Part shown: piece by piece, positions 1 through 44,738 of the stretch
Layout: each line of letters opens with the position of its first letter
How positions within the stretch are numbered: position 1 is the stretch's first letter
Origin: an uncultured Olsenella sp.
GTDB lineage: Bacteria; Actinomycetota; Coriobacteriia; Coriobacteriales; Atopobiaceae
Assembly (NCBI GenBank): GCA_900314535.1
Contig: OMVT01000018.1
Span: 1 to 44,738, forward strand
DNA: 44,738 bases
Direction of reading: 5' to 3'
Notes under the pieces: generated by a model
What the model was told of the DNA's origin: nothing
Database searches by the model: none
Seen by the model: the letters and a program-made list of their open reading frames with translations, nothing else
Program-made: the position numbers and the translations under genes

Positions 1-433
1 ACGATTCACTCAACCGGAGACCACGCAAGCGTCTCAAGTGGAAGTGCCCCTGGGAGGTCTACCACCACCAGTCGTTGCACTTGCTCTGAGGATTCGCCGC
101 CAAAAAGCACGTTTTGGGCGCATGAACATGCAGAGTTCCAACTAAGTCTCCCTTTAGATGGATTGTGTTGGGCAGCCAGATAGCTGAACCGATGACCTGT
201 CCATGCGCACAAACGATGTTTCTTGACACAAGCTTGAAAGAGCAAGACAGAATCTGGCGGAATTGGAGAGTACAATGCGAGTATCGCTGGGCATGAGCCA
301 GCAGCCAAGCAACACATATGCAGAGAAAGGGTCATTGATGAAACCTCGACCTCACAGTCGATGACCCCTCGGTGCTTCTTGCGAGTTGTGCCGCGGGGTA
401 CCCCCAAACAACAATCCGAACCAAGGAGCACCT
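1..433. other. Upstream region without a recognisable gene
   Basis: I see no credible gene here. The only long open frame is on the minus strand, lacks a ribosome site and has no protein-like composition. Positions 329-338 can pair with 358-367 (GGGTCAT with ATGACCC plus three more pairs including one G-U), forming a hairpin about 65 bases before the first gene. It has no T-run, so it is not an obvious terminator. TACAAT at 271-276 resembles a -10 element but has no good -35. I looked for an M-box magnesium riboswitch because of the gene downstream and did not recognise its conserved core. Confidence 0.4.
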
Positions 434-2257
434 ATGATCTATCTGTCCCAACTCCTGGGCAATCCGGTCTACGACGCAAAGGGCGAAAACATCGGCCGCG
501 TGAACGATCTGGGCATTGCCACAGGTGAAGTCTTTCCGCGTGTCACCTCGCTCGCAATCGAAGGCCCCAGCCGCACCCCGTTCATGCTCTCGTGGCGCAA
601 GTATGTCGACACGTATAACGAGAACGAAGTGCGCCTGAAGGTTGTCAAGACCGATATCCGCTTCAGCTACCTCCAGCCGGACGAGGTGCTGATTGCACGC
701 GACCTCCTGAACAAGCAGATCGTCGATACGCGTGGCGTCCGTGTCGTGCGCGTAAACGACCTGAAGCTCTCTGACACGAACTCCTCGCAGCTGCGCCTTC
801 TGGGCGCCGAGGTGGGAGCTCGCGGCCTTCTGCGCACGCTCTCCCCCAAGCTCGAGCATGCTGTGCTCAAGATCGCCAAGGCCATGGGCAAGACCATCCC
901 CGAGAAGATCATTGCCTGGAACTACATGGACCTTCTGGACCGCGACCTTTCCGACGTGAAGCTCTCGGTCACGCACAAGACGCTCGACGACATGCATCCG
1001 GCAGACATCGCCGACATCATCGAACGCCTCGATCCGCGCCTTCGTGGCCAGGTCTTCGCCCAGCTCGATGCCGAGCAGAAGGCAGGCACCATCGCCGAGT
1101 TCGACGATGACACGATTGCCGCCGACATCATGTCCTCCATGAACGATATGGACGCATCGCAGATGCTGTCCGAGATGGACCCGGACGATGCAGCAGAGCT
1201 CGTGGGCGAGCTCGACTACGACAAGGCAGAGAAGCTCCTGCGCCTCATGGGCGTGAAGGAGCAGCGCGCAGTACGTCAGCTCCTGGGCTACAAGGAAGAT
1301 ACAGCCGGCCGTATCATGACGTCAGAGGTCGTGGACCTCTTCGAGAACGATACGGTGGCAGACGCCGTAGAGGTGCTCTCGAACCTCGATGAGGACTTCG
1401 AGACCATCCACTACATCTATATCAAGGACAAGGATGACAAGCTCACGGGTGCCGTGTCGCTCAATGCCCTGCTGCTGGCCAAGGATGAGGACCACCTCAA
1501 GGACATTGCCGATATCGAGGACCTGAAGACCGCCAATCCGGATGATGACCAGGAGGATGTCGCAGAGGACATCGCAAAGTACAACCTCCTTGCCATGCCA
1601 GTCGTGGACGACCAGGGACACCTGCTCGGCAACGTCACGGTCGACGATGCACTGGATGTCCTCAACGAAGAGCACGCCGAGGACCTGCAGATTGCAGGCG
1701 CCGGCCACAACGACACCGCAGCAGAAGGACGCACGGGAGACCTTGCCTGGCTCATGCGCAACGAGGCATGGTTCTTCGTCTGGATGCTCGGCGTTGCCAT
1801 CCTTGCTGCCATCTTCCACACCCGCCTGCCCTGGCAGGATATCGCGCTTGTCTCCTTCTGCATGCCGGTTGCGGTCATTGCAGGAAACGACGCTGCTGCC
1901 TTCGTGACGAAGAACTTCCTCGAGTACGACCCCGACGACGAGGATGCTCCCTCGATGCTCGGCATGGTGTTCAAGGGCGTCGGCCTCGGCCTCATCATCG
2001 CAATCTTTGTGACCCTCATCGCGACCTCCATCATCGCGAACATCATGGATGCTCCGATGCAGTACACGATGAAGGGCGTGGCTGCAGCAGCAGCCGCGGC
2101 GTTTGTCTGCTTCGCGACGACGCCCATAGCCCTCAAGGTCCTGCGCGCCCGCGACGAGCGCAACCTCGAGACCTCCGGCACGACCCTTGCCATCATCTAC
2201 ATGGCTGTCGCCATCGTCCTCTTCCTTGCAATCACTCTCGCGAGCATGGGAATCTAG
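434..2257 (+). CDS. PRC-barrel / MgtE_N / CBS membrane protein (magnesium transporter-like)
   Basis: 607 residues. Start chosen at ATG 434 because AAGGAG lies seven bases upstream; an in-frame TTG at 386 has no ribosome site. Two PRC-barrel-like segments (about 1-85 and 88-165, both with a G-x-x-V-x-x-V-N-D-L pattern) precede an acidic helical MgtE_N-type domain (about 185-290), paired CBS motifs (about 292-415), and a membrane region of about five helices (445-605). In MgtE the N and CBS domains sense Mg2+ and gate the channel. The membrane part here is short and only loosely MgtE-like: PVAVIAGNDAAAF at 478-490 may correspond to the MgtE P-x-x-G-G-N segment. The next gene, 12 bases on, is an NRAMP-related transporter, so this protein may be a magnesium channel, or a sensor/regulatory partner of that transporter. 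The domain order is seen; the function is inferred. Confidence 0.8.
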   Translation: MIYLSQLLGNPVYDAKGENIGRVNDLGIATGEVFPRVTSLAIEGPSRTPFMLSWRKYVDTYNENEVRLKVVKTDIRFSYLQPDEVLIARDLLNKQIVDTRGVRVVRVNDLKLSDTNSSQLRLLGAEVGARGLLRTLSPKLEHAVLKIAKAMGKTIPEKIIAWNYMDLLDRDLSDVKLSVTHKTLDDMHPADIADIIERLDPRLRGQVFAQLDAEQKAGTIAEFDDDTIAADIMSSMNDMDASQMLSEMDPDDAAELVGELDYDKAEKLLRLMGVKEQRAVRQLLGYKEDTAGRIMTSEVVDLFENDTVADAVEVLSNLDEDFETIHYIYIKDKDDKLTGAVSLNALLLAKDEDHLKDIADIEDLKTANPDDDQEDVAEDIAKYNLLAMPVVDDQGHLLGNVTVDDALDVLNEEHAEDLQIAGAGHNDTAAEGRTGDLAWLMRNEAWFFVWMLGVAILAAIFHTRLPWQDIALVSFCMPVAVIAGNDAAAFVTKNFLEYDPDDEDAPSMLGMVFKGVGLGLIIAIFVTLIATSIIANIMDAPMQYTMKGVAAAAAAAFVCFATTPIALKVLRARDERNLETSGTTLAIIYMAVAIVLFLAITLASMGI

Positions 2258-2269
2258 GGAGGCGTATGC

Positions 2270-3652
2270 ATGACAGAAAAGAAGATCATGGCTGCCGCAC
2301 CGGCAGCGCCTCAGGCTCCCGCACCCAGGGCACAGAAGCGGTCTGATGCCCCCAAGGCTTCTCAGAGCTCTTCCAGCTCCACGTCCCAGACGTCTTCAGC
2401 AGCTCCCAAGAAGAGCCACGATGTCGCGAAGAAGGCAGGCATCCTTGCCATCCTCGGTTCCATGGGGCCAGGCATCCTGACGGCCTTTGCCGGCAACGAT
2501 GCAGGCGGCATCGCCACCTACTCCACGACGGGCGCGTCCTATGGCTATGGCATGCTCTGGACCGTGCCGCTCATGTGCCTTCTTCTGATCGTCGTCCAGG
2601 AGACATCTGCCCGCATGGGATGTGCAACCGGCAAGGGCTTTGCCTCCCTCATCCGCGAGCAGTTCGGCGTCCGCATCTCCGCCCTTGCCATGATTGCCCT
2701 CATCATCTCGAACTTCGCAGTCACGCTCTCCGAGTTTGCAGGCATCGCCTCGGGCATGCAGCTCTTCAATGTGCCCATCATCGCAAGCGTGCCGGTCTCT
2801 GCCCTCATCTGCTGGATGCTCACGATCGGCGGCTCCTACCGAAAGATCGAGAAGATCCTCCTTGCCCTTTCGGCCGTGTTCCTCACCTACATCGTCTCCG
2901 GCGTCTTGGCAAAGCCTGACTGGGGAGCAGCGCTCAGCGCCACAATCATTCCCCAGGTATCGAACGATCCTTCCTACATCTCGCTCCTCGTTGCAAACAT
3001 CGGTACAACCATCTCGCCGTACATGATATTCATGGTGTCAAGCAACGTCGTGGAGAAGAACCTCGATGCCTCAGACATCCCGGCCCAGCGTGCCGACAAC
3101 ATCTCCGGCGCCATTGCTGCAGAGGTCGTGACCTGGTTCATCATCATGACGACAGGAACGGTGCTCTTCCCGGCAGGCATCTCCGTCGATACCGCAGCTG
3201 ACGCAGCCAAGGCGCTCGAGCCGCTTGCAGGCGAGTATGCTTCAGGCCTCTTTGCTCTGGGTCTCGTCGGCGCGTCATTCCTTGCCGCCTGTGTGCTTCC
3301 AGGCATCACGGCAAGCGCCGTCTGCGAAGCCTTCGGCTGGGAGCGCGGAGCAGACCGCAGCTGGAAGGAAGCTCCTGCCTACTACGGCATCATCACGGTC
3401 ATCACGATTGCCTCTGCTGCCATCTGCTGCATCCCGAATGTCGACCTTTTCGGCATCATGATGGTCTCCCAGGTCATCAACGGCGTGATCCTGCCAATCC
3501 TGCTTGTCTGCATGGTGCTCATAGCCTCTGACCGCTATGTGATGGGCAGGCATGCAAATGGCCGCATCTGGAACGCCCTGACCTGGTTCATCGTCATTGC
3601 CGTGACGATCCTCACAGTCATCATGTTCATCCTTCAGGCCATGGGCTACTGA
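2270..3652 (+). CDS. NRAMP-family divalent metal transporter, NRMT (magnesium)-like
   Basis: 460 residues. ATG 2270 follows GGGAGGCG, 12 bases after the previous stop, so the two genes are very likely co-transcribed. Residues 1-55 are a Pro/Ala/Ser-rich, probably disordered cytoplasmic tail; about 11 hydrophobic helices follow. The canonical NRAMP metal-site motifs are altered: the TM1 DPGN position reads AGNDAGG (74-80), and the TM6 MPH position reads TTISPYMIF (246-254), with Ser-Pro where Met-Pro-His is expected. Loss of the metal-binding methionine is the hallmark of NRAMP-related magnesium transporters, a branch characterised in Clostridium and in the coriobacterium Eggerthella lenta. 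Together with the MgtE-like neighbour this favours Mg2+ uptake over Mn2+/Fe2+. Family is secure, ion preference inferred. Confidence 0.85.
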   Translation: MTEKKIMAAAPAAPQAPAPRAQKRSDAPKASQSSSSSTSQTSSAAPKKSHDVAKKAGILAILGSMGPGILTAFAGNDAGGIATYSTTGASYGYGMLWTVPLMCLLLIVVQETSARMGCATGKGFASLIREQFGVRISALAMIALIISNFAVTLSEFAGIASGMQLFNVPIIASVPVSALICWMLTIGGSYRKIEKILLALSAVFLTYIVSGVLAKPDWGAALSATIIPQVSNDPSYISLLVANIGTTISPYMIFMVSSNVVEKNLDASDIPAQRADNISGAIAAEVVTWFIIMTTGTVLFPAGISVDTAADAAKALEPLAGEYASGLFALGLVGASFLAACVLPGITASAVCEAFGWERGADRSWKEAPAYYGIITVITIASAAICCIPNVDLFGIMMVSQVINGVILPILLVCMVLIASDRYVMGRHANGRIWNALTWFIVIAVTILTVIMFILQAMGY

Positions 3653-4008
3653 GGACCTCCGCCTATCCCCTTGAAGCTTGCTACAACGGCAAAGAACGCC
3701 GGCAGCAGCACGAGCGCTGCTGCTGCGCTGCCATCAAGCGTGCCCTGCATTCCCTGAATGACAAGAGGGATGCCGAAGCAGAAGACAAGGACCGTAAGGA
3801 TTGGCCAGAAGCCACGCACGATCCAGGTGCCAGGGCCGAAGATTGCCCGCAGGACGATGATGGGAAAGCCTGCCATAAGGACGATCGCGATGGAGCAGGC
3901 AATGGCACGCTCGGTCGTTCCAAGCTGCTCTGCTATCTGGAAGACCAGATCGATTGCGATGAAGATGACGAGCACTGCTCCCAGAAGCTTCAGGATCTTC
4001 TGTTCCAT
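3646..4008 (-). CDS. Small four-helix membrane protein, unknown function
   Basis: 120 residues from ATG 4008 (MEQKILKLLG), chosen because AAAGGGGATT lies about ten bases upstream; a longer start at 4032 has no good ribosome site. Four hydrophobic segments fill most of the protein: a first helix (LGAVLVIFIAIDLVF), a second after GTTERAI, a third around FWPILTVLVFCFGIPLVI, and a last rich in Ala/Leu. It ends in a short Gly-rich tail. There is no signal peptide and no catalytic motif. Its stop overlaps the 3' end of the NRAMP gene by seven bases in convergent orientation, so each transcript reads into the other. No family recognised. Confidence 0.65.
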   Translation of the reverse strand: MEQKILKLLGAVLVIFIAIDLVFQIAEQLGTTERAIACSIAIVLMAGFPIIVLRAIFGPGTWIVRGFWPILTVLVFCFGIPLVIQGMQGTLDGSAAAALVLLPAFFAVVASFKGIGGGPQ

Positions 4009-4178
4009 GGCTGAATCCCCTTTCTCATTCATCCCGAATGGATATACCCAGCATGCCCAGCAAGCAGGGCATCTTCTTTTCAGCGGTCAGCTCTTCCTCT
4101 CAGATGGAGCGCCAGCTCCATCTCCTGAAGCCGTAGGTCCACTCCGCTACGTGAAACAAAGCGTTTACACAATCTTGC

Positions 4179-4208
4179 TTGCATCCCAAGATGGCTGTGG
4201 CTTATAGT
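4179..4208 (+). promoter_or_regulatory. Candidate promoter of the tryptophan-leader transcript
   Basis: TTGCAT (4179-4184) and TATAGT (4203-4208) are separated by 18 bases and lie about 65 bases before the leader-peptide start. An inverted repeat GTCCAG/CTGGAC (4227-4243, five-base centre) falls at or just after the expected transcription start and could be a 5' stem-loop or an operator. Confidence 0.5.
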
Positions 4209-4272
4209 GTGCGCAACAGACAGGACGTCCAGGAAATCTGGACATTGATTCGATTTGAGAGGAGCGCCAGAG

Positions 4273-4353
4273 ATGATTCGCATCGCCTACACCGCAGACA
4301 ACATGAATATGAACTGGTGGTGGCGCGATGTGAATACGATCGGTCAATCGTGA
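4273..4353 (+). CDS. Leader peptide with three consecutive Trp codons (attenuator)
   Basis: A 26-codon frame, ATG 4273 to TGA 4351-4353, reads MIRIAYTADNMNMN-WWW-RDVNTIGQS. GAGAGGAG stands eight to ten bases upstream, so it looks translated. Three TGG codons in a row (4315-4323) are extreme for a 26-residue peptide, Trp being the rarest amino acid, and are the signature of tryptophan-attenuated operons. A ribosome stalled there would mask positions 4321-4328, the strand that otherwise pairs with the region-2 segment downstream. It controls the two ECF substrate-binding genes that follow. No homology is needed; the codons and the hairpins are directly visible. Confidence 0.85.
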   Translation: MIRIAYTADNMNMNWWWRDVNTIGQS

Positions 4354-4418
4354 GTCTCTCGCGCCATTATACATACGCGAATCTTTGAGGGCTCCGGTAT
4401 GACCGGGGCCCTCTTTTT
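4321..4418 (+). promoter_or_regulatory. Tryptophan-type transcription attenuator with intrinsic terminator
   Basis: Three alternative pairings are visible. 1:2 is TGGCGCGA (4321-4328) with TCGCGCCA (4359-4366), eight perfect pairs. 2:3 (antiterminator) is TCGCG (4359-4363) with CGCGA (4376-4380), extended by GAGTCTC (4352-4358) with GAGGGCTC (4387-4394, one bulged G and one G-U pair). 3:4 (terminator) is 4387-4398 with 4402-4413, twelve pairs including one G-U, three-base loop, then five Ts. Stalling at the Trp codons blocks strand 1, frees strand 2 and forms 2:3, which sequesters the terminator's 5' arm. A ribosome reaching the stop at 4351 covers strand 2, so the terminator forms. The prediction is expression only when charged tRNA-Trp is scarce. 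Confidence 0.8.
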
Positions 4419-4477
4419 GTCTGTCCAATCCCATCAAGCAAGCAATTCAGAAGTTCCATTCGAAAGGAAGATCCATC

Positions 4478-5044
4478 ATGGCAGCAAACACCCAGCAGGC
4501 ACGTACCATCACCACCGAGGACCACGGCAAGCTCGATGTCCGCGCACTTGTCCTTCTTGCAGTCCTTCTGGCGGCAGGCTTCATCTTGAATTTTACGGTC
4601 GGCAAGGCAATATCGTCTGTCTCCGGCGGCATGATCTCCCCTGAGTTCATCATCTCGGCCTTCTGCCTCACGATCCTCGTGATCCGCCCGAACGTCGGCC
4701 AGGCCCTCATCATTGGCCTCATCTCCGCAGCCGTCATCCAGATCACGACGACCGCACCCTTCGTCGACTTCGCAGCTGAAGGCGTTGCCGCCATGCTCAT
4801 GTCCGTCATCGTTGCAGCTGGCATGAAGGGCTCCGCCAAGAAGATCACCCCTGCCATCGGCACCTTCGTCACGACCGTCGTCTCCGGCGTCATCTTCATG
4901 CTCATCCGTATCGCAATGGTCGGCGCTGCTGCCCAGCTCGCAGCTGCCATGCTCCCCGTCGTCTTCGCGACCGGCATCTTCAACGCAATCCTTGTCCAGG
5001 CCCTCTACTTCCCGATCTGCAAGGCACTCAAGGTCGAGGCATAA
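4478..5044 (+). CDS. ECF transporter substrate-binding (S) subunit, putative tryptophan uptake
   Basis: 188 residues; ATG 4478 follows AAAGGAAG. The first 22 residues are polar, then five to six hydrophobic helices follow, with no signal peptide and no ATPase motif, the build of a small integral S component. The pattern LLAVLLAAGFILN-x-TVG (about 30-46) and the segments PEFIISAFCLTIL and GLISAAVIQ recur almost unchanged in the next gene. It is the first structural gene after the Trp attenuator, which points to tryptophan or a precursor as ligand, by analogy with TrpP-type S proteins; this is inference. It would capture substrate and dock onto the EcfA-A-T module encoded downstream. Confidence 0.75.
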   Translation: MAANTQQARTITTEDHGKLDVRALVLLAVLLAAGFILNFTVGKAISSVSGGMISPEFIISAFCLTILVIRPNVGQALIIGLISAAVIQITTTAPFVDFAAEGVAAMLMSVIVAAGMKGSAKKITPAIGTFVTTVVSGVIFMLIRIAMVGAAAQLAAAMLPVVFATGIFNAILVQALYFPICKALKVEA

Positions 5045-5115
5045 GGCATCTATCCATAGCAGCCATCAGAGCACATCGATCAGAGCACAGAGTTAGCAAG
5101 AGAAAGAAGCACATC

Positions 5116-5667
5116 ATGGCAGACACGAACTCCCAGGCACGCACCGTCACCGCAGCAGCACACACCGGCACCGATGTCACGTCCCTCATCCTCCTGGCCG
5201 TCCTTCTGGCCGCAGGCTTCATCCTGAACCTCACGGTCGGAAACTCGCTTGCGATGGTCGGCATCAAGCCCCAGTTCATCATCGCTTCCTATGCCCTTGC
5301 CATCCTGCTCACGAAGGCTGACTTCAAGCAGGCTGCCATCTTCGGCCTCATCTCCGCTGCCGTCATCCAGTTCACGACCTCGATTCCGGGCCTCAACTTC
5401 GTGACCGAGCTTGTCGCCGCCCTTGCTATGGCTGCCCTCATCAAGCTCGACCTCAAGGTCGCCGGCAGGAACGTCACCCCGCTCGTTGCCGCCTTCGTGA
5501 CGACACTTCTCTCCGGCGCCCTCTTCGCTGTTGCCGGCACCCTCATCATGGGCGCAGCGCTCGCCACGGTCGCCGTGAAGATCCCGCTCGTCCTCGGCAC
5601 GGCCGTCTTCAACGCAATCGTCGTCCAGGCGCTCTATTTCCCCCTGAATAAGGTCCTGAACCGCTAG
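5116..5667 (+). CDS. Second ECF S subunit, tandem paralogue
   Basis: 183 residues; ATG 5116 is preceded by GAGAAAGAAG. It lies 71 bases after the previous stop with no terminator between, so it shares the attenuated transcript. It aligns with its neighbour along the full length: a polar start of about 22 residues, LLAVLLAAGFILN-x-TVG, KPQFIIASYALAILL, GLISAAVIQFTTS, a central polar K-rich stretch, and a final VFNAI-x-VQALYFP helix. Tandem S genes could have split ligands (for example tryptophan versus indole or another aromatic compound) or different affinities; the sequence does not decide. A strong terminator directly follows. Confidence 0.75.
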   Translation: MADTNSQARTVTAAAHTGTDVTSLILLAVLLAAGFILNLTVGNSLAMVGIKPQFIIASYALAILLTKADFKQAAIFGLISAAVIQFTTSIPGLNFVTELVAALAMAALIKLDLKVAGRNVTPLVAAFVTTLLSGALFAVAGTLIMGAALATVAVKIPLVLGTAVFNAIVVQALYFPLNKVLNR

Positions 5668-5686
5668 GATTCCATCAGCTACCATA

Positions 5687-5720
5687 GAGAGGGCCGCAGG
5701 AGCACCTGCGGCCCTCTTCT
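5687..5720 (+). terminator. Intrinsic terminator after the S-subunit pair
   Basis: GAGGGCCGCAGG (5689-5700) pairs perfectly with 5705-5716 around an AGCA loop, followed by a TCTTCT tail. It separates the attenuated S genes from the ATPase/EcfT genes, so the energising module can be made independently. TATATA just upstream of the next gene (about 5750) may serve as its -10. Confidence 0.75.
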
Positions 5721-5782
5721 ATACCACGGCATGCTCCATGCATGCACTTATATATATGAAGCAGCAAGCAAGAAAGGGCAGC

Positions 5783-7582
5783 ATGGCAGAAAGCACGAAT
5801 ACGCCCCAGCCCATCATCGAGCTCAAGGATGTCTCCTTCACCTTCGCCTCGGCCGCATCCGACGGCACAGAGGCTCCGAAGCCGGCACTCTCCCATATCA
5901 CAGCCACAATCGGCACGGGCGAGTTCGTCGGCATCATCGGGCCTTCGGGAGCAGGCAAGTCCACGCTCGCATCCGTGATGTCTGGCGCCATCCCTCACCA
6001 CTTCAAGGGCACGCTCTTCGGAGCCACGCTCGTAGATGGGAAGGATACCTGCGACATCACGCTCACGGACATCTCCCAGATTGTAGGTTCGGTCCTCCAG
6101 GACATCGATACGCAGATGGTCGCCTCCGTCGTCGAGGACGAGATGCTCTTCGGCCTCGAGAACTTCGGCGTGCCCCATACAGAGATCGAAGGCAGGATCG
6201 AAGAGACGCTTGCAACTGTCGGCATCACCGATCTGCGTGACCGCGAGATCGCAACGCTCTCGGGCGGCCAGAAGCAGAAGGTCGCAATCGCTGCCATCCT
6301 GGCCCTATACCCCCGCGTCCTTGTGCTCGACGAGCCGACAGCCGCCCTCGACCCTGCCTCCTCGACCCTTGTCTTCGATACGCTCGAAGAAGTGCGCCGC
6401 CAGGGTGTCACGGTCGTCGTGATCGAGCAGAAGGTAGCCCTTCTCTCCAAGTACTGCGACCGCATCCTCGTGATGGATCAGGGCAAGCTCCTGCTCGACG
6501 GGACGCCCCGCGAGGTCTTTGCCCATGCCGAGAAGCTCCGCTCCATCGGCGTCGACTCTCCCCGTGTCGCCCGCGTCTACAACAGCCTCGCAAAGGATGG
6601 CCTGCTTCCTCAAGGCAAGCCCTGCCTCACCGTGGAGGAGGCTGCTGCCATCGAGGAGCGCCTCATCCCTGAGGCTTCCAGAACTGCTCCGGCCGAGGGA
6701 TCCTTCCGCCAGGGCTCGAAGCACGTCGTGGCAGCCAGGCCCCATGCAGAAGGGGCAGAGCCAGTTGTCAAGCTCCACGACGTCTGCTTCCAGTATCCCA
6801 ACGGCGGCGCTGCCGTGAAAGACCTCGAGATGAGCGTCTATCCCGGCGAGATGGTCGCCGTCGTCGGCCAGAACGGTGCCGGCAAGACGACGCTCACGAA
6901 GCTCCTGAACGGCCTTCTGAAGCCCTCCTCAGGCGAGGTCAGGATCTCCGGCCTCTCGACGAAGGAGGTTCCGACAAGCCGCATCGCAGCCCACTGCGCA
7001 ACGCTCTTCCAGAACCCCGACTACCAGCTCTGCAAGGATACGGTCTTGGACGAGGTGGCCTTTGGCCTCGAGCTCCAGGGGATTGATGAGGAGGAAGCAA
7101 AGAGGCGGGCACTCCGCGTGATCGAGCGCTTCGGCCTTCCCGAGAAGGAGTCTCCGTTCTCGCTCTCCCGTGGCCAGCGCCAGGTCGTCGCCCTTGCCTC
7201 CGTCGTCGTCATGGAGCCCGATGTCGTGCTCCTCGATGAGCCGACAAGCGGCCTTGACTACCGCGAGTGCATGACCGTCATGGACACCGTCTCCGAGATG
7301 GCCAATCGCGGCTGCGCTGTCATTATGGTCTGCCACGATATGGAGGTCGTCTCCGACTTCGCAGAGCGTCTGGTCGTTATGGCAAACGGGATGATCTTGG
7401 ACCGTGGCGCCACGCTCGACATGTTCAGCGATTCCTCCCTCATGAAGGAGGCCTTCATCGAGGCGCCGCAGATCGTCCAGCTCTCGCAGGTGCTCTCGCG
7501 CACCGTGAGCCCGGCCTTTGCCGGCATAAGCCAGGTTTCAGGCATCGTCGACCTTACCGAGGAGATGGTCCAGCGTGGTTAA
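5783..7582 (+). CDS. ECF transporter ATPase, two ABC domains fused (EcfA-EcfA')
   Basis: 599 residues. Start at ATG 5783 because AAGAAAGGG lies just upstream; two earlier in-frame ATGs (5738, 5756) lack a ribosome site. Domain 1 has Walker A GPSGAGKST (53-61), signature LSGGQ (about 158-162) and Walker B with VLVLDEP. Domain 2 has Walker A GQNGAGKTT (about 362-370), signature LSRGQ (about 461-465) and VVLLDEP. Both domains carry the D-loop and switch His expected of active ABC ATPases. The second signature has Arg where Gly is usual, a common variant. In most ECF systems the two ATPases are separate; here they are one chain joined by about 80 residues. The gene overlaps ecfT by eight bases. 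Confidence 0.92.
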   Translation: MAESTNTPQPIIELKDVSFTFASAASDGTEAPKPALSHITATIGTGEFVGIIGPSGAGKSTLASVMSGAIPHHFKGTLFGATLVDGKDTCDITLTDISQIVGSVLQDIDTQMVASVVEDEMLFGLENFGVPHTEIEGRIEETLATVGITDLRDREIATLSGGQKQKVAIAAILALYPRVLVLDEPTAALDPASSTLVFDTLEEVRRQGVTVVVIEQKVALLSKYCDRILVMDQGKLLLDGTPREVFAHAEKLRSIGVDSPRVARVYNSLAKDGLLPQGKPCLTVEEAAAIEERLIPEASRTAPAEGSFRQGSKHVVAARPHAEGAEPVVKLHDVCFQYPNGGAAVKDLEMSVYPGEMVAVVGQNGAGKTTLTKLLNGLLKPSSGEVRISGLSTKEVPTSRIAAHCATLFQNPDYQLCKDTVLDEVAFGLELQGIDEEEAKRRALRVIERFGLPEKESPFSLSRGQRQVVALASVVVMEPDVVLLDEPTSGLDYRECMTVMDTVSEMANRGCAVIMVCHDMEVVSDFAERLVVMANGMILDRGATLDMFSDSSLMKEAFIEAPQIVQLSQVLSRTVSPAFAGISQVSGIVDLTEEMVQRG

Positions 7583-8321
7583 TGTGATCGATTATGTACC
7601 GGGCAAGACGCTCCTCCACAGGCTCAATCCCGTGACGAAGCTCGCAATCGCTGCTGCCATCATCGTGGCGACATTCCTGTCCGATTCCTACGTGATGCTC
7701 CTGGGGCTTCTGGTCCTGACATTCGCACTCGGCTTCTATGCCAAGTCGCAAGGCAAGCTCTTCTCCCTCATGAAGCTCCTCGTCCCCATCGCAGTCGTGA
7801 TGCTCCTGCTCCAGACCGCCTTCGTGAGGACAGGCGAGCCGGTCTTCCTGTGGATGACAAGCACAGGCCTCATCACAGGCTCGAAGGCCTGCCTGCGCCT
7901 TCTGGGCGTGGCGCTTCCCCTTATCCTCATGCTCTCCGTCACGAAGCTCAACGACCTCGCGAATGCCTGCGTCGAGGTGCTCCATATCCCCTACCGCTAT
8001 GCCTTCACGTTCACGACAGCACTCCGCTTCGTTCCGGTCTTCTCCCAGGAGATGAACTCCATCATGGAGGCACAGTGCGCCCGCGGCGTGGAATACGACA
8101 CGAAGAACCCGATCAAGAAGCTCCAGCTCATGCTTCCGCTCTGCGTGCCCCTGCTTGTGACCTCGGTCGGAAAGACCGACGCCACAGCGCTCGCAGCCGA
8201 GCAGCGCGGCTTCTATCTGAGGACCCGCGAGAGCAGCTTCAAGCGCTACCCCATGGCAGCAGATGACAAGGGTGTCCTTGTGCTCTGCGTGCTTCTGATC
8301 GTCCTCGGCGTCCTCTTCTAG
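7575..8321 (+). CDS. ecfT: ECF transporter transmembrane coupling subunit (EcfT)
   Basis: 248 residues. GTG 7575 is used as start, overlapping the ATPase stop by eight bases, with GGAGAT eight bases upstream; translational coupling is likely. It has five to six hydrophobic helices (32-62, 70-95, about 100-120, C-terminal 230-248) and the EcfT cytoplasmic coupling-helix motif A-x-x-x-RG twice: AQCARG (around 165-170) and AAEQRG (around 210-215). These Ala-Arg-Gly motifs insert into the ATPase grooves. It would serve both S subunits encoded upstream and possibly others elsewhere in the genome. Confidence 0.9.
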   Translation: MVNVIDYVPGKTLLHRLNPVTKLAIAAAIIVATFLSDSYVMLLGLLVLTFALGFYAKSQGKLFSLMKLLVPIAVVMLLLQTAFVRTGEPVFLWMTSTGLITGSKACLRLLGVALPLILMLSVTKLNDLANACVEVLHIPYRYAFTFTTALRFVPVFSQEMNSIMEAQCARGVEYDTKNPIKKLQLMLPLCVPLLVTSVGKTDATALAAEQRGFYLRTRESSFKRYPMAADDKGVLVLCVLLIVLGVLF

Positions 8322-8370
8322 GAAGCTCTTCGCCCCCGCCATCGTCCATCCTCATTCGGTATTCAGAAAG

Positions 8371-8379
8371 TGCTATAAA
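8371..8379 (+). promoter_or_regulatory. Candidate extended -10 promoter
   Basis: TGCTATAAA is an extended -10 element (TG, one base, TATAAA). It lies about 50 bases after the ecfT stop and about 80 bases before the next start; no convincing -35 is visible. Confidence 0.4.
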
Positions 8380-8458
8380 TAGAACAGCTGCTCAATTGTG
8401 TACTGCATAAATAGGGCCAGCATGCTGCGAAGTGTGCTGTTTGGTGGGGGCTTCATCT

Positions 8459-8932
8459 ATGGGTTCACCTTCATTGCCGGCGATGATCACCGGCATGTCG
8501 GCTTTCATCCTCTATACCGCTTCAACGCTCACCCTGCGCCGGAGTGCCACGTTCCATGCCTATCATGTTGCCCTCTTCTGGATTGCCTTTGCGCTGATCT
8601 CTGCAAGCACCCTTCTCGGCCCGGTAGCGGAAGGCGCCGTCGATTCGCCCCTGCGTCTCTTCATTGCAGTCACCATGCCGCTGCTTCCTGCCGTCCACGC
8701 CACATGGGCGCTTGCTGTCTGGATGCACCCTTCGGAAGCCCGCTCGAATGACCTAAAATCGTTCGGCACGATTCCATGGGCGAGCTGGCTCATCCTGCAT
8801 CTCACCGGGCTCTTCCTCGGATTCGCAAATTCCCGTTTGGGCGATATCCCTGCGCTTGCCCTGAGCACGATGGCAGTGCTCGCTATCCTGCTCTGCTTCA
8901 GAGACAGCGGACACTCGCACCAGAACGTCTGA
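8459..8932 (+). CDS. Membrane protein of unknown function
   Basis: 157 residues if translation starts at ATG 8459, preceded at about ten bases by GGTGGGGG; ATG 8432 has weaker context and 8483 is another option. Four to five hydrophobic segments are separated by short loops, one containing HPSEARSNDLKSFG, and the tail ends in a polar HSHQNV. I recognise no family. It follows the ECF module but has its own promoter-like extended -10, and it converges with the amidohydrolase gene four bases away. Confidence 0.55.
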   Translation: MGSPSLPAMITGMSAFILYTASTLTLRRSATFHAYHVALFWIAFALISASTLLGPVAEGAVDSPLRLFIAVTMPLLPAVHATWALAVWMHPSEARSNDLKSFGTIPWASWLILHLTGLFLGFANSRLGDIPALALSTMAVLAILLCFRDSGHSHQNV

Positions 8933-8935
8933 GGC

Positions 8936-10069
8936 TCACAGGAGCGGCATCCCTTCAGCAAGCTTCACGAACATCCTGGCTGCGACAGGAAGTATCCGGT
9001 CGTTGAAGTCATAGGCCGGGTCATGAGGAGCGGGCCACGTCTCCCCGTTTCCGACATAGAAGAGTGCCCCACACGTAAGCTTCGTATACCAGCCGAAGTC
9101 CTCAGACGGCCGCCAGGGCTCAGGCAGCTTTTCCTGCACGAATCCAAGCTCACGGGCGCTGGCGCGCACCTTCTCCGCTGCACGCCAGTCATTCACGGTT
9201 GCCGGGAAGGGGTCGTGCTTCTCTCTAGACACAGAAAGCCCGAAGCGCTCTGCGAGCTCATGCGCTTCTTTCCCAAGCTCCTCTTCCATGCGTGCAAGGC
9301 CTTCATCTTCCCCAGCGCGCAGCGTGAACGAGACCTTTCCTCTTCCCGGAGATATCCCGAAGTCATGGCTTCCCAGAGTCATGCCCACCGTGGTCGCGAA
9401 TTGGAGCTTCTCTTCCTTGCTCTTATCCAGCTTCTCGGCGGCAAGCTGCATGCGCGCAAGGACAGGTGCAGGATTCGTCCCAAGCTCAGGGGTCCCGGCA
9501 TGGGCAGCCGCACCGATGAAGGCAAACGTGAGCCCACATGATGCTGGCTGCGTCATGCCCTCTCTCACCATCACGGCACCCTCCTCATGCCCGCTCAGGT
9601 TGTGGAAGGCGTAGACCTCGCGGACACCTTGGGATGCAAGCCATGCTGCGCAGGCATGTCCGCCTTCGCCCGTCTCCTCTGCTGGCTGGAAGACGAGATA
9701 GACAGGACGTCTGATGGTGGCATCATGCTCCATCAGGCAGGCGGCTGCCACAAGCGCTGCCATATGTCCGTCATGCCCGCATTTGTGTGCGACGCCCGGG
9801 ACTGTGGAGCCGTAAGGCAGCGAGATCGTCTCATCTATAGGCAAAGCATCCATATCGGCACGGAAGGCGATAGGCGCCACGCCTTCTGCCCCTTCAGGGC
9901 AGAAGCGCACAGAAAGCCAGCTGCCGTAATCTTCTGCAGCAAGCGAGGTATGGGAGGAAAGAAAACCCTGGATCCGCCGCTTCGCCCCAACCTCTCTGCC
10001 CGAAAGCTCGGGATGGGCATGAAGGTCATGGCGGAAAGTGGCAATCTCATCCCAGAATGCATCATCCAT
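8936..10069 (-). CDS. M20D-family amidohydrolase (N-acyl amino acid / aminobenzoyl-glutamate type)
   Basis: 377 residues; ATG 10069 follows AGGAAGAGAGG. Family landmarks appear in order: H-x-HPELSGRE near residue 16-24, FRADMDALPIDE (about 68-79), the metal-binding HKCGHDGHMAALVAAA (about 93-108), PAEETGEGGHACA (about 130-142), and a late H in APHDPAYDFND (about 350). M20D enzymes hydrolyse the amide of N-acyl amino acids, indole-3-acetyl-amino acids or related conjugates using two metal ions. There is no signal peptide, so it acts in the cytoplasm. Its gene is divergent from the LpdD-like gene, with 144 bases between them. The exact substrate cannot be told from sequence. Confidence 0.88.
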   Translation of the reverse strand: MDDAFWDEIATFRHDLHAHPELSGREVGAKRRIQGFLSSHTSLAAEDYGSWLSVRFCPEGAEGVAPIAFRADMDALPIDETISLPYGSTVPGVAHKCGHDGHMAALVAAACLMEHDATIRRPVYLVFQPAEETGEGGHACAAWLASQGVREVYAFHNLSGHEEGAVMVREGMTQPASCGLTFAFIGAAAHAGTPELGTNPAPVLARMQLAAEKLDKSKEEKLQFATTVGMTLGSHDFGISPGRGKVSFTLRAGEDEGLARMEEELGKEAHELAERFGLSVSREKHDPFPATVNDWRAAEKVRASARELGFVQEKLPEPWRPSEDFGWYTKLTCGALFYVGNGETWPAPHDPAYDFNDRILPVAARMFVKLAEGMPLL

Positions 10070-10213
10070 GCGTATCCTCTCTTCCTGTACACCTTCGAGC
10101 CATTATGGAACGGCTCTGAGAGATATGGCAGCACTGTCGCTGTCCCGAAATGGAAGGCGCGTGGCCTATCATGGGATAGCCGCAAGTGCAGACTCAGAGC
10201 AGGGAGGCAGTCT

Positions 10214-10603
10214 ATGGCAGAGATCAGGTGTGTCACAGCAGGAGAGGGCCGCTTTGCGCTCGAGGCAGTGGCTGTCCTCATGCCCCGCGGCATCACAGTC
10301 ACGGCCTTCACCCCGGGATATGCCCATCTCGGCGCGACGGCACAGGCAATACCCAGGCCCGAGCATGACCGCACGGCTACCGTGAGCATCCTTGCCGTCC
10401 CCTGCCACAGAGACGAGATGCCTGCTCACGATATCGCGGCAGCCCTTGCCACGAAGTTCCGGGTGCCCGTTGCGGCAAGCTGCGGCTTCCATGTAGAGGC
10501 AGCGTCCGACGAGGATATCCAGAAGGTCCTTGCCACGACGAAAAAGCTCATCTCCTCGCTGGAAGAAGCGTGCGCCCCCTTCTTCGCAGATACTGCACAG
10601 TAG
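10214..10603 (+). CDS. LpdD-like prenylated-flavin chaperone family protein
   Basis: 129 residues from ATG 10214, with GGGAGG six bases upstream; the much longer frame opening at 9587 is antisense to the amidohydrolase and is not used. It begins MAEIRCVTAGEGRFALEAVAVL and contains GYAHLGATAQAIPRPE, SILAVPCHRDEMPAHDIAAALA, and AASCGFHVEAASDEDIQKVLATTKKL. This order (H-(I/L)-G-A, then P-G/C-H-(K/R)-(D/E)-(D/E), then (A/C)-G-F/I-H-V/I-(D/E)-x-A-(S/T)) matches my memory of LpdD-type proteins, which help load prenylated FMN into UbiD-type (gallate) decarboxylases. No UbiD or UbiX gene is in the window, so the partner would be elsewhere or the role different. Confidence 0.6.
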   Translation: MAEIRCVTAGEGRFALEAVAVLMPRGITVTAFTPGYAHLGATAQAIPRPEHDRTATVSILAVPCHRDEMPAHDIAAALATKFRVPVAASCGFHVEAASDEDIQKVLATTKKLISSLEEACAPFFADTAQ

Positions 10604-10708
10604 CGTCCGTCCGCCAGCGCGCAAGGCCATCTCCCGCCACTTTCAGGTGCACCTATCTTTGCCCCCGCTATCATGAAATGCAGAAATGACCGGATGGAGG
10701 CACGTGCA

Positions 10709-11677
10709 ATGGACACAGACAGCAGGGATCTGCTCGATATGCTCACGCTCATGTATCTCGCCGCGACATCGAAGGCGGAGGGCAGAGGCAGCAAGACGAA
10801 GCAGGTAAGCACCGGGACACTTTCAAGAGAGGCGCTCGCAGACCTTGCCCGCAGCGGCTATATCCGCGTATCCAAGGACCCTGCAGGGCGCATAGAGCTC
10901 ACGCCGGCAGGTGCTGCCACCGGCGAGTTCATGAAGGAACTCTTCAGTGCCTTCCAGGAGGACATCTTCACGACCGTAGCCGCAAGCTCGAAGAAGCAGG
11001 AGAAGAAGCGCCAGGATCCTGCCTTCAAGTTCCATATCGTGCTCGATCTCGGACACTACCTCACCTGCTGGCGCGACATCGTCGTGCCGCAGCACATCAC
11101 ATTCGGACAGTTCCATGAGATCATCCAGTCGGCCTTCCTCTGGGAAGACTCCCATCTCTTCGAATTCCGCCTCACGACGCACGGCAGAAAGATCGAGATT
11201 GTGAGCGATGCAGACGGTGCAGGAGAGGCCTTCGCGGCCATCGCCCATAATGGGCCAGTCGATGCGGAGTCAATGACCATCGACGAGGTGTTCCCCAGAA
11301 CGAAGAACGCCGTCTATGAGTACGACTTCGGCGACTCCTGGCTGCATTCGATCCATCTCGCAGAGACAATCCGCTCCTATCCGGGCACCCTCCCCTGCTG
11401 CACGGCAGGAGAAGGAGCAGCGCCTCCGGAAGATGTGGGCGGCTCCTACGGTTTCAGGGAGTTCCTGTCAGCGCTCTCCGATGTCACGGATCCCGACCAC
11501 GACGGTGCGGTGACCTGGGCTGGCACCGAGAACTACGGACCGTTCGACCTCGATGAGGTGAATGAGCGCATGCAGCACTGGTACAGGGCAAGCAGAGGTG
11601 ATAGCGAAGAGGAAGAAGGCAGCCTCGAGACAGGAACTTCAGGAGGAGCTGACATCCTGACCTTCCCGCAGAAGTAG
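10709..11677 (+). CDS. pRiA4b ORF-3-like domain protein with an N-terminal extension
   Basis: 322 residues from ATG 10709, nine bases after GGAGG; earlier in-frame ATGs at 10673 and 10694 lack a site. Residues 1-90 form an extension with a winged-helix-like pattern (LSREALADLARSGYIRVSKD, then an E-L-T-P-A-G motif as in MarR-type regulators). From about 100 onward comes the pRiA4b ORF-3 domain: FHIVLDL-x-x-YLTCWRDIVVP, TFGQFHEIIQSAFLW, HLFEF, YEYDFGDSWLHSI, and a Cys/Pro-rich GTLPCC segment with a final DLDEVNERM. The biochemical function of the family is unknown. A perfect hairpin terminator follows. Confidence 0.75.
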   Translation: MDTDSRDLLDMLTLMYLAATSKAEGRGSKTKQVSTGTLSREALADLARSGYIRVSKDPAGRIELTPAGAATGEFMKELFSAFQEDIFTTVAASSKKQEKKRQDPAFKFHIVLDLGHYLTCWRDIVVPQHITFGQFHEIIQSAFLWEDSHLFEFRLTTHGRKIEIVSDADGAGEAFAAIAHNGPVDAESMTIDEVFPRTKNAVYEYDFGDSWLHSIHLAETIRSYPGTLPCCTAGEGAAPPEDVGGSYGFREFLSALSDVTDPDHDGAVTWAGTENYGPFDLDEVNERMQHWYRASRGDSEEEEGSLETGTSGGADILTFPQK

Positions 11678-11703
11678 AGGCACGGGGTTTCAGTCTTATG
11701 CCA

Positions 11704-11744
11704 GGGCAGCCTGAATCGGCCATAATCGATTCAGGCTGCCCTTT
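11704..11744 (+). terminator. Intrinsic terminator
   Basis: GGGCAGCCTGAATCG (11704-11718) pairs over 15 bases with 11727-11741 around an eight-base loop, followed by TTT. It ends the pRiA4b-protein transcript. The stretch to 11820 holds no gene. Confidence 0.75.
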
Positions 11745-11820
11745 CTGTCGACTATGGCCGATCACCCAAAAAGCGCTGCCGTATGGCAATGCCTGCTCGA
11801 GGGATGGCCTTAATGCATCG

Positions 11821-12339
11821 TCAGAAAGAGAAGGGACGGTAAAGCCTGCAGGCCTTTCCGTCCCTTCGCAGGATGTCCCCAGAATATGCTCTATGCCTTC
11901 TTGGCGGGCAGCAGCTTGTCGAGTCCTGCCCTGTCACGATATGCACGATTGCACAGATGAGGAAGAGCACAGCTGAGCACATATGCACGATGCCTTGAGG
12001 CGTAGATGCCGCCTCGTCGAAGCTGAGACCTTCCGCCATGCGCATATGCATGAGCGCACCGCCGCTCAGAAGCGCCGCGATCAGAAAGACTGCCATCGCA
12101 AGGCCAAGGCAGCAGTCGAGCCTCGTCTCTCTGTTCATGGACTTCTTCGCCACGTTGCATGTCGTTGCCACGACCTTCCTGTGTGCCTGCACGGCATGCA
12201 CGACAACCGCTGCGACCAGCAGGAAGCCGAAGAGCGCATGCACATGGGGATCTGCATGGCCTGTCAGATAGGTCACGATGAGAAACACCGCCACGACGAT
12301 ATCGGTTGCAAGGCGTGCTTTCGTACTTGGCTTCTTCAT
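11821..12339 (-). CDS. DUF4405-like four-helix membrane protein, 3' end probably frameshifted
   Basis: 172 residues as read from ATG 12339 (MKKPSTKARLATDIV; CGGGAG upstream). Four hydrophobic helices carry spaced His residues (TGHADPHVHALFG, VVHAVQAH, GGALMHMRM, IVHMCSAVL, AIVHIVTGQ), as in DUF4405/cytochrome b561-like proteins that bind haem in the membrane. After HIVTGQD the frame runs through Pro/Arg/Cys-rich residues and straight through a terminator hairpin (11831-11866) to 11821. The +1 frame instead gives LDKLLPAKKA and stops at 11891, just before that hairpin, which is a far more natural end. I suspect a one-base indel near 11920-11945, in the genome or the read data. Confidence 0.6.
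   Translation of the reverse strand: MKKPSTKARLATDIVVAVFLIVTYLTGHADPHVHALFGFLLVAAVVVHAVQAHRKVVATTCNVAKKSMNRETRLDCCLGLAMAVFLIAALLSGGALMHMRMAEGLSFDEAASTPQGIVHMCSAVLFLICAIVHIVTGQDSTSCCPPRRHRAYSGDILRRDGKACRLYRPFSF
11831..11866 (-). terminator. Intrinsic terminator of the DUF4405-like gene
   Basis: AAGGGACGG (11831-11839) pairs with CCGTCCCTT (11858-11866), with further AAAG/CTTT and GCC/GGC pairing inside. On the minus strand CTCTTTCT follows. It lies inside the frame as read, supporting an earlier true stop at 11891. Confidence 0.65.
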
Positions 12340-12513
12340 ATGCCGACACTCCCGTCTCAATAAGCGACGGGAAGATGTTAGCCTATTGATACTTATTGCA
12401 GAAGACCATATTCGGACGCATTTGAATCATCAATCCGTCTGATTGGAGAGTCCGACATCCTGCAGCCGTCCCTCTTTCTTCAGGCTATGCTTGTTATGGG
12501 AAGGGAGGATCTC

Positions 12514-13206
12514 ATGGACTGGATCGAGCAGAGGCTCTTCGAACTCAGGGATACCGAGAGCCAGTACCGCACGTTCAATGCGCGCGTTGTCGCAACAGCG
12601 GACCCTGCCACGATGCTCGGCGTCCGTGTGCCGCGCCTGCGGCGCCTTGCGAAAGAGATTCTGCGCTCCCCTGACAGGGCAGCCTTCCTCGAAGAGCTTC
12701 CCCATGCGTACTACGAGGAATACCTCCTCCATGCCTTCGTGCTGAACGAGGAGAAGGATGCAGAGCGCACGATTGCAGAGCTCGGCCGTCTTCTGCCCTT
12801 CGTCGACAACTGGGCCGTCTGCGATGCGCTTGTCCCGAAAGCGTTCAGGAAGCTCGCACCAAAGCATCTCGAGGCGCTTTCCCGGAAGTGGATGCAAGCA
12901 GAGCATGAATACACGCGCCGCTTCGGCATCTCTCTCCTCATGCACTATCTGCTGCCCGATCGCTTCAGGCCCGAACATCTCCTCTGGGCAGAAGAAGCAG
13001 ATGACGGAAGGTACTATGTCGAGATGATGGTCGGCTGGTATGTGGCAGAAGCCCTCGTCACCCAGGAGACGTCGGTCCTTCCCTTCCTCGAGGCAAAGAC
13101 GCTTCACGTAAAGACGGAGCGCATAGCGATACAGAAGGCGCTCGACAGCAGAAGGATCGCTCCCAAGATGAAGGAGCATCTGCGCCAGATTCGCGCCACG
13201 CTCTGA
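12514..13206 (+). CDS. DNA alkylation repair protein, AlkD-like
   Basis: 230 residues from ATG 12514, with GGGAGG seven bases upstream; ATGs at 12487 and 12496 precede that site. It is all-helical with the HEAT-like repeat pattern of AlkD: VRVPRLRRLAKE near 45, YYEEYLLHAFVLN near 80, the family landmark PFVDNWAVCDALVPKAF (about 103-119), YTRRFGISLLMHYLL, and YYVEMMVGWYVAEALV. AlkD glycosylases remove N3- and N7-alkylated purines without base flipping, using Trp and Asp residues in these helices. The length is typical. It is a single gene, divergent from the DUF4405-like gene and closed by a hairpin. Confidence 0.88.
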   Translation: MDWIEQRLFELRDTESQYRTFNARVVATADPATMLGVRVPRLRRLAKEILRSPDRAAFLEELPHAYYEEYLLHAFVLNEEKDAERTIAELGRLLPFVDNWAVCDALVPKAFRKLAPKHLEALSRKWMQAEHEYTRRFGISLLMHYLLPDRFRPEHLLWAEEADDGRYYVEMMVGWYVAEALVTQETSVLPFLEAKTLHVKTERIAIQKALDSRRIAPKMKEHLRQIRATL

Positions 13207-13220
13207 TTTTCGTTATGAAA

Positions 13221-13258
13221 ATGCTCCGGTGTGCAAGGAGGCAAAAGCACCGGAGCAT
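13221..13258. terminator. Inverted repeat after the AlkD-like gene
   Basis: ATGCTCCGGTG (13221-13231) pairs over 11 bases with CACCGGAGCAT (13248-13258). On the minus strand TTTTC follows, on the plus strand there is no T-run, so it may terminate either side weakly. Confidence 0.5.
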
Positions 13259-13475
13259 ATAGGATTCCCAAGACAGAAATGCAATCCTGAGAGCCCTTTG
13301 GGGGACTTGTTGGGGGCGCTTCCCGCGCCACCACCTGTTATACCCGATGACGCGTTATACCTGTTCAAAGGGCACTTTTATGCATGTTTCTCCACACGTC
13401 GGACACGCCTTGACCTCACTTTTGCCACACATGTGCGCGGCTCGTGAAGATGGTCTTCCCGGTTCTGCGCAAGCA
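13259..13475. other. Gap with a possible decayed Cys-motif coding remnant
   Basis: No supported gene. Read on the minus strand, 13437-13360 encodes a short CGKSEVKACPTCGETC stretch (zinc-ribbon-like C-x2-C spacing) ending in KVPFEQV and a stop. Shifting frame by one base there continues as YNASSGITGGGAGSAPNK toward 13220. No ribosome site precedes it. It may be a remnant of a zinc-ribbon protein, or chance. Confidence 0.2.
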
Positions 13476-13982
13476 TCAGAAGGCATGCGTGAACGCGACC
13501 CTTTCATCTCCTGTACGGGAGAGATGGATGATGCCGCAGAAGACGAAGCCGCATCTTCTGATGAGCTTCTGCATCGGGACATTGTCCTTGTGGGTGTCGA
13601 CTCGAAGCGCCACACCCTCTTTCTCGGCATGCTCCAGGGCCCACCGCATCATGGCAGATCCTATGCCTCTTCCCTGCTGTGCTGTCGCGAAGCGGTGCAC
13701 GACCCGGTAGTGTCCATTGTCTTGCCACATCCCCTCATAGATCTTCGCATAGTCGGGCTCGGGACCAGGAAGATACGCAAAAGCGCCCTGCGGCACATCG
13801 TCTCCGTCTGTCCAGACCATGAGATGATGCCCGGCTATGTCTTCTGCAATCTGTGCCTCGGGCGGAAAGCCAGGCTCCCACTGGTGCGGGTTTCCTGCCT
13901 TCACCATGAACCTCTGTGCCACGCGATAGATCTCCATGCACCGTGGAAGATCTTGCATCGTGGCTTCACGCACCGAACCCAT
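13476..13982 (-). CDS. GNAT-family N-acetyltransferase
   Basis: 168 residues; ATG 13982 follows GAGGAGGG. The GNAT core is clear: an N-terminal REATMQDLPRCMEIYRVAQRFM helix region, the strand GAFAYLPGPEPDYAKIYEG, and the acetyl-CoA pyrophosphate loop in VHRFATAQQGRGIGSAMMRWALEHAE (Q-x-x-G-x-G around 101-106). LRVDTHKDNVPMQKLIRRCGFVFCG, with the N-x-x-M/A-x-K-L motif, closes the fold. The acceptor is unknown. Its gene lies 31 bases downstream of the flavodoxin-like gene on the same strand, so the two may be co-transcribed. Confidence 0.85.
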   Translation of the reverse strand: MGSVREATMQDLPRCMEIYRVAQRFMVKAGNPHQWEPGFPPEAQIAEDIAGHHLMVWTDGDDVPQGAFAYLPGPEPDYAKIYEGMWQDNGHYRVVHRFATAQQGRGIGSAMMRWALEHAEKEGVALRVDTHKDNVPMQKLIRRCGFVFCGIIHLSRTGDERVAFTHAF

Positions 13983-14013
13983 AGGCCCTCCTCAGGCAGG
14001 AATGTGCTTCGAT

Positions 14014-14409
14014 CTAGCGGGCCATATCGTCGGCAAAGGCCTTGGCCTCTTTCAGGCGCTCGGGCGTCGGCTTGTTCTTCGCATAGAAGGTCCTCTCGGC
14101 GACGACGATGCCGCGTGCCTCGAGCTCCTTCCTCATCAGGTCGAACGAGTGCTTCGAGAGCCAGGTCGTCGAGAAGAGGACCGCGCGTCCCACCATGTCG
14201 CCGTCGAGCGTCCTGATATAGGAGACAAGCTTCTTGTCGAGGCCATAAGCATAGAGGGCGCCTCCGATAAAGAGGACATCGGTGTGGCCGGAGAGCTTTG
14301 CCTCAGGAGCGTCGACCGAGACGGCCGATACGCCGAGCTCCTCTGCGATAGCCTCTGCGAGAAGACGGGTATTGCCGGAACGGGAACAGTAGCGGACTGC
14401 GCACTTCAT
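14014..14409 (-). CDS. Flavodoxin-fold protein
   Basis: 131 residues; ATG 14409 is preceded by AGGAGG. The N-terminal phosphate loop reads YCSRSGNTRLLAEAIAEEL (7-25), the S/T-x-S/T-G-N-T signature that holds FMN phosphate. DVLFIGGALYAYGLDKKL (about 44-61) and AVLFSTTWLS follow as strands 3 and 4. It is slightly shorter than classical flavodoxins (about 140-150), typical of small flavodoxin-domain proteins that shuttle low-potential electrons. A palindrome overlaps its promoter region and the divergent glutaredoxin gene, hinting at shared redox control. Confidence 0.85.
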   Translation of the reverse strand: MKCAVRYCSRSGNTRLLAEAIAEELGVSAVSVDAPEAKLSGHTDVLFIGGALYAYGLDKKLVSYIRTLDGDMVGRAVLFSTTWLSKHSFDLMRKELEARGIVVAERTFYAKNKPTPERLKEAKAFADDMAR

Positions 14410-14438
14410 GAGATCCTCCTAGCGGAATTGACTGATAT

Positions 14439-14458
14439 ATATATTGTGCTCAATATAT
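14439..14458. promoter_or_regulatory. Palindromic operator in the flavodoxin/glutaredoxin divergent region
   Basis: ATATATTG (14439-14446) and CAATATAT (14451-14458) form a perfect inverted repeat with a TGCT centre, 20 bases in all, 30-50 bases upstream of the flavodoxin start. TTGAGC on the minus strand within it could be the flavodoxin -35. Size and shape fit a MarR-type dimer site; the regulator is not in the window. Confidence 0.45.
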
Positions 14459-14596
14459 TTACGAGGTCAACCGACAAAGCGGGACCAATATGTGGAACAT
14501 GAACATGGATGAAGCATGAATATGCTTCCTTCTGTGTACCAATTGCTGATTGCGGGAACAAGAACCTCAACAGCAACGAACGAAAGGCGGATCTGC

Positions 14597-14923
14597 ATGT
14601 CTTCGAATCTCGAGCTCTACGTAAAGAATGGCTGCCCCTGGTGCCACAAGGTCCTCTCCTTCATGGAGGCAAACGATATCGAGCTGCCGCTCCACAACAT
14701 CGATGAGTCCGAAGCTGACCGCGAGCACCTCATCGAAGTCGGCGGCAAACGCCAGGTGCCGTGCCTTCTCATCGACGGCAAGGCCCTCTACGAGTCTTCT
14801 GACATTATCGATTACCTCAAGGAGCATGTCGTGGAAGGCGAGGCTCAGGAAGCAGCGCCTGCTGAAGAGCCCGCTGCTGCCGCTGGCGCGCACTGCACGC
14901 TCGATGGCCACTGCAGCTTCTGA
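14597..14923 (+). CDS. Glutaredoxin with a Cys-containing C-terminal tail
   Basis: 108 residues from ATG 14597, with GAAAGGCGGAT upstream; an earlier ATG at 14516 lies in a poor context. The fold begins LELYVKNGCPWCHKVLSFME (CPWC active site, residues 14-17), with the cis-Pro motif RQVPCLLIDGKALYESSDIIDYL (about 51-73), which binds glutathione. The usual fold ends near residue 80. A further Glu/Ala-rich tail ends CTLDGHCSF, adding a C-x5-C pair that could be an extra redox or metal site. A strong terminator follows. Confidence 0.88.
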   Translation: MSSNLELYVKNGCPWCHKVLSFMEANDIELPLHNIDESEADREHLIEVGGKRQVPCLLIDGKALYESSDIIDYLKEHVVEGEAQEAAPAEEPAAAAGAHCTLDGHCSF

Positions 14924-14946
14924 TCTTTTCCTGTGCCCTTCCTCAT

Positions 14947-14987
14947 ATCGCCCGGATCTCATCACGAGGTCCGGGCGATTCTTTTTT
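14947..14987 (+). terminator. Intrinsic terminator of the glutaredoxin gene
   Basis: ATCGCCCGGA (14947-14956) pairs with TCCGGGCGAT (14970-14979), followed by a run ending in six Ts. The stretch from here to 15228 holds no gene I can support. Confidence 0.85.
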
Positions 14988-15229
14988 GCCATCCCATCTG
15001 CCGGAAGACAGCGGCACCTCCGCAGCGCTCTCTCCGGAAGTTAAGGGCTGACCTGCGGCAGCGGTCCTGCCCCATGTATGCTCCAGGAAAGATGCTGTCT
15101 TGATTCAGCAGGCAGAACAGAACACAGAACAGAGAGCACGCGCTGATATCCATCAGGCCTTTTCCATCCCCTGCCCTTCTTGCATCCCTATCAGGCACTT
15201 CGGGCCTGCGCAGAGCGCTGGCATGGAAA

Positions 15230-15251
15230 GGGAGGGTCCGGAGGCCCTCCC
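15230..15251 (-). terminator. Hairpin at the 3' end of the flavin reductase gene
   Basis: GGGAGGG (15230-15236) pairs with CCCTCCC (15245-15251); on the minus strand CTTTCC follows. It lies about 25 bases after the stop of the reductase gene. Confidence 0.55.
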
Positions 15252-15276
15252 AAAAGGTACAGTCTCTGAGGTTTTC

Positions 15277-16917
15277 CTAGACGCCGATGAGGGAGAGGAT
15301 CTCCGTGAGGCCCTTCTTACCGAAGGCGACACGCTCGTCGCCTCCGTCATTGATAACAAGGCAGGGAACGCTCATCACATCGTAGGCATCCTTCAGCGTC
15401 GGGAAGCGGTTCACGTCGTAGACCGCCGTCTCGACCTTGGGATTCTCTGCTGCGATGCGCTGCGTCGCGACGGCGACCTCAGGGCACATCGTGCAGGACA
15501 GGCCGACAAGCACCTTCATCTTCACCGGACGCGAGATTGCCGCGATGGCTTCGCGGTCTGCGGCGGCTATCTGCTGGCCGGGACCGGAAGCATTGTAGAG
15601 GCCGAGCACGAACGAGGTGAACTCATGCCCTCCCGGCACGCCGTGGAAGCTCATGCCGCAGGGCACACCATCCCGAAGGACTGAGACATAGGGGAGCTCT
15701 GCCGGATCGTCGGAAGATGTATCGGCACGCGTGACCGAAAGCTTGTCGGTCTCTTGAGCAAGCGCCTCCATGTAGGCGGCAAGCTCGGATGCAATCTCTC
15801 CGTCGTCGAGATGGAGCTCGAGGACAAGAGGCTTCTCCATGCGCTCGAAGACCGCTGCCAGCTGCGAGCGCATCGCGTCGTCGATGGGACCATCAGAGGA
15901 GACCTTCTCCTCCTTCTTGGAGGCTGCCTTCTGGACCCTCGTTGCCGGCTGGACAGGATGGATGCCGGTCTTTTCCTGCGCTGCCTTGAGATAGCGCTCC
16001 ATCTCCGTCGCCGTGGCAGCGCCCTCGCCGATTGCGGTAGCGACCTGGCGGAGCCTCTTCTGGCAGATGTCTCCTGCCGCGAAGAGCCCGTCTGCTGTCG
16101 TCATCTGGTGCTCATCCGTAATCACATAGCCCTGAGGATCGAGCTCGGCAAGGCCCTGCGCCAGCTCTGTTGCCGGCGCATAGCCAACAAAGACGAAGAC
16201 GCCGACAGTCCCTCCATCCTCAGGCTTCACCTCATGAGTCTCGCCGGTCTTTTCGTCCTTCCATACGAGGCTCCTTACGACGGAGTCACCAGATACCGAG
16301 ACGAGCTCGGCATTCGTATGTACGGTGATATCGGGATTCGCACGTGTCGCATCGGCTGTCGCCTTCGCGCAGGTGAAGTCATCCTCGCGCACGAGCACGG
16401 TCACGTGCGATGCATAGCGGGTAAGGAACACGGCCTCCTCTGCCGCCGCGAAGCCGCCGCCCACGACGAAGACCGGACGCCCGGAGAAGAACTCGCCGTC
16501 GCACGTCGCACAGTAGGCAACGCCGTGGCCGCGGAACTCTTCCTCGCCGGCAAAGCCGGCACGGCGCGGGCTTGCACCGGTTGCCAGAAGCACCGCGAGG
16601 CACGAGAGCTCTCCCCTGCTGGTCTTCACGTGCTTCACGTCGCCCGAGAGGTCGATCTTCTCCACATCGGCGAGCAGCATCTCGGCACCGAAGGCCTCGG
16701 CCTGCTGGCGCATCGTATCGGTAAGCTCTGTGCCCGAGGCAGCAAGGACGCCTGGATAGTTCACGACTTCTGATGTGATCGTGATCTGGCCTCCGAAGTG
16801 CTCGCGCTCGACCACAAGGACGCGGTAGCGGGCACGTGCCAGATAGAGCGCCGCCGTGAGGCCGGCGGGGCCTCCGCCCACGATCACCGCATCATAGATC
16901 TTCTCTTCCTGTTCCAT
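15277..16917 (-). CDS. Thioredoxin reductase-like flavoprotein with C-terminal thioredoxin-fold domain (AhpF-like role)
   Basis: 546 residues; ATG 16917 follows AAGGAGG. Residues 1-310 are a thioredoxin reductase: FAD loop GGGPAGL (14-20), redox motif CATC (136-139), NAD(P)H loop GGGFAAAEE (about 152-160) and GDICQKRLRQVATAIGEGA near the end of the FAD domain. After a Lys-rich linker (about 325-350) comes a two-unit thioredoxin-like domain with CTMC at 475-478 and a cis-Pro motif MSVPCLVIN. In AhpF the same modules stand in the opposite order, thioredoxin domain first. AhpC is encoded 80 bases upstream on the same strand, so this is the likely electron donor for the peroxidase. Confidence 0.88.
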   Translation of the reverse strand: MEQEEKIYDAVIVGGGPAGLTAALYLARARYRVLVVEREHFGGQITITSEVVNYPGVLAASGTELTDTMRQQAEAFGAEMLLADVEKIDLSGDVKHVKTSRGELSCLAVLLATGASPRRAGFAGEEEFRGHGVAYCATCDGEFFSGRPVFVVGGGFAAAEEAVFLTRYASHVTVLVREDDFTCAKATADATRANPDITVHTNAELVSVSGDSVVRSLVWKDEKTGETHEVKPEDGGTVGVFVFVGYAPATELAQGLAELDPQGYVITDEHQMTTADGLFAAGDICQKRLRQVATAIGEGAATATEMERYLKAAQEKTGIHPVQPATRVQKAASKKEEKVSSDGPIDDAMRSQLAAVFERMEKPLVLELHLDDGEIASELAAYMEALAQETDKLSVTRADTSSDDPAELPYVSVLRDGVPCGMSFHGVPGGHEFTSFVLGLYNASGPGQQIAAADREAIAAISRPVKMKVLVGLSCTMCPEVAVATQRIAAENPKVETAVYDVNRFPTLKDAYDVMSVPCLVINDGGDERVAFGKKGLTEILSLIGV

Positions 16918-16958
16918 GGCAGACCTCCTTCATAGCTATCTGCTGCCACCTCAGAGAG

Positions 16959-16980
16959 AAGGCCAGCTTCCGCTGGCCTT
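16959..16980 (-). terminator. Hairpin between ahpC and the reductase gene
   Basis: AAGGCCAGC (16959-16967) pairs perfectly with GCTGGCCTT (16972-16980) around TTCC. No T-run follows on the minus strand, so it probably acts as a partial attenuator or mRNA stabiliser, leaving more ahpC than reductase message. Confidence 0.6.
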
Positions 16981-16997
16981 CCCGAAACGTTTCTGTC

Positions 16998-17561
16998 TTA
17001 CAGCTGGCCCACAAGATCGAGGGACGGCTTCAGGGTCTCGGCACCCGGCTGCCACTTTGCAGGGCAGACCTGGTCGCCGTGCTCGCGGACGAACTTCGCG
17101 GCCTGGACAAGGCGCAGAAGCTCCTTCGCATTGCGGCCGATGCCGCCTGCGGTGACTTCGTAGACCTGGATCTTGCCATCCGGGTCGACGATGAAGGCGC
17201 CGCGCTCCGCAAGGCCATCGGACTCGATCAGGACCTCGAAGTCCTCTGCAAGGACATGTGCCGGGTCAGCGAGCATCGGATAGGCGACCTTCTGGATGCG
17301 CTCGGACTCGTCGTGCCATGCCTTGTGGACGAAGTGGGTATCGCAGGACACGGAGTAGACCTCGCAGCCCTCCGCCTTGAAGCCTTCATAGTTCTCCGCA
17401 AGCTCCTCGAGCTCGGTCGGGCAGACGAACGTGAAGTCTGCCGGATAGAAGAAGAACAGGGCCCACTTGCCGAGGACGTCTGCCTTGGTGACCGTCTTGA
17501 ACTCGCCCGCCTGGTAGGCCTGGACGCTGAAATCGGAGATCTCCTTGTTGATGAGAGACAT
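16998..17561 (-). CDS. ahpC: Alkyl hydroperoxide reductase C (2-Cys peroxiredoxin)
   Basis: 187 residues, the standard AhpC length; AAAGGGGATGGGAC precedes ATG 17561. Peroxidatic Cys47 sits in FYPADFTFVCPTE, resolving Cys166 in HGDQVCPAKW, and the active-site Arg in GLAERGAFIVDPDG. It reduces H2O2, alkyl hydroperoxides and peroxynitrite in the cytoplasm, and is then regenerated by an AhpF-type reductase, here the next gene. A Fur/PerR-like box lies about 55 bases upstream of the start, suggesting peroxide- or iron-responsive control. Confidence 0.95.
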   Translation of the reverse strand: MSLINKEISDFSVQAYQAGEFKTVTKADVLGKWALFFFYPADFTFVCPTELEELAENYEGFKAEGCEVYSVSCDTHFVHKAWHDESERIQKVAYPMLADPAHVLAEDFEVLIESDGLAERGAFIVDPDGKIQVYEVTAGGIGRNAKELLRLVQAAKFVREHGDQVCPAKWQPGAETLKPSLDLVGQL

Positions 17562-17614
17562 GTCCCATCCCCTTTCTTTTCTGCAGCTCTGCTGTGCTGT
17601 TCCTTAACTGAGAA

Positions 17615-17629
17615 CGATTATTATTATCA
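17615..17629 (-). promoter_or_regulatory. Fur/PerR-like box upstream of ahpC
   Basis: CGATTAT-T-ATTATCA matches the 7-1-7 Fur-family site TGATAAT-N-ATTATCA at 12 of 14 arm positions; the right half is perfect. TTGATA on the minus strand overlaps it and could be the ahpC -35, so binding would block transcription. Confidence 0.55.
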
Positions 17630-17653
17630 ATATCCATTTTCGTTAGTCAAGAA

Positions 17654-17696
17654 GAATCTCGAAGATCTTTGAGATTCAGTCTCAATAGATTGAGAC
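17654..17696. repeat. Two adjacent palindromes between ahpC and the Toprim gene
   Basis: GAATCTC (17654-17660) and GAGATTC (17671-17677) flank a self-complementary AAGATCTT centre. Immediately after, GTCTCAAT-AG-ATTGAGAC (17679-17696) is a perfect palindrome. Both share the ATCTC/TCTCAA core. Neither is followed by a T-run; they look more like protein-binding sites than terminators. No gene is present from 17562 to 17755. Confidence 0.45.
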
Positions 17697-17755
17697 GTCT
17701 CTTCGGATTGGCATATGCACTGCTAGATACCCATGCAAGAAAAGAAGGCAGAGAA

Positions 17756-17790
17756 AGATGCGCCTCTCCCGGTATGGGAGAAGCGCATCT
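17756..17790 (-). terminator. Intrinsic terminator of the Toprim-protein gene
   Basis: AGATGCGC (17756-17763) pairs with GCGCATCT (17783-17790), with inner CTCCC/GGGAG pairing; TTTCTC follows on the minus strand. It lies 32 bases after the stop. Confidence 0.75.
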
Positions 17791-17821
17791 CAGATGGACG
17801 AAATATCGATAGCAGATATCT

Positions 17822-19660
17822 TTAGAGATCCTGCTTCACGAGAATCTCCTGCGGAATGAGCTCGCAGGAATCGACGACCGTCTTTGCATAGGCAGCCGCC
17901 TCGTCGGAAAGGACATTCAGAAGCGGGGTCATATCGTAGTCCTCGATATTCACCTGCTTCGTCGTCTCGTTGTCCTGGGCATCCGGGAAGCGCTCGGACG
18001 CCTTCTTCACCATGAGCTCGTAGGCAGGGGCGAACGGGGCAAACCCGTACTTGCCATTGAGCTCATGCTCAAGCTTGTTCATGATCGAGATGCCGGCACG
18101 GTCGATATCGCCCCAGTAGAGGACCTCGATCGTATCGGCTCCGAGCGTATCGAGCAGAAGCGAGAGCCTGTTGTGCTCGATGATGGGCGTGCCGCCGCCG
18201 AGGACGACTGCGTGGATGCGCTCGCCCAGGATCGTCGTCCTGCCATCTTCGTACATGAGGTCATGTACATCGAGGTAGGGGTCGAGGTTCTCCGTCACGA
18301 GCACGCGCATGTGCTTCCGCCTCCTTGGCGCATGGTAGACGAGGTCAGACTTCGGAAGCGGACGGTGGCGGATGATGTCCTCCATACCGAGGGCACGGAG
18401 CAGGCGGAAGCCGTCAGAGCCATACTCGAAGAACTTCTCGTCGCCTCCCATCTGGTAGGCGAGCTGGCGGCGGGTGATGTCTCCAGGGAGCATCCCGTCC
18501 TGGAGGATGGAGTTCATCGTCTCGATCTCATGCTCGAAGAGCACATAGGCCTTCGGATGCGAGAGCAGCCATCCGTTCATCCAGAACCTCTCATCGAGCT
18601 GGACGATCTTCTGCCTGATCTCTGCGTCGGTCTCGCCACCCCTGCGCACATAGGGAATCTTGCGCAGGTCGCGCGAGTGGGACGGCTTCGGCGGAAGCGG
18701 ACGCTTCGCCGCAGGCGCCTCTTCCTCCTTCAGAGCAGATTCTTCCTCTGCCTCAACGGCTGCATCGCTGTCGATGCCCAGAGCCTCGTCAGCCTCTGCC
18801 TCTTCAGCAGCTGCCTCCTCGGCTTCTGCCTCGCACTCAGGCTCGAGCACGGATGCTGCCTCGACAGGTGCTTCTGCCTCCTGCAGAGGCACCTCTTCCG
18901 GCGTCTCTTCGGAGGAATCCTCCTTTGCCTTCACGATGCGGTGGGTGCGGCGGCGCCTCTTGCGCGGTGCCTCGGCAGCCTCATCTGCAGGTGCTGCCTT
19001 GGCCTCCCCTGCCTCTTGAGGCTCTTCTGCAGCCTTTGCCTCAGGCTCTGCTGCAGCAGCTTCTGCCTTCCTGCGCGTGCGGCGGCGGGGCTTCTTCGGT
19101 GCCTCTTCCTGCTCCTGCACATTGTCTGCCTCGGAAGCATTGGATGGGCCTTCGGCCTCTTCAGCCTCAGGCACAGCCTTCTTCGTCCTGCGCCTGCGGG
19201 TCCTCTTCGGCTTCGGCTCCTCTTCAGGAGCCTCCTCCTGCGGTGCAGCTTCGGCCTCCGGCTCTGCCACGGCTACTGCAACGCTTTCAGATGCGACCGG
19301 TTCGCTCTCGGGAATGATGCCTTCTTCCCTGTCAGCCTCTGCCGCCTCTTCTTCGGCCTCTTCGGTCGCCTTGGCATAGGCAGCCTCGATCAGCTCGTCC
19401 TTGATGCCAAAGACATTGTCCTGTCCATACCAGACCAGGACTTCGGAGCAGATGCTGTCCTGCGTCTCGCTGTCGTCGAGCCCGACCTTCGAAAGAAGCT
19501 TCTCGAGGCCTTTCCTGTCCGTGCGGTAGTCCTTGAGACGCACGAGCGCGCTTGCAAAGCCAGAAGCCAGATTGCGCTTGGCAGGCGGGATCAGAGGAGA
19601 CACCTCATCACGCACGAGCTCCATGAGGGCATGCTCGACATCAGTCAGTTTTCTTGCCAT
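17822..19660 (-). CDS. Orphan JetD/topoisomerase VI-like Toprim protein with long disordered linker
   Basis: 612 residues from ATG 19660, eight bases after AAGGAGG; the frame opens earlier at 19714 without a site. Residues 1-90 form an unrecognised helical domain (ALMELVRDEVSPLIPPAKRNLASGF onward). About 95-345 is a Glu/Ala/Pro-rich disordered stretch with three basic clusters (PKRTRRRRTKK, PRRRTRRKAE, RKRRRRTHRIVK) that could bind DNA or RNA. From about 350 comes a JetD-like region: RVLVTENLDPYLDVHDL, VVLGGGTPII, and the Toprim acidic motif LYWGDIDRAG (514-523). JetD is the nuclease subunit of Wadjet plasmid-defence systems, but jetA, jetB and jetC are absent here. The Toprim assignment is fairly firm, the biological role open. 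Confidence 0.7.
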   Translation of the reverse strand: MARKLTDVEHALMELVRDEVSPLIPPAKRNLASGFASALVRLKDYRTDRKGLEKLLSKVGLDDSETQDSICSEVLVWYGQDNVFGIKDELIEAAYAKATEEAEEEAAEADREEGIIPESEPVASESVAVAVAEPEAEAAPQEEAPEEEPKPKRTRRRRTKKAVPEAEEAEGPSNASEADNVQEQEEAPKKPRRRTRRKAEAAAAEPEAKAAEEPQEAGEAKAAPADEAAEAPRKRRRRTHRIVKAKEDSSEETPEEVPLQEAEAPVEAASVLEPECEAEAEEAAAEEAEADEALGIDSDAAVEAEEESALKEEEAPAAKRPLPPKPSHSRDLRKIPYVRRGGETDAEIRQKIVQLDERFWMNGWLLSHPKAYVLFEHEIETMNSILQDGMLPGDITRRQLAYQMGGDEKFFEYGSDGFRLLRALGMEDIIRHRPLPKSDLVYHAPRRRKHMRVLVTENLDPYLDVHDLMYEDGRTTILGERIHAVVLGGGTPIIEHNRLSLLLDTLGADTIEVLYWGDIDRAGISIMNKLEHELNGKYGFAPFAPAYELMVKKASERFPDAQDNETTKQVNIEDYDMTPLLNVLSDEAAAYAKTVVDSCELIPQEILVKQDL

Positions 19661-19741
19661 TTCTAACACCTCCTTTTCCATTGGCAACAGCTGCATTCTA
19701 CCCTCTCGGCCCATCTGACAGATAGCCTCATAGCAGAAGGA

Positions 19742-19768
19742 CCCGCTTTTCTCGCAGGAAAAGCAGGG
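19742..19768 (-). terminator. Hairpin after the glycoside-hydrolase remnant
   Basis: CCCGCTTTTC (19742-19751) pairs with GAAAAGCAGGG (19758-19768, one bulge). It lies just downstream of the remnant's stop on the minus strand and probably was that gene's terminator. Confidence 0.5.
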
Positions 19769-19792
19769 CCAGAAGACTCTCTATGCTGCTGT

Positions 19793-20070
19793 CTAGGCGC
19801 CGAAGACGAGCTCTGCGCCGTCAATGCCAGTCGGCGCGATCGGCAGGAACTGCCCCACGAAGTCATCCATCGCGCGTCCGAGCGTTCCTGCAACCTCGAC
19901 GAGAATCTCGTTGCGTCCCGGATGCACCGCCCCATCGAGGCTGAAGCTCCAGTCCGGCACGATGCGCACACCGAGTTCGCGTCCGTTTGCCTGCACACGC
20001 ACGACGCCTGCGACATCGGCAAGCTCGAGCATGATTGGAGCTGCGGCTTCTGCCTCCGTGAGCTCGATGC
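19793..20070 (-). pseudogene. 3' remnant of a glycoside hydrolase (GH2-type sugar-binding end)
   Basis: On the minus strand about 90 codons ending at 19793 read as the C-terminus of a beta-sandwich sugar-binding domain: APIMLELADVAGVVRVQANG, RELGVRIVPDWSFSLDGAV, PGRNEILVEVAGTLGRAM, QFLPIAPTGIDG. This is the pattern (V-x-V-N-G, L-G, P, D-I/L, K/R-P-G-x-N-x-L/I-x-V-x-V, T-L-x-N/G, F-L-P-x-x-P-T/S-G) that closes many GH2- and rhamnosidase-like enzymes. Upstream of about 20070 the frame is only the antisense of the AraC gene, so the catalytic part is gone. A deletion that fused the two genes tail to head is the simplest reading. Confidence 0.55.
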
Positions 20071-21040
20071 CTGGCTCAGGAAACATAGCGCAAGCGAGGA
20101 GCGCTATCTGAGGAATGATGAAAGCGGGCTTGCCGAGAAGCTGCGCACCATCGGGACGGACGAGCAGGGACACCCCCGCATTCCGACCACGGCCGCCCTC
20201 AGCCGAGAGCGCCATTTCGGGTTCAAGAAGCACAGCCGCTTTCTGGACTATCCCAAGCATGTCCATGACTGGGTGGAGTTCGAGTATATGTATGCAGGAT
20301 CGTGCGTGCAGCATCTCAATGGCATGCCGATCGAGGTAAAGCAGGGACAGGCGCTTCTCATCGACCAGAACACCCGCCACAAGGTGCCCCGCCTCGGCGA
20401 GGGCCAGATCCTGCTGAACCTGTTCTTCGGTGCAGACACGATTCCTGCACTGCTCGAACAGCAGAGAAGCACCCGCAGCATCGTGTACGACTTTCTTGCC
20501 AATTCCATGAGCCAGACCGCGTGCAAGGATTCCTTCATCCTGTTCGATGCCGCAGATTCCTGGAAGCTCCGCTCGCTCGTCGTGATGTTCGGCTGCGATT
20601 TCCTCGAGCAGGAAAGTGCCGCAGACGAACGCCTCACCCCGCTCTTACAGCTCATCATGATGGAGCTCATAGATCTGTGCCAGGACGGCAGATCGTCTGC
20701 CAGCCTCGAGAGCGCGCGCCAGATATCGGTCCTGCCGGCACTCCAGGCAATCGAGGAGCATTACCCGGACATCACGCTCGACAGGATTGCCCGGCAGATG
20801 GGCGTGAGCCCTGCCTATCTCTCGCGGCTTCTCAAGCAGCAGTGCGGCAGCAGCTTCCAGCGGCTCCTCACCCGCCAGCGCATGAGCGAGGCTGCACGCC
20901 TACTTGACCTCGGCACCACATCTGTCACCGAGGTCGCACACCGTGTCGGCTACAACAACGTGACCTTTTTCTACCGCAAGTTCCAGGAAGAGTTCGGATG
21001 CTCGCCCGGGACATGGCGGACACGGAAGCATGCGGTCTGA
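19922..21040 (+). CDS. AraC-family transcriptional regulator, 5' end doubtful
   Basis: As read, 372 residues from ATG 19922. A cupin-like sensor domain (KHSRFLDYPKHVHDWVEFEYMYAGSCVQHLNG, then GQALLIDQNTRH) is followed by a complete AraC DNA-binding domain at the end: ITLDRIARQMGVSPAYLSRLLKQQCGSSFQRLL and VTEVAHRVGYNNVTFFYRKFQEEFGCSPGTWR. Recognisable protein starts only near codon 50 (SASEERYLRND). No in-frame ATG, GTG or TTG stands there; ATG 19922 has no ribosome site and lies antisense to the hydrolase remnant. The native start was probably deleted, so the gene is either expressed with a foreign N-terminus or dead. Such regulators usually control sugar genes nearby. Confidence 0.75.
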   Translation: MHRPIEAEAPVRHDAHTEFASVCLHTHDACDIGKLEHDWSCGFCLRELDAWLRKHSASEERYLRNDESGLAEKLRTIGTDEQGHPRIPTTAALSRERHFGFKKHSRFLDYPKHVHDWVEFEYMYAGSCVQHLNGMPIEVKQGQALLIDQNTRHKVPRLGEGQILLNLFFGADTIPALLEQQRSTRSIVYDFLANSMSQTACKDSFILFDAADSWKLRSLVVMFGCDFLEQESAADERLTPLLQLIMMELIDLCQDGRSSASLESARQISVLPALQAIEEHYPDITLDRIARQMGVSPAYLSRLLKQQCGSSFQRLLTRQRMSEAARLLDLGTTSVTEVAHRVGYNNVTFFYRKFQEEFGCSPGTWRTRKHAV

Positions 21041-21071
21041 GCGGACGCAGCCGCGCTTCATGCATATGCAA

Positions 21072-21106
21072 AGACGCTGCCACCCACCGATGGTGTGGCA
21101 GCGTCT
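21072..21106. terminator. Intrinsic terminator between convergent AraC and phosphoketolase genes
   Basis: AGACGCTGCCAC (21072-21083) pairs over 12 bases with GTGGCAGCGTCT (21095-21106). It lies between two convergent genes and probably serves both. Confidence 0.7.
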
Positions 21107-21145
21107 GTAGATTTCTGGATTGACCAAATCGTACTAGTTAGCTAT

Positions 21146-23650
21146 TTATTCGTTATCCCCGCCGGTGGCCTTGGTGGCGCTGAGGGCAGCTCCCCCATCC
21201 TTTGCATCATGCCACACCCAGTCGGTGAAGGCAGGGTGGTCGAAGCCTTTGTCCACCGCGAACTGGAAGGCATCCTGGCGGAACTTCTCCCACTCGGCAA
21301 TCTGGTCTGCCCACTTCTCGGCATCCAGAATCCTCAGAGCATCTGCGGCCAGTGCCCAGCGGTCCATGTGGTTCAGGCGCAGCATGTCATACGGCGTCGT
21401 CGTGGAGCCCTGCTCCTCGTAGCCATGCACGTGGAAGCTGTCATGGTTCGGACGGTGCCAGATCAGGCGATGGATCGTGTCGGGATAGGCATGGAAGGCA
21501 AAGAGCACCGGACGGTCCGTCGTGAAGAGCTCTGCGAACTCCTCATCAGAGAGCGCCTCGTCGTTCTCCTGCGCATTCTGGATCTTCAGGAGCTCGACGA
21601 CATTCACGACACGAACCTTCACGCCGAGCGCATCGAGGAGCTCGGTCGCCGCAAGCGTCTCCTGCGTCGGCACGTCTCCGCAGCAGCCGAGCACGATGTC
21701 AGGCTCCTCGCCTGCCTTGGCAGTTGATGCCCACTTCCATTCGGCCGCACCCTTCTCGAGCTCCTTGCGGGCATCGGCAAGCGAGAGCCACGTGGCCTCG
21801 GGCTGCTTGCCCGCAAAGATGCCATTGATGCAGTTCGTGGACTGGTAGCAGCGCTCTGCGACCGCGAGCAGCATGTTCGCATCCGCCGGATAGTAGATGT
21901 TCACCACATGGTCGTTGTTCCAGCACTTGTTGAGCAGGACATCCACAAAGCCTGGGTCCTGATGCGAGAAGCCATTGTGGTCCTGGCGCCAAACATGGCT
22001 CGAAAGGAGCATGTTGAGGCCGGAGATAGGCTTTCTCCAGGGGATGTGGCGCACGGTTGCCTCGAGCCACTTGGCATGCTGATTCACCATCGAGTCGACG
22101 ATGTGGACAAAGGACTCGTAGGAAGACCACAGGCCATGGCGGCCGGTGAGGAGATAGCCCTCGAGCAGGCCTTCGCACTGGTGCTCGGAAAGCTGCTCGA
22201 TAACATTGCCGACAGGAGCCATGTGTTCATCGTTTGCCGGATCGTCGTTGAGGTCGCCGTTGAACCACTGCTTGTCGGTCACCTGGTAGCTCGGCTGCAG
22301 GCGGTTCGATGCCGTCTCGTCGGGGCCGAAGATACGGAAGCGGTCACGGTTATTGTTGATGAGCTCGGCCGTGTACTCGCCGAGGACGCGCGTCGACTCG
22401 GTCGCCCCTGCGCCGTGGCCTTCCTTGTCCACGTCGAAGGCATAATCCTCCGCCTTCGGCAGCTCGAGCGGCTTTCTGATGCGGCCGCCATTGGCATTGG
22501 GGTTCGCGCCGATCCTGAGCTCGCCTTCCGGCATGAACTCGGTGACTTCGGGACGGATGGCGCCCTCCTCCGTGAAGAGGCCTGACGGCTCATAGGACTC
22601 GAGCCACCCCTTGAGCACCTGGAAGTGCGCCTCGGTATCGCGGGCAGATGCCAGGGGCACCTGATGCGCACGCCAGGAGCCTTCGGTCTTCTTTCCGTCG
22701 ATCGTCTTCGGGCAGGTCCAGCCCTTCGGGGTGCGGAAGATGATCATCGGGTAGGCAGGACGCGAGCTCTCGCCTGCAGCAGCCCGGGCCTTGATGTCGC
22801 AGATCTCGTCGAAGACCGCCTCGAGCAGGGCTGCAAAGCGCCTATGGATCGAGGCATGGTCCTCCTCATCGAAGCCGGCAACGAAGCTGTAGGGATGGTA
22901 GCCCATGCCCCGGAAGAACTCCTCGCGCTCGCCGTCAGAGATGCGTGCAAGGATTGTCGGGTTCGCGATCTTGTAGCCATTGAGATGCAGGATCGGAAGC
23001 ACGATGCCATCTGTCAGAGGATCCATGAACTTGTTGGTCTGCCAGCTCGTAGCCAGAGGTCCGGTCTCAGACTCGCCGTCGCCGACGACCGCCACGGCAA
23101 GCATGCTCGGATTGTCGAGCACAGCGCCATAGGCATGGGAGAGCACATAGCCAAGCTCGCCGCCTTCGTGGATCGATCCCGGGGTCTCGGGAGCGTAGTG
23201 CGAAGGGATGCCTCCAGGATAGGAGAACTGGCGGAAGAACTTCTGCAGTCCCGCCTCGTCGTCCGTGATGTCCGGACGGATCTCGCGGTAGGTGCCATCA
23301 AGCAGGCTCTGGGAGGTGCCTGCCGGGCCTCCATGTCCCGGCCCCATCAGGAAGAGCGTGTTCTGCTGATGGTCACGGATCAGGCGGTTCACATGGGCAT
23401 AGAGGAAGTTCAGTCCCGGCGTCGTTCCCCAGTGGCCGACAAGGCGATGCTTCACATCCTCGCGTGTGAACCCGTCAGGGCCCTCCTCGTTCTTGAAATC
23501 TGCCCTCATGAGCGGATTCGAGCGGAGATAGATCTGGCCGACGGACAGGTAGTTCGCGCAGCGCCAGTAGCGGTCAAGCCAGGCGACCTCCTCTTCCGGA
23601 ACGGCACGGTCGAGCTTTTTCCAGGGCGTACCCAAGACAGGCTGAGCCAT
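21146..23650 (-). CDS. xfp: Xylulose-5-phosphate/fructose-6-phosphate phosphoketolase
   Basis: 834 residues; ATG 23650 follows GAAGAGGAG. Family landmarks are strong: [80 protein letters not shown] (thiamine diphosphate-binding GDGE), [48 protein letters not shown], and [10 protein letters not shown]. It splits xylulose 5-phosphate (and usually fructose 6-phosphate) with phosphate into acetyl phosphate plus glyceraldehyde 3-phosphate (or erythrose 4-phosphate), yielding ATP via acetate kinase. The length is typical. A LacI regulator gene sits upstream on the same strand with a palindromic operator between them. It would consume the pentose-phosphate output of the isomerase-transketolase-kinase operon further right. 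Confidence 0.96.
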
Positions 23651-23698
23651 GAGCGATACTCCTCTTCCCTTTCTTGTCTGTCATGCATCCTTGATTGG

Positions 23699-23724
23699 AA
23701 TATAGGTGATAAAACGTTTTATCA
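23699..23724 (-). promoter_or_regulatory. LacI-type operator and -10 upstream of xfp
   Basis: TGATAAAACGTTTTATCA (23707-23724) is a perfect 18-base palindrome with the central CG typical of LacI-family sites. TATATT on the minus strand (23699-23704) directly abuts it as a -10, so the operator falls in the promoter spacer. The preceding lacI-type gene is the obvious regulator. Confidence 0.7.
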
Positions 23725-23777
23725 TTCGATAAACATGCAATTTAGCAAAGATTTAGCTGAATCAGGGGCAAGGCTTC

Positions 23778-24788
23778 TCAGACGGCTCTGACCGAATCCT
23801 TGCACACGAGCCGTGGCGGCAGGAGGCAGGCCCTGGGGCCAGGCGGCACCGAGCCCTTGAGGCGCTGGAGCATGCAGGAGACGGCAGCATCCGAAAGCTC
23901 GCCCACATTCTGCTCTATCGAAGTCAGCGCAGGCTCGAAGAGCATATCTGCTGCCGAGTTGTCGTAGCTCACGATCGAGATGTCCTGCGGCACGCGAAAG
24001 CGGCGCTCGAGGAAGCGCTTGAGGAGCCCCAGCGCAATGTTGTCGCTCGTAGCAACGACAGCAGACGCTCCGGTCGCGATCACGGCATCCCCCACATGGT
24101 AGGCATCGGGAATGTAGTAGCGGCTCTGGAGCTCGAGTGCCCCATCGGGCACGATTCCGGCCTCGCAAAGCGCCTTCTCGTATCCCTGGACACGCTTCCT
24201 GCCGGTGCCCTCCTGCATGTTTGCGACAATCGCAATCCGCTCATGCCCCTGTTCCAGAAGATGCCGCGTTGCCAGATATCCCCCGAGCACATTGTCGAAG
24301 CTCACGGAATCGCCCGCGACGCCTTCGAGCACGCGGTCGACCATCAGATAGGGAACAGGAAGGGAAGAGAGCATCTCTGCCAGGGCTGCATCGGGAGCAA
24401 GGCCTCCTGCTGCGACAAGAAAGATCCCATCGACGCCACGGTTCACGAAAAGGCGCACGAGCGCCGCATCGTTGGCTGGCACATCATCCGAATTCGCGAT
24501 CAGGAGCGCATAGCCCTCTCTTCTCAGGCGCTGCTCGAGATTCTTGGCAAGGGAGCTGAAGAAGCGGCTCTCGATGTTGGGAATGATGAGGCCCAAGGTA
24601 TCGGAGCGCTGGGAGACAAGGCTGCGCGCAATCTGGTTCGGCACATAGCGCTTCTTGCGGGCACAGTCGAGGATGGCCTGGCGCTTCGCATCCGAGACGC
24701 GCACCTCCCGGCCATTCAGCACGAGCGAAACCGTGGAAGGCGAGACGCCTACTTCATGTGCGATGTCCTTGAGCGTCACCTTGCCCAT
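23778..24788 (-). CDS. LacI-family transcriptional regulator, probable controller of xfp
   Basis: 336 residues from ATG 24788 (MGKVTLKDIA), with GAGGGGAG upstream; the frame opens at 24878 without a site. The N-terminal helix-turn-helix reads VTLKDIAHEVGVSPSTVSLVLNG with hinge RYVPNQIARSLVSQRSDTLGLIIPN, then a periplasmic-binding-like sensor: YLMVDRV, SVSFDNVLGGYLATRHLLEQGHERIAIV, VVATSDNIALGLLKRF, DISIVSYDNSAADMLFEPALTSIEQN. Full-length and intact. It lies 127 bases upstream of phosphoketolase on the same strand, with an operator palindrome between. The effector is unknown; a pentose or its phosphate would fit. Confidence 0.92.
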   Translation of the reverse strand: MGKVTLKDIAHEVGVSPSTVSLVLNGREVRVSDAKRQAILDCARKKRYVPNQIARSLVSQRSDTLGLIIPNIESRFFSSLAKNLEQRLRREGYALLIANSDDVPANDAALVRLFVNRGVDGIFLVAAGGLAPDAALAEMLSSLPVPYLMVDRVLEGVAGDSVSFDNVLGGYLATRHLLEQGHERIAIVANMQEGTGRKRVQGYEKALCEAGIVPDGALELQSRYYIPDAYHVGDAVIATGASAVVATSDNIALGLLKRFLERRFRVPQDISIVSYDNSAADMLFEPALTSIEQNVGELSDAAVSCMLQRLKGSVPPGPRACLLPPRLVCKDSVRAV

Positions 24789-24849
24789 TGTCTGCGCTCC
24801 CCTCGCGCTCCATCCTGCTTCTCCGCGGCATGCGTGCGGCAGAAAGCCG

Positions 24850-24873
24850 GAGAGCCGCCCCAAGGCGGCTCTC
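24850..24873 (-). terminator. Intrinsic terminator after the second apiosidase-like gene
   Basis: GAGAGCCGCC (24850-24859) pairs with GGCGGCTCTC (24864-24873) around CCAA; CGGCTTTC follows on the minus strand. It separates the hydrolase operon from the LacI/xfp pair. Confidence 0.65.
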
Positions 24874-24959
24874 TTCATTATGCCAGACAGGCATGCCGCC
24901 TTCCGGCATAGCCATGCAGGGCAAGATGCTGCATCGGAAGCCTTGCCCCGTATCCTCTC

Positions 24960-26240
24960 TCAGAGCTCTGCGATGTAGAGTGCATCCTCGAGGCAGGAGC
25001 TCTGCTGTATCAGCGTCTCGTCCCGCTCTGCGTCATATTCTGCAGCGAGCGGAAGGCTTTCATGCTCTGCCACGTCGAGCGCATGGAGATGCGCCTGCGT
25101 GAGGTCTCCCTTGAGACGGAGGGTCGCATTGGTCGGCACATAGATGCACAGCGTCGCTCCATCCGCTGTCCTGGCAGCGAAAACGTCGTCTGCGCGGCTT
25201 GCCAGCATCTCCTGCGCAGGCTCGAGCTCCAGAAGGCCCAGCCGCTCTGCGACCGTGCGGGCAAAGGAGAAATCCTCTGCTCCTGCAAAATGGATTCCCT
25301 GCTCATGCGGCAGGGCCTTGAGGAAGCCTTCGCCGAAGGCAAAGCCTCCCTCGAGCACGCCAGTCTCCCAGTTCCATACGCCGTGCGCGCCATAGGTCAC
25401 GCCAGCAGAGGCTCCGCCCATGAGCGAGAGCCAGAGGGCCCGGCGGCAGTCTGCGCGGCGGAAGCGTCCATAGACCATATGCGAGTAGCCCATCTGCTCA
25501 TAGCAGGGCTCCGAATTGATGATCGGCTTCCTCTTGGGCCTGCCTGCGAAGCTCCGTGCAAGATCGTAGGCACCTGCCTGCGCCGAGATGTTGTGTCCCG
25601 ACTGATAGAGATAGATATCTGCACGCTCGGCCAGGCACTCCGGCAGCCCGTCGTAGCGGCCCTTGATGTGATAGCACCTGAGGACATCCGGTGCATAGCG
25701 CTCCACCAGGTCGGTCACATGCATATAACGCTCGATCGGCTCCTTGTGGTCGAAATCGGTGTCGCCCGAGATGATATAGATGGGGTCGAACTCGTTGAAG
25801 CTCTGGAGGATCTGCTTCACGACCGGCTCGACCAGCCCGTCAGGGATGATGTTGTCAGGCATCATGTTCGAGGCCCAGGTATTGGGGACGTAGTTGCACC
25901 ACTGGACGACGATGGCGGGAGTGAAGCCACGCTTCGTCGCCTCGGCGAGCTGCCAGCGCGCGTGCTCCCAATAGGAAGCGTCCGGCTTCGTGAAGTCGAA
26001 GGTCTTCCCGTGGTCCGGCGTCTGGTAGGGATAGCGGTCGAAAGCCGCCTGTGCACGATCCCACTGGGCCAGCGCATTGATCTGGAGCACATTGAAGCCC
26101 TGTGCGGCGCGCTGGTCGAGATAGGCTATCCACTCGTCGTCTGTCGGATTGGTGAAGGCAGTCCAGATCGTATCCGCAAGCCAGAAGAACGGCTTTCCGT
26201 CACGGACAAGATGCATTCCTTCGATTGATACCTTGCTCAT
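24960..26240 (-). CDS. GH140/apiosidase-like glycoside hydrolase (DUF4038), cytoplasmic
   Basis: 426 residues; ATG 26240 overlaps the stop of the upstream hydrolase by four bases (ATGA), so translation is coupled. It begins with the DUF4038 landmark GKPFFWLADTIWTAF (16-30), then YLDQRAAQGFNVLQINALAQW, a likely acid/base region IISGDTDFDH (156-165, Asp160), HIKGRYDGLPECLA, and a likely nucleophile in PIINSEPCYEQMG (Glu244), ending with GGASAGVTYGAHGVWNW. In the founding GH140 enzyme an Asp/Glu pair cuts the apiose linkage in rhamnogalacturonan II. There is no signal peptide, so the substrate must be a small imported glycoside. Two paralogues in one operon suggest different linkages. Confidence 0.8.
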   Translation of the reverse strand: MSKVSIEGMHLVRDGKPFFWLADTIWTAFTNPTDDEWIAYLDQRAAQGFNVLQINALAQWDRAQAAFDRYPYQTPDHGKTFDFTKPDASYWEHARWQLAEATKRGFTPAIVVQWCNYVPNTWASNMMPDNIIPDGLVEPVVKQILQSFNEFDPIYIISGDTDFDHKEPIERYMHVTDLVERYAPDVLRCYHIKGRYDGLPECLAERADIYLYQSGHNISAQAGAYDLARSFAGRPKRKPIINSEPCYEQMGYSHMVYGRFRRADCRRALWLSLMGGASAGVTYGAHGVWNWETGVLEGGFAFGEGFLKALPHEQGIHFAGAEDFSFARTVAERLGLLELEPAQEMLASRADDVFAARTADGATLCIYVPTNATLRLKGDLTQAHLHALDVAEHESLPLAAEYDAERDETLIQQSSCLEDALYIAEL

Positions 26241-27946
26241 TTGCTCTGCTCCATCCTCATCTTGTACAGGCCGTCTGCCCTATTGAGGACAAGCAGCCAG
26301 TCGTCCATCGTCGGCTTGTCTGGCAGGCGCATGCGCCCTCCGGATATCTGCCGGACTTCCTCTCCTGCATAGACGCCCCGCACAGGGTCGAACCACCGCA
26401 GCAGCCAGGAGCCATCCTTCAAGCCAGCAAGCTCGAGCGGCTTTCTCGTCGTTGCCGCATAGTATGCCACGGCATGCGTGCCGTCCGCGTTCTTTGCAGC
26501 CAGAGGTGCCTTCCTGCCCAGAAGCGCGCTTCCGCCCTTCCCATAAGGCTCGAGCGTCCACCACTTCTGCTCTTCGAAGAAGCGACGCATGATGCCCATC
26601 TGATCGGCACCGGGGAAGTCTATGGCTTCTGTCCAGGTGACACCGTAACGGTTGAAGATCTCTGTCATCATGCGGGCCATAGGAGACTTCGACAGGTCAA
26701 CCTGGGACCAGATGTTGTCCCAGATGCCCTGAGCGCCATACGTATAGCCTGCTCCTCCGAGCTGCATGGTGATATAGGCCACACGGCGAAGCATCGAGGC
26801 ATCGATGCGGCGGCTCCCGTTCTCCTCGAGCGAGGAGCATCCCTCGTAGAGCGCCTCCCCTTCCACGAAGGGCTTCTCGGGGTGCCGCTCCATGAAGTCG
26901 CGGTAGTCGGACTCAGCCACGACGAAGTCGCCGTGCCCTGCCTGGTTGAGCGTGAAGTCGTACCAGACCTCTCCGTAGAAGCAGTCCGAGAACGGCCGCT
27001 CATTTGCAGAGTGCACCGTGCAGGGCTGCCGGTAGACATCATGCCTGCGCACAGTACGTGCTACCTCGCTCCAGCGGGAGACAAGGAAGTCGTGCCGAGA
27101 AGGATCGTAGCCAGAAGCCTCGCCAGCAATGGTCCAGACAAGTGGCAATGCTCCATAGCGGGCAGCGCAGTAGCGTGCAAGCGTCTTCTGCTCCGCCAGT
27201 GTCGTAGCAGCTCCGAAGGCATCAGGCTCTGCCTCCATGCTGCTTCCCCAGGCAAAGCCAAGCGCATTCACGAAGCCAAGGTCGGCGATATAGTGCATGC
27301 GGCGGTCGATCTCTTCTGCAAAGACAGCAGGATTGGGGATGGGATGCTCTGCGTCCTCTCTCGTCAGCCAGAAGCGGCTGTGCTCATGGAAATCGCTCCT
27401 CAGGTTCGTCTGGTAGACCGTGAACCCCTGCTCTGCACGCTTGTCCGCCATGCCCCTGAACTGGCTTCTCATGCCGGCATGGTTCGATGCGTCCCAGCTC
27501 TCCCCCAGCGCGAACTCCCAGTGCGTATCCCCGAGCCAGAAGAACGGCATGCCATCTGCATGGACCAGGATATTCCTCGCAAGAGGCTGACCCTCATAGA
27601 GCTCGCCTGCCTTGGCACAGCGCAGAAAGCCATGCTGGTAGATGGGAAGATTCCCCGAATAGGGAGCAGCCACAATCGTGCCCGATTTCCCGTCAAGCCC
27701 GCTCTCGGGAGGAGCAGCGAGCTTCCAGGTCCAGGTTCCTGGCTTCGGTGCAGCAAAGCTCACGCAAAAGCGGCATCCGCCATCCCAGAACGCTTCCCGC
27801 TGGATATGCATGCCCTCAGGCCCTGTGAAGTCCGCGACGATGCAACAGTCCCTGACGGGATCTCTGAACGGACGGGCCGACTCAAAGTGCAGCACGACCT
27901 CGCGCCAGGTCTCTGCTTCGCGGTGCAGATTCTCCGCTTCAGCCAT
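26237..27946 (-). CDS. GH140/apiosidase-like glycoside hydrolase with N-terminal DUF5060 domain
   Basis: 569 residues; ATG 27946 follows GGGAGGCG. Residues about 10-95 form a DUF5060-type beta-sandwich (HFESARPFRDPVRDCCIVADFTGPEG, PKPGTWTWKL). The DUF4038 barrel starts at MPFFWLGDTHWEFALGESW (133-151), with TIAGEASGYDP (272-282) and EGEALYEGC (362-370, candidate nucleophile Glu364), followed by GGAGYTYGAQGIWDN. A C-terminal beta domain has GSWLLRWFDPVRG. No signal peptide. It shares active-site layout with the next gene but is longer. Its position after the PTS transporter, separated only by a hairpin, says it hydrolyses what that transporter imports. Confidence 0.82.
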   Translation of the reverse strand: MAEAENLHREAETWREVVLHFESARPFRDPVRDCCIVADFTGPEGMHIQREAFWDGGCRFCVSFAAPKPGTWTWKLAAPPESGLDGKSGTIVAAPYSGNLPIYQHGFLRCAKAGELYEGQPLARNILVHADGMPFFWLGDTHWEFALGESWDASNHAGMRSQFRGMADKRAEQGFTVYQTNLRSDFHEHSRFWLTREDAEHPIPNPAVFAEEIDRRMHYIADLGFVNALGFAWGSSMEAEPDAFGAATTLAEQKTLARYCAARYGALPLVWTIAGEASGYDPSRHDFLVSRWSEVARTVRRHDVYRQPCTVHSANERPFSDCFYGEVWYDFTLNQAGHGDFVVAESDYRDFMERHPEKPFVEGEALYEGCSSLEENGSRRIDASMLRRVAYITMQLGGAGYTYGAQGIWDNIWSQVDLSKSPMARMMTEIFNRYGVTWTEAIDFPGADQMGIMRRFFEEQKWWTLEPYGKGGSALLGRKAPLAAKNADGTHAVAYYAATTRKPLELAGLKDGSWLLRWFDPVRGVYAGEEVRQISGGRMRLPDKPTMDDWLLVLNRADGLYKMRMEQSK

Positions 27947-27970
27947 AGCTTAAATACGCCTCCCTTCATG

Positions 27971-28010
27971 AAAGCGGACAGCCAGGCACGCTGACCCGAC
28001 TGTCCGCTTT
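27971..28010 (-). terminator. Hairpin between the PTS gene and the hydrolases
   Basis: AAAGCGGACAG (27971-27981) pairs with CTGTCCGCTTT (28000-28010); on the minus strand the 3' arm ends in TTT. Partial termination here would lower hydrolase relative to transporter expression. Confidence 0.65.
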
Positions 28011-28043
28011 GTTCTGCTTCAGATCTGGTGCATGGAGCAGCTC

Positions 28044-29495
28044 TTACTCGACCGTCATCTGGCCGGGCTTCTCCTTGTCGAGAGCATCGAGCTCTTCCTT
28101 CGTGAAGCCAGTCATGTAGACGACGACGGCAGCAACAACGCAGGAGATGGTGAGACCGATGACAGCAGCAACGGTATTGAAGGTGCCGCCCTGGAGATAG
28201 CCGAGGAAGACGAGGAAGTTCGTTGCCATGGCACCGACATAGAGGTGAACGCCGAGAATACCGGAGACGACTGCGCCCACAGCGCCGCCGATGAACATGC
28301 CAAGCATGGTGCGGCGGAAACGCATGAGGATGCCGAAGAGTGCCGGCTCAGTCACGCCACCGAGGAGAGCGGAGATGACATAGCCAGCTGCCATGCCCTT
28401 CTCCTCCTTGTTGCGAATGCGCAGGAAGGCACCGATAGCGCAGCCCCAGACGGCGGTCATAGCGCAGTTCGTAGCAACGAAGAGGAACGGGTCTACGCCA
28501 GTCTGGAGAAGCGTGACCTGGGCAAGCAGGATGACAGGCATGTGCATGCCGGCGATAACGAAGAGCTGCCAGAAGGCACCGAGGATGGCCATAACGATGA
28601 GGACGCCGATGCCGCCGAGATCAGCAAGGCCGAAGATGATAGCAGCGATGCCCTGGCCGATGAGGTTGCCGATAGGAGCAAGGACGATGAGCTCGATAGG
28701 AACGACGACGATCATCGTGAAGAACGGCGTGAAGAGCGTCGAGAGGACTTCAGGCACGTGCTTCTTCATGAACTTCTCGACGACAGCAAGCACCGGAATC
28801 GTGAGGATGATCGGAAGCACCGACTGGCTATAGTTTGCAGCTGCGATATCGAGGCCATAGACATTGATGGTCGTGCCAGCTGTTGCCGCCGTGATGATGC
28901 TCGGGGCAATCAGGATGCCGCCGGAAAGCAGGCCGAGCAGCGGATTGGCGCCAACCTTCTTTGCCGCGCAGTAGCCAAGATAGATCGGCAGGAAGTAGAA
29001 GCCAGCCTCATAGAGCGTCGTGTAGAAGAATGTGTAGATGCCGGAATCGGCAGCCCAGAGATTGAACATCTGGGGACCCATAACGACAGCAAGGGTGCGG
29101 AACAGGCCGGATGCCATGATCAGCGGGAGCATCTGCACCATGGAGCCGGAGAGATAGTCGAGGATCTTGTTGCCGACAGCCTTCGGCGTCAGCTTCTCCT
29201 TCGTAAGGTTCTCATCGAGGTTCTCGTCGATGGAGCCGCCGCCGGCAACTCCCATCGCAAGCACCGCGTCATAGACCTTCGGCACAGCCTGGCCGATGAT
29301 GACCTGGAGCTGCTCGCCTGCCCAGTTGATGCCCAGGACACCCGTGAGGCCCTTGATTGCGTCGCTGTTGACCTTCGACTTGTCCTTGAAGGTCAGGCGC
29401 AGCCTTGTCATGCAGTGCGTCGCGGAAGCGACGTTATCCTTGCCTCCTACATTGGCAAGCACGCCCTCAGCAATCTTCTGATAATCGACTGCCAT
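28044..29495 (-). CDS. PTS EIIBC transporter, glucose/beta-glucoside family
   Basis: 483 residues; AAGGGGGATTC precedes ATG 29495. IIB domain: YQKIAEGVLANVGGKDNVASATHCMTRLRLTF with phosphorylated Cys28. IIC domain: about ten helices from residue 110, including PLIMASGLFRTLAVV, LYEAGFYFLPIYLGYCAAKKVGANPLLGL, and the substrate-loop GGVTEPALFGILMRFRR. No IIA domain is attached, so EIIA must come from another gene. The family imports beta-glucosides and disaccharides with phosphorylation, usually at C6 of glucose. With cytoplasmic apiosidase-like enzymes next door, an apiosyl-glucoside is a sensible cargo; this is inference. Regulated by the LacI gene upstream. Confidence 0.93.
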   Translation of the reverse strand: MAVDYQKIAEGVLANVGGKDNVASATHCMTRLRLTFKDKSKVNSDAIKGLTGVLGINWAGEQLQVIIGQAVPKVYDAVLAMGVAGGGSIDENLDENLTKEKLTPKAVGNKILDYLSGSMVQMLPLIMASGLFRTLAVVMGPQMFNLWAADSGIYTFFYTTLYEAGFYFLPIYLGYCAAKKVGANPLLGLLSGGILIAPSIITAATAGTTINVYGLDIAAANYSQSVLPIILTIPVLAVVEKFMKKHVPEVLSTLFTPFFTMIVVVPIELIVLAPIGNLIGQGIAAIIFGLADLGGIGVLIVMAILGAFWQLFVIAGMHMPVILLAQVTLLQTGVDPFLFVATNCAMTAVWGCAIGAFLRIRNKEEKGMAAGYVISALLGGVTEPALFGILMRFRRTMLGMFIGGAVGAVVSGILGVHLYVGAMATNFLVFLGYLQGGTFNTVAAVIGLTISCVVAAVVVYMTGFTKEELDALDKEKPGQMTVE

Positions 29496-29625
29496 TGAAT
29501 CCCCCTTCTTTTCCTCTGTGCAGGCCTCCTTGCCTGCACCCGGAATTACTTGCTGACATGAAGATTACAGAAGCGGGACTGTACCTTGACTCTTCAATGG
29601 ATTTAGTAGCATGTTTACGAGAATT

Positions 29626-29641
29626 TAGGAATATTTAGCTC
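29626..29641 (-). promoter_or_regulatory. Operator-like motif upstream of the PTS operon
   Basis: Minus-strand GAGCTAAATATT (29641-29630) followed by CCTA is an exact 12-base match to the motif in the divergent lacI/isomerase region at 30753-30764. Two copies at the two promoter regions that the LacI gene separates suggest one shared regulator. The remaining A/T-rich part of 29496-29690 contains no gene. Confidence 0.55.
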
Positions 29642-29690
29642 AATTACTTGCACAGATTTATGGATTGTGCTAGCAGCAATCTGCATTCAT

Positions 29691-30731
29691 CTAGGCGTCT
29701 TCCTCGGCCTTCATGACCGATTCGCGCTGGACAATCTCCGGCAGGACCGATATGCGCACAACCTCGCCACCTGTCTCGCCTTTCACATGCTCGACAAGAC
29801 GCCTGACAGCCAGACCGCCCATATTCGTCTTGGGCACCGCCATGGTCGTGAGCGGCGGATCTGCTATGGCAGCCGTCGAAACGTCGTCGAAGCCGATGAC
29901 AGAGATGTCTTCGGGGACTCTGATGCCGTGATCCTTGAGCGCACGGATACAGCTCATCGCAATGAGGTCGTTGTCTGCAAAGTAGGCAGTCGGCAGATAT
30001 GGATTCCCGTCAAGATAGCGGTTCATATCCTCATAGGCGCTCTCCATCGTGGAGCCGACCTCGATGATTGTGTGACGGGGATCTATATCGGAAGTATTGA
30101 AGTAGCGCATGGCCTGAATGTAGCCATCCTTGCGCTCGAGGAAGTTCCTGATCTCTGTACGGGAATGGAGATAGCCGATATCGGTATGCCCCATGTTCCT
30201 GAGGTAGCGCACAGCCGTCCAGGCACCACGGGAGTTGTCAATCACGACGGAGTCGAGATTCTTCGTCGGAAACCAGTTGTCCAGAAGGACGATGGGCACG
30301 CCCAGATGCTCGAACTGTGCCACATCGGTTGCCCGCATCTCCGTGGCCAGAAGCACGATGCCGGCACACTTGATGGAGCGCAGGCTGTCCATCTGTTCTG
30401 CCTTGTTCTCCTGCGAATAGAAGTAGGAGACGGAGAGCCGGTGGTATCCGAGCTTGTATGTCATGTCTGAGACGCCCTTGATGAGGGACTCGAAGAAGGG
30501 GGTATCTGAGACGACGCGGCCATGCTGCTTGTAGATGACAAGAAGAATCGTACTGGTCTTGCGAGGTGTGGACGGCATGTCATATTCGAAGCCAAGCTCC
30601 TCTGCCACCTTGCGCACACGGCCCCTTGTCTCTGCACCGACGCCAGGGCGATCCCGGAACACGAGCGAGACCGTTGCTGGAGAGACTCCTGCTGCCTTTG
30701 CAACATCGCGTGCCGTGACCTTTCCTGCCAT
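29691..30731 (-). CDS. LacI-family regulator of the putative apioside locus
   Basis: 346 residues; ATG 30731 follows GAGGAGAG. DNA-binding head: VTARDVAKAAGVSPATVSLVFRDRPGVG with hinge. Sensor domain: TSTILLVIYKQHG, FFESLIKGVSDMTYKLGYHRLSVSY, VPIVLLDNWF, SVVIDNSRGAWTAVRYLRNMGHTDIGYLHS, YLPTAYFADNDLIAMSCIRALKDHGIRVPEDISVIGFDDVSTAAIADPPLTTM. Intact. It stands between the minus-strand PTS/hydrolase operon and the plus-strand isomerase operon, with a shared operator motif on both sides, so it likely represses both and itself. The inducer is probably the imported glycoside or released sugar. Confidence 0.93.
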   Translation of the reverse strand: MAGKVTARDVAKAAGVSPATVSLVFRDRPGVGAETRGRVRKVAEELGFEYDMPSTPRKTSTILLVIYKQHGRVVSDTPFFESLIKGVSDMTYKLGYHRLSVSYFYSQENKAEQMDSLRSIKCAGIVLLATEMRATDVAQFEHLGVPIVLLDNWFPTKNLDSVVIDNSRGAWTAVRYLRNMGHTDIGYLHSRTEIRNFLERKDGYIQAMRYFNTSDIDPRHTIIEVGSTMESAYEDMNRYLDGNPYLPTAYFADNDLIAMSCIRALKDHGIRVPEDISVIGFDDVSTAAIADPPLTTMAVPKTNMGGLAVRRLVEHVKGETGGEVVRISVLPEIVQRESVMKAEEDA

Positions 30732-30752
30732 ATGCTCTCCTCAACTTGTTTA

Positions 30753-30767
30753 GAGCTAAATATTTAG
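30753..30767 (+). promoter_or_regulatory. LacI-type operator in the divergent lacI/isomerase region
   Basis: GAGCTAAATATTTAG contains the perfect palindrome CTAAATATTTAG (30756-30767), preceded by TTTAGAG, giving overlapping half-sites. The first 12 bases recur before the PTS gene. It lies about 22 bases from the lacI start and about 117 from the isomerase start, well placed to control both. Confidence 0.6.
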
Positions 30768-30883
30768 TAATAGCGTCTACTCGTTAAGTATAGCTGAGTC
30801 CATCCATATCCTCTATCTCAGGAAAGAAACCTGCCCTTCCAATCCGCTGAATGGCGGATGCGGGGACAGAGGAGAGGAGCCTC

Positions 30884-32299
30884 ATGGACAAGATCGTTCT
30901 TGGCTATGCGCCGACCCGCAGAAGCATCTTCAGCGCGCCCGATGCAAGGAAGTACCGTGCCATCATCGCCGACAAGCTGCGTGAGCTCGGCGTGGAGTTT
31001 GTCGATATCGACGATATCAACGAGGAAGGCCTGCTCTACGATGAGGACGACCGTCTCAAGGTCCTGAAGAAGTTCCAGGATGCAGGCGTAGATGGCCTGT
31101 TCCTCCCCCACTGCAACTTCGGCACCGAGTTCATCTGCGCCCGCCTTGCCAAAGACCTCGGCAAGCCGGTCCTTCTGTGGGGCCCGCTCGACGAGCGCCC
31201 CGAGGCTGACGGCACCCGCCTGCGCGACACCCAGTGCGGACTCTTTGCGACCGGCAAGGTGCTGCGCCGCTTCCAGGTGCCCTTCACGTACATGACAAAC
31301 TGCAGGGTGGACGATCCTGTCTTCGAACGGGGGCTGCGCGACTTCATTGCCGTCTGCAATGTCGTGAAAACCTTCCGCTCTGCCAGGATCCTCCAGATCG
31401 GACCGCGTCCCTACGAGTTCTATTCCACGATGTGCAACGAAGGAGAGCTCCTCGAGCGCTTCGGCATCGAGTGCGTGCCGGTGCCCCTGCCCGAGCTCAC
31501 CCGCGGCGTGAAGACAGCGCTTGCAGAGGACAAGGGCGACGGGACCTCCGATGTGGAGAAGCAGCTTGCCTGGATCTCTGAGCACTTCGAGAAGAACTGC
31601 ACGAACGAGCAGGTACGCACCGTTGCCGCCATGGCCGTGGCGATGCGCCGCATGCTCAGGAAGTACCACTGCACGGCCGGCTGCATCCAATGCTGGAACG
31701 AGCTCCAGCACGAGCTGGGCATCATGCCCTGTGCCGCGAACTCGATCCTGAACGAGGAGGGCACGCCCATCACCTGCGAGACCGATGTCCATGGCGCGAT
31801 CACCTCCCTCATGGTCGAAGCCGCTGACATGGGACGCAAGCGCTCGTTCTTCGCCGACTGGACCATCCGCCACCCGGACGATCCCAACGGCGAGCTCCTG
31901 CAGCACTGCGGGCCGTGGCCCTGCTCCGTGGCACAGAGAAAGCCGGTCATCACGACGCCTCTTGCCTTCGACCACAATGGCGCCCTCACGGCAGAGGCAA
32001 AGCACGGCACGGTCACGCTTGCCCGCTTCGATGGGGACAACGGCCAGTACTCGATGCTGCTGGGAACGGCGGAGGGCATCGACGGACCGAAGGGCATGGG
32101 CACCTATCTCTGGGTCCGTGTACAGAACATCAAGCGCCTCGAGGCAAAGATCGTTGAGGGACCCTACATCCACCACTGTGCCGGCATCCACGACGACGTC
32201 GTGCCCGTGCTCTACGAGGCCTGCAAGTATCTGGGCATCACGCCGGATCTGTATGACCCGATCGAAGACGACATCAAGGCCTATCTGAGGGGAGAGTAA
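30884..32299 (+). CDS. L-fucose/L-arabinose isomerase-fold protein, candidate D-apiose isomerase
   Basis: 471 residues from ATG 30884, with GGAGAGGAG upstream (frame opens at 30851). The fold follows the FucI/AraA superfamily: an N-terminal Rossmann-like half (IVLGYAPTRRSIFSAPDARKY, VDGLFLPHCNFGTEF, KPVLLWGPLDERPEADG), a conserved IGPRPYEFYSTMCNEGELLERFGIE, then CWNELQHELGIMPCAANSILNEEGTPITCETDVHGAITSLM with candidate metal-binding Glu/Asp, and a late His in HHCAGIHDDVVP. It would turn an aldose into a ketose in the cytoplasm. It heads an operon with a split transketolase, an FGGY kinase and an esterase, and faces apiosidase-like genes, so D-apiose to D-apulose is the proposed reaction. The family is clear, the substrate inferred. 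Confidence 0.78.
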   Translation: MDKIVLGYAPTRRSIFSAPDARKYRAIIADKLRELGVEFVDIDDINEEGLLYDEDDRLKVLKKFQDAGVDGLFLPHCNFGTEFICARLAKDLGKPVLLWGPLDERPEADGTRLRDTQCGLFATGKVLRRFQVPFTYMTNCRVDDPVFERGLRDFIAVCNVVKTFRSARILQIGPRPYEFYSTMCNEGELLERFGIECVPVPLPELTRGVKTALAEDKGDGTSDVEKQLAWISEHFEKNCTNEQVRTVAAMAVAMRRMLRKYHCTAGCIQCWNELQHELGIMPCAANSILNEEGTPITCETDVHGAITSLMVEAADMGRKRSFFADWTIRHPDDPNGELLQHCGPWPCSVAQRKPVITTPLAFDHNGALTAEAKHGTVTLARFDGDNGQYSMLLGTAEGIDGPKGMGTYLWVRVQNIKRLEAKIVEGPYIHHCAGIHDDVVPVLYEACKYLGITPDLYDPIEDDIKAYLRGE

Positions 32300-32301
32300 G
32301 G

Positions 32302-33135
32302 ATGGAGATCCACGAGCTCGAAAGCCTGCGCTGGGACCTGCGCCAGGATTGCGTCGATATCATCATGGCAGGAGGCGGCGGACATATCGGAGGCGACATG
32401 TCCGTAATCGATGCCTTGATGGTCCTCTACGAGAACCATCTGAGGATCACGCCGGAGACGGTGGATGACCCCGACCGTGACCGCTTCGTCCTCTCCAAGG
32501 GACATGCTATGGAGGCCTACTACGCCGTGCTCTGCCACGAAGGCTTCCTCGACCTCGACGATGTGAAGGCACGCTTCTCGAAGTTCAAGAGCCCCTACAT
32601 CGGACACCCGAACAACAAGCTTCCTGGCATCGAGATGAACTCCGGCTCCCTGGGACACGGCCTGCCCGTCGCTGTGGGCATGGCGCTTGCCGCGAAGATG
32701 GATGGCAGGAACTACCGCACCTATGTCTTCATGGGCGACGGCGAGCTTGCAGAAGGCTCTGTCTGGGAAGGTGCTATGTCGGGCGGCAACTTCGAGCTCG
32801 ACAACCTCTGTGCCCTCGTGGACAGGAACCGTCTCCAGATCTCTGGCTCCACGGAAGACGTTATGAAGCAGGACTCCCAGGAAGAGCGCTGGGCCGCCTT
32901 CGGCTGGAACGTCCTCTCGATTCCGGGCAATGACATCCGTGCGCTCGATGCTGCCTTCTCGCTTGCCGAAGAGACGAAGGGCAAGCCTACCGTCATCATT
33001 GCCAACACAACAAAGGGCTTCGGCTCCCCTGTCATGGAGAACAAGGCATCCTGGCACCACCACCTGCCGAATGCAGAAGAGTACGCCCAGATCACCGCAG
33101 ATTTCGCAGCACGCAAGGAGGAGTGCCATGCCTAA
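32302..33135 (+). CDS. Transketolase, N-terminal subunit (AptA-like)
   Basis: 277 residues; ATG 32302 stands two bases after the isomerase stop, with GGGGAG upstream inside that gene. It carries the thiamine-diphosphate half of a split transketolase: GGGGHIGGDMSVIDALMVLY (about 20-39), DRFVLSKGHAMEAYYAVL, GHPNNKLPGIEMNSGSLGHGLPVAVGMALAAK, and the Mg/TPP motif MGDGELAEGSVWEGAM with LVDRNRLQISG. The C-terminal half is the next gene, overlapping by eight bases. Split transketolases in sugar operons often have dedicated substrates; the apulose-4-phosphate transketolase of the D-apiose pathway has this two-subunit form. Confidence 0.93.
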   Translation: MEIHELESLRWDLRQDCVDIIMAGGGGHIGGDMSVIDALMVLYENHLRITPETVDDPDRDRFVLSKGHAMEAYYAVLCHEGFLDLDDVKARFSKFKSPYIGHPNNKLPGIEMNSGSLGHGLPVAVGMALAAKMDGRNYRTYVFMGDGELAEGSVWEGAMSGGNFELDNLCALVDRNRLQISGSTEDVMKQDSQEERWAAFGWNVLSIPGNDIRALDAAFSLAEETKGKPTVIIANTTKGFGSPVMENKASWHHHLPNAEEYAQITADFAARKEECHA

Positions 33136-34075
33136 CAAGATTGCGAACAAGCAGGCCATCTGCGATGTGCTGATGGAGGCTGCCGCCACTGACAAGGACG
33201 TCTGCGTCCTCTGTTCCGACTCGAGGGGCTCTGCCTCCTTGACGCCCTTCTTCGACAAGTATCCTGAGCAGGCCATCGAGGTCGGCATCGCCGAGCAGGA
33301 CCTCGTCGGCATTGCTGCCGGCCTCGCCTCCTGCGGCAAGAAGCCCTTCACCGCAAGCCCGGCAAGCTTCCTCACGACCCGTTCCTATGAGCAGGCAAAG
33401 GTCGACTGCGCTTACTCCGATACGAACGTGAAGCTCATCGGCATCTCCGGCGGCATCTCCTATGGTGCCTTGGGCATGTCCCACCACTCCGCCCAGGATA
33501 TCGCAGCCATGTCCGCCATTCCGAACATGCGCGTCTATCTCCCGAGCGACCGCTTCCAGACCGCCAAGCTCATCCGTGCCCTTCTGAAGGACGAAAAGCC
33601 TGCCTATGTGCGTGTCGGCAGAAACGCCGTCGAGGATATCTACACCGAGGACTCCTGCCCCTTCGAGATGGACAAGGCAACCTGGCTAAAAGAGGGTACC
33701 GACATCGCAATCGTCGCCACAGGCGAGCTCGTCCGTCCAGCACTCGATGCTGCAGCGCTGCTTGAGGCCAAGGGCATCTCTGCCACCGTCCTTGACATGT
33801 ACTGCGTGAAGCCGCTCGATGAAGAGGCTGTCGTGAAGGCTGCCCGCAACGCAAAGGCTGTCCTCACGGTCGAGGAGCACTCGCCGTATGGCGGACTCGG
33901 CGCCCGCGTCGCCCAGACGGTCGCTTCCAACTGCCCGCGACTCGTCGAGAACCTCTCGCTTCCTGATGCCCCGGTCGTCACCGGCACCTCGAAGGAGGTC
34001 TTCAGCTACTACGGCCTCGATGCAGAAGGCATCGCAGCATCTGCAGAGAAGCTTCTCGGAAAGGCAGCCAAGTAG
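33128..34075 (+). CDS. Transketolase, C-terminal subunit (AptB-like)
   Basis: 315 residues from ATG 33128 (MPNKIANKQAICD), overlapping the N-subunit stop by eight bases, with AAGGAGGAG upstream; the longer frame from 32930 is not used. It contains the pyrimidine-binding domain: LCSDSRGSASLTPFFDKYPEQAIEVGIAEQDLVGIAAGLASCGKKPF with the catalytic Glu in GIAEQD, GGISYGALGMSHHSAQDIAAM, and the C-terminal domain VATGELVRPALDAAALLEAKGI, TVEEHSPYGGLGARVAQTVA. With the N-subunit it would transfer a two-carbon ketol unit, giving xylulose 5-phosphate if glyceraldehyde 3-phosphate is acceptor. Confidence 0.93.
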   Translation: MPNKIANKQAICDVLMEAAATDKDVCVLCSDSRGSASLTPFFDKYPEQAIEVGIAEQDLVGIAAGLASCGKKPFTASPASFLTTRSYEQAKVDCAYSDTNVKLIGISGGISYGALGMSHHSAQDIAAMSAIPNMRVYLPSDRFQTAKLIRALLKDEKPAYVRVGRNAVEDIYTEDSCPFEMDKATWLKEGTDIAIVATGELVRPALDAAALLEAKGISATVLDMYCVKPLDEEAVVKAARNAKAVLTVEEHSPYGGLGARVAQTVASNCPRLVENLSLPDAPVVTGTSKEVFSYYGLDAEGIAASAEKLLGKAAK

Positions 34076-34077
34076 CG

Positions 34078-35454
34078 ATGGGAAAGCTCATCCTCGCAAT
34101 AGACCAGTCCACACAGGGCACGAAGGCGCTCCTCTTCCAAGAGGATGGCTCCCTTCTGGCAAAGACCTCCCTCCCCCATACGCAGTATGTGAACGAGCAG
34201 GGATGGGTCGAGCATGATGCAGAAGAGATCTTGGGGAACGTCTGCTCCTGCGTCGAAGCGCTGATGCAGGAGTCCGGTGCCCGAGCGGAAGATATCGCCG
34301 CCTTCGGCATCTCGAACCAGCGCGAGACCTGCCTTGCCTGGAACAGGACCACCGGCAAGCCTCTGGGGCGTGCCATCGTCTGGCAGTGCGGCCGTGCTGC
34401 AGCACTCTGCGACGAGCTCAAGACGACACATCCTGGTGCAGAGGAGCTTGTCCAGGAGCGCTCAGGCCTCGCCCTTTCTCCCTACTTCTCTGCCGCCAAG
34501 ATGTCCTGGATGCTCCAGAACGTGCCGGAAGTCCAAGAGGCTGCAAAGACAGGCGCGCTCTGCTTCGGCACAATCGACTCCTGGCTGGCCTACAGCCTCT
34601 GCGAAGGCCATCCCTTCGTGACAGAGCCATCAAATGCCTGCAGGACCCAGCTTCTGAACCTTGAGATGGCTGAGTGGGACGATGGGCTGCTTTCTCTCTT
34701 CGGCATCCCCCGCTCTTCCCTGCCTCAAGTCCTTGCGTCCGATGCCCTCTTCGGTGTCTCTGACTTCAATGGCGCGCTTGCGGCTCCTGTGCCTCTCCAT
34801 GCAATGCTCGGTGACTCCCAGGCAGCCCTTGCTGCCCAGGACTGCCTCAAGCCGGGAGAAGTCAAGGCGACCTATGGCACCGGCTCTTCCGTCATGCTCA
34901 TGGCAGGAGATGCTCCCATCCGGAGCACCCATGGCCTTGTCTCGAGCATTGCCTGGAACCTCGAAGGCAGGCTCTCCTACGCGCTCGAAGGAAACCTCAA
35001 CTACACCGGTGCTGTCGTCTCCTGGCTGAAGGACCGGGTCCATCTGATCGGGAGCCCGAGCGAGCTTGAAAAGCTCATCTCCGAGGCCAATCCGAACGAC
35101 AGGAGCTACTTCGTGCCTGCCTTCACCGGCCTCGGCGCTCCCTGGTGGGACAGTGCCGCCACGGGCATGCTCACCGGTGTCACAACACTCACCGGCAGGG
35201 CAGAGATCGCAAAGGCCTGCGCCGAGTGCATCCCCTACCAGATAGCAGATGTGCTCGATGCCTTGAGGGCCGATACCGGCCTTGCTCTCACAACCCTGAG
35301 AGCAGATGGCGGCGTCACGAAGAATGCCTACCTCATGCAGTTCCAGGCAGACATGGCAAAGGCATCGGTCGAGGTATCGAAGCTCGCCGAGCTCTCTGCC
35401 GCAGGAGCCGCCTTTGCAGCAGGCAGAGGAGCTGGCCTCTGGACAGAAATGTGA
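34078..35454 (+). CDS. FGGY carbohydrate kinase, C-terminus cut by a frameshift (candidate apulose kinase)
   Basis: 458 residues as read, starting two bases after the transketolase stop. N-domain: LAIDQSTQGTKALLFQEDG (5-23), FGISNQRETCLAWNRTTGKPLGRAIVWQC (about 80-108), a glycerol-kinase-like segment. C-domain: LGDSQAALAAQD with the catalytic Asp, KATYGTGSSVMLMAG for ATP, FTGLGAPWWDSAATGMLTGVT and LRADGGVTKNAYLMQFQAD. It stops at GLWTEM. FGGY kinases normally carry on for about 40 residues, and exactly that continuation lies in the -1 frame (35445-35567). The kinase would phosphorylate the ketose made by the isomerase. Whether it is active without the tail, or the gap is a sequencing error, cannot be told here. 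Confidence 0.85.
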   Translation: MGKLILAIDQSTQGTKALLFQEDGSLLAKTSLPHTQYVNEQGWVEHDAEEILGNVCSCVEALMQESGARAEDIAAFGISNQRETCLAWNRTTGKPLGRAIVWQCGRAAALCDELKTTHPGAEELVQERSGLALSPYFSAAKMSWMLQNVPEVQEAAKTGALCFGTIDSWLAYSLCEGHPFVTEPSNACRTQLLNLEMAEWDDGLLSLFGIPRSSLPQVLASDALFGVSDFNGALAAPVPLHAMLGDSQAALAAQDCLKPGEVKATYGTGSSVMLMAGDAPIRSTHGLVSSIAWNLEGRLSYALEGNLNYTGAVVSWLKDRVHLIGSPSELEKLISEANPNDRSYFVPAFTGLGAPWWDSAATGMLTGVTTLTGRAEIAKACAECIPYQIADVLDALRADTGLALTTLRADGGVTKNAYLMQFQADMAKASVEVSKLAELSAAGAAFAAGRGAGLWTEM

Positions 35455-35567
35455 TCCACGAGCGCTATGGACATGAGACCTATACGCCCGAGATGGCAGA
35501 AGAGATGCGCCAGAGCAAGCGCTCAGGCTGGCAGGCTGCCCTTCGACAGGTCCGCTGCCACAGCTGA
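35445..35567 (+). pseudogene. Out-of-frame C-terminal segment of the FGGY kinase
   Basis: Read from 35445 in the frame one base back, the DNA encodes RNVIHERYGHETYTPEMAEE, then a Trp-containing stretch (SGWQAALRQV) and a stop at 35567. This resembles the FGGY/glycerol-kinase end: G-x-W, then about 15 residues, (F/Y)-x-P-x-M-x-x-E, and a final W-x-x-A. A one-base loss near ACAGAAATG (35443-35451) would explain it. No slippery heptamer is present, so programmed frameshifting is unlikely. Confidence 0.65.
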
Positions 35568-35647
35568 CATATCTGGGTAGAACAAGCAACGGAAAGACAT
35601 TGCAGGGCAGCAGATGCTGGCTCTGCTGCACGAGAAAGGGGATATGC

Positions 35648-36967
35648 ATGGCTGGATACAAGACGTTCACTTCGGCCGCCGACATGGGGCCCTATGTCTC
35701 GAAGCTCATCCTCGAGCTCCCCGAGAAGGTGCGTACGGATTTCGTAGACAAGGCTGGCTTCAGCGTCTATGTGGAGCGCAAGGACGCCGAGACCGGGGAG
35801 GTCGTTCTCGCCAAGGAGCATCATACAGACAAGCGCGCCTACCCCTCGAAGGGCTATGTCCCCGTGCTTTCTGCCTATGCCTCTGACGGCGAAGGCAACC
35901 CGCAGGAGCAGGACTCCTATATCGCGCTCGAGCTGCCCGAGGTCCGCCTCACGAAGAGGATCGATGGGGCGCTCACCCGTGGCTACATCCGTGTGCTGGA
36001 CTTCCGTATCACGCAGACGAAAGCCATACCGTCTGAGACTCCGGGCGAGGCTCCGCTCACAGGCCTGGTCTTCGACATCGACACCGGGGACATCTGCCCT
36101 GACCTCAATGGCTGGGATCTCACGGGCTCTGGCATCTTCGACGATATCGATATGAACTACGGCTTCTTCACGCCTGACTTGGACGCCGTCAATGCCGCAC
36201 GCGCAGCACGTCCTTTCAACCCGCTGCCGCCGATTGCGTCCGTGCCGCTCCTTGTCTGGCTCCACGGTGCAGGAGAGGGACAGGAGCCCTACCGTACCGT
36301 CATGGGCAACCGTGTGACGCTTCTCTCCTCCCCTGAGATTCAGGAGGAGCTCGGCGGAGCTGCCTATATCCTGGCTCCTTCAAGCCCGACCTATTGGATG
36401 GACTCGGGCAATGGTCAGATTGCCGACGACAACAAGTCGATCTATACGAAGGCCCTGAAGACCTTGATCGATGAGTTCATCGAGGCGCACCCCGACATCG
36501 ACCGCAAGCGCATCTATGTGGGAGGTCTCTCCAACGGTGGATTCATGACAATGAGGCTGGTGGCAGACTATCCGGGATTCTTCGCAGCAGGCGTGCCGGT
36601 CTGCGCTCCGTGGGTGGCTTCTCTTGCCGCAGAGGAAGAGATGAAGGCCATTGCCCAGACGCCGCTCTGGTTCGTGCAGTCTGCAGACGACCCGATCGTG
36701 ACAGCACAGGATCATGCTCTTGCAGACTACAAGAAGCTCAAGGAGCTTGGTGCAGAGGACGTGCATATCACCTGCTTTGACCACATCCAGGACGAGACCG
36801 GCAGATACCACGACAAGAATGGAGAGCCGCAGCGCTATATCGGCCACTTCGTCTGGATTCCTGCCTACCATGACTTCGTGAAGACGGAACTCGACGGTAC
36901 GAACGTGCTTGTAGACGGTATCCCCGTCACCCTCTGGCAATGGGTTGGCCTCCATCATCTGGTATAG
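35648..36967 (+). CDS. Alpha/beta-hydrolase esterase, PHB-depolymerase/feruloyl-esterase-like, cytoplasmic
   Basis: 439 residues from ATG 35648, with AAAGGGG six bases upstream (the frame opens at 35600). About 170 N-terminal residues form a beta-rich domain (AGFSVYVERKDAETGEVVLAKEH, YIRVLDFRITQTKA), followed by an alpha/beta-hydrolase: VPLLVWLHGAGEG (oxyanion strand), RKRIYVGGLSNGGFMTMRL with nucleophile Ser295, QSADDPIVTAQDH (acid) and a late His around HFVWIPAYHDF. No signal peptide. As the last gene of the isomerase operon it may strip acyl groups (acetyl, malonyl, feruloyl) from imported plant glycosides. The esterase class is firm; substrate is inferred from context. A strong terminator follows. 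Confidence 0.82.
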   Translation: MAGYKTFTSAADMGPYVSKLILELPEKVRTDFVDKAGFSVYVERKDAETGEVVLAKEHHTDKRAYPSKGYVPVLSAYASDGEGNPQEQDSYIALELPEVRLTKRIDGALTRGYIRVLDFRITQTKAIPSETPGEAPLTGLVFDIDTGDICPDLNGWDLTGSGIFDDIDMNYGFFTPDLDAVNAARAARPFNPLPPIASVPLLVWLHGAGEGQEPYRTVMGNRVTLLSSPEIQEELGGAAYILAPSSPTYWMDSGNGQIADDNKSIYTKALKTLIDEFIEAHPDIDRKRIYVGGLSNGGFMTMRLVADYPGFFAAGVPVCAPWVASLAAEEEMKAIAQTPLWFVQSADDPIVTAQDHALADYKKLKELGAEDVHITCFDHIQDETGRYHDKNGEPQRYIGHFVWIPAYHDFVKTELDGTNVLVDGIPVTLWQWVGLHHLV

Positions 36968-36994
36968 GCCGCAGACAGCATGCTCCTGCAGACA

Positions 36995-37034
36995 AGCGTC
37001 CCGGCTCGCAATGAGCCGGGACGCTCTTTCTTTC
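36995..37034 (+). terminator. Intrinsic terminator of the isomerase-kinase-esterase operon
   Basis: AGCGTCCCGGCTC (36995-37007) pairs over 13 bases with 37013-37025 around GCAAT, followed by CTTTCTTTC. It also separates the operon from the convergent sortase gene. Confidence 0.85.
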
Positions 37035-37049
37035 CTATGGAAGACGGAT

Positions 37050-37958
37050 TCATTCCATGTGCTTGGAAGAGGCCTTTGCCTTCCGCTTCTGGCGGATGCG
37101 GCGGACAATCACATCGAGGAGAACGAGCAGGAGGACGACAGCCACGATGAGCACTGCCCATTCGCGCATGCCCCAGTGGCGGTTGGCAAGGTCTCCCTGG
37201 GCCTCCGCCTCCTCGGGGACATACTCCGTCCTCTCGCAGTGCACGAGGAGCCTGTGGTCGTTCACGCCGTAGGGCGTGCAGGTGACAAGGGTGAGGAGGT
37301 CCTTGCCCTGCTGGATGCCCAAGGAGTCCATCTCATCGGGCCATACGACTTCGGAGGAGTCCACCTTGTAGGCAAGCACCTCCCCCATCGTATGGAGGAG
37401 CACGATGTCTCCCGGCACGAGATCGCGGATATCGTCGAACATGGAGAGGTTCTTCATGCCGGAATGGGCGGTGAGGACGCAGTGCGTGGAGGTACCTCCC
37501 ACAGGAAGGGACGACCCTTCCAGATGCCCCACGCCTGCCATCAGGGCAGAGTCCGAGGTCCCATGGTAGATCGGCATGCTGACATTGATCGACGGTATCT
37601 CTATCCAGCTCATCATGGGGTCGCGGTCGAAGGTGAGCTGCTCGACATAGGGAAGTATCTGGTCCGAAGCAATCTCGGGTGTCTGGCCTGCCAATACTTC
37701 GTTGTATGCACGAGCTTCGGAAAGGTAGTAGTCCTTCTGCTCCTGGTCCATCGCATCGACCGTGCTCGAGACCGTGGATATCTGGCTGAAGACGCCAGAA
37801 GCCTCTATCCGGTCCAGGACCCAGGGCCAGACCATGAGGGCGACGCCGAAGAGGATAACGAGGACAGTAATCAGGCGGTCCGCCCAGCGGGGCAGACGCT
37901 TCTTGGGCTTTTTCTTGGCCTTGCCCTGGACATCGCTGTTATCTTTCCTGCGCTTCAT
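37050..37958 (-). CDS. Class C (pilus) sortase
   Basis: 302 residues; ATG 37958 follows GAGAGGAGGAG. It has a Lys/Arg-rich start, a transmembrane helix (29-50), an active-site lid with Asp113-Pro114 (FDRDPMMSW), the sortase core IEIPSINVSMPIYHGTS, catalytic His165 (LTAHSG), Cys227 (TLVTCTPYG) and Arg236 (NDHRLLVHCER), and a second transmembrane helix (267-286) with a basic tail. Two membrane anchors plus the lid are class C hallmarks. It polymerises pilins through their sorting signals and lies at the end of the pilus operon. Confidence 0.94.
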   Translation of the reverse strand: MKRRKDNSDVQGKAKKKPKKRLPRWADRLITVLVILFGVALMVWPWVLDRIEASGVFSQISTVSSTVDAMDQEQKDYYLSEARAYNEVLAGQTPEIASDQILPYVEQLTFDRDPMMSWIEIPSINVSMPIYHGTSDSALMAGVGHLEGSSLPVGGTSTHCVLTAHSGMKNLSMFDDIRDLVPGDIVLLHTMGEVLAYKVDSSEVVWPDEMDSLGIQQGKDLLTLVTCTPYGVNDHRLLVHCERTEYVPEEAEAQGDLANRHWGMREWAVLIVAVVLLLVLLDVIVRRIRQKRKAKASSKHME

Positions 37959-38014
37959 CGTCTCCTCCTCTCAAGGTCTCAGGCACTCAGGCATGCACCA
38001 TATCCTGCAGCAAG

Positions 38015-38049
38015 AGGAAGGGACCCTGCACGAAACAGAGCCCCTTCCT
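38015..38049 (-). terminator. Hairpin between major pilin and sortase genes
   Basis: AGGAAGGG (38015-38022) can pair with CCCTTCCT (38042-38049). On the minus strand CTTG follows with only one T-rich step, so partial read-through into the sortase gene is likely, giving more pilin than sortase. Confidence 0.45.
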
Positions 38050-38089
38050 TCCGCGCTATCTCAGATGCAAAACTGCAAGTCTCTACTGC

Positions 38090-39832
38090 TTACTCTGCAT
38101 CGTTCTCACGACGGTTGCGGATGACACGGGAGACGCCGAAGGCAAGCACGAGGCCGCCTGCGACCCACGTCAGCGTCACGCCAGCCTGGCCGGTGAGAGG
38201 AAGGCCCACGGACTTCTTATCGCCGACCGTGATATTGACAGTCTTCTTGTCGGTCACGCCGGAGTTGTCCGTAATCTGGAGGACATTGTCGCCCTTCGTG
38301 CTGCTCGGGTCGATGAGGCCGGCCTTCACGTGATCGGCATCGGTCGTCGAAAGATTGCTGTCAAGTTCAGTGATTGTCTGGCTCTGCTCATCGATTGTCG
38401 GCGAGATAGTGAACGAGAACTTCGGGACTGCAGTGTAGCCAGAAGGAGCAGAGATCTCTTCCACCTCGTAGGTGCCAGTGTCGAGGCCAGTAACGTCGAT
38501 GGTGCCTTCGGTGCCAGTAATGAACTCGTAGGCCGCGTCACCAAGCTTGCCATCAGACTGGACATACTTGCCCACAGAGGCCGTATCGTCTGCGCTGCTG
38601 ACCTTGATGGTGAACTTCGCGCCAGCGAGCGCCTGCTCGGTGCCCTGGTCGACCTTCACGAGGTGGAGACCATAGGTGAAGTCCTTGACCTTGTGGTCGA
38701 CGGTCCTGCCGGTGCCTTCGCCGTTCGGGTTGTTGGAGTACTCGAGATAGACGGTGTTCGGGTTGCCCGCGTTACCAATCACGGCGCTGGAATTAATCTT
38801 TGCTGTGTAGGAAACAACGAAGACGGAGTCCTTTGTTGCTCCAGTGATGGACTTGAGGCCCTTCGGAGCAGTCGTGCTATTCACATTCACCGTCAGGACA
38901 TGCGCACCGTTCGTACCATCAGTGACACCAGAAATGAAGTAGTTGGTCACATCAACCTTCGAGTCCGAGCTGTGAAGCACATCAGCCTTTGCCACTCCCG
39001 AATTGGCATACATGTAGACCTTGACACTGTTCGAATCAATCGTGAGTCCCTGTGAGACCGTATCCGTGAACTTGTAGGAGTAGCTGTCATACGTCGCGAA
39101 GTCCTGAGCGACGGTGCCGTAGAGGTTGTATCTGACATCCTGGCCGATGTGGGAGTCAGCGGCATCGTGCTCAGTGTTGTCTGCATCGGAGACGATCTTT
39201 TTCTCGACCGTCGGTATACTCGCCTTCTCGGTCACGGTGTAGGCGGAGCCGCCGACGACAGCGAAGATAGGCAGAGTGTAGGACTCGCTGGCCTTAGTGC
39301 TGGAGCCCGGATCCACAGTGGTACCGTCCGTTACGAAGAGCCAGTAGCCGTTGTTGAGAGCGGAGCTTGCTTTGCCGCCCTCGACGGTCGTCTGGTAGGT
39401 CTTGCCCATGACAGCCTTAGCGATAGCCTCTGCAACAGGATTGGATGCGTCGATATTTGTCGTGCTCGTCACATTAGCTGTGATCCAGTCGGCGGCATCC
39501 TGGGCGGTCGTGCCAGCGTACTTACTAGTATCAGTGTCATACGACCTGATGACATTCTCGACGGCAGCCTTCACGTCGTCGTTCGCCCACGTAATGTTGG
39601 AGACATTCTTGCCAGTAACAGTACCCTTATCGTCCTTCTGATCCGTGACCGTGGCCTTGAAGATCTCATAGCCCTTGAAGCTGGTCTCGTTGCCTGGGAC
39701 ATTGCTGATGGTGATGGTGTTGTCGTCCGTTGCTGCGAATGCCATGGTCGCAGGCCCGAGCGCTCCGCCCAGGCTCATTGCGATCGTGAGGCCGGCCGCG
39801 ACGGCTGCACGTGCGATGCTGTGCTTCTTCAT
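38090..39832 (-). CDS. Major pilin with isopeptide domains and LPLTG sorting signal
   Basis: 580 residues from ATG 39832, preceded by AGGAGGAAGGAAAG (the frame opens at 39883). The signal peptide is MKKHSIARAAVAAGLTIAM onward, cut after AFA near residue 33. Domain 1: ITISNVPGNETSFKGYEIFKA. Domain 2 begins PTVEKKIVSDADN (candidate isopeptide/pilin Lys), with IGQDVRYNLYGTVAQDF and GNPNTVYLEYSNNPNGEG (candidate partner Asn). A CnaB-type domain follows: LHLVKVDQGTEQALAGAKFTI with E-box GTYEVEEISAPSGY. The tail is LPLTG (544-548), a hydrophobic helix and RNRRENDAE. This is the build of a SpaA-like shaft pilin, cross-linked by the adjacent class C sortase. Confidence 0.92.
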   Translation of the reverse strand: MKKHSIARAAVAAGLTIAMSLGGALGPATMAFAATDDNTITISNVPGNETSFKGYEIFKATVTDQKDDKGTVTGKNVSNITWANDDVKAAVENVIRSYDTDTSKYAGTTAQDAADWITANVTSTTNIDASNPVAEAIAKAVMGKTYQTTVEGGKASSALNNGYWLFVTDGTTVDPGSSTKASESYTLPIFAVVGGSAYTVTEKASIPTVEKKIVSDADNTEHDAADSHIGQDVRYNLYGTVAQDFATYDSYSYKFTDTVSQGLTIDSNSVKVYMYANSGVAKADVLHSSDSKVDVTNYFISGVTDGTNGAHVLTVNVNSTTAPKGLKSITGATKDSVFVVSYTAKINSSAVIGNAGNPNTVYLEYSNNPNGEGTGRTVDHKVKDFTYGLHLVKVDQGTEQALAGAKFTIKVSSADDTASVGKYVQSDGKLGDAAYEFITGTEGTIDVTGLDTGTYEVEEISAPSGYTAVPKFSFTISPTIDEQSQTITELDSNLSTTDADHVKAGLIDPSSTKGDNVLQITDNSGVTDKKTVNITVGDKKSVGLPLTGQAGVTLTWVAGGLVLAFGVSRVIRNRRENDAE

Positions 39833-39940
39833 GATGCTTTCCTTCCTCCTGACGGATCGCTCCGTCCCCTTCTGTATGGTCACGAGGCGCCTTTGGCCCC
39901 TGGTTCCCCTGATGAAAACCTGCTATTTGTGCCAGACTCT

Positions 39941-39985
39941 CCCTGCAGCCTGTCCGATGGGGCTGCCATCTGCATGCCTGCAGGG
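39941..39985 (-). terminator. Long-loop inverted repeat between the two pilin genes
   Basis: CCCTGCAG (39941-39948) and CTGCAGGG (39978-39985) can pair around a 29-base loop within the 185-base gap between pilin genes. No T-run is present; it may be an RNA-processing or attenuation site. The rest of the gap is featureless. Confidence 0.35.
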
Positions 39986-40017
39986 ATATTCGGCTGTATC
40001 AGTGCTGTAGTGCTTTT

Positions 40018-41616
40018 CTAGTTCCGGCTGTCCTTGGTACGCTTCCGCATCTGCCAGGCAATGGCTGCAAGCGCGATGCCTGCCATGCCCAAGAGCGCTG
40101 CCAATCCCGTGCCGGAGATATCGCCCATGTCGGGGTTCCCCTCCTTGGGAGGCGTCGTTCCGGGCGGAGTCTCTCCGGGAGGCGTCGGCGTGTCGAGGAT
40201 GCTCGCCTGAAGGAGGCTCGTCGTGGGATCGACTGCGTCGGCTCGGAGAGGGTCCTCTGCCTGGATGGAGAGCTCGGGATGTGCCGAAGCCACCTGCTTG
40301 ACGTCGAGGCCCGAGACAGTGAGGACGATCTTCCTCGTGCCCTCGAAGCGCTCGTAGCCTTCGGGAGCCTGGATCTCGGAGACGAGGTAGGTCCCGGAGT
40401 CGATGCCGGAGAGGGTCACATGGCCCTGATTGTCGGTCGTAACGGTTGAGCCGTTCGTGGTCCAGGAGCCGTCCTGCGAGAGATGCCTGCCGGAAGGGTC
40501 CTCAATATCGAGCACCGCGCCGGAGAGGACCGCATCGCCTTCCTTGGAGCGCTTCGTCAGCTGGAGGTCCCACGTATAGGCGGTCGCCTTGCTGTCAGGC
40601 GTCTTGGAGCGTTCTCTGCCCGAAAGCGGGGACTTCGGATACTCGAGGTGCACCGTGTTGGGGTTGCCCTCGGCGGCACCATGATTGCACTGCTGGTTCA
40701 GCGGTGCGCTGTAGATGACGCAGACCTGGGCGCCCTGGCTGCCGAGCACGTCGGAGCCGAGCGCTGCGACGAGGTCGGGAGACTCGATCTCGAACGTCTG
40801 GCCCTTGACGGTGACGGCGCACTGGCCGGTGATGTCCGTCCATGATGTGGCGTCATCGAAGCTGGAGCCTGTGCCTGCAACGAGGTAGACCTTGGCTGAG
40901 GAGGAGACCCTGCTGGGGTCCAAGCCCTCCGACATCCTGTCCTCGAACCAGACCCTGTAGGTGTCGTAGCCTTCAAAGCCTGCGGGGACCGTCGCCTCGA
41001 GCCTCCAGAAGACGTCGTCCCCTACCGTGGCATCTGCTGCCTTCTGCCACTTCCCGGTGCTGTTCTCCTGGACATGCTTCTCGACGGTAGGCACCGAGGA
41101 CTTGGGCTCGATGGTCTTTGCGCCTGTCCCTACAAGCACGAAGACCGGTGCCGTGCCTGCCTCGGATACGCCGAGGGCGGAGTCGTCCGTGACGATAAGC
41201 CAGTAGCCCTCTGAGAGCTCGGCAGCCTTGCCTGCTGTGAGGTCAGTCGCAGTGGCTCCGCTGGCGATGAGGGCCTTGGCAAGGGCGTAGTCTACCTCGT
41301 TGCCGTCGCTCAGGCTCTGCTGCATCCAGCCAGCTGCATCCTGCGCCGTGGCGAAGCTCCTGCCTGCTGCAGACTCCACAGCTGACCTGGCTGCATCGGA
41401 TGCCCAGGAGATGTTAGATGCGACGTCCTTCTGCTGCTCTGCACTGTATGCGACATCGGCATCGAATACCTGGTAGGCCTTGTAGGCCCTGGCATTGGTC
41501 CCCGAGATGGTCACCTCACCTGCAAAGGCATTCACTGGAGTAAGCATAAGGGCCATGAGGACGCAGGCGGCGAGGGCGAGGATGCGGCAAGAGCGTTCAC
41601 GAATAGCTTCGATCAT
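40018..41616 (-). CDS. Second pilin-like surface protein with atypical NPDMG sorting signal
   Basis: 532 residues from ATG 41616, which overlaps the adhesin stop as ATGA, with GGGAGGCG upstream. Signal peptide: MIEAIRERSCRILALAACVL onward, cut after AFA. It is a paralogue of the major pilin: VTISGTNARAYKAYQVFDA, SVPTVEKHVQENSTGKW, GDDVFWRLEATVPAGFEGYDTYRVWF, EGNPNTVHLEYPKSPLSG, then a CnaB-like domain with E-box GTYLVSEIQAPEGY. A Pro/Thr/Glu spacer (TPTPPGETPPGTTPPKEG) precedes NPDMG (494-498), a hydrophobic helix and MRKRTKDSRN. The usual Leu-Pro-x-Thr-Gly is not kept, so either the local sortase accepts NPDMG or this protein is anchored differently, for example as a pilus base. Confidence 0.85.
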   Translation of the reverse strand: MIEAIRERSCRILALAACVLMALMLTPVNAFAGEVTISGTNARAYKAYQVFDADVAYSAEQQKDVASNISWASDAARSAVESAAGRSFATAQDAAGWMQQSLSDGNEVDYALAKALIASGATATDLTAGKAAELSEGYWLIVTDDSALGVSEAGTAPVFVLVGTGAKTIEPKSSVPTVEKHVQENSTGKWQKAADATVGDDVFWRLEATVPAGFEGYDTYRVWFEDRMSEGLDPSRVSSSAKVYLVAGTGSSFDDATSWTDITGQCAVTVKGQTFEIESPDLVAALGSDVLGSQGAQVCVIYSAPLNQQCNHGAAEGNPNTVHLEYPKSPLSGRERSKTPDSKATAYTWDLQLTKRSKEGDAVLSGAVLDIEDPSGRHLSQDGSWTTNGSTVTTDNQGHVTLSGIDSGTYLVSEIQAPEGYERFEGTRKIVLTVSGLDVKQVASAHPELSIQAEDPLRADAVDPTTSLLQASILDTPTPPGETPPGTTPPKEGNPDMGDISGTGLAALLGMAGIALAAIAWQMRKRTKDSRN

Positions 41617-44600
41617 CGCCCATCGCCTCCCTTGCGGGATTCTTGGCAACTCTTGACGAGCCTCCAGAGGCCGTATGCAAGGGCTGCGCCTCCTGCGGCA
41701 TAGGCAAGCGCGATTCCTGCCTGTCCGGCATTCGGGAGCGTCTGAGCATAGGTATTGACAAACCTTGCCTCATCCTTTGATTGGCTCCCATTAGCGTCAA
41801 CGTAGGTATAGCGTGGATAACCCTCGACTACGTTAAGGTTGCCATTCGAGTCATCCTTGAGTTTGACTACGACCTTGATGTAGCCGCCATCGTACGTGTA
41901 GCCTGACTCTTCACCTTTGACTTCGCGAATGTAGTAGATGTAGGTCTTGGTACCACCCTTGCCGCCGTCAAGGTCAGAAACGCCCAGATTGTAGTCGATA
42001 GTGTTAAAAGTGACTGTGGCATCAGGGCTGTCAGGCTTGGTGATGGAAGTGGTATCTATCAGCTTGCTGCTATCCCAGTTCCTACCATCCTCATAGCCAT
42101 CCTCGCTGTAGAGCTCGAACTGGAAGCTCTTCATCTCGCCACCCTCGACATGCTTTGTCACCTTAGGTGTGAACGAGCCGGATGTGGAGTATGGCTTCAG
42201 TGTGTTCGTGAATGCAGCATGGCTGCTGTTGCCATCCTTCGTGAGCGTGAAGTCAACGATGGAATTGTTCTTCGTTGTCGTGGGCGTATAGCTCGTATCA
42301 GGTTTGCCAACAATAGTTACCGTCAGATTGGAGATGCTGTAGTGCTTGAACGTGATGCCCAGAAGCGTAGTGCGCTGACTTTCATCCTCGGTCACGTCGG
42401 CCGTAATCTTGTAGATTGTCTTATCGTACTGAGTCTTCGTGTCGTCGTACTGAGTCTTCGTGTCGTTCGGGTTGGGACGCTCAGCCACGTAATAAGTGTA
42501 TGTACCAGACTGTGAATACTCGCTGCTAACGTCAAATTCTATGTTGCCGTGAGCATCATTCGTCGTACGCGCAGACTCAGTGCAGCCTCCATAGTTCAGT
42601 GTGCCATTCTCATTCCAAGAAGGAGCATCACTATTTTTAGATTTGGGGCTCAGCAATACGAAGGTATACCTTCCCTCGCTCAGCTGATCAGACGCATCCT
42701 TGCCATCCTGCACAAGTGCCTTTCTGGCATTGAGCTTGAGACCGGGATAGATATCGATGTTCTCGACTTCACCTATGGTGAGGCCACCGTTCGTCATGAT
42801 GCCGCCACCATGGTTGTAAGCATAATTGCCGCTGATGATCAGCGTCGCGGCTCCAATGGCAGCAGCCTTGGCATCCTTGTCCGGATTCGACGTAAGGCCG
42901 ACAAGGTACTTGGCCTCGATGCCAGAGTTGGCATCGACCTTATTAACTTCCTTTCCGTCGACGCTGCCAGACCATCCCGCTGCGCCGCCGCCCAGCATGC
43001 GGCCTGTCACGGCCGTGACGTAGCTGTTGGAAGTATCCTTACGCACGAGGAAGTAATCAGCATGACCGTTGGAAGTGAATTCAGGATATCTACTCGTTAC
43101 GTCGAAATCATCGTTCTTGTCATGTTCATTCTTAGTCGCGAAGTGCGGCGGATCAATTCTCTGACCGTTGATGTCCACGTCATCGTGATTTCCATAGATC
43201 GCAGCACCGCTCGTATGCGTGACGACCGTCTCGCCCGTCGGGCATGCAGCAACGCCAGCACCGTAGCCGCCTGATTTATTGCCAGTAACGAGAGCGTTCT
43301 TCACAGAGAGGTTGCCCTTTTCCTGGACGAAGACGCCGCCTCCGCCCCAGTCATCTTGGCTGTTGCAACGGTTGTTCGTGATATAGGCTTTGCCGGAATC
43401 AACGGAGAAGGTGGCTGTCGTACCCCCCGAAATGCGGATACCGCCACCTTCGGAATTCTGTGCCACATTGGAGGCGATCGTGCCGCCCGTGAGCGTGAAA
43501 TGCTCGCCGAGACCCTTGCCCCACCTGCCGGCATAGATGCCACCGCCAGCCTCGTTGGAATAGTTCCCAGTGATGTAGCCACCGGAAATAGCAAGCGAAG
43601 CCTGCGAGCTGTCGTTCATGATTGCGATGCCGCCGCCACCAATGAGGCCCTCATGACGATACTTGTAGGAAGCGTTGACACAATTGTTCGTGATATAGCC
43701 GCCGCTCACATTCACGGTTGCACCGACTGCGTAGATACCTCCGCCATAGCCCTCGCTCGCCGCGTCTGACCAGCCGTAGTCTCCCGCTCCCGCGACAACC
43801 GTATTGCCTGAGATCACGGCCTTGTCGTCCGTCATGTTAACCGTCGTGCCCTGCGCAGCATAGACGCCGGCACCGGCCTTTGCCTCGTTCGCCGTAATGA
43901 CGCCGCCGGACATATTGAGCGTAGCGCTTCCTGCCAGGCAAACACCGCCGCCCCAGTTCGAGGTACGCTTGCCACCTGCGATGTAGCCGCCGCTCAGATT
44001 GAACGTGCCGCCTTCGGCATAGATGATGTGGCAGTCAGTACCATGGCTTGCGCTGTAAGGCATGCAGATCGTGCCACCCTGGATGTTCAGAGTGCCGCTC
44101 TCCATGCAGATGACGGAATTTGCTCCGTTCTTCGCTTCAGCTGTGATGACACCACGAGGCGTCACCGTATGCTGGTAGCGTGTCTCAGTCGTGCCGATGC
44201 CATCAACTGTGGATTCGGTCACATAGTACGTGATATTCTTGGGAGCCGTACCGTTATACGTGATGCTGCCGACTTTTGCGGTACCCGCCTCACTCCCGGT
44301 ATCCTTGGTTGGAGTATCCGTGGCTGGCTTTGAATCAATGATGGTAAGGGTGCCACCCTTGACATCGAAGAGTTTGGTAGACCCCTTGTAGTAGACAGAG
44401 TGGCCATTCAGATCGACCGTGGTATTGCCTGCGATCGTGACTGTGGAAGTCTGATAGACATCGCCAGAAAGCTGGTAGGTGCCGCTATTCTTTGCGACAC
44501 TCAGGCCTTCCTCGCCGGATACCTGGGTAGCGCTGTTCGTATCCTCCAGAGCAGGTGCTGCCTTTGCAGCAGACTCCTCCGCTACAGAAGACGATTCCTC

Positions 44601-44702
44601 AGATGTGGAAGCATCGTCAGATCCTGCTTCTGAAGCACCCCCATTACAGTGAGAGACAGTCCCTAGGGGCCTCTCCAAGCTTTGGGGTTTTCGATAATGC
44701 AT
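41613..44702 (-). CDS. Beta-helix adhesin / pilus tip protein with LPNAG sorting signal, 5' end uncertain
   Basis: 1029 residues if read from ATG 44702; the frame is open to the window edge. An acidic Ser/Glu/Ala stretch (about 22-50) precedes a right-handed beta-helix (about 70-620) with repeated GGGI(Y/R)xxxxTxxxSGGxIxxN turns, as in polymorphic surface adhesins. About 630-960 are CnaB/SpaA-type domains (SGTYTYYVAERPNPND; YIYYIREVKGEESGYTYDGGYI). The end is LPNAG (989-993), a hydrophobic helix and a basic tail. It is first in the pilus operon, the usual place for a tip adhesin. No signal peptide is visible: MHYRKPQSLERPLGTVSHCN is not one, and nor is the sequence before it, so the 5' end is probably rearranged, frameshifted or outside the window. 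Confidence 0.85.
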   Translation of the reverse strand: MHYRKPQSLERPLGTVSHCNGGASEAGSDDASTSEESSSVAEESAAKAAPALEDTNSATQVSGEEGLSVAKNSGTYQLSGDVYQTSTVTIAGNTTVDLNGHSVYYKGSTKLFDVKGGTLTIIDSKPATDTPTKDTGSEAGTAKVGSITYNGTAPKNITYYVTESTVDGIGTTETRYQHTVTPRGVITAEAKNGANSVICMESGTLNIQGGTICMPYSASHGTDCHIIYAEGGTFNLSGGYIAGGKRTSNWGGGVCLAGSATLNMSGGVITANEAKAGAGVYAAQGTTVNMTDDKAVISGNTVVAGAGDYGWSDAASEGYGGGIYAVGATVNVSGGYITNNCVNASYKYRHEGLIGGGGIAIMNDSSQASLAISGGYITGNYSNEAGGGIYAGRWGKGLGEHFTLTGGTIASNVAQNSEGGGIRISGGTTATFSVDSGKAYITNNRCNSQDDWGGGGVFVQEKGNLSVKNALVTGNKSGGYGAGVAACPTGETVVTHTSGAAIYGNHDDVDINGQRIDPPHFATKNEHDKNDDFDVTSRYPEFTSNGHADYFLVRKDTSNSYVTAVTGRMLGGGAAGWSGSVDGKEVNKVDANSGIEAKYLVGLTSNPDKDAKAAAIGAATLIISGNYAYNHGGGIMTNGGLTIGEVENIDIYPGLKLNARKALVQDGKDASDQLSEGRYTFVLLSPKSKNSDAPSWNENGTLNYGGCTESARTTNDAHGNIEFDVSSEYSQSGTYTYYVAERPNPNDTKTQYDDTKTQYDKTIYKITADVTEDESQRTTLLGITFKHYSISNLTVTIVGKPDTSYTPTTTKNNSIVDFTLTKDGNSSHAAFTNTLKPYSTSGSFTPKVTKHVEGGEMKSFQFELYSEDGYEDGRNWDSSKLIDTTSITKPDSPDATVTFNTIDYNLGVSDLDGGKGGTKTYIYYIREVKGEESGYTYDGGYIKVVVKLKDDSNGNLNVVEGYPRYTYVDANGSQSKDEARFVNTYAQTLPNAGQAGIALAYAAGGAALAYGLWRLVKSCQESRKGGDGR
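42424..42465 (-). repeat. Perfect 21-base tandem duplication in the adhesin gene
   Basis: Positions 42424-42444 are repeated exactly at 42445-42465. In the protein this gives DTKTQYD twice in a row (then DKT). The unit is a multiple of three, so copy-number change keeps the frame. Confidence 0.9.
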
Positions 44703-44737
44703 TGCCTGCGGATTCCCTAACCTTGTATATGGCCCCT
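44665..44737. repeat. Inverted repeat at the window edge, within the adhesin 5' region
   Basis: AGGGGCC (44665-44671) is inverted as GGCCCCT (44731-44737). The DNA between and around it does not code a signal peptide and reads unlike the adhesin. It could flank an invertible segment, mark a recombination junction, or be chance at seven bases. Confidence 0.3.
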
Positions 44738-44738
44738 G

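Follow-up and report, generated by a model that had tools for sequence, protein, structure and literature searches.

A predicted tryptophan-codon attenuator ahead of a trpP-type ECF importer operon in an uncultured Olsenella and its likely exchange with T-boxes among Coriobacteriia

The DNA analyzed in this work, a stretch of 44,738 nucleotides from an uncultured Olsenella sp. (contig OMVT01000018.1, here termed the window), very probably carries a transcription attenuator of the classical ribosome-mediated kind, which responds to charged tRNA-Trp and governs a trpP-type ECF importer operon with the composition S1-S2-EcfAA'-EcfT. Since a Trp-rich leader and a switchable hairpin precede the S genes, the importer is probably made only under tryptophan shortage. 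We infer that ribosomes stall on the leader, that the switch responds to tRNA-Trp and that both S proteins bind tryptophan as their ligand. Leader anatomy, competing folds, covariation in the 1:2 and 3:4 pairings and conserved spacing all agree with Trp-codon attenuation, the interpretation originally put forward from the bare sequence.

The leader and its competing hairpins

The features of the locus and the evidence for each are as follows:

4178-4215, + strand: candidate promoter TTGCAT-18 nt-TATAGT with a putative transcription start at about 4215 (read by eye)
4260-4264, + strand: Shine-Dalgarno motif AGGAG of the leader ORF, 8 bases 5' of the ATG (sequence)
4273-4353, + strand: leader peptide ORF of 26 codons, MIRIAYTADNMNMNWWWRDVNTIGQS, ATG at 4273, TGA at 4351-4353 (read directly)
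4315-4323, + strand: three tandem UGG (Trp codons 15-17), candidate stall site (sequence, relatives)
4318-4328, + strand: segment 1, partner 4359-4369 (fold of truncated transcript, covariation)
4341-4369, + strand: segment 2, with 4341-4358 as 5' side of the antiterminator and 4359-4369 as partner of segment 1; leader stop inside
4387-4405, + strand: segment 3, terminator 5' arm and loop, used by the antiterminator (folding)
4387-4418, + strand: intrinsic terminator 3:4 with 12 pairs, a loop of 3 and five T (terminator scan and fold, covariation)
4478-5044, + strand: S1, first TrpP-like ECF S subunit, 188 aa (PF17099, 24.9 bits, cut-off 27.2; predicted fold)
5116-5667, + strand: S2, second TrpP-like ECF S subunit, 183 aa (PF17099, 31.1 bits, above the cut-off of 27.2)
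5689-5716, + strand: stable hairpin in the S2-EcfAA' spacer with a weak T-tract (-30.8 kcal/mol)
5783-7582, + strand: EcfA-EcfA' fused tandem ATPase (TIGR04520 and TIGR04521, both above cut-off)
7575-8321, + strand: EcfT (CbiQ family), GTG start, overlapping EcfAA' (PF02361, 93.4 bits)

The locus lies 3' of an Nramp gene and of a small ORF in divergent orientation; leader, terminator, S1, S2, EcfAA' and EcfT then follow one another on the plus strand. The sequence-only reading had assigned the attenuator and the two S genes to positions 4179-5667. Both are indeed located there. A start at 4179 also takes in the presumed promoter and a long ORF beginning with TTG; the leader proper begins at 4273, and the gene set runs on to 8321. 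The hairpin at 5689-5716 and the continuation of the gene set by EcfAA' and EcfT had gone unmentioned. A consensus scan did not pick up the TTGCAT/TATAGT promoter at 4178-4215.

The leader of 26 codons with three consecutive TGG is read directly from the sequence, just as first described. Among the 650 ORFs of 10-45 aa that start with ATG in the whole window, 3 have the motif WWW, and these most likely all represent the one leader because the ATGs at 4273, 4303 and 4309 share its reading frame. Folding of the entire leader yielded a z-score of -6.8 (200 shuffles). When the transcript was cut at 4406 and segment 1 left free, 4318-4328 formed a helix with 4359-4369 of 8 perfect pairs, exactly the number initially proposed for 1:2, or 11 pairs when G-U is included. 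Likewise, the twelve pairs plus Ts claimed for 3:4 were recovered: the terminator arms (4387-4398 and 4402-4413) are followed by TTTTT, and the complete terminator alone has a folding energy of -24.6 kcal/mol. With segment 1 covered and the transcript again cut at 4406, the antiterminator 2:3 is formed by 4341-4363 and 4376-4405 including an inner stem (-25.1 kcal/mol). Its outer part (4341-4358 with 4387-4405) consumes the terminator 5' arm as had been proposed, but with about 17 computed pairs on this arm and the loop instead of "about twelve".

The UGG codons at 4315-4323 overlap segment 1 and the UGA at 4351-4353 resides within segment 2. The hallmarks of a trpL-type attenuator are thus found together: a short, presumably translated ORF that has a Shine-Dalgarno sequence and Trp codons in tandem, mutually exclusive 1:2, 2:3 and 3:4 pairings, a terminator with a U-tract, and overlap of the stall site with segment 1 and of the stop codon with segment 2. 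When charged tRNA-Trp is scarce, the ribosome would halt at the Trp codons of the leader and cover segment 1. Segment 2 would thereby be freed and could form the antiterminator with the terminator 5' arm and loop, allowing read-through into the S genes. When charged tRNA-Trp is ample, the ribosome would proceed to the UGA inside segment 2 and mask this segment, such that 3:4 would terminate transcription. In the full-length fold of the untranslated leader, an 11-pair hairpin inside the leader ORF (4276-4286 with 4324-4334) rivals 1:2. On account of this competition the untranslated state may differ from that of E. coli trpL.

The S subunits and their probable ligand

The S system had been considered otherwise anonymous. 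This view can be abandoned, as both S proteins match the Pfam family TrpP (PF17099), S2 above and S1 just below the cut-off. The family is annotated as tryptophan transporter and occurs in B. subtilis. Because of this match, the leader supports a tryptophan annotation that already existed rather than creating it; the ligand prediction made from the leader was implicit in the family and now receives independent support. A sequence search of the PDB yielded no relative. The AlphaFold model of S1 (pLDDT 84.5) suggests the fold of an ECF S component: its ten best Foldseek matches are all S components (ThiT, RibU and one other), with probabilities of 0.87-1.00 and weak E-values (best 0.046). EcfA, EcfA' and EcfT, encoded 3' of the S genes in the same direction, constitute the energizing module predicted from sequence. 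In L051 (6608-9259), L052 (6547-9006) and L057 (6544-9045), a TrpP-like S domain and a tandem EcfA-EcfA' are united in a single polypeptide of about 820-880 aa. The hairpin between S2 and EcfAA' may reduce read-through or shield the S mRNA, and in this way might determine how much S subunit is made relative to the ECF module; a comparable hairpin is present at the corresponding place in many relatives.

An alternative which we regard as improbable holds that the attenuator is real while the substrate of S1 and/or S2 is not tryptophan but a Trp-related compound such as indole or a different Trp precursor. S1 and S2 are just 48% identical, and a gene for TrpB2, which can make tryptophan from indole, is present in the same genome, and two relatives have it in a common gene set with trpP. 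The match of both proteins to a family annotated as tryptophan transporter, on the other hand, argues for tryptophan itself. The Trp leaders and Trp T-boxes residing 5' of orthologues predict a role in tryptophan supply, with which either ligand is compatible.

Conservation of the attenuator and the nature of the signal

Eighty loci from a scan of named genomes served as the comparison set. The nearest named relatives are Olsenella/Tractidigestivibacter genomes of rumen and oral type, which points to a host within the Atopobiaceae. In 77 of the 80 loci the first S gene is preceded by a short ORF containing Trp codons in tandem; two of the remaining three (L042 and L044) stop at contig edges and the third (L063, Olsenella profusa) is without leader. 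In the Coriobacteriaceae/Atopobiaceae type, the first Trp codon and the stop are separated by a distance of 12 codons in 61 of 66 cases. The relatives retain S genes, Trp codons and hairpins all together; S genes kept without Trp codons or hairpins had been named beforehand as the pattern that would speak against attenuation.

Covariation had been suggested as a check on the three pairings. For 1:2 and 3:4 combined, 52 double-changed cells were counted in an alignment of 54 sequences as opposed to 21.4 expected, a number reached in none of 500 shuffles, and the covariation score fell from 0.272 to 0.134 or less when the helix partner was slid. The outer 2:3 helix (GGUC/GACC) is 97.8% paired over the 54 relatives and, being almost invariant, does not exhibit covariation among them; it is supported by conservation and folding. 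As the whole antiterminator was not recovered by RNAalifold from a truncated alignment, every sequence was folded separately and cut at the terminator loop (n=62). An antiterminator of at least 6 pairs was found in 62/62 sequences, with a median of 16.5 pairs and a median energy of -24.7 kcal/mol. Even after shuffling of the upstream sequence, the terminator arm often found a partner (median 10 pairs, mean -19.5 kcal/mol), and at least 48 of 50 shuffles were beaten by only 29 of the 62 sequences, such that folding sequence by sequence is only moderately discriminating by itself.

In L063, L023 and L024 a terminator before trpP is kept while a Trp leader ORF is absent. The genomes containing L023 (G140) and L024 (G124) both possess trpC. 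Gardnerella and other Bifidobacteriaceae have a distinct Trp leader (ending, for example, in AARMWWWQSSLWREFTLKF) and a terminator before TrpP (L067, L072, L074, L076, L077, L080, L081, L083, L092 and L104), the sequence of which is unlike the Coriobacteriia type. A short ORF ending in VRNRxxWWQAV, encountered repeatedly 5' of some loci, resembled another Trp leader but proved to be rplU (L21) read out of frame.

The pattern of conservation also bears on the question of whether the leader could be a TnaC-like arrest peptide sensing free tryptophan and not uncharged tRNA-Trp. TnaC is located 5' of genes for tryptophanase and a Trp permease. The leaders studied here have conserved residues on either side of their Trp codons and Gly-Arg/Gln before the UGA stop, as might be expected of an arrest peptide. 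The residues between WWW and G, however, vary freely, and the number and spacing of Trp codons differ among relatives (WW, WWW, WAW). Furthermore, in the Coriobacteriaceae/Atopobiaceae type the antiterminator's Gly codon reads GGU in 62 of 63 cases, as compared to 10 of 157 Gly codons in the genes of the window; a codon fixed at its wobble base indicates pairing of the RNA. An intrinsic terminator with covarying stems is present in place of a Rho site, and trpB2 and trpP of relatives bear Trp T-boxes, which are sensors of tRNA charging. All of this renders a TnaC-like peptide very unlikely. That the terminator is a constitutive or partial block and the leader ORF merely boosts S1 translation by reinitiation without any regulation, along the lines of the proposal that leader genes raise downstream translation (PMC4833913), is barely credible given the distance of about 125 nt from the leader stop to the S1 start, the terminator in between and the conservation of Trp codons, Trp-to-stop distance and 1:2/2:3/3:4 complementarity, a conservation for which reinitiation has no need.

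Further targets, T-boxes and known systems

The classical attenuator is not confined to the operon described here. A covariance model of the leader matches in 91 of 199 genomes of the order, mostly as a single copy and at trpP. Additional matches are located 5' of genes for a sodium symporter of the NSS family (PF00209), a predicted tryptophan importer, in five genomes that belong to a single genus (L218-L222; e.g. MNQASNVFSSIASSRAWWWRGL), and 5' of trpB2 (L224, L225, L227, L228 and L230). In two of the trpB2 loci the leader is followed by trpB2 and then by a gene in which an ATPase is joined to a TrpP-like S domain. The second-best leader match in the genome from which the window originates (E 0.106) is situated directly 5' of trpB2 (G000 contig 42, about 2100-2400; L233). 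This leader ends in LGAWWRTRTSKLPA and is equipped with a terminator of its own (GGGGCTCTCGG...CCGGGAGCCCC plus T-run) and a possible antiterminator. Weak matches of the RNA model in L223 and L226 fall, by eye, on a tRNA-like gene, and at a match outside the class (L266) there is only a terminator; these three were discarded. The controlled genes, TrpP here and trpB2 and the NSS symporter in relatives, fit a function in tryptophan supply. As trpC was not found in the genome at a completeness of 98.5%, the host is probably a Trp auxotroph living on uptake or indole salvage.

The sequence-only reading had set the leader against the T-boxes of Firmicutes. This was correct in spirit; the contrast is not confined to Firmicutes but exists within this order too, since most genomes of a sister family have a Trp T-box at the same gene. 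Among 21 more distant trpP loci (L121-L140 and L158), nearly all from this family (f2, presumably the Eggerthellaceae), a T-box motif was present 5' of 18, and the specifier is UGG in all 18. The other three (L124, L133 and L134) have leaders instead. When 12 of these T-boxes were run against Rfam, 12/12 matched RF00230 with E-values from 6e-15 to 9e-10, under the gathering score; the T-boxes of the relatives are therefore visible by E-value search only. In the window, there was no Rfam match at the gathering score, and a T-box motif is absent 5' of S1. T-box and leader were not found together at any trpP locus examined. In a quick tree of S proteins, the label T-box or leader changes at least four times, with at least three of the changes forced by well-supported branches.

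Both modes also coexist within single genomes: G059, G051 and G027 have a T-box at trpP and a leader at trpB2, and G196, G112 and G088 have a T-box with UGG specifier at trpE and a leader at trpP. The trpE operons of prototrophs in the order (L141-L156) carry T-boxes with UGG specifier, also where trpP uses a leader. A search for WW leaders near trp biosynthesis operons retrieved none; T-boxes are found there. Taken together, the T-boxes at trpP in the sister family and at trpE in prototrophs make it likely that Trp T-box and Trp leader have repeatedly replaced one another at trpP and trpB2 in Coriobacteriia. Their mixture within single genomes and the presence of several targets suggest with the same confidence that the leader serves a Trp-supply regulon and not one operon.

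The more interesting part of these findings is that two sensors of tRNA-Trp have probably taken each other's place more than once at one gene. Orthologous genes within one order provide a natural comparison of direct tRNA binding with ribosome stalling for one uncharged tRNA. The leader is an independent, sequence-based tie of the TrpP family to tryptophan, which extends over widespread host-associated actinobacteria (Collinsella, Olsenella, Atopobium relatives and Gardnerella), and trpB2 and the NSS symporter are concrete new targets for functional annotation. Many of these host-associated organisms appear to lack trpC and, for this reason, to depend on uptake. Our survey, which covered the open-licence PMC literature, did not reveal a Trp leader in Coriobacteriia or one ahead of an ECF transporter. 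The mechanism is textbook knowledge; its use on a trpP-type ECF transporter in place of a T-box looks unreported.

With E. coli trpL (Rfam Trp_leader) the system shares the four-segment logic and a stop codon positioned where the ribosome masks segment 2, but it differs in sequence and target gene, and at the gathering score the Rfam family has no match in the window. In B. subtilis, trpP is under TRAP control. B. subtilis trpP (yhaG) and the T-box-controlled transporters of Firmicutes resemble the locus in that tryptophan transporter genes are regulated through RNA according to tryptophan status, whereas the sensor is TRAP in the former and a T-box in the latter as opposed to a translated leader here. 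T-boxes, Trp T-boxes included, are known 5' of transporters in Firmicutes (PMC2494555; PMC9382623). The T-boxes of the sister family correspond to the leader in gene (trpP), signal (uncharged tRNA-Trp) and outcome (read-through) but bind the tRNA directly without a leader ORF, while ribosome stalling is proposed here. In the same phylum, Trp attenuators precede the trp operons of Corynebacterium and Streptomyces and trpS2 of S. avermitilis (PMC1262725). Just like the leader described here, these possess 2-3 UGG codons, a GC-rich terminator with U-tract and an arm shared by antiterminator and terminator. They serve genes for biosynthesis or TrpRS, whereas in the Coriobacteriia the leader is found at trpP-ECF, NSS symporter and trpB2 genes, with T-boxes at trpE.
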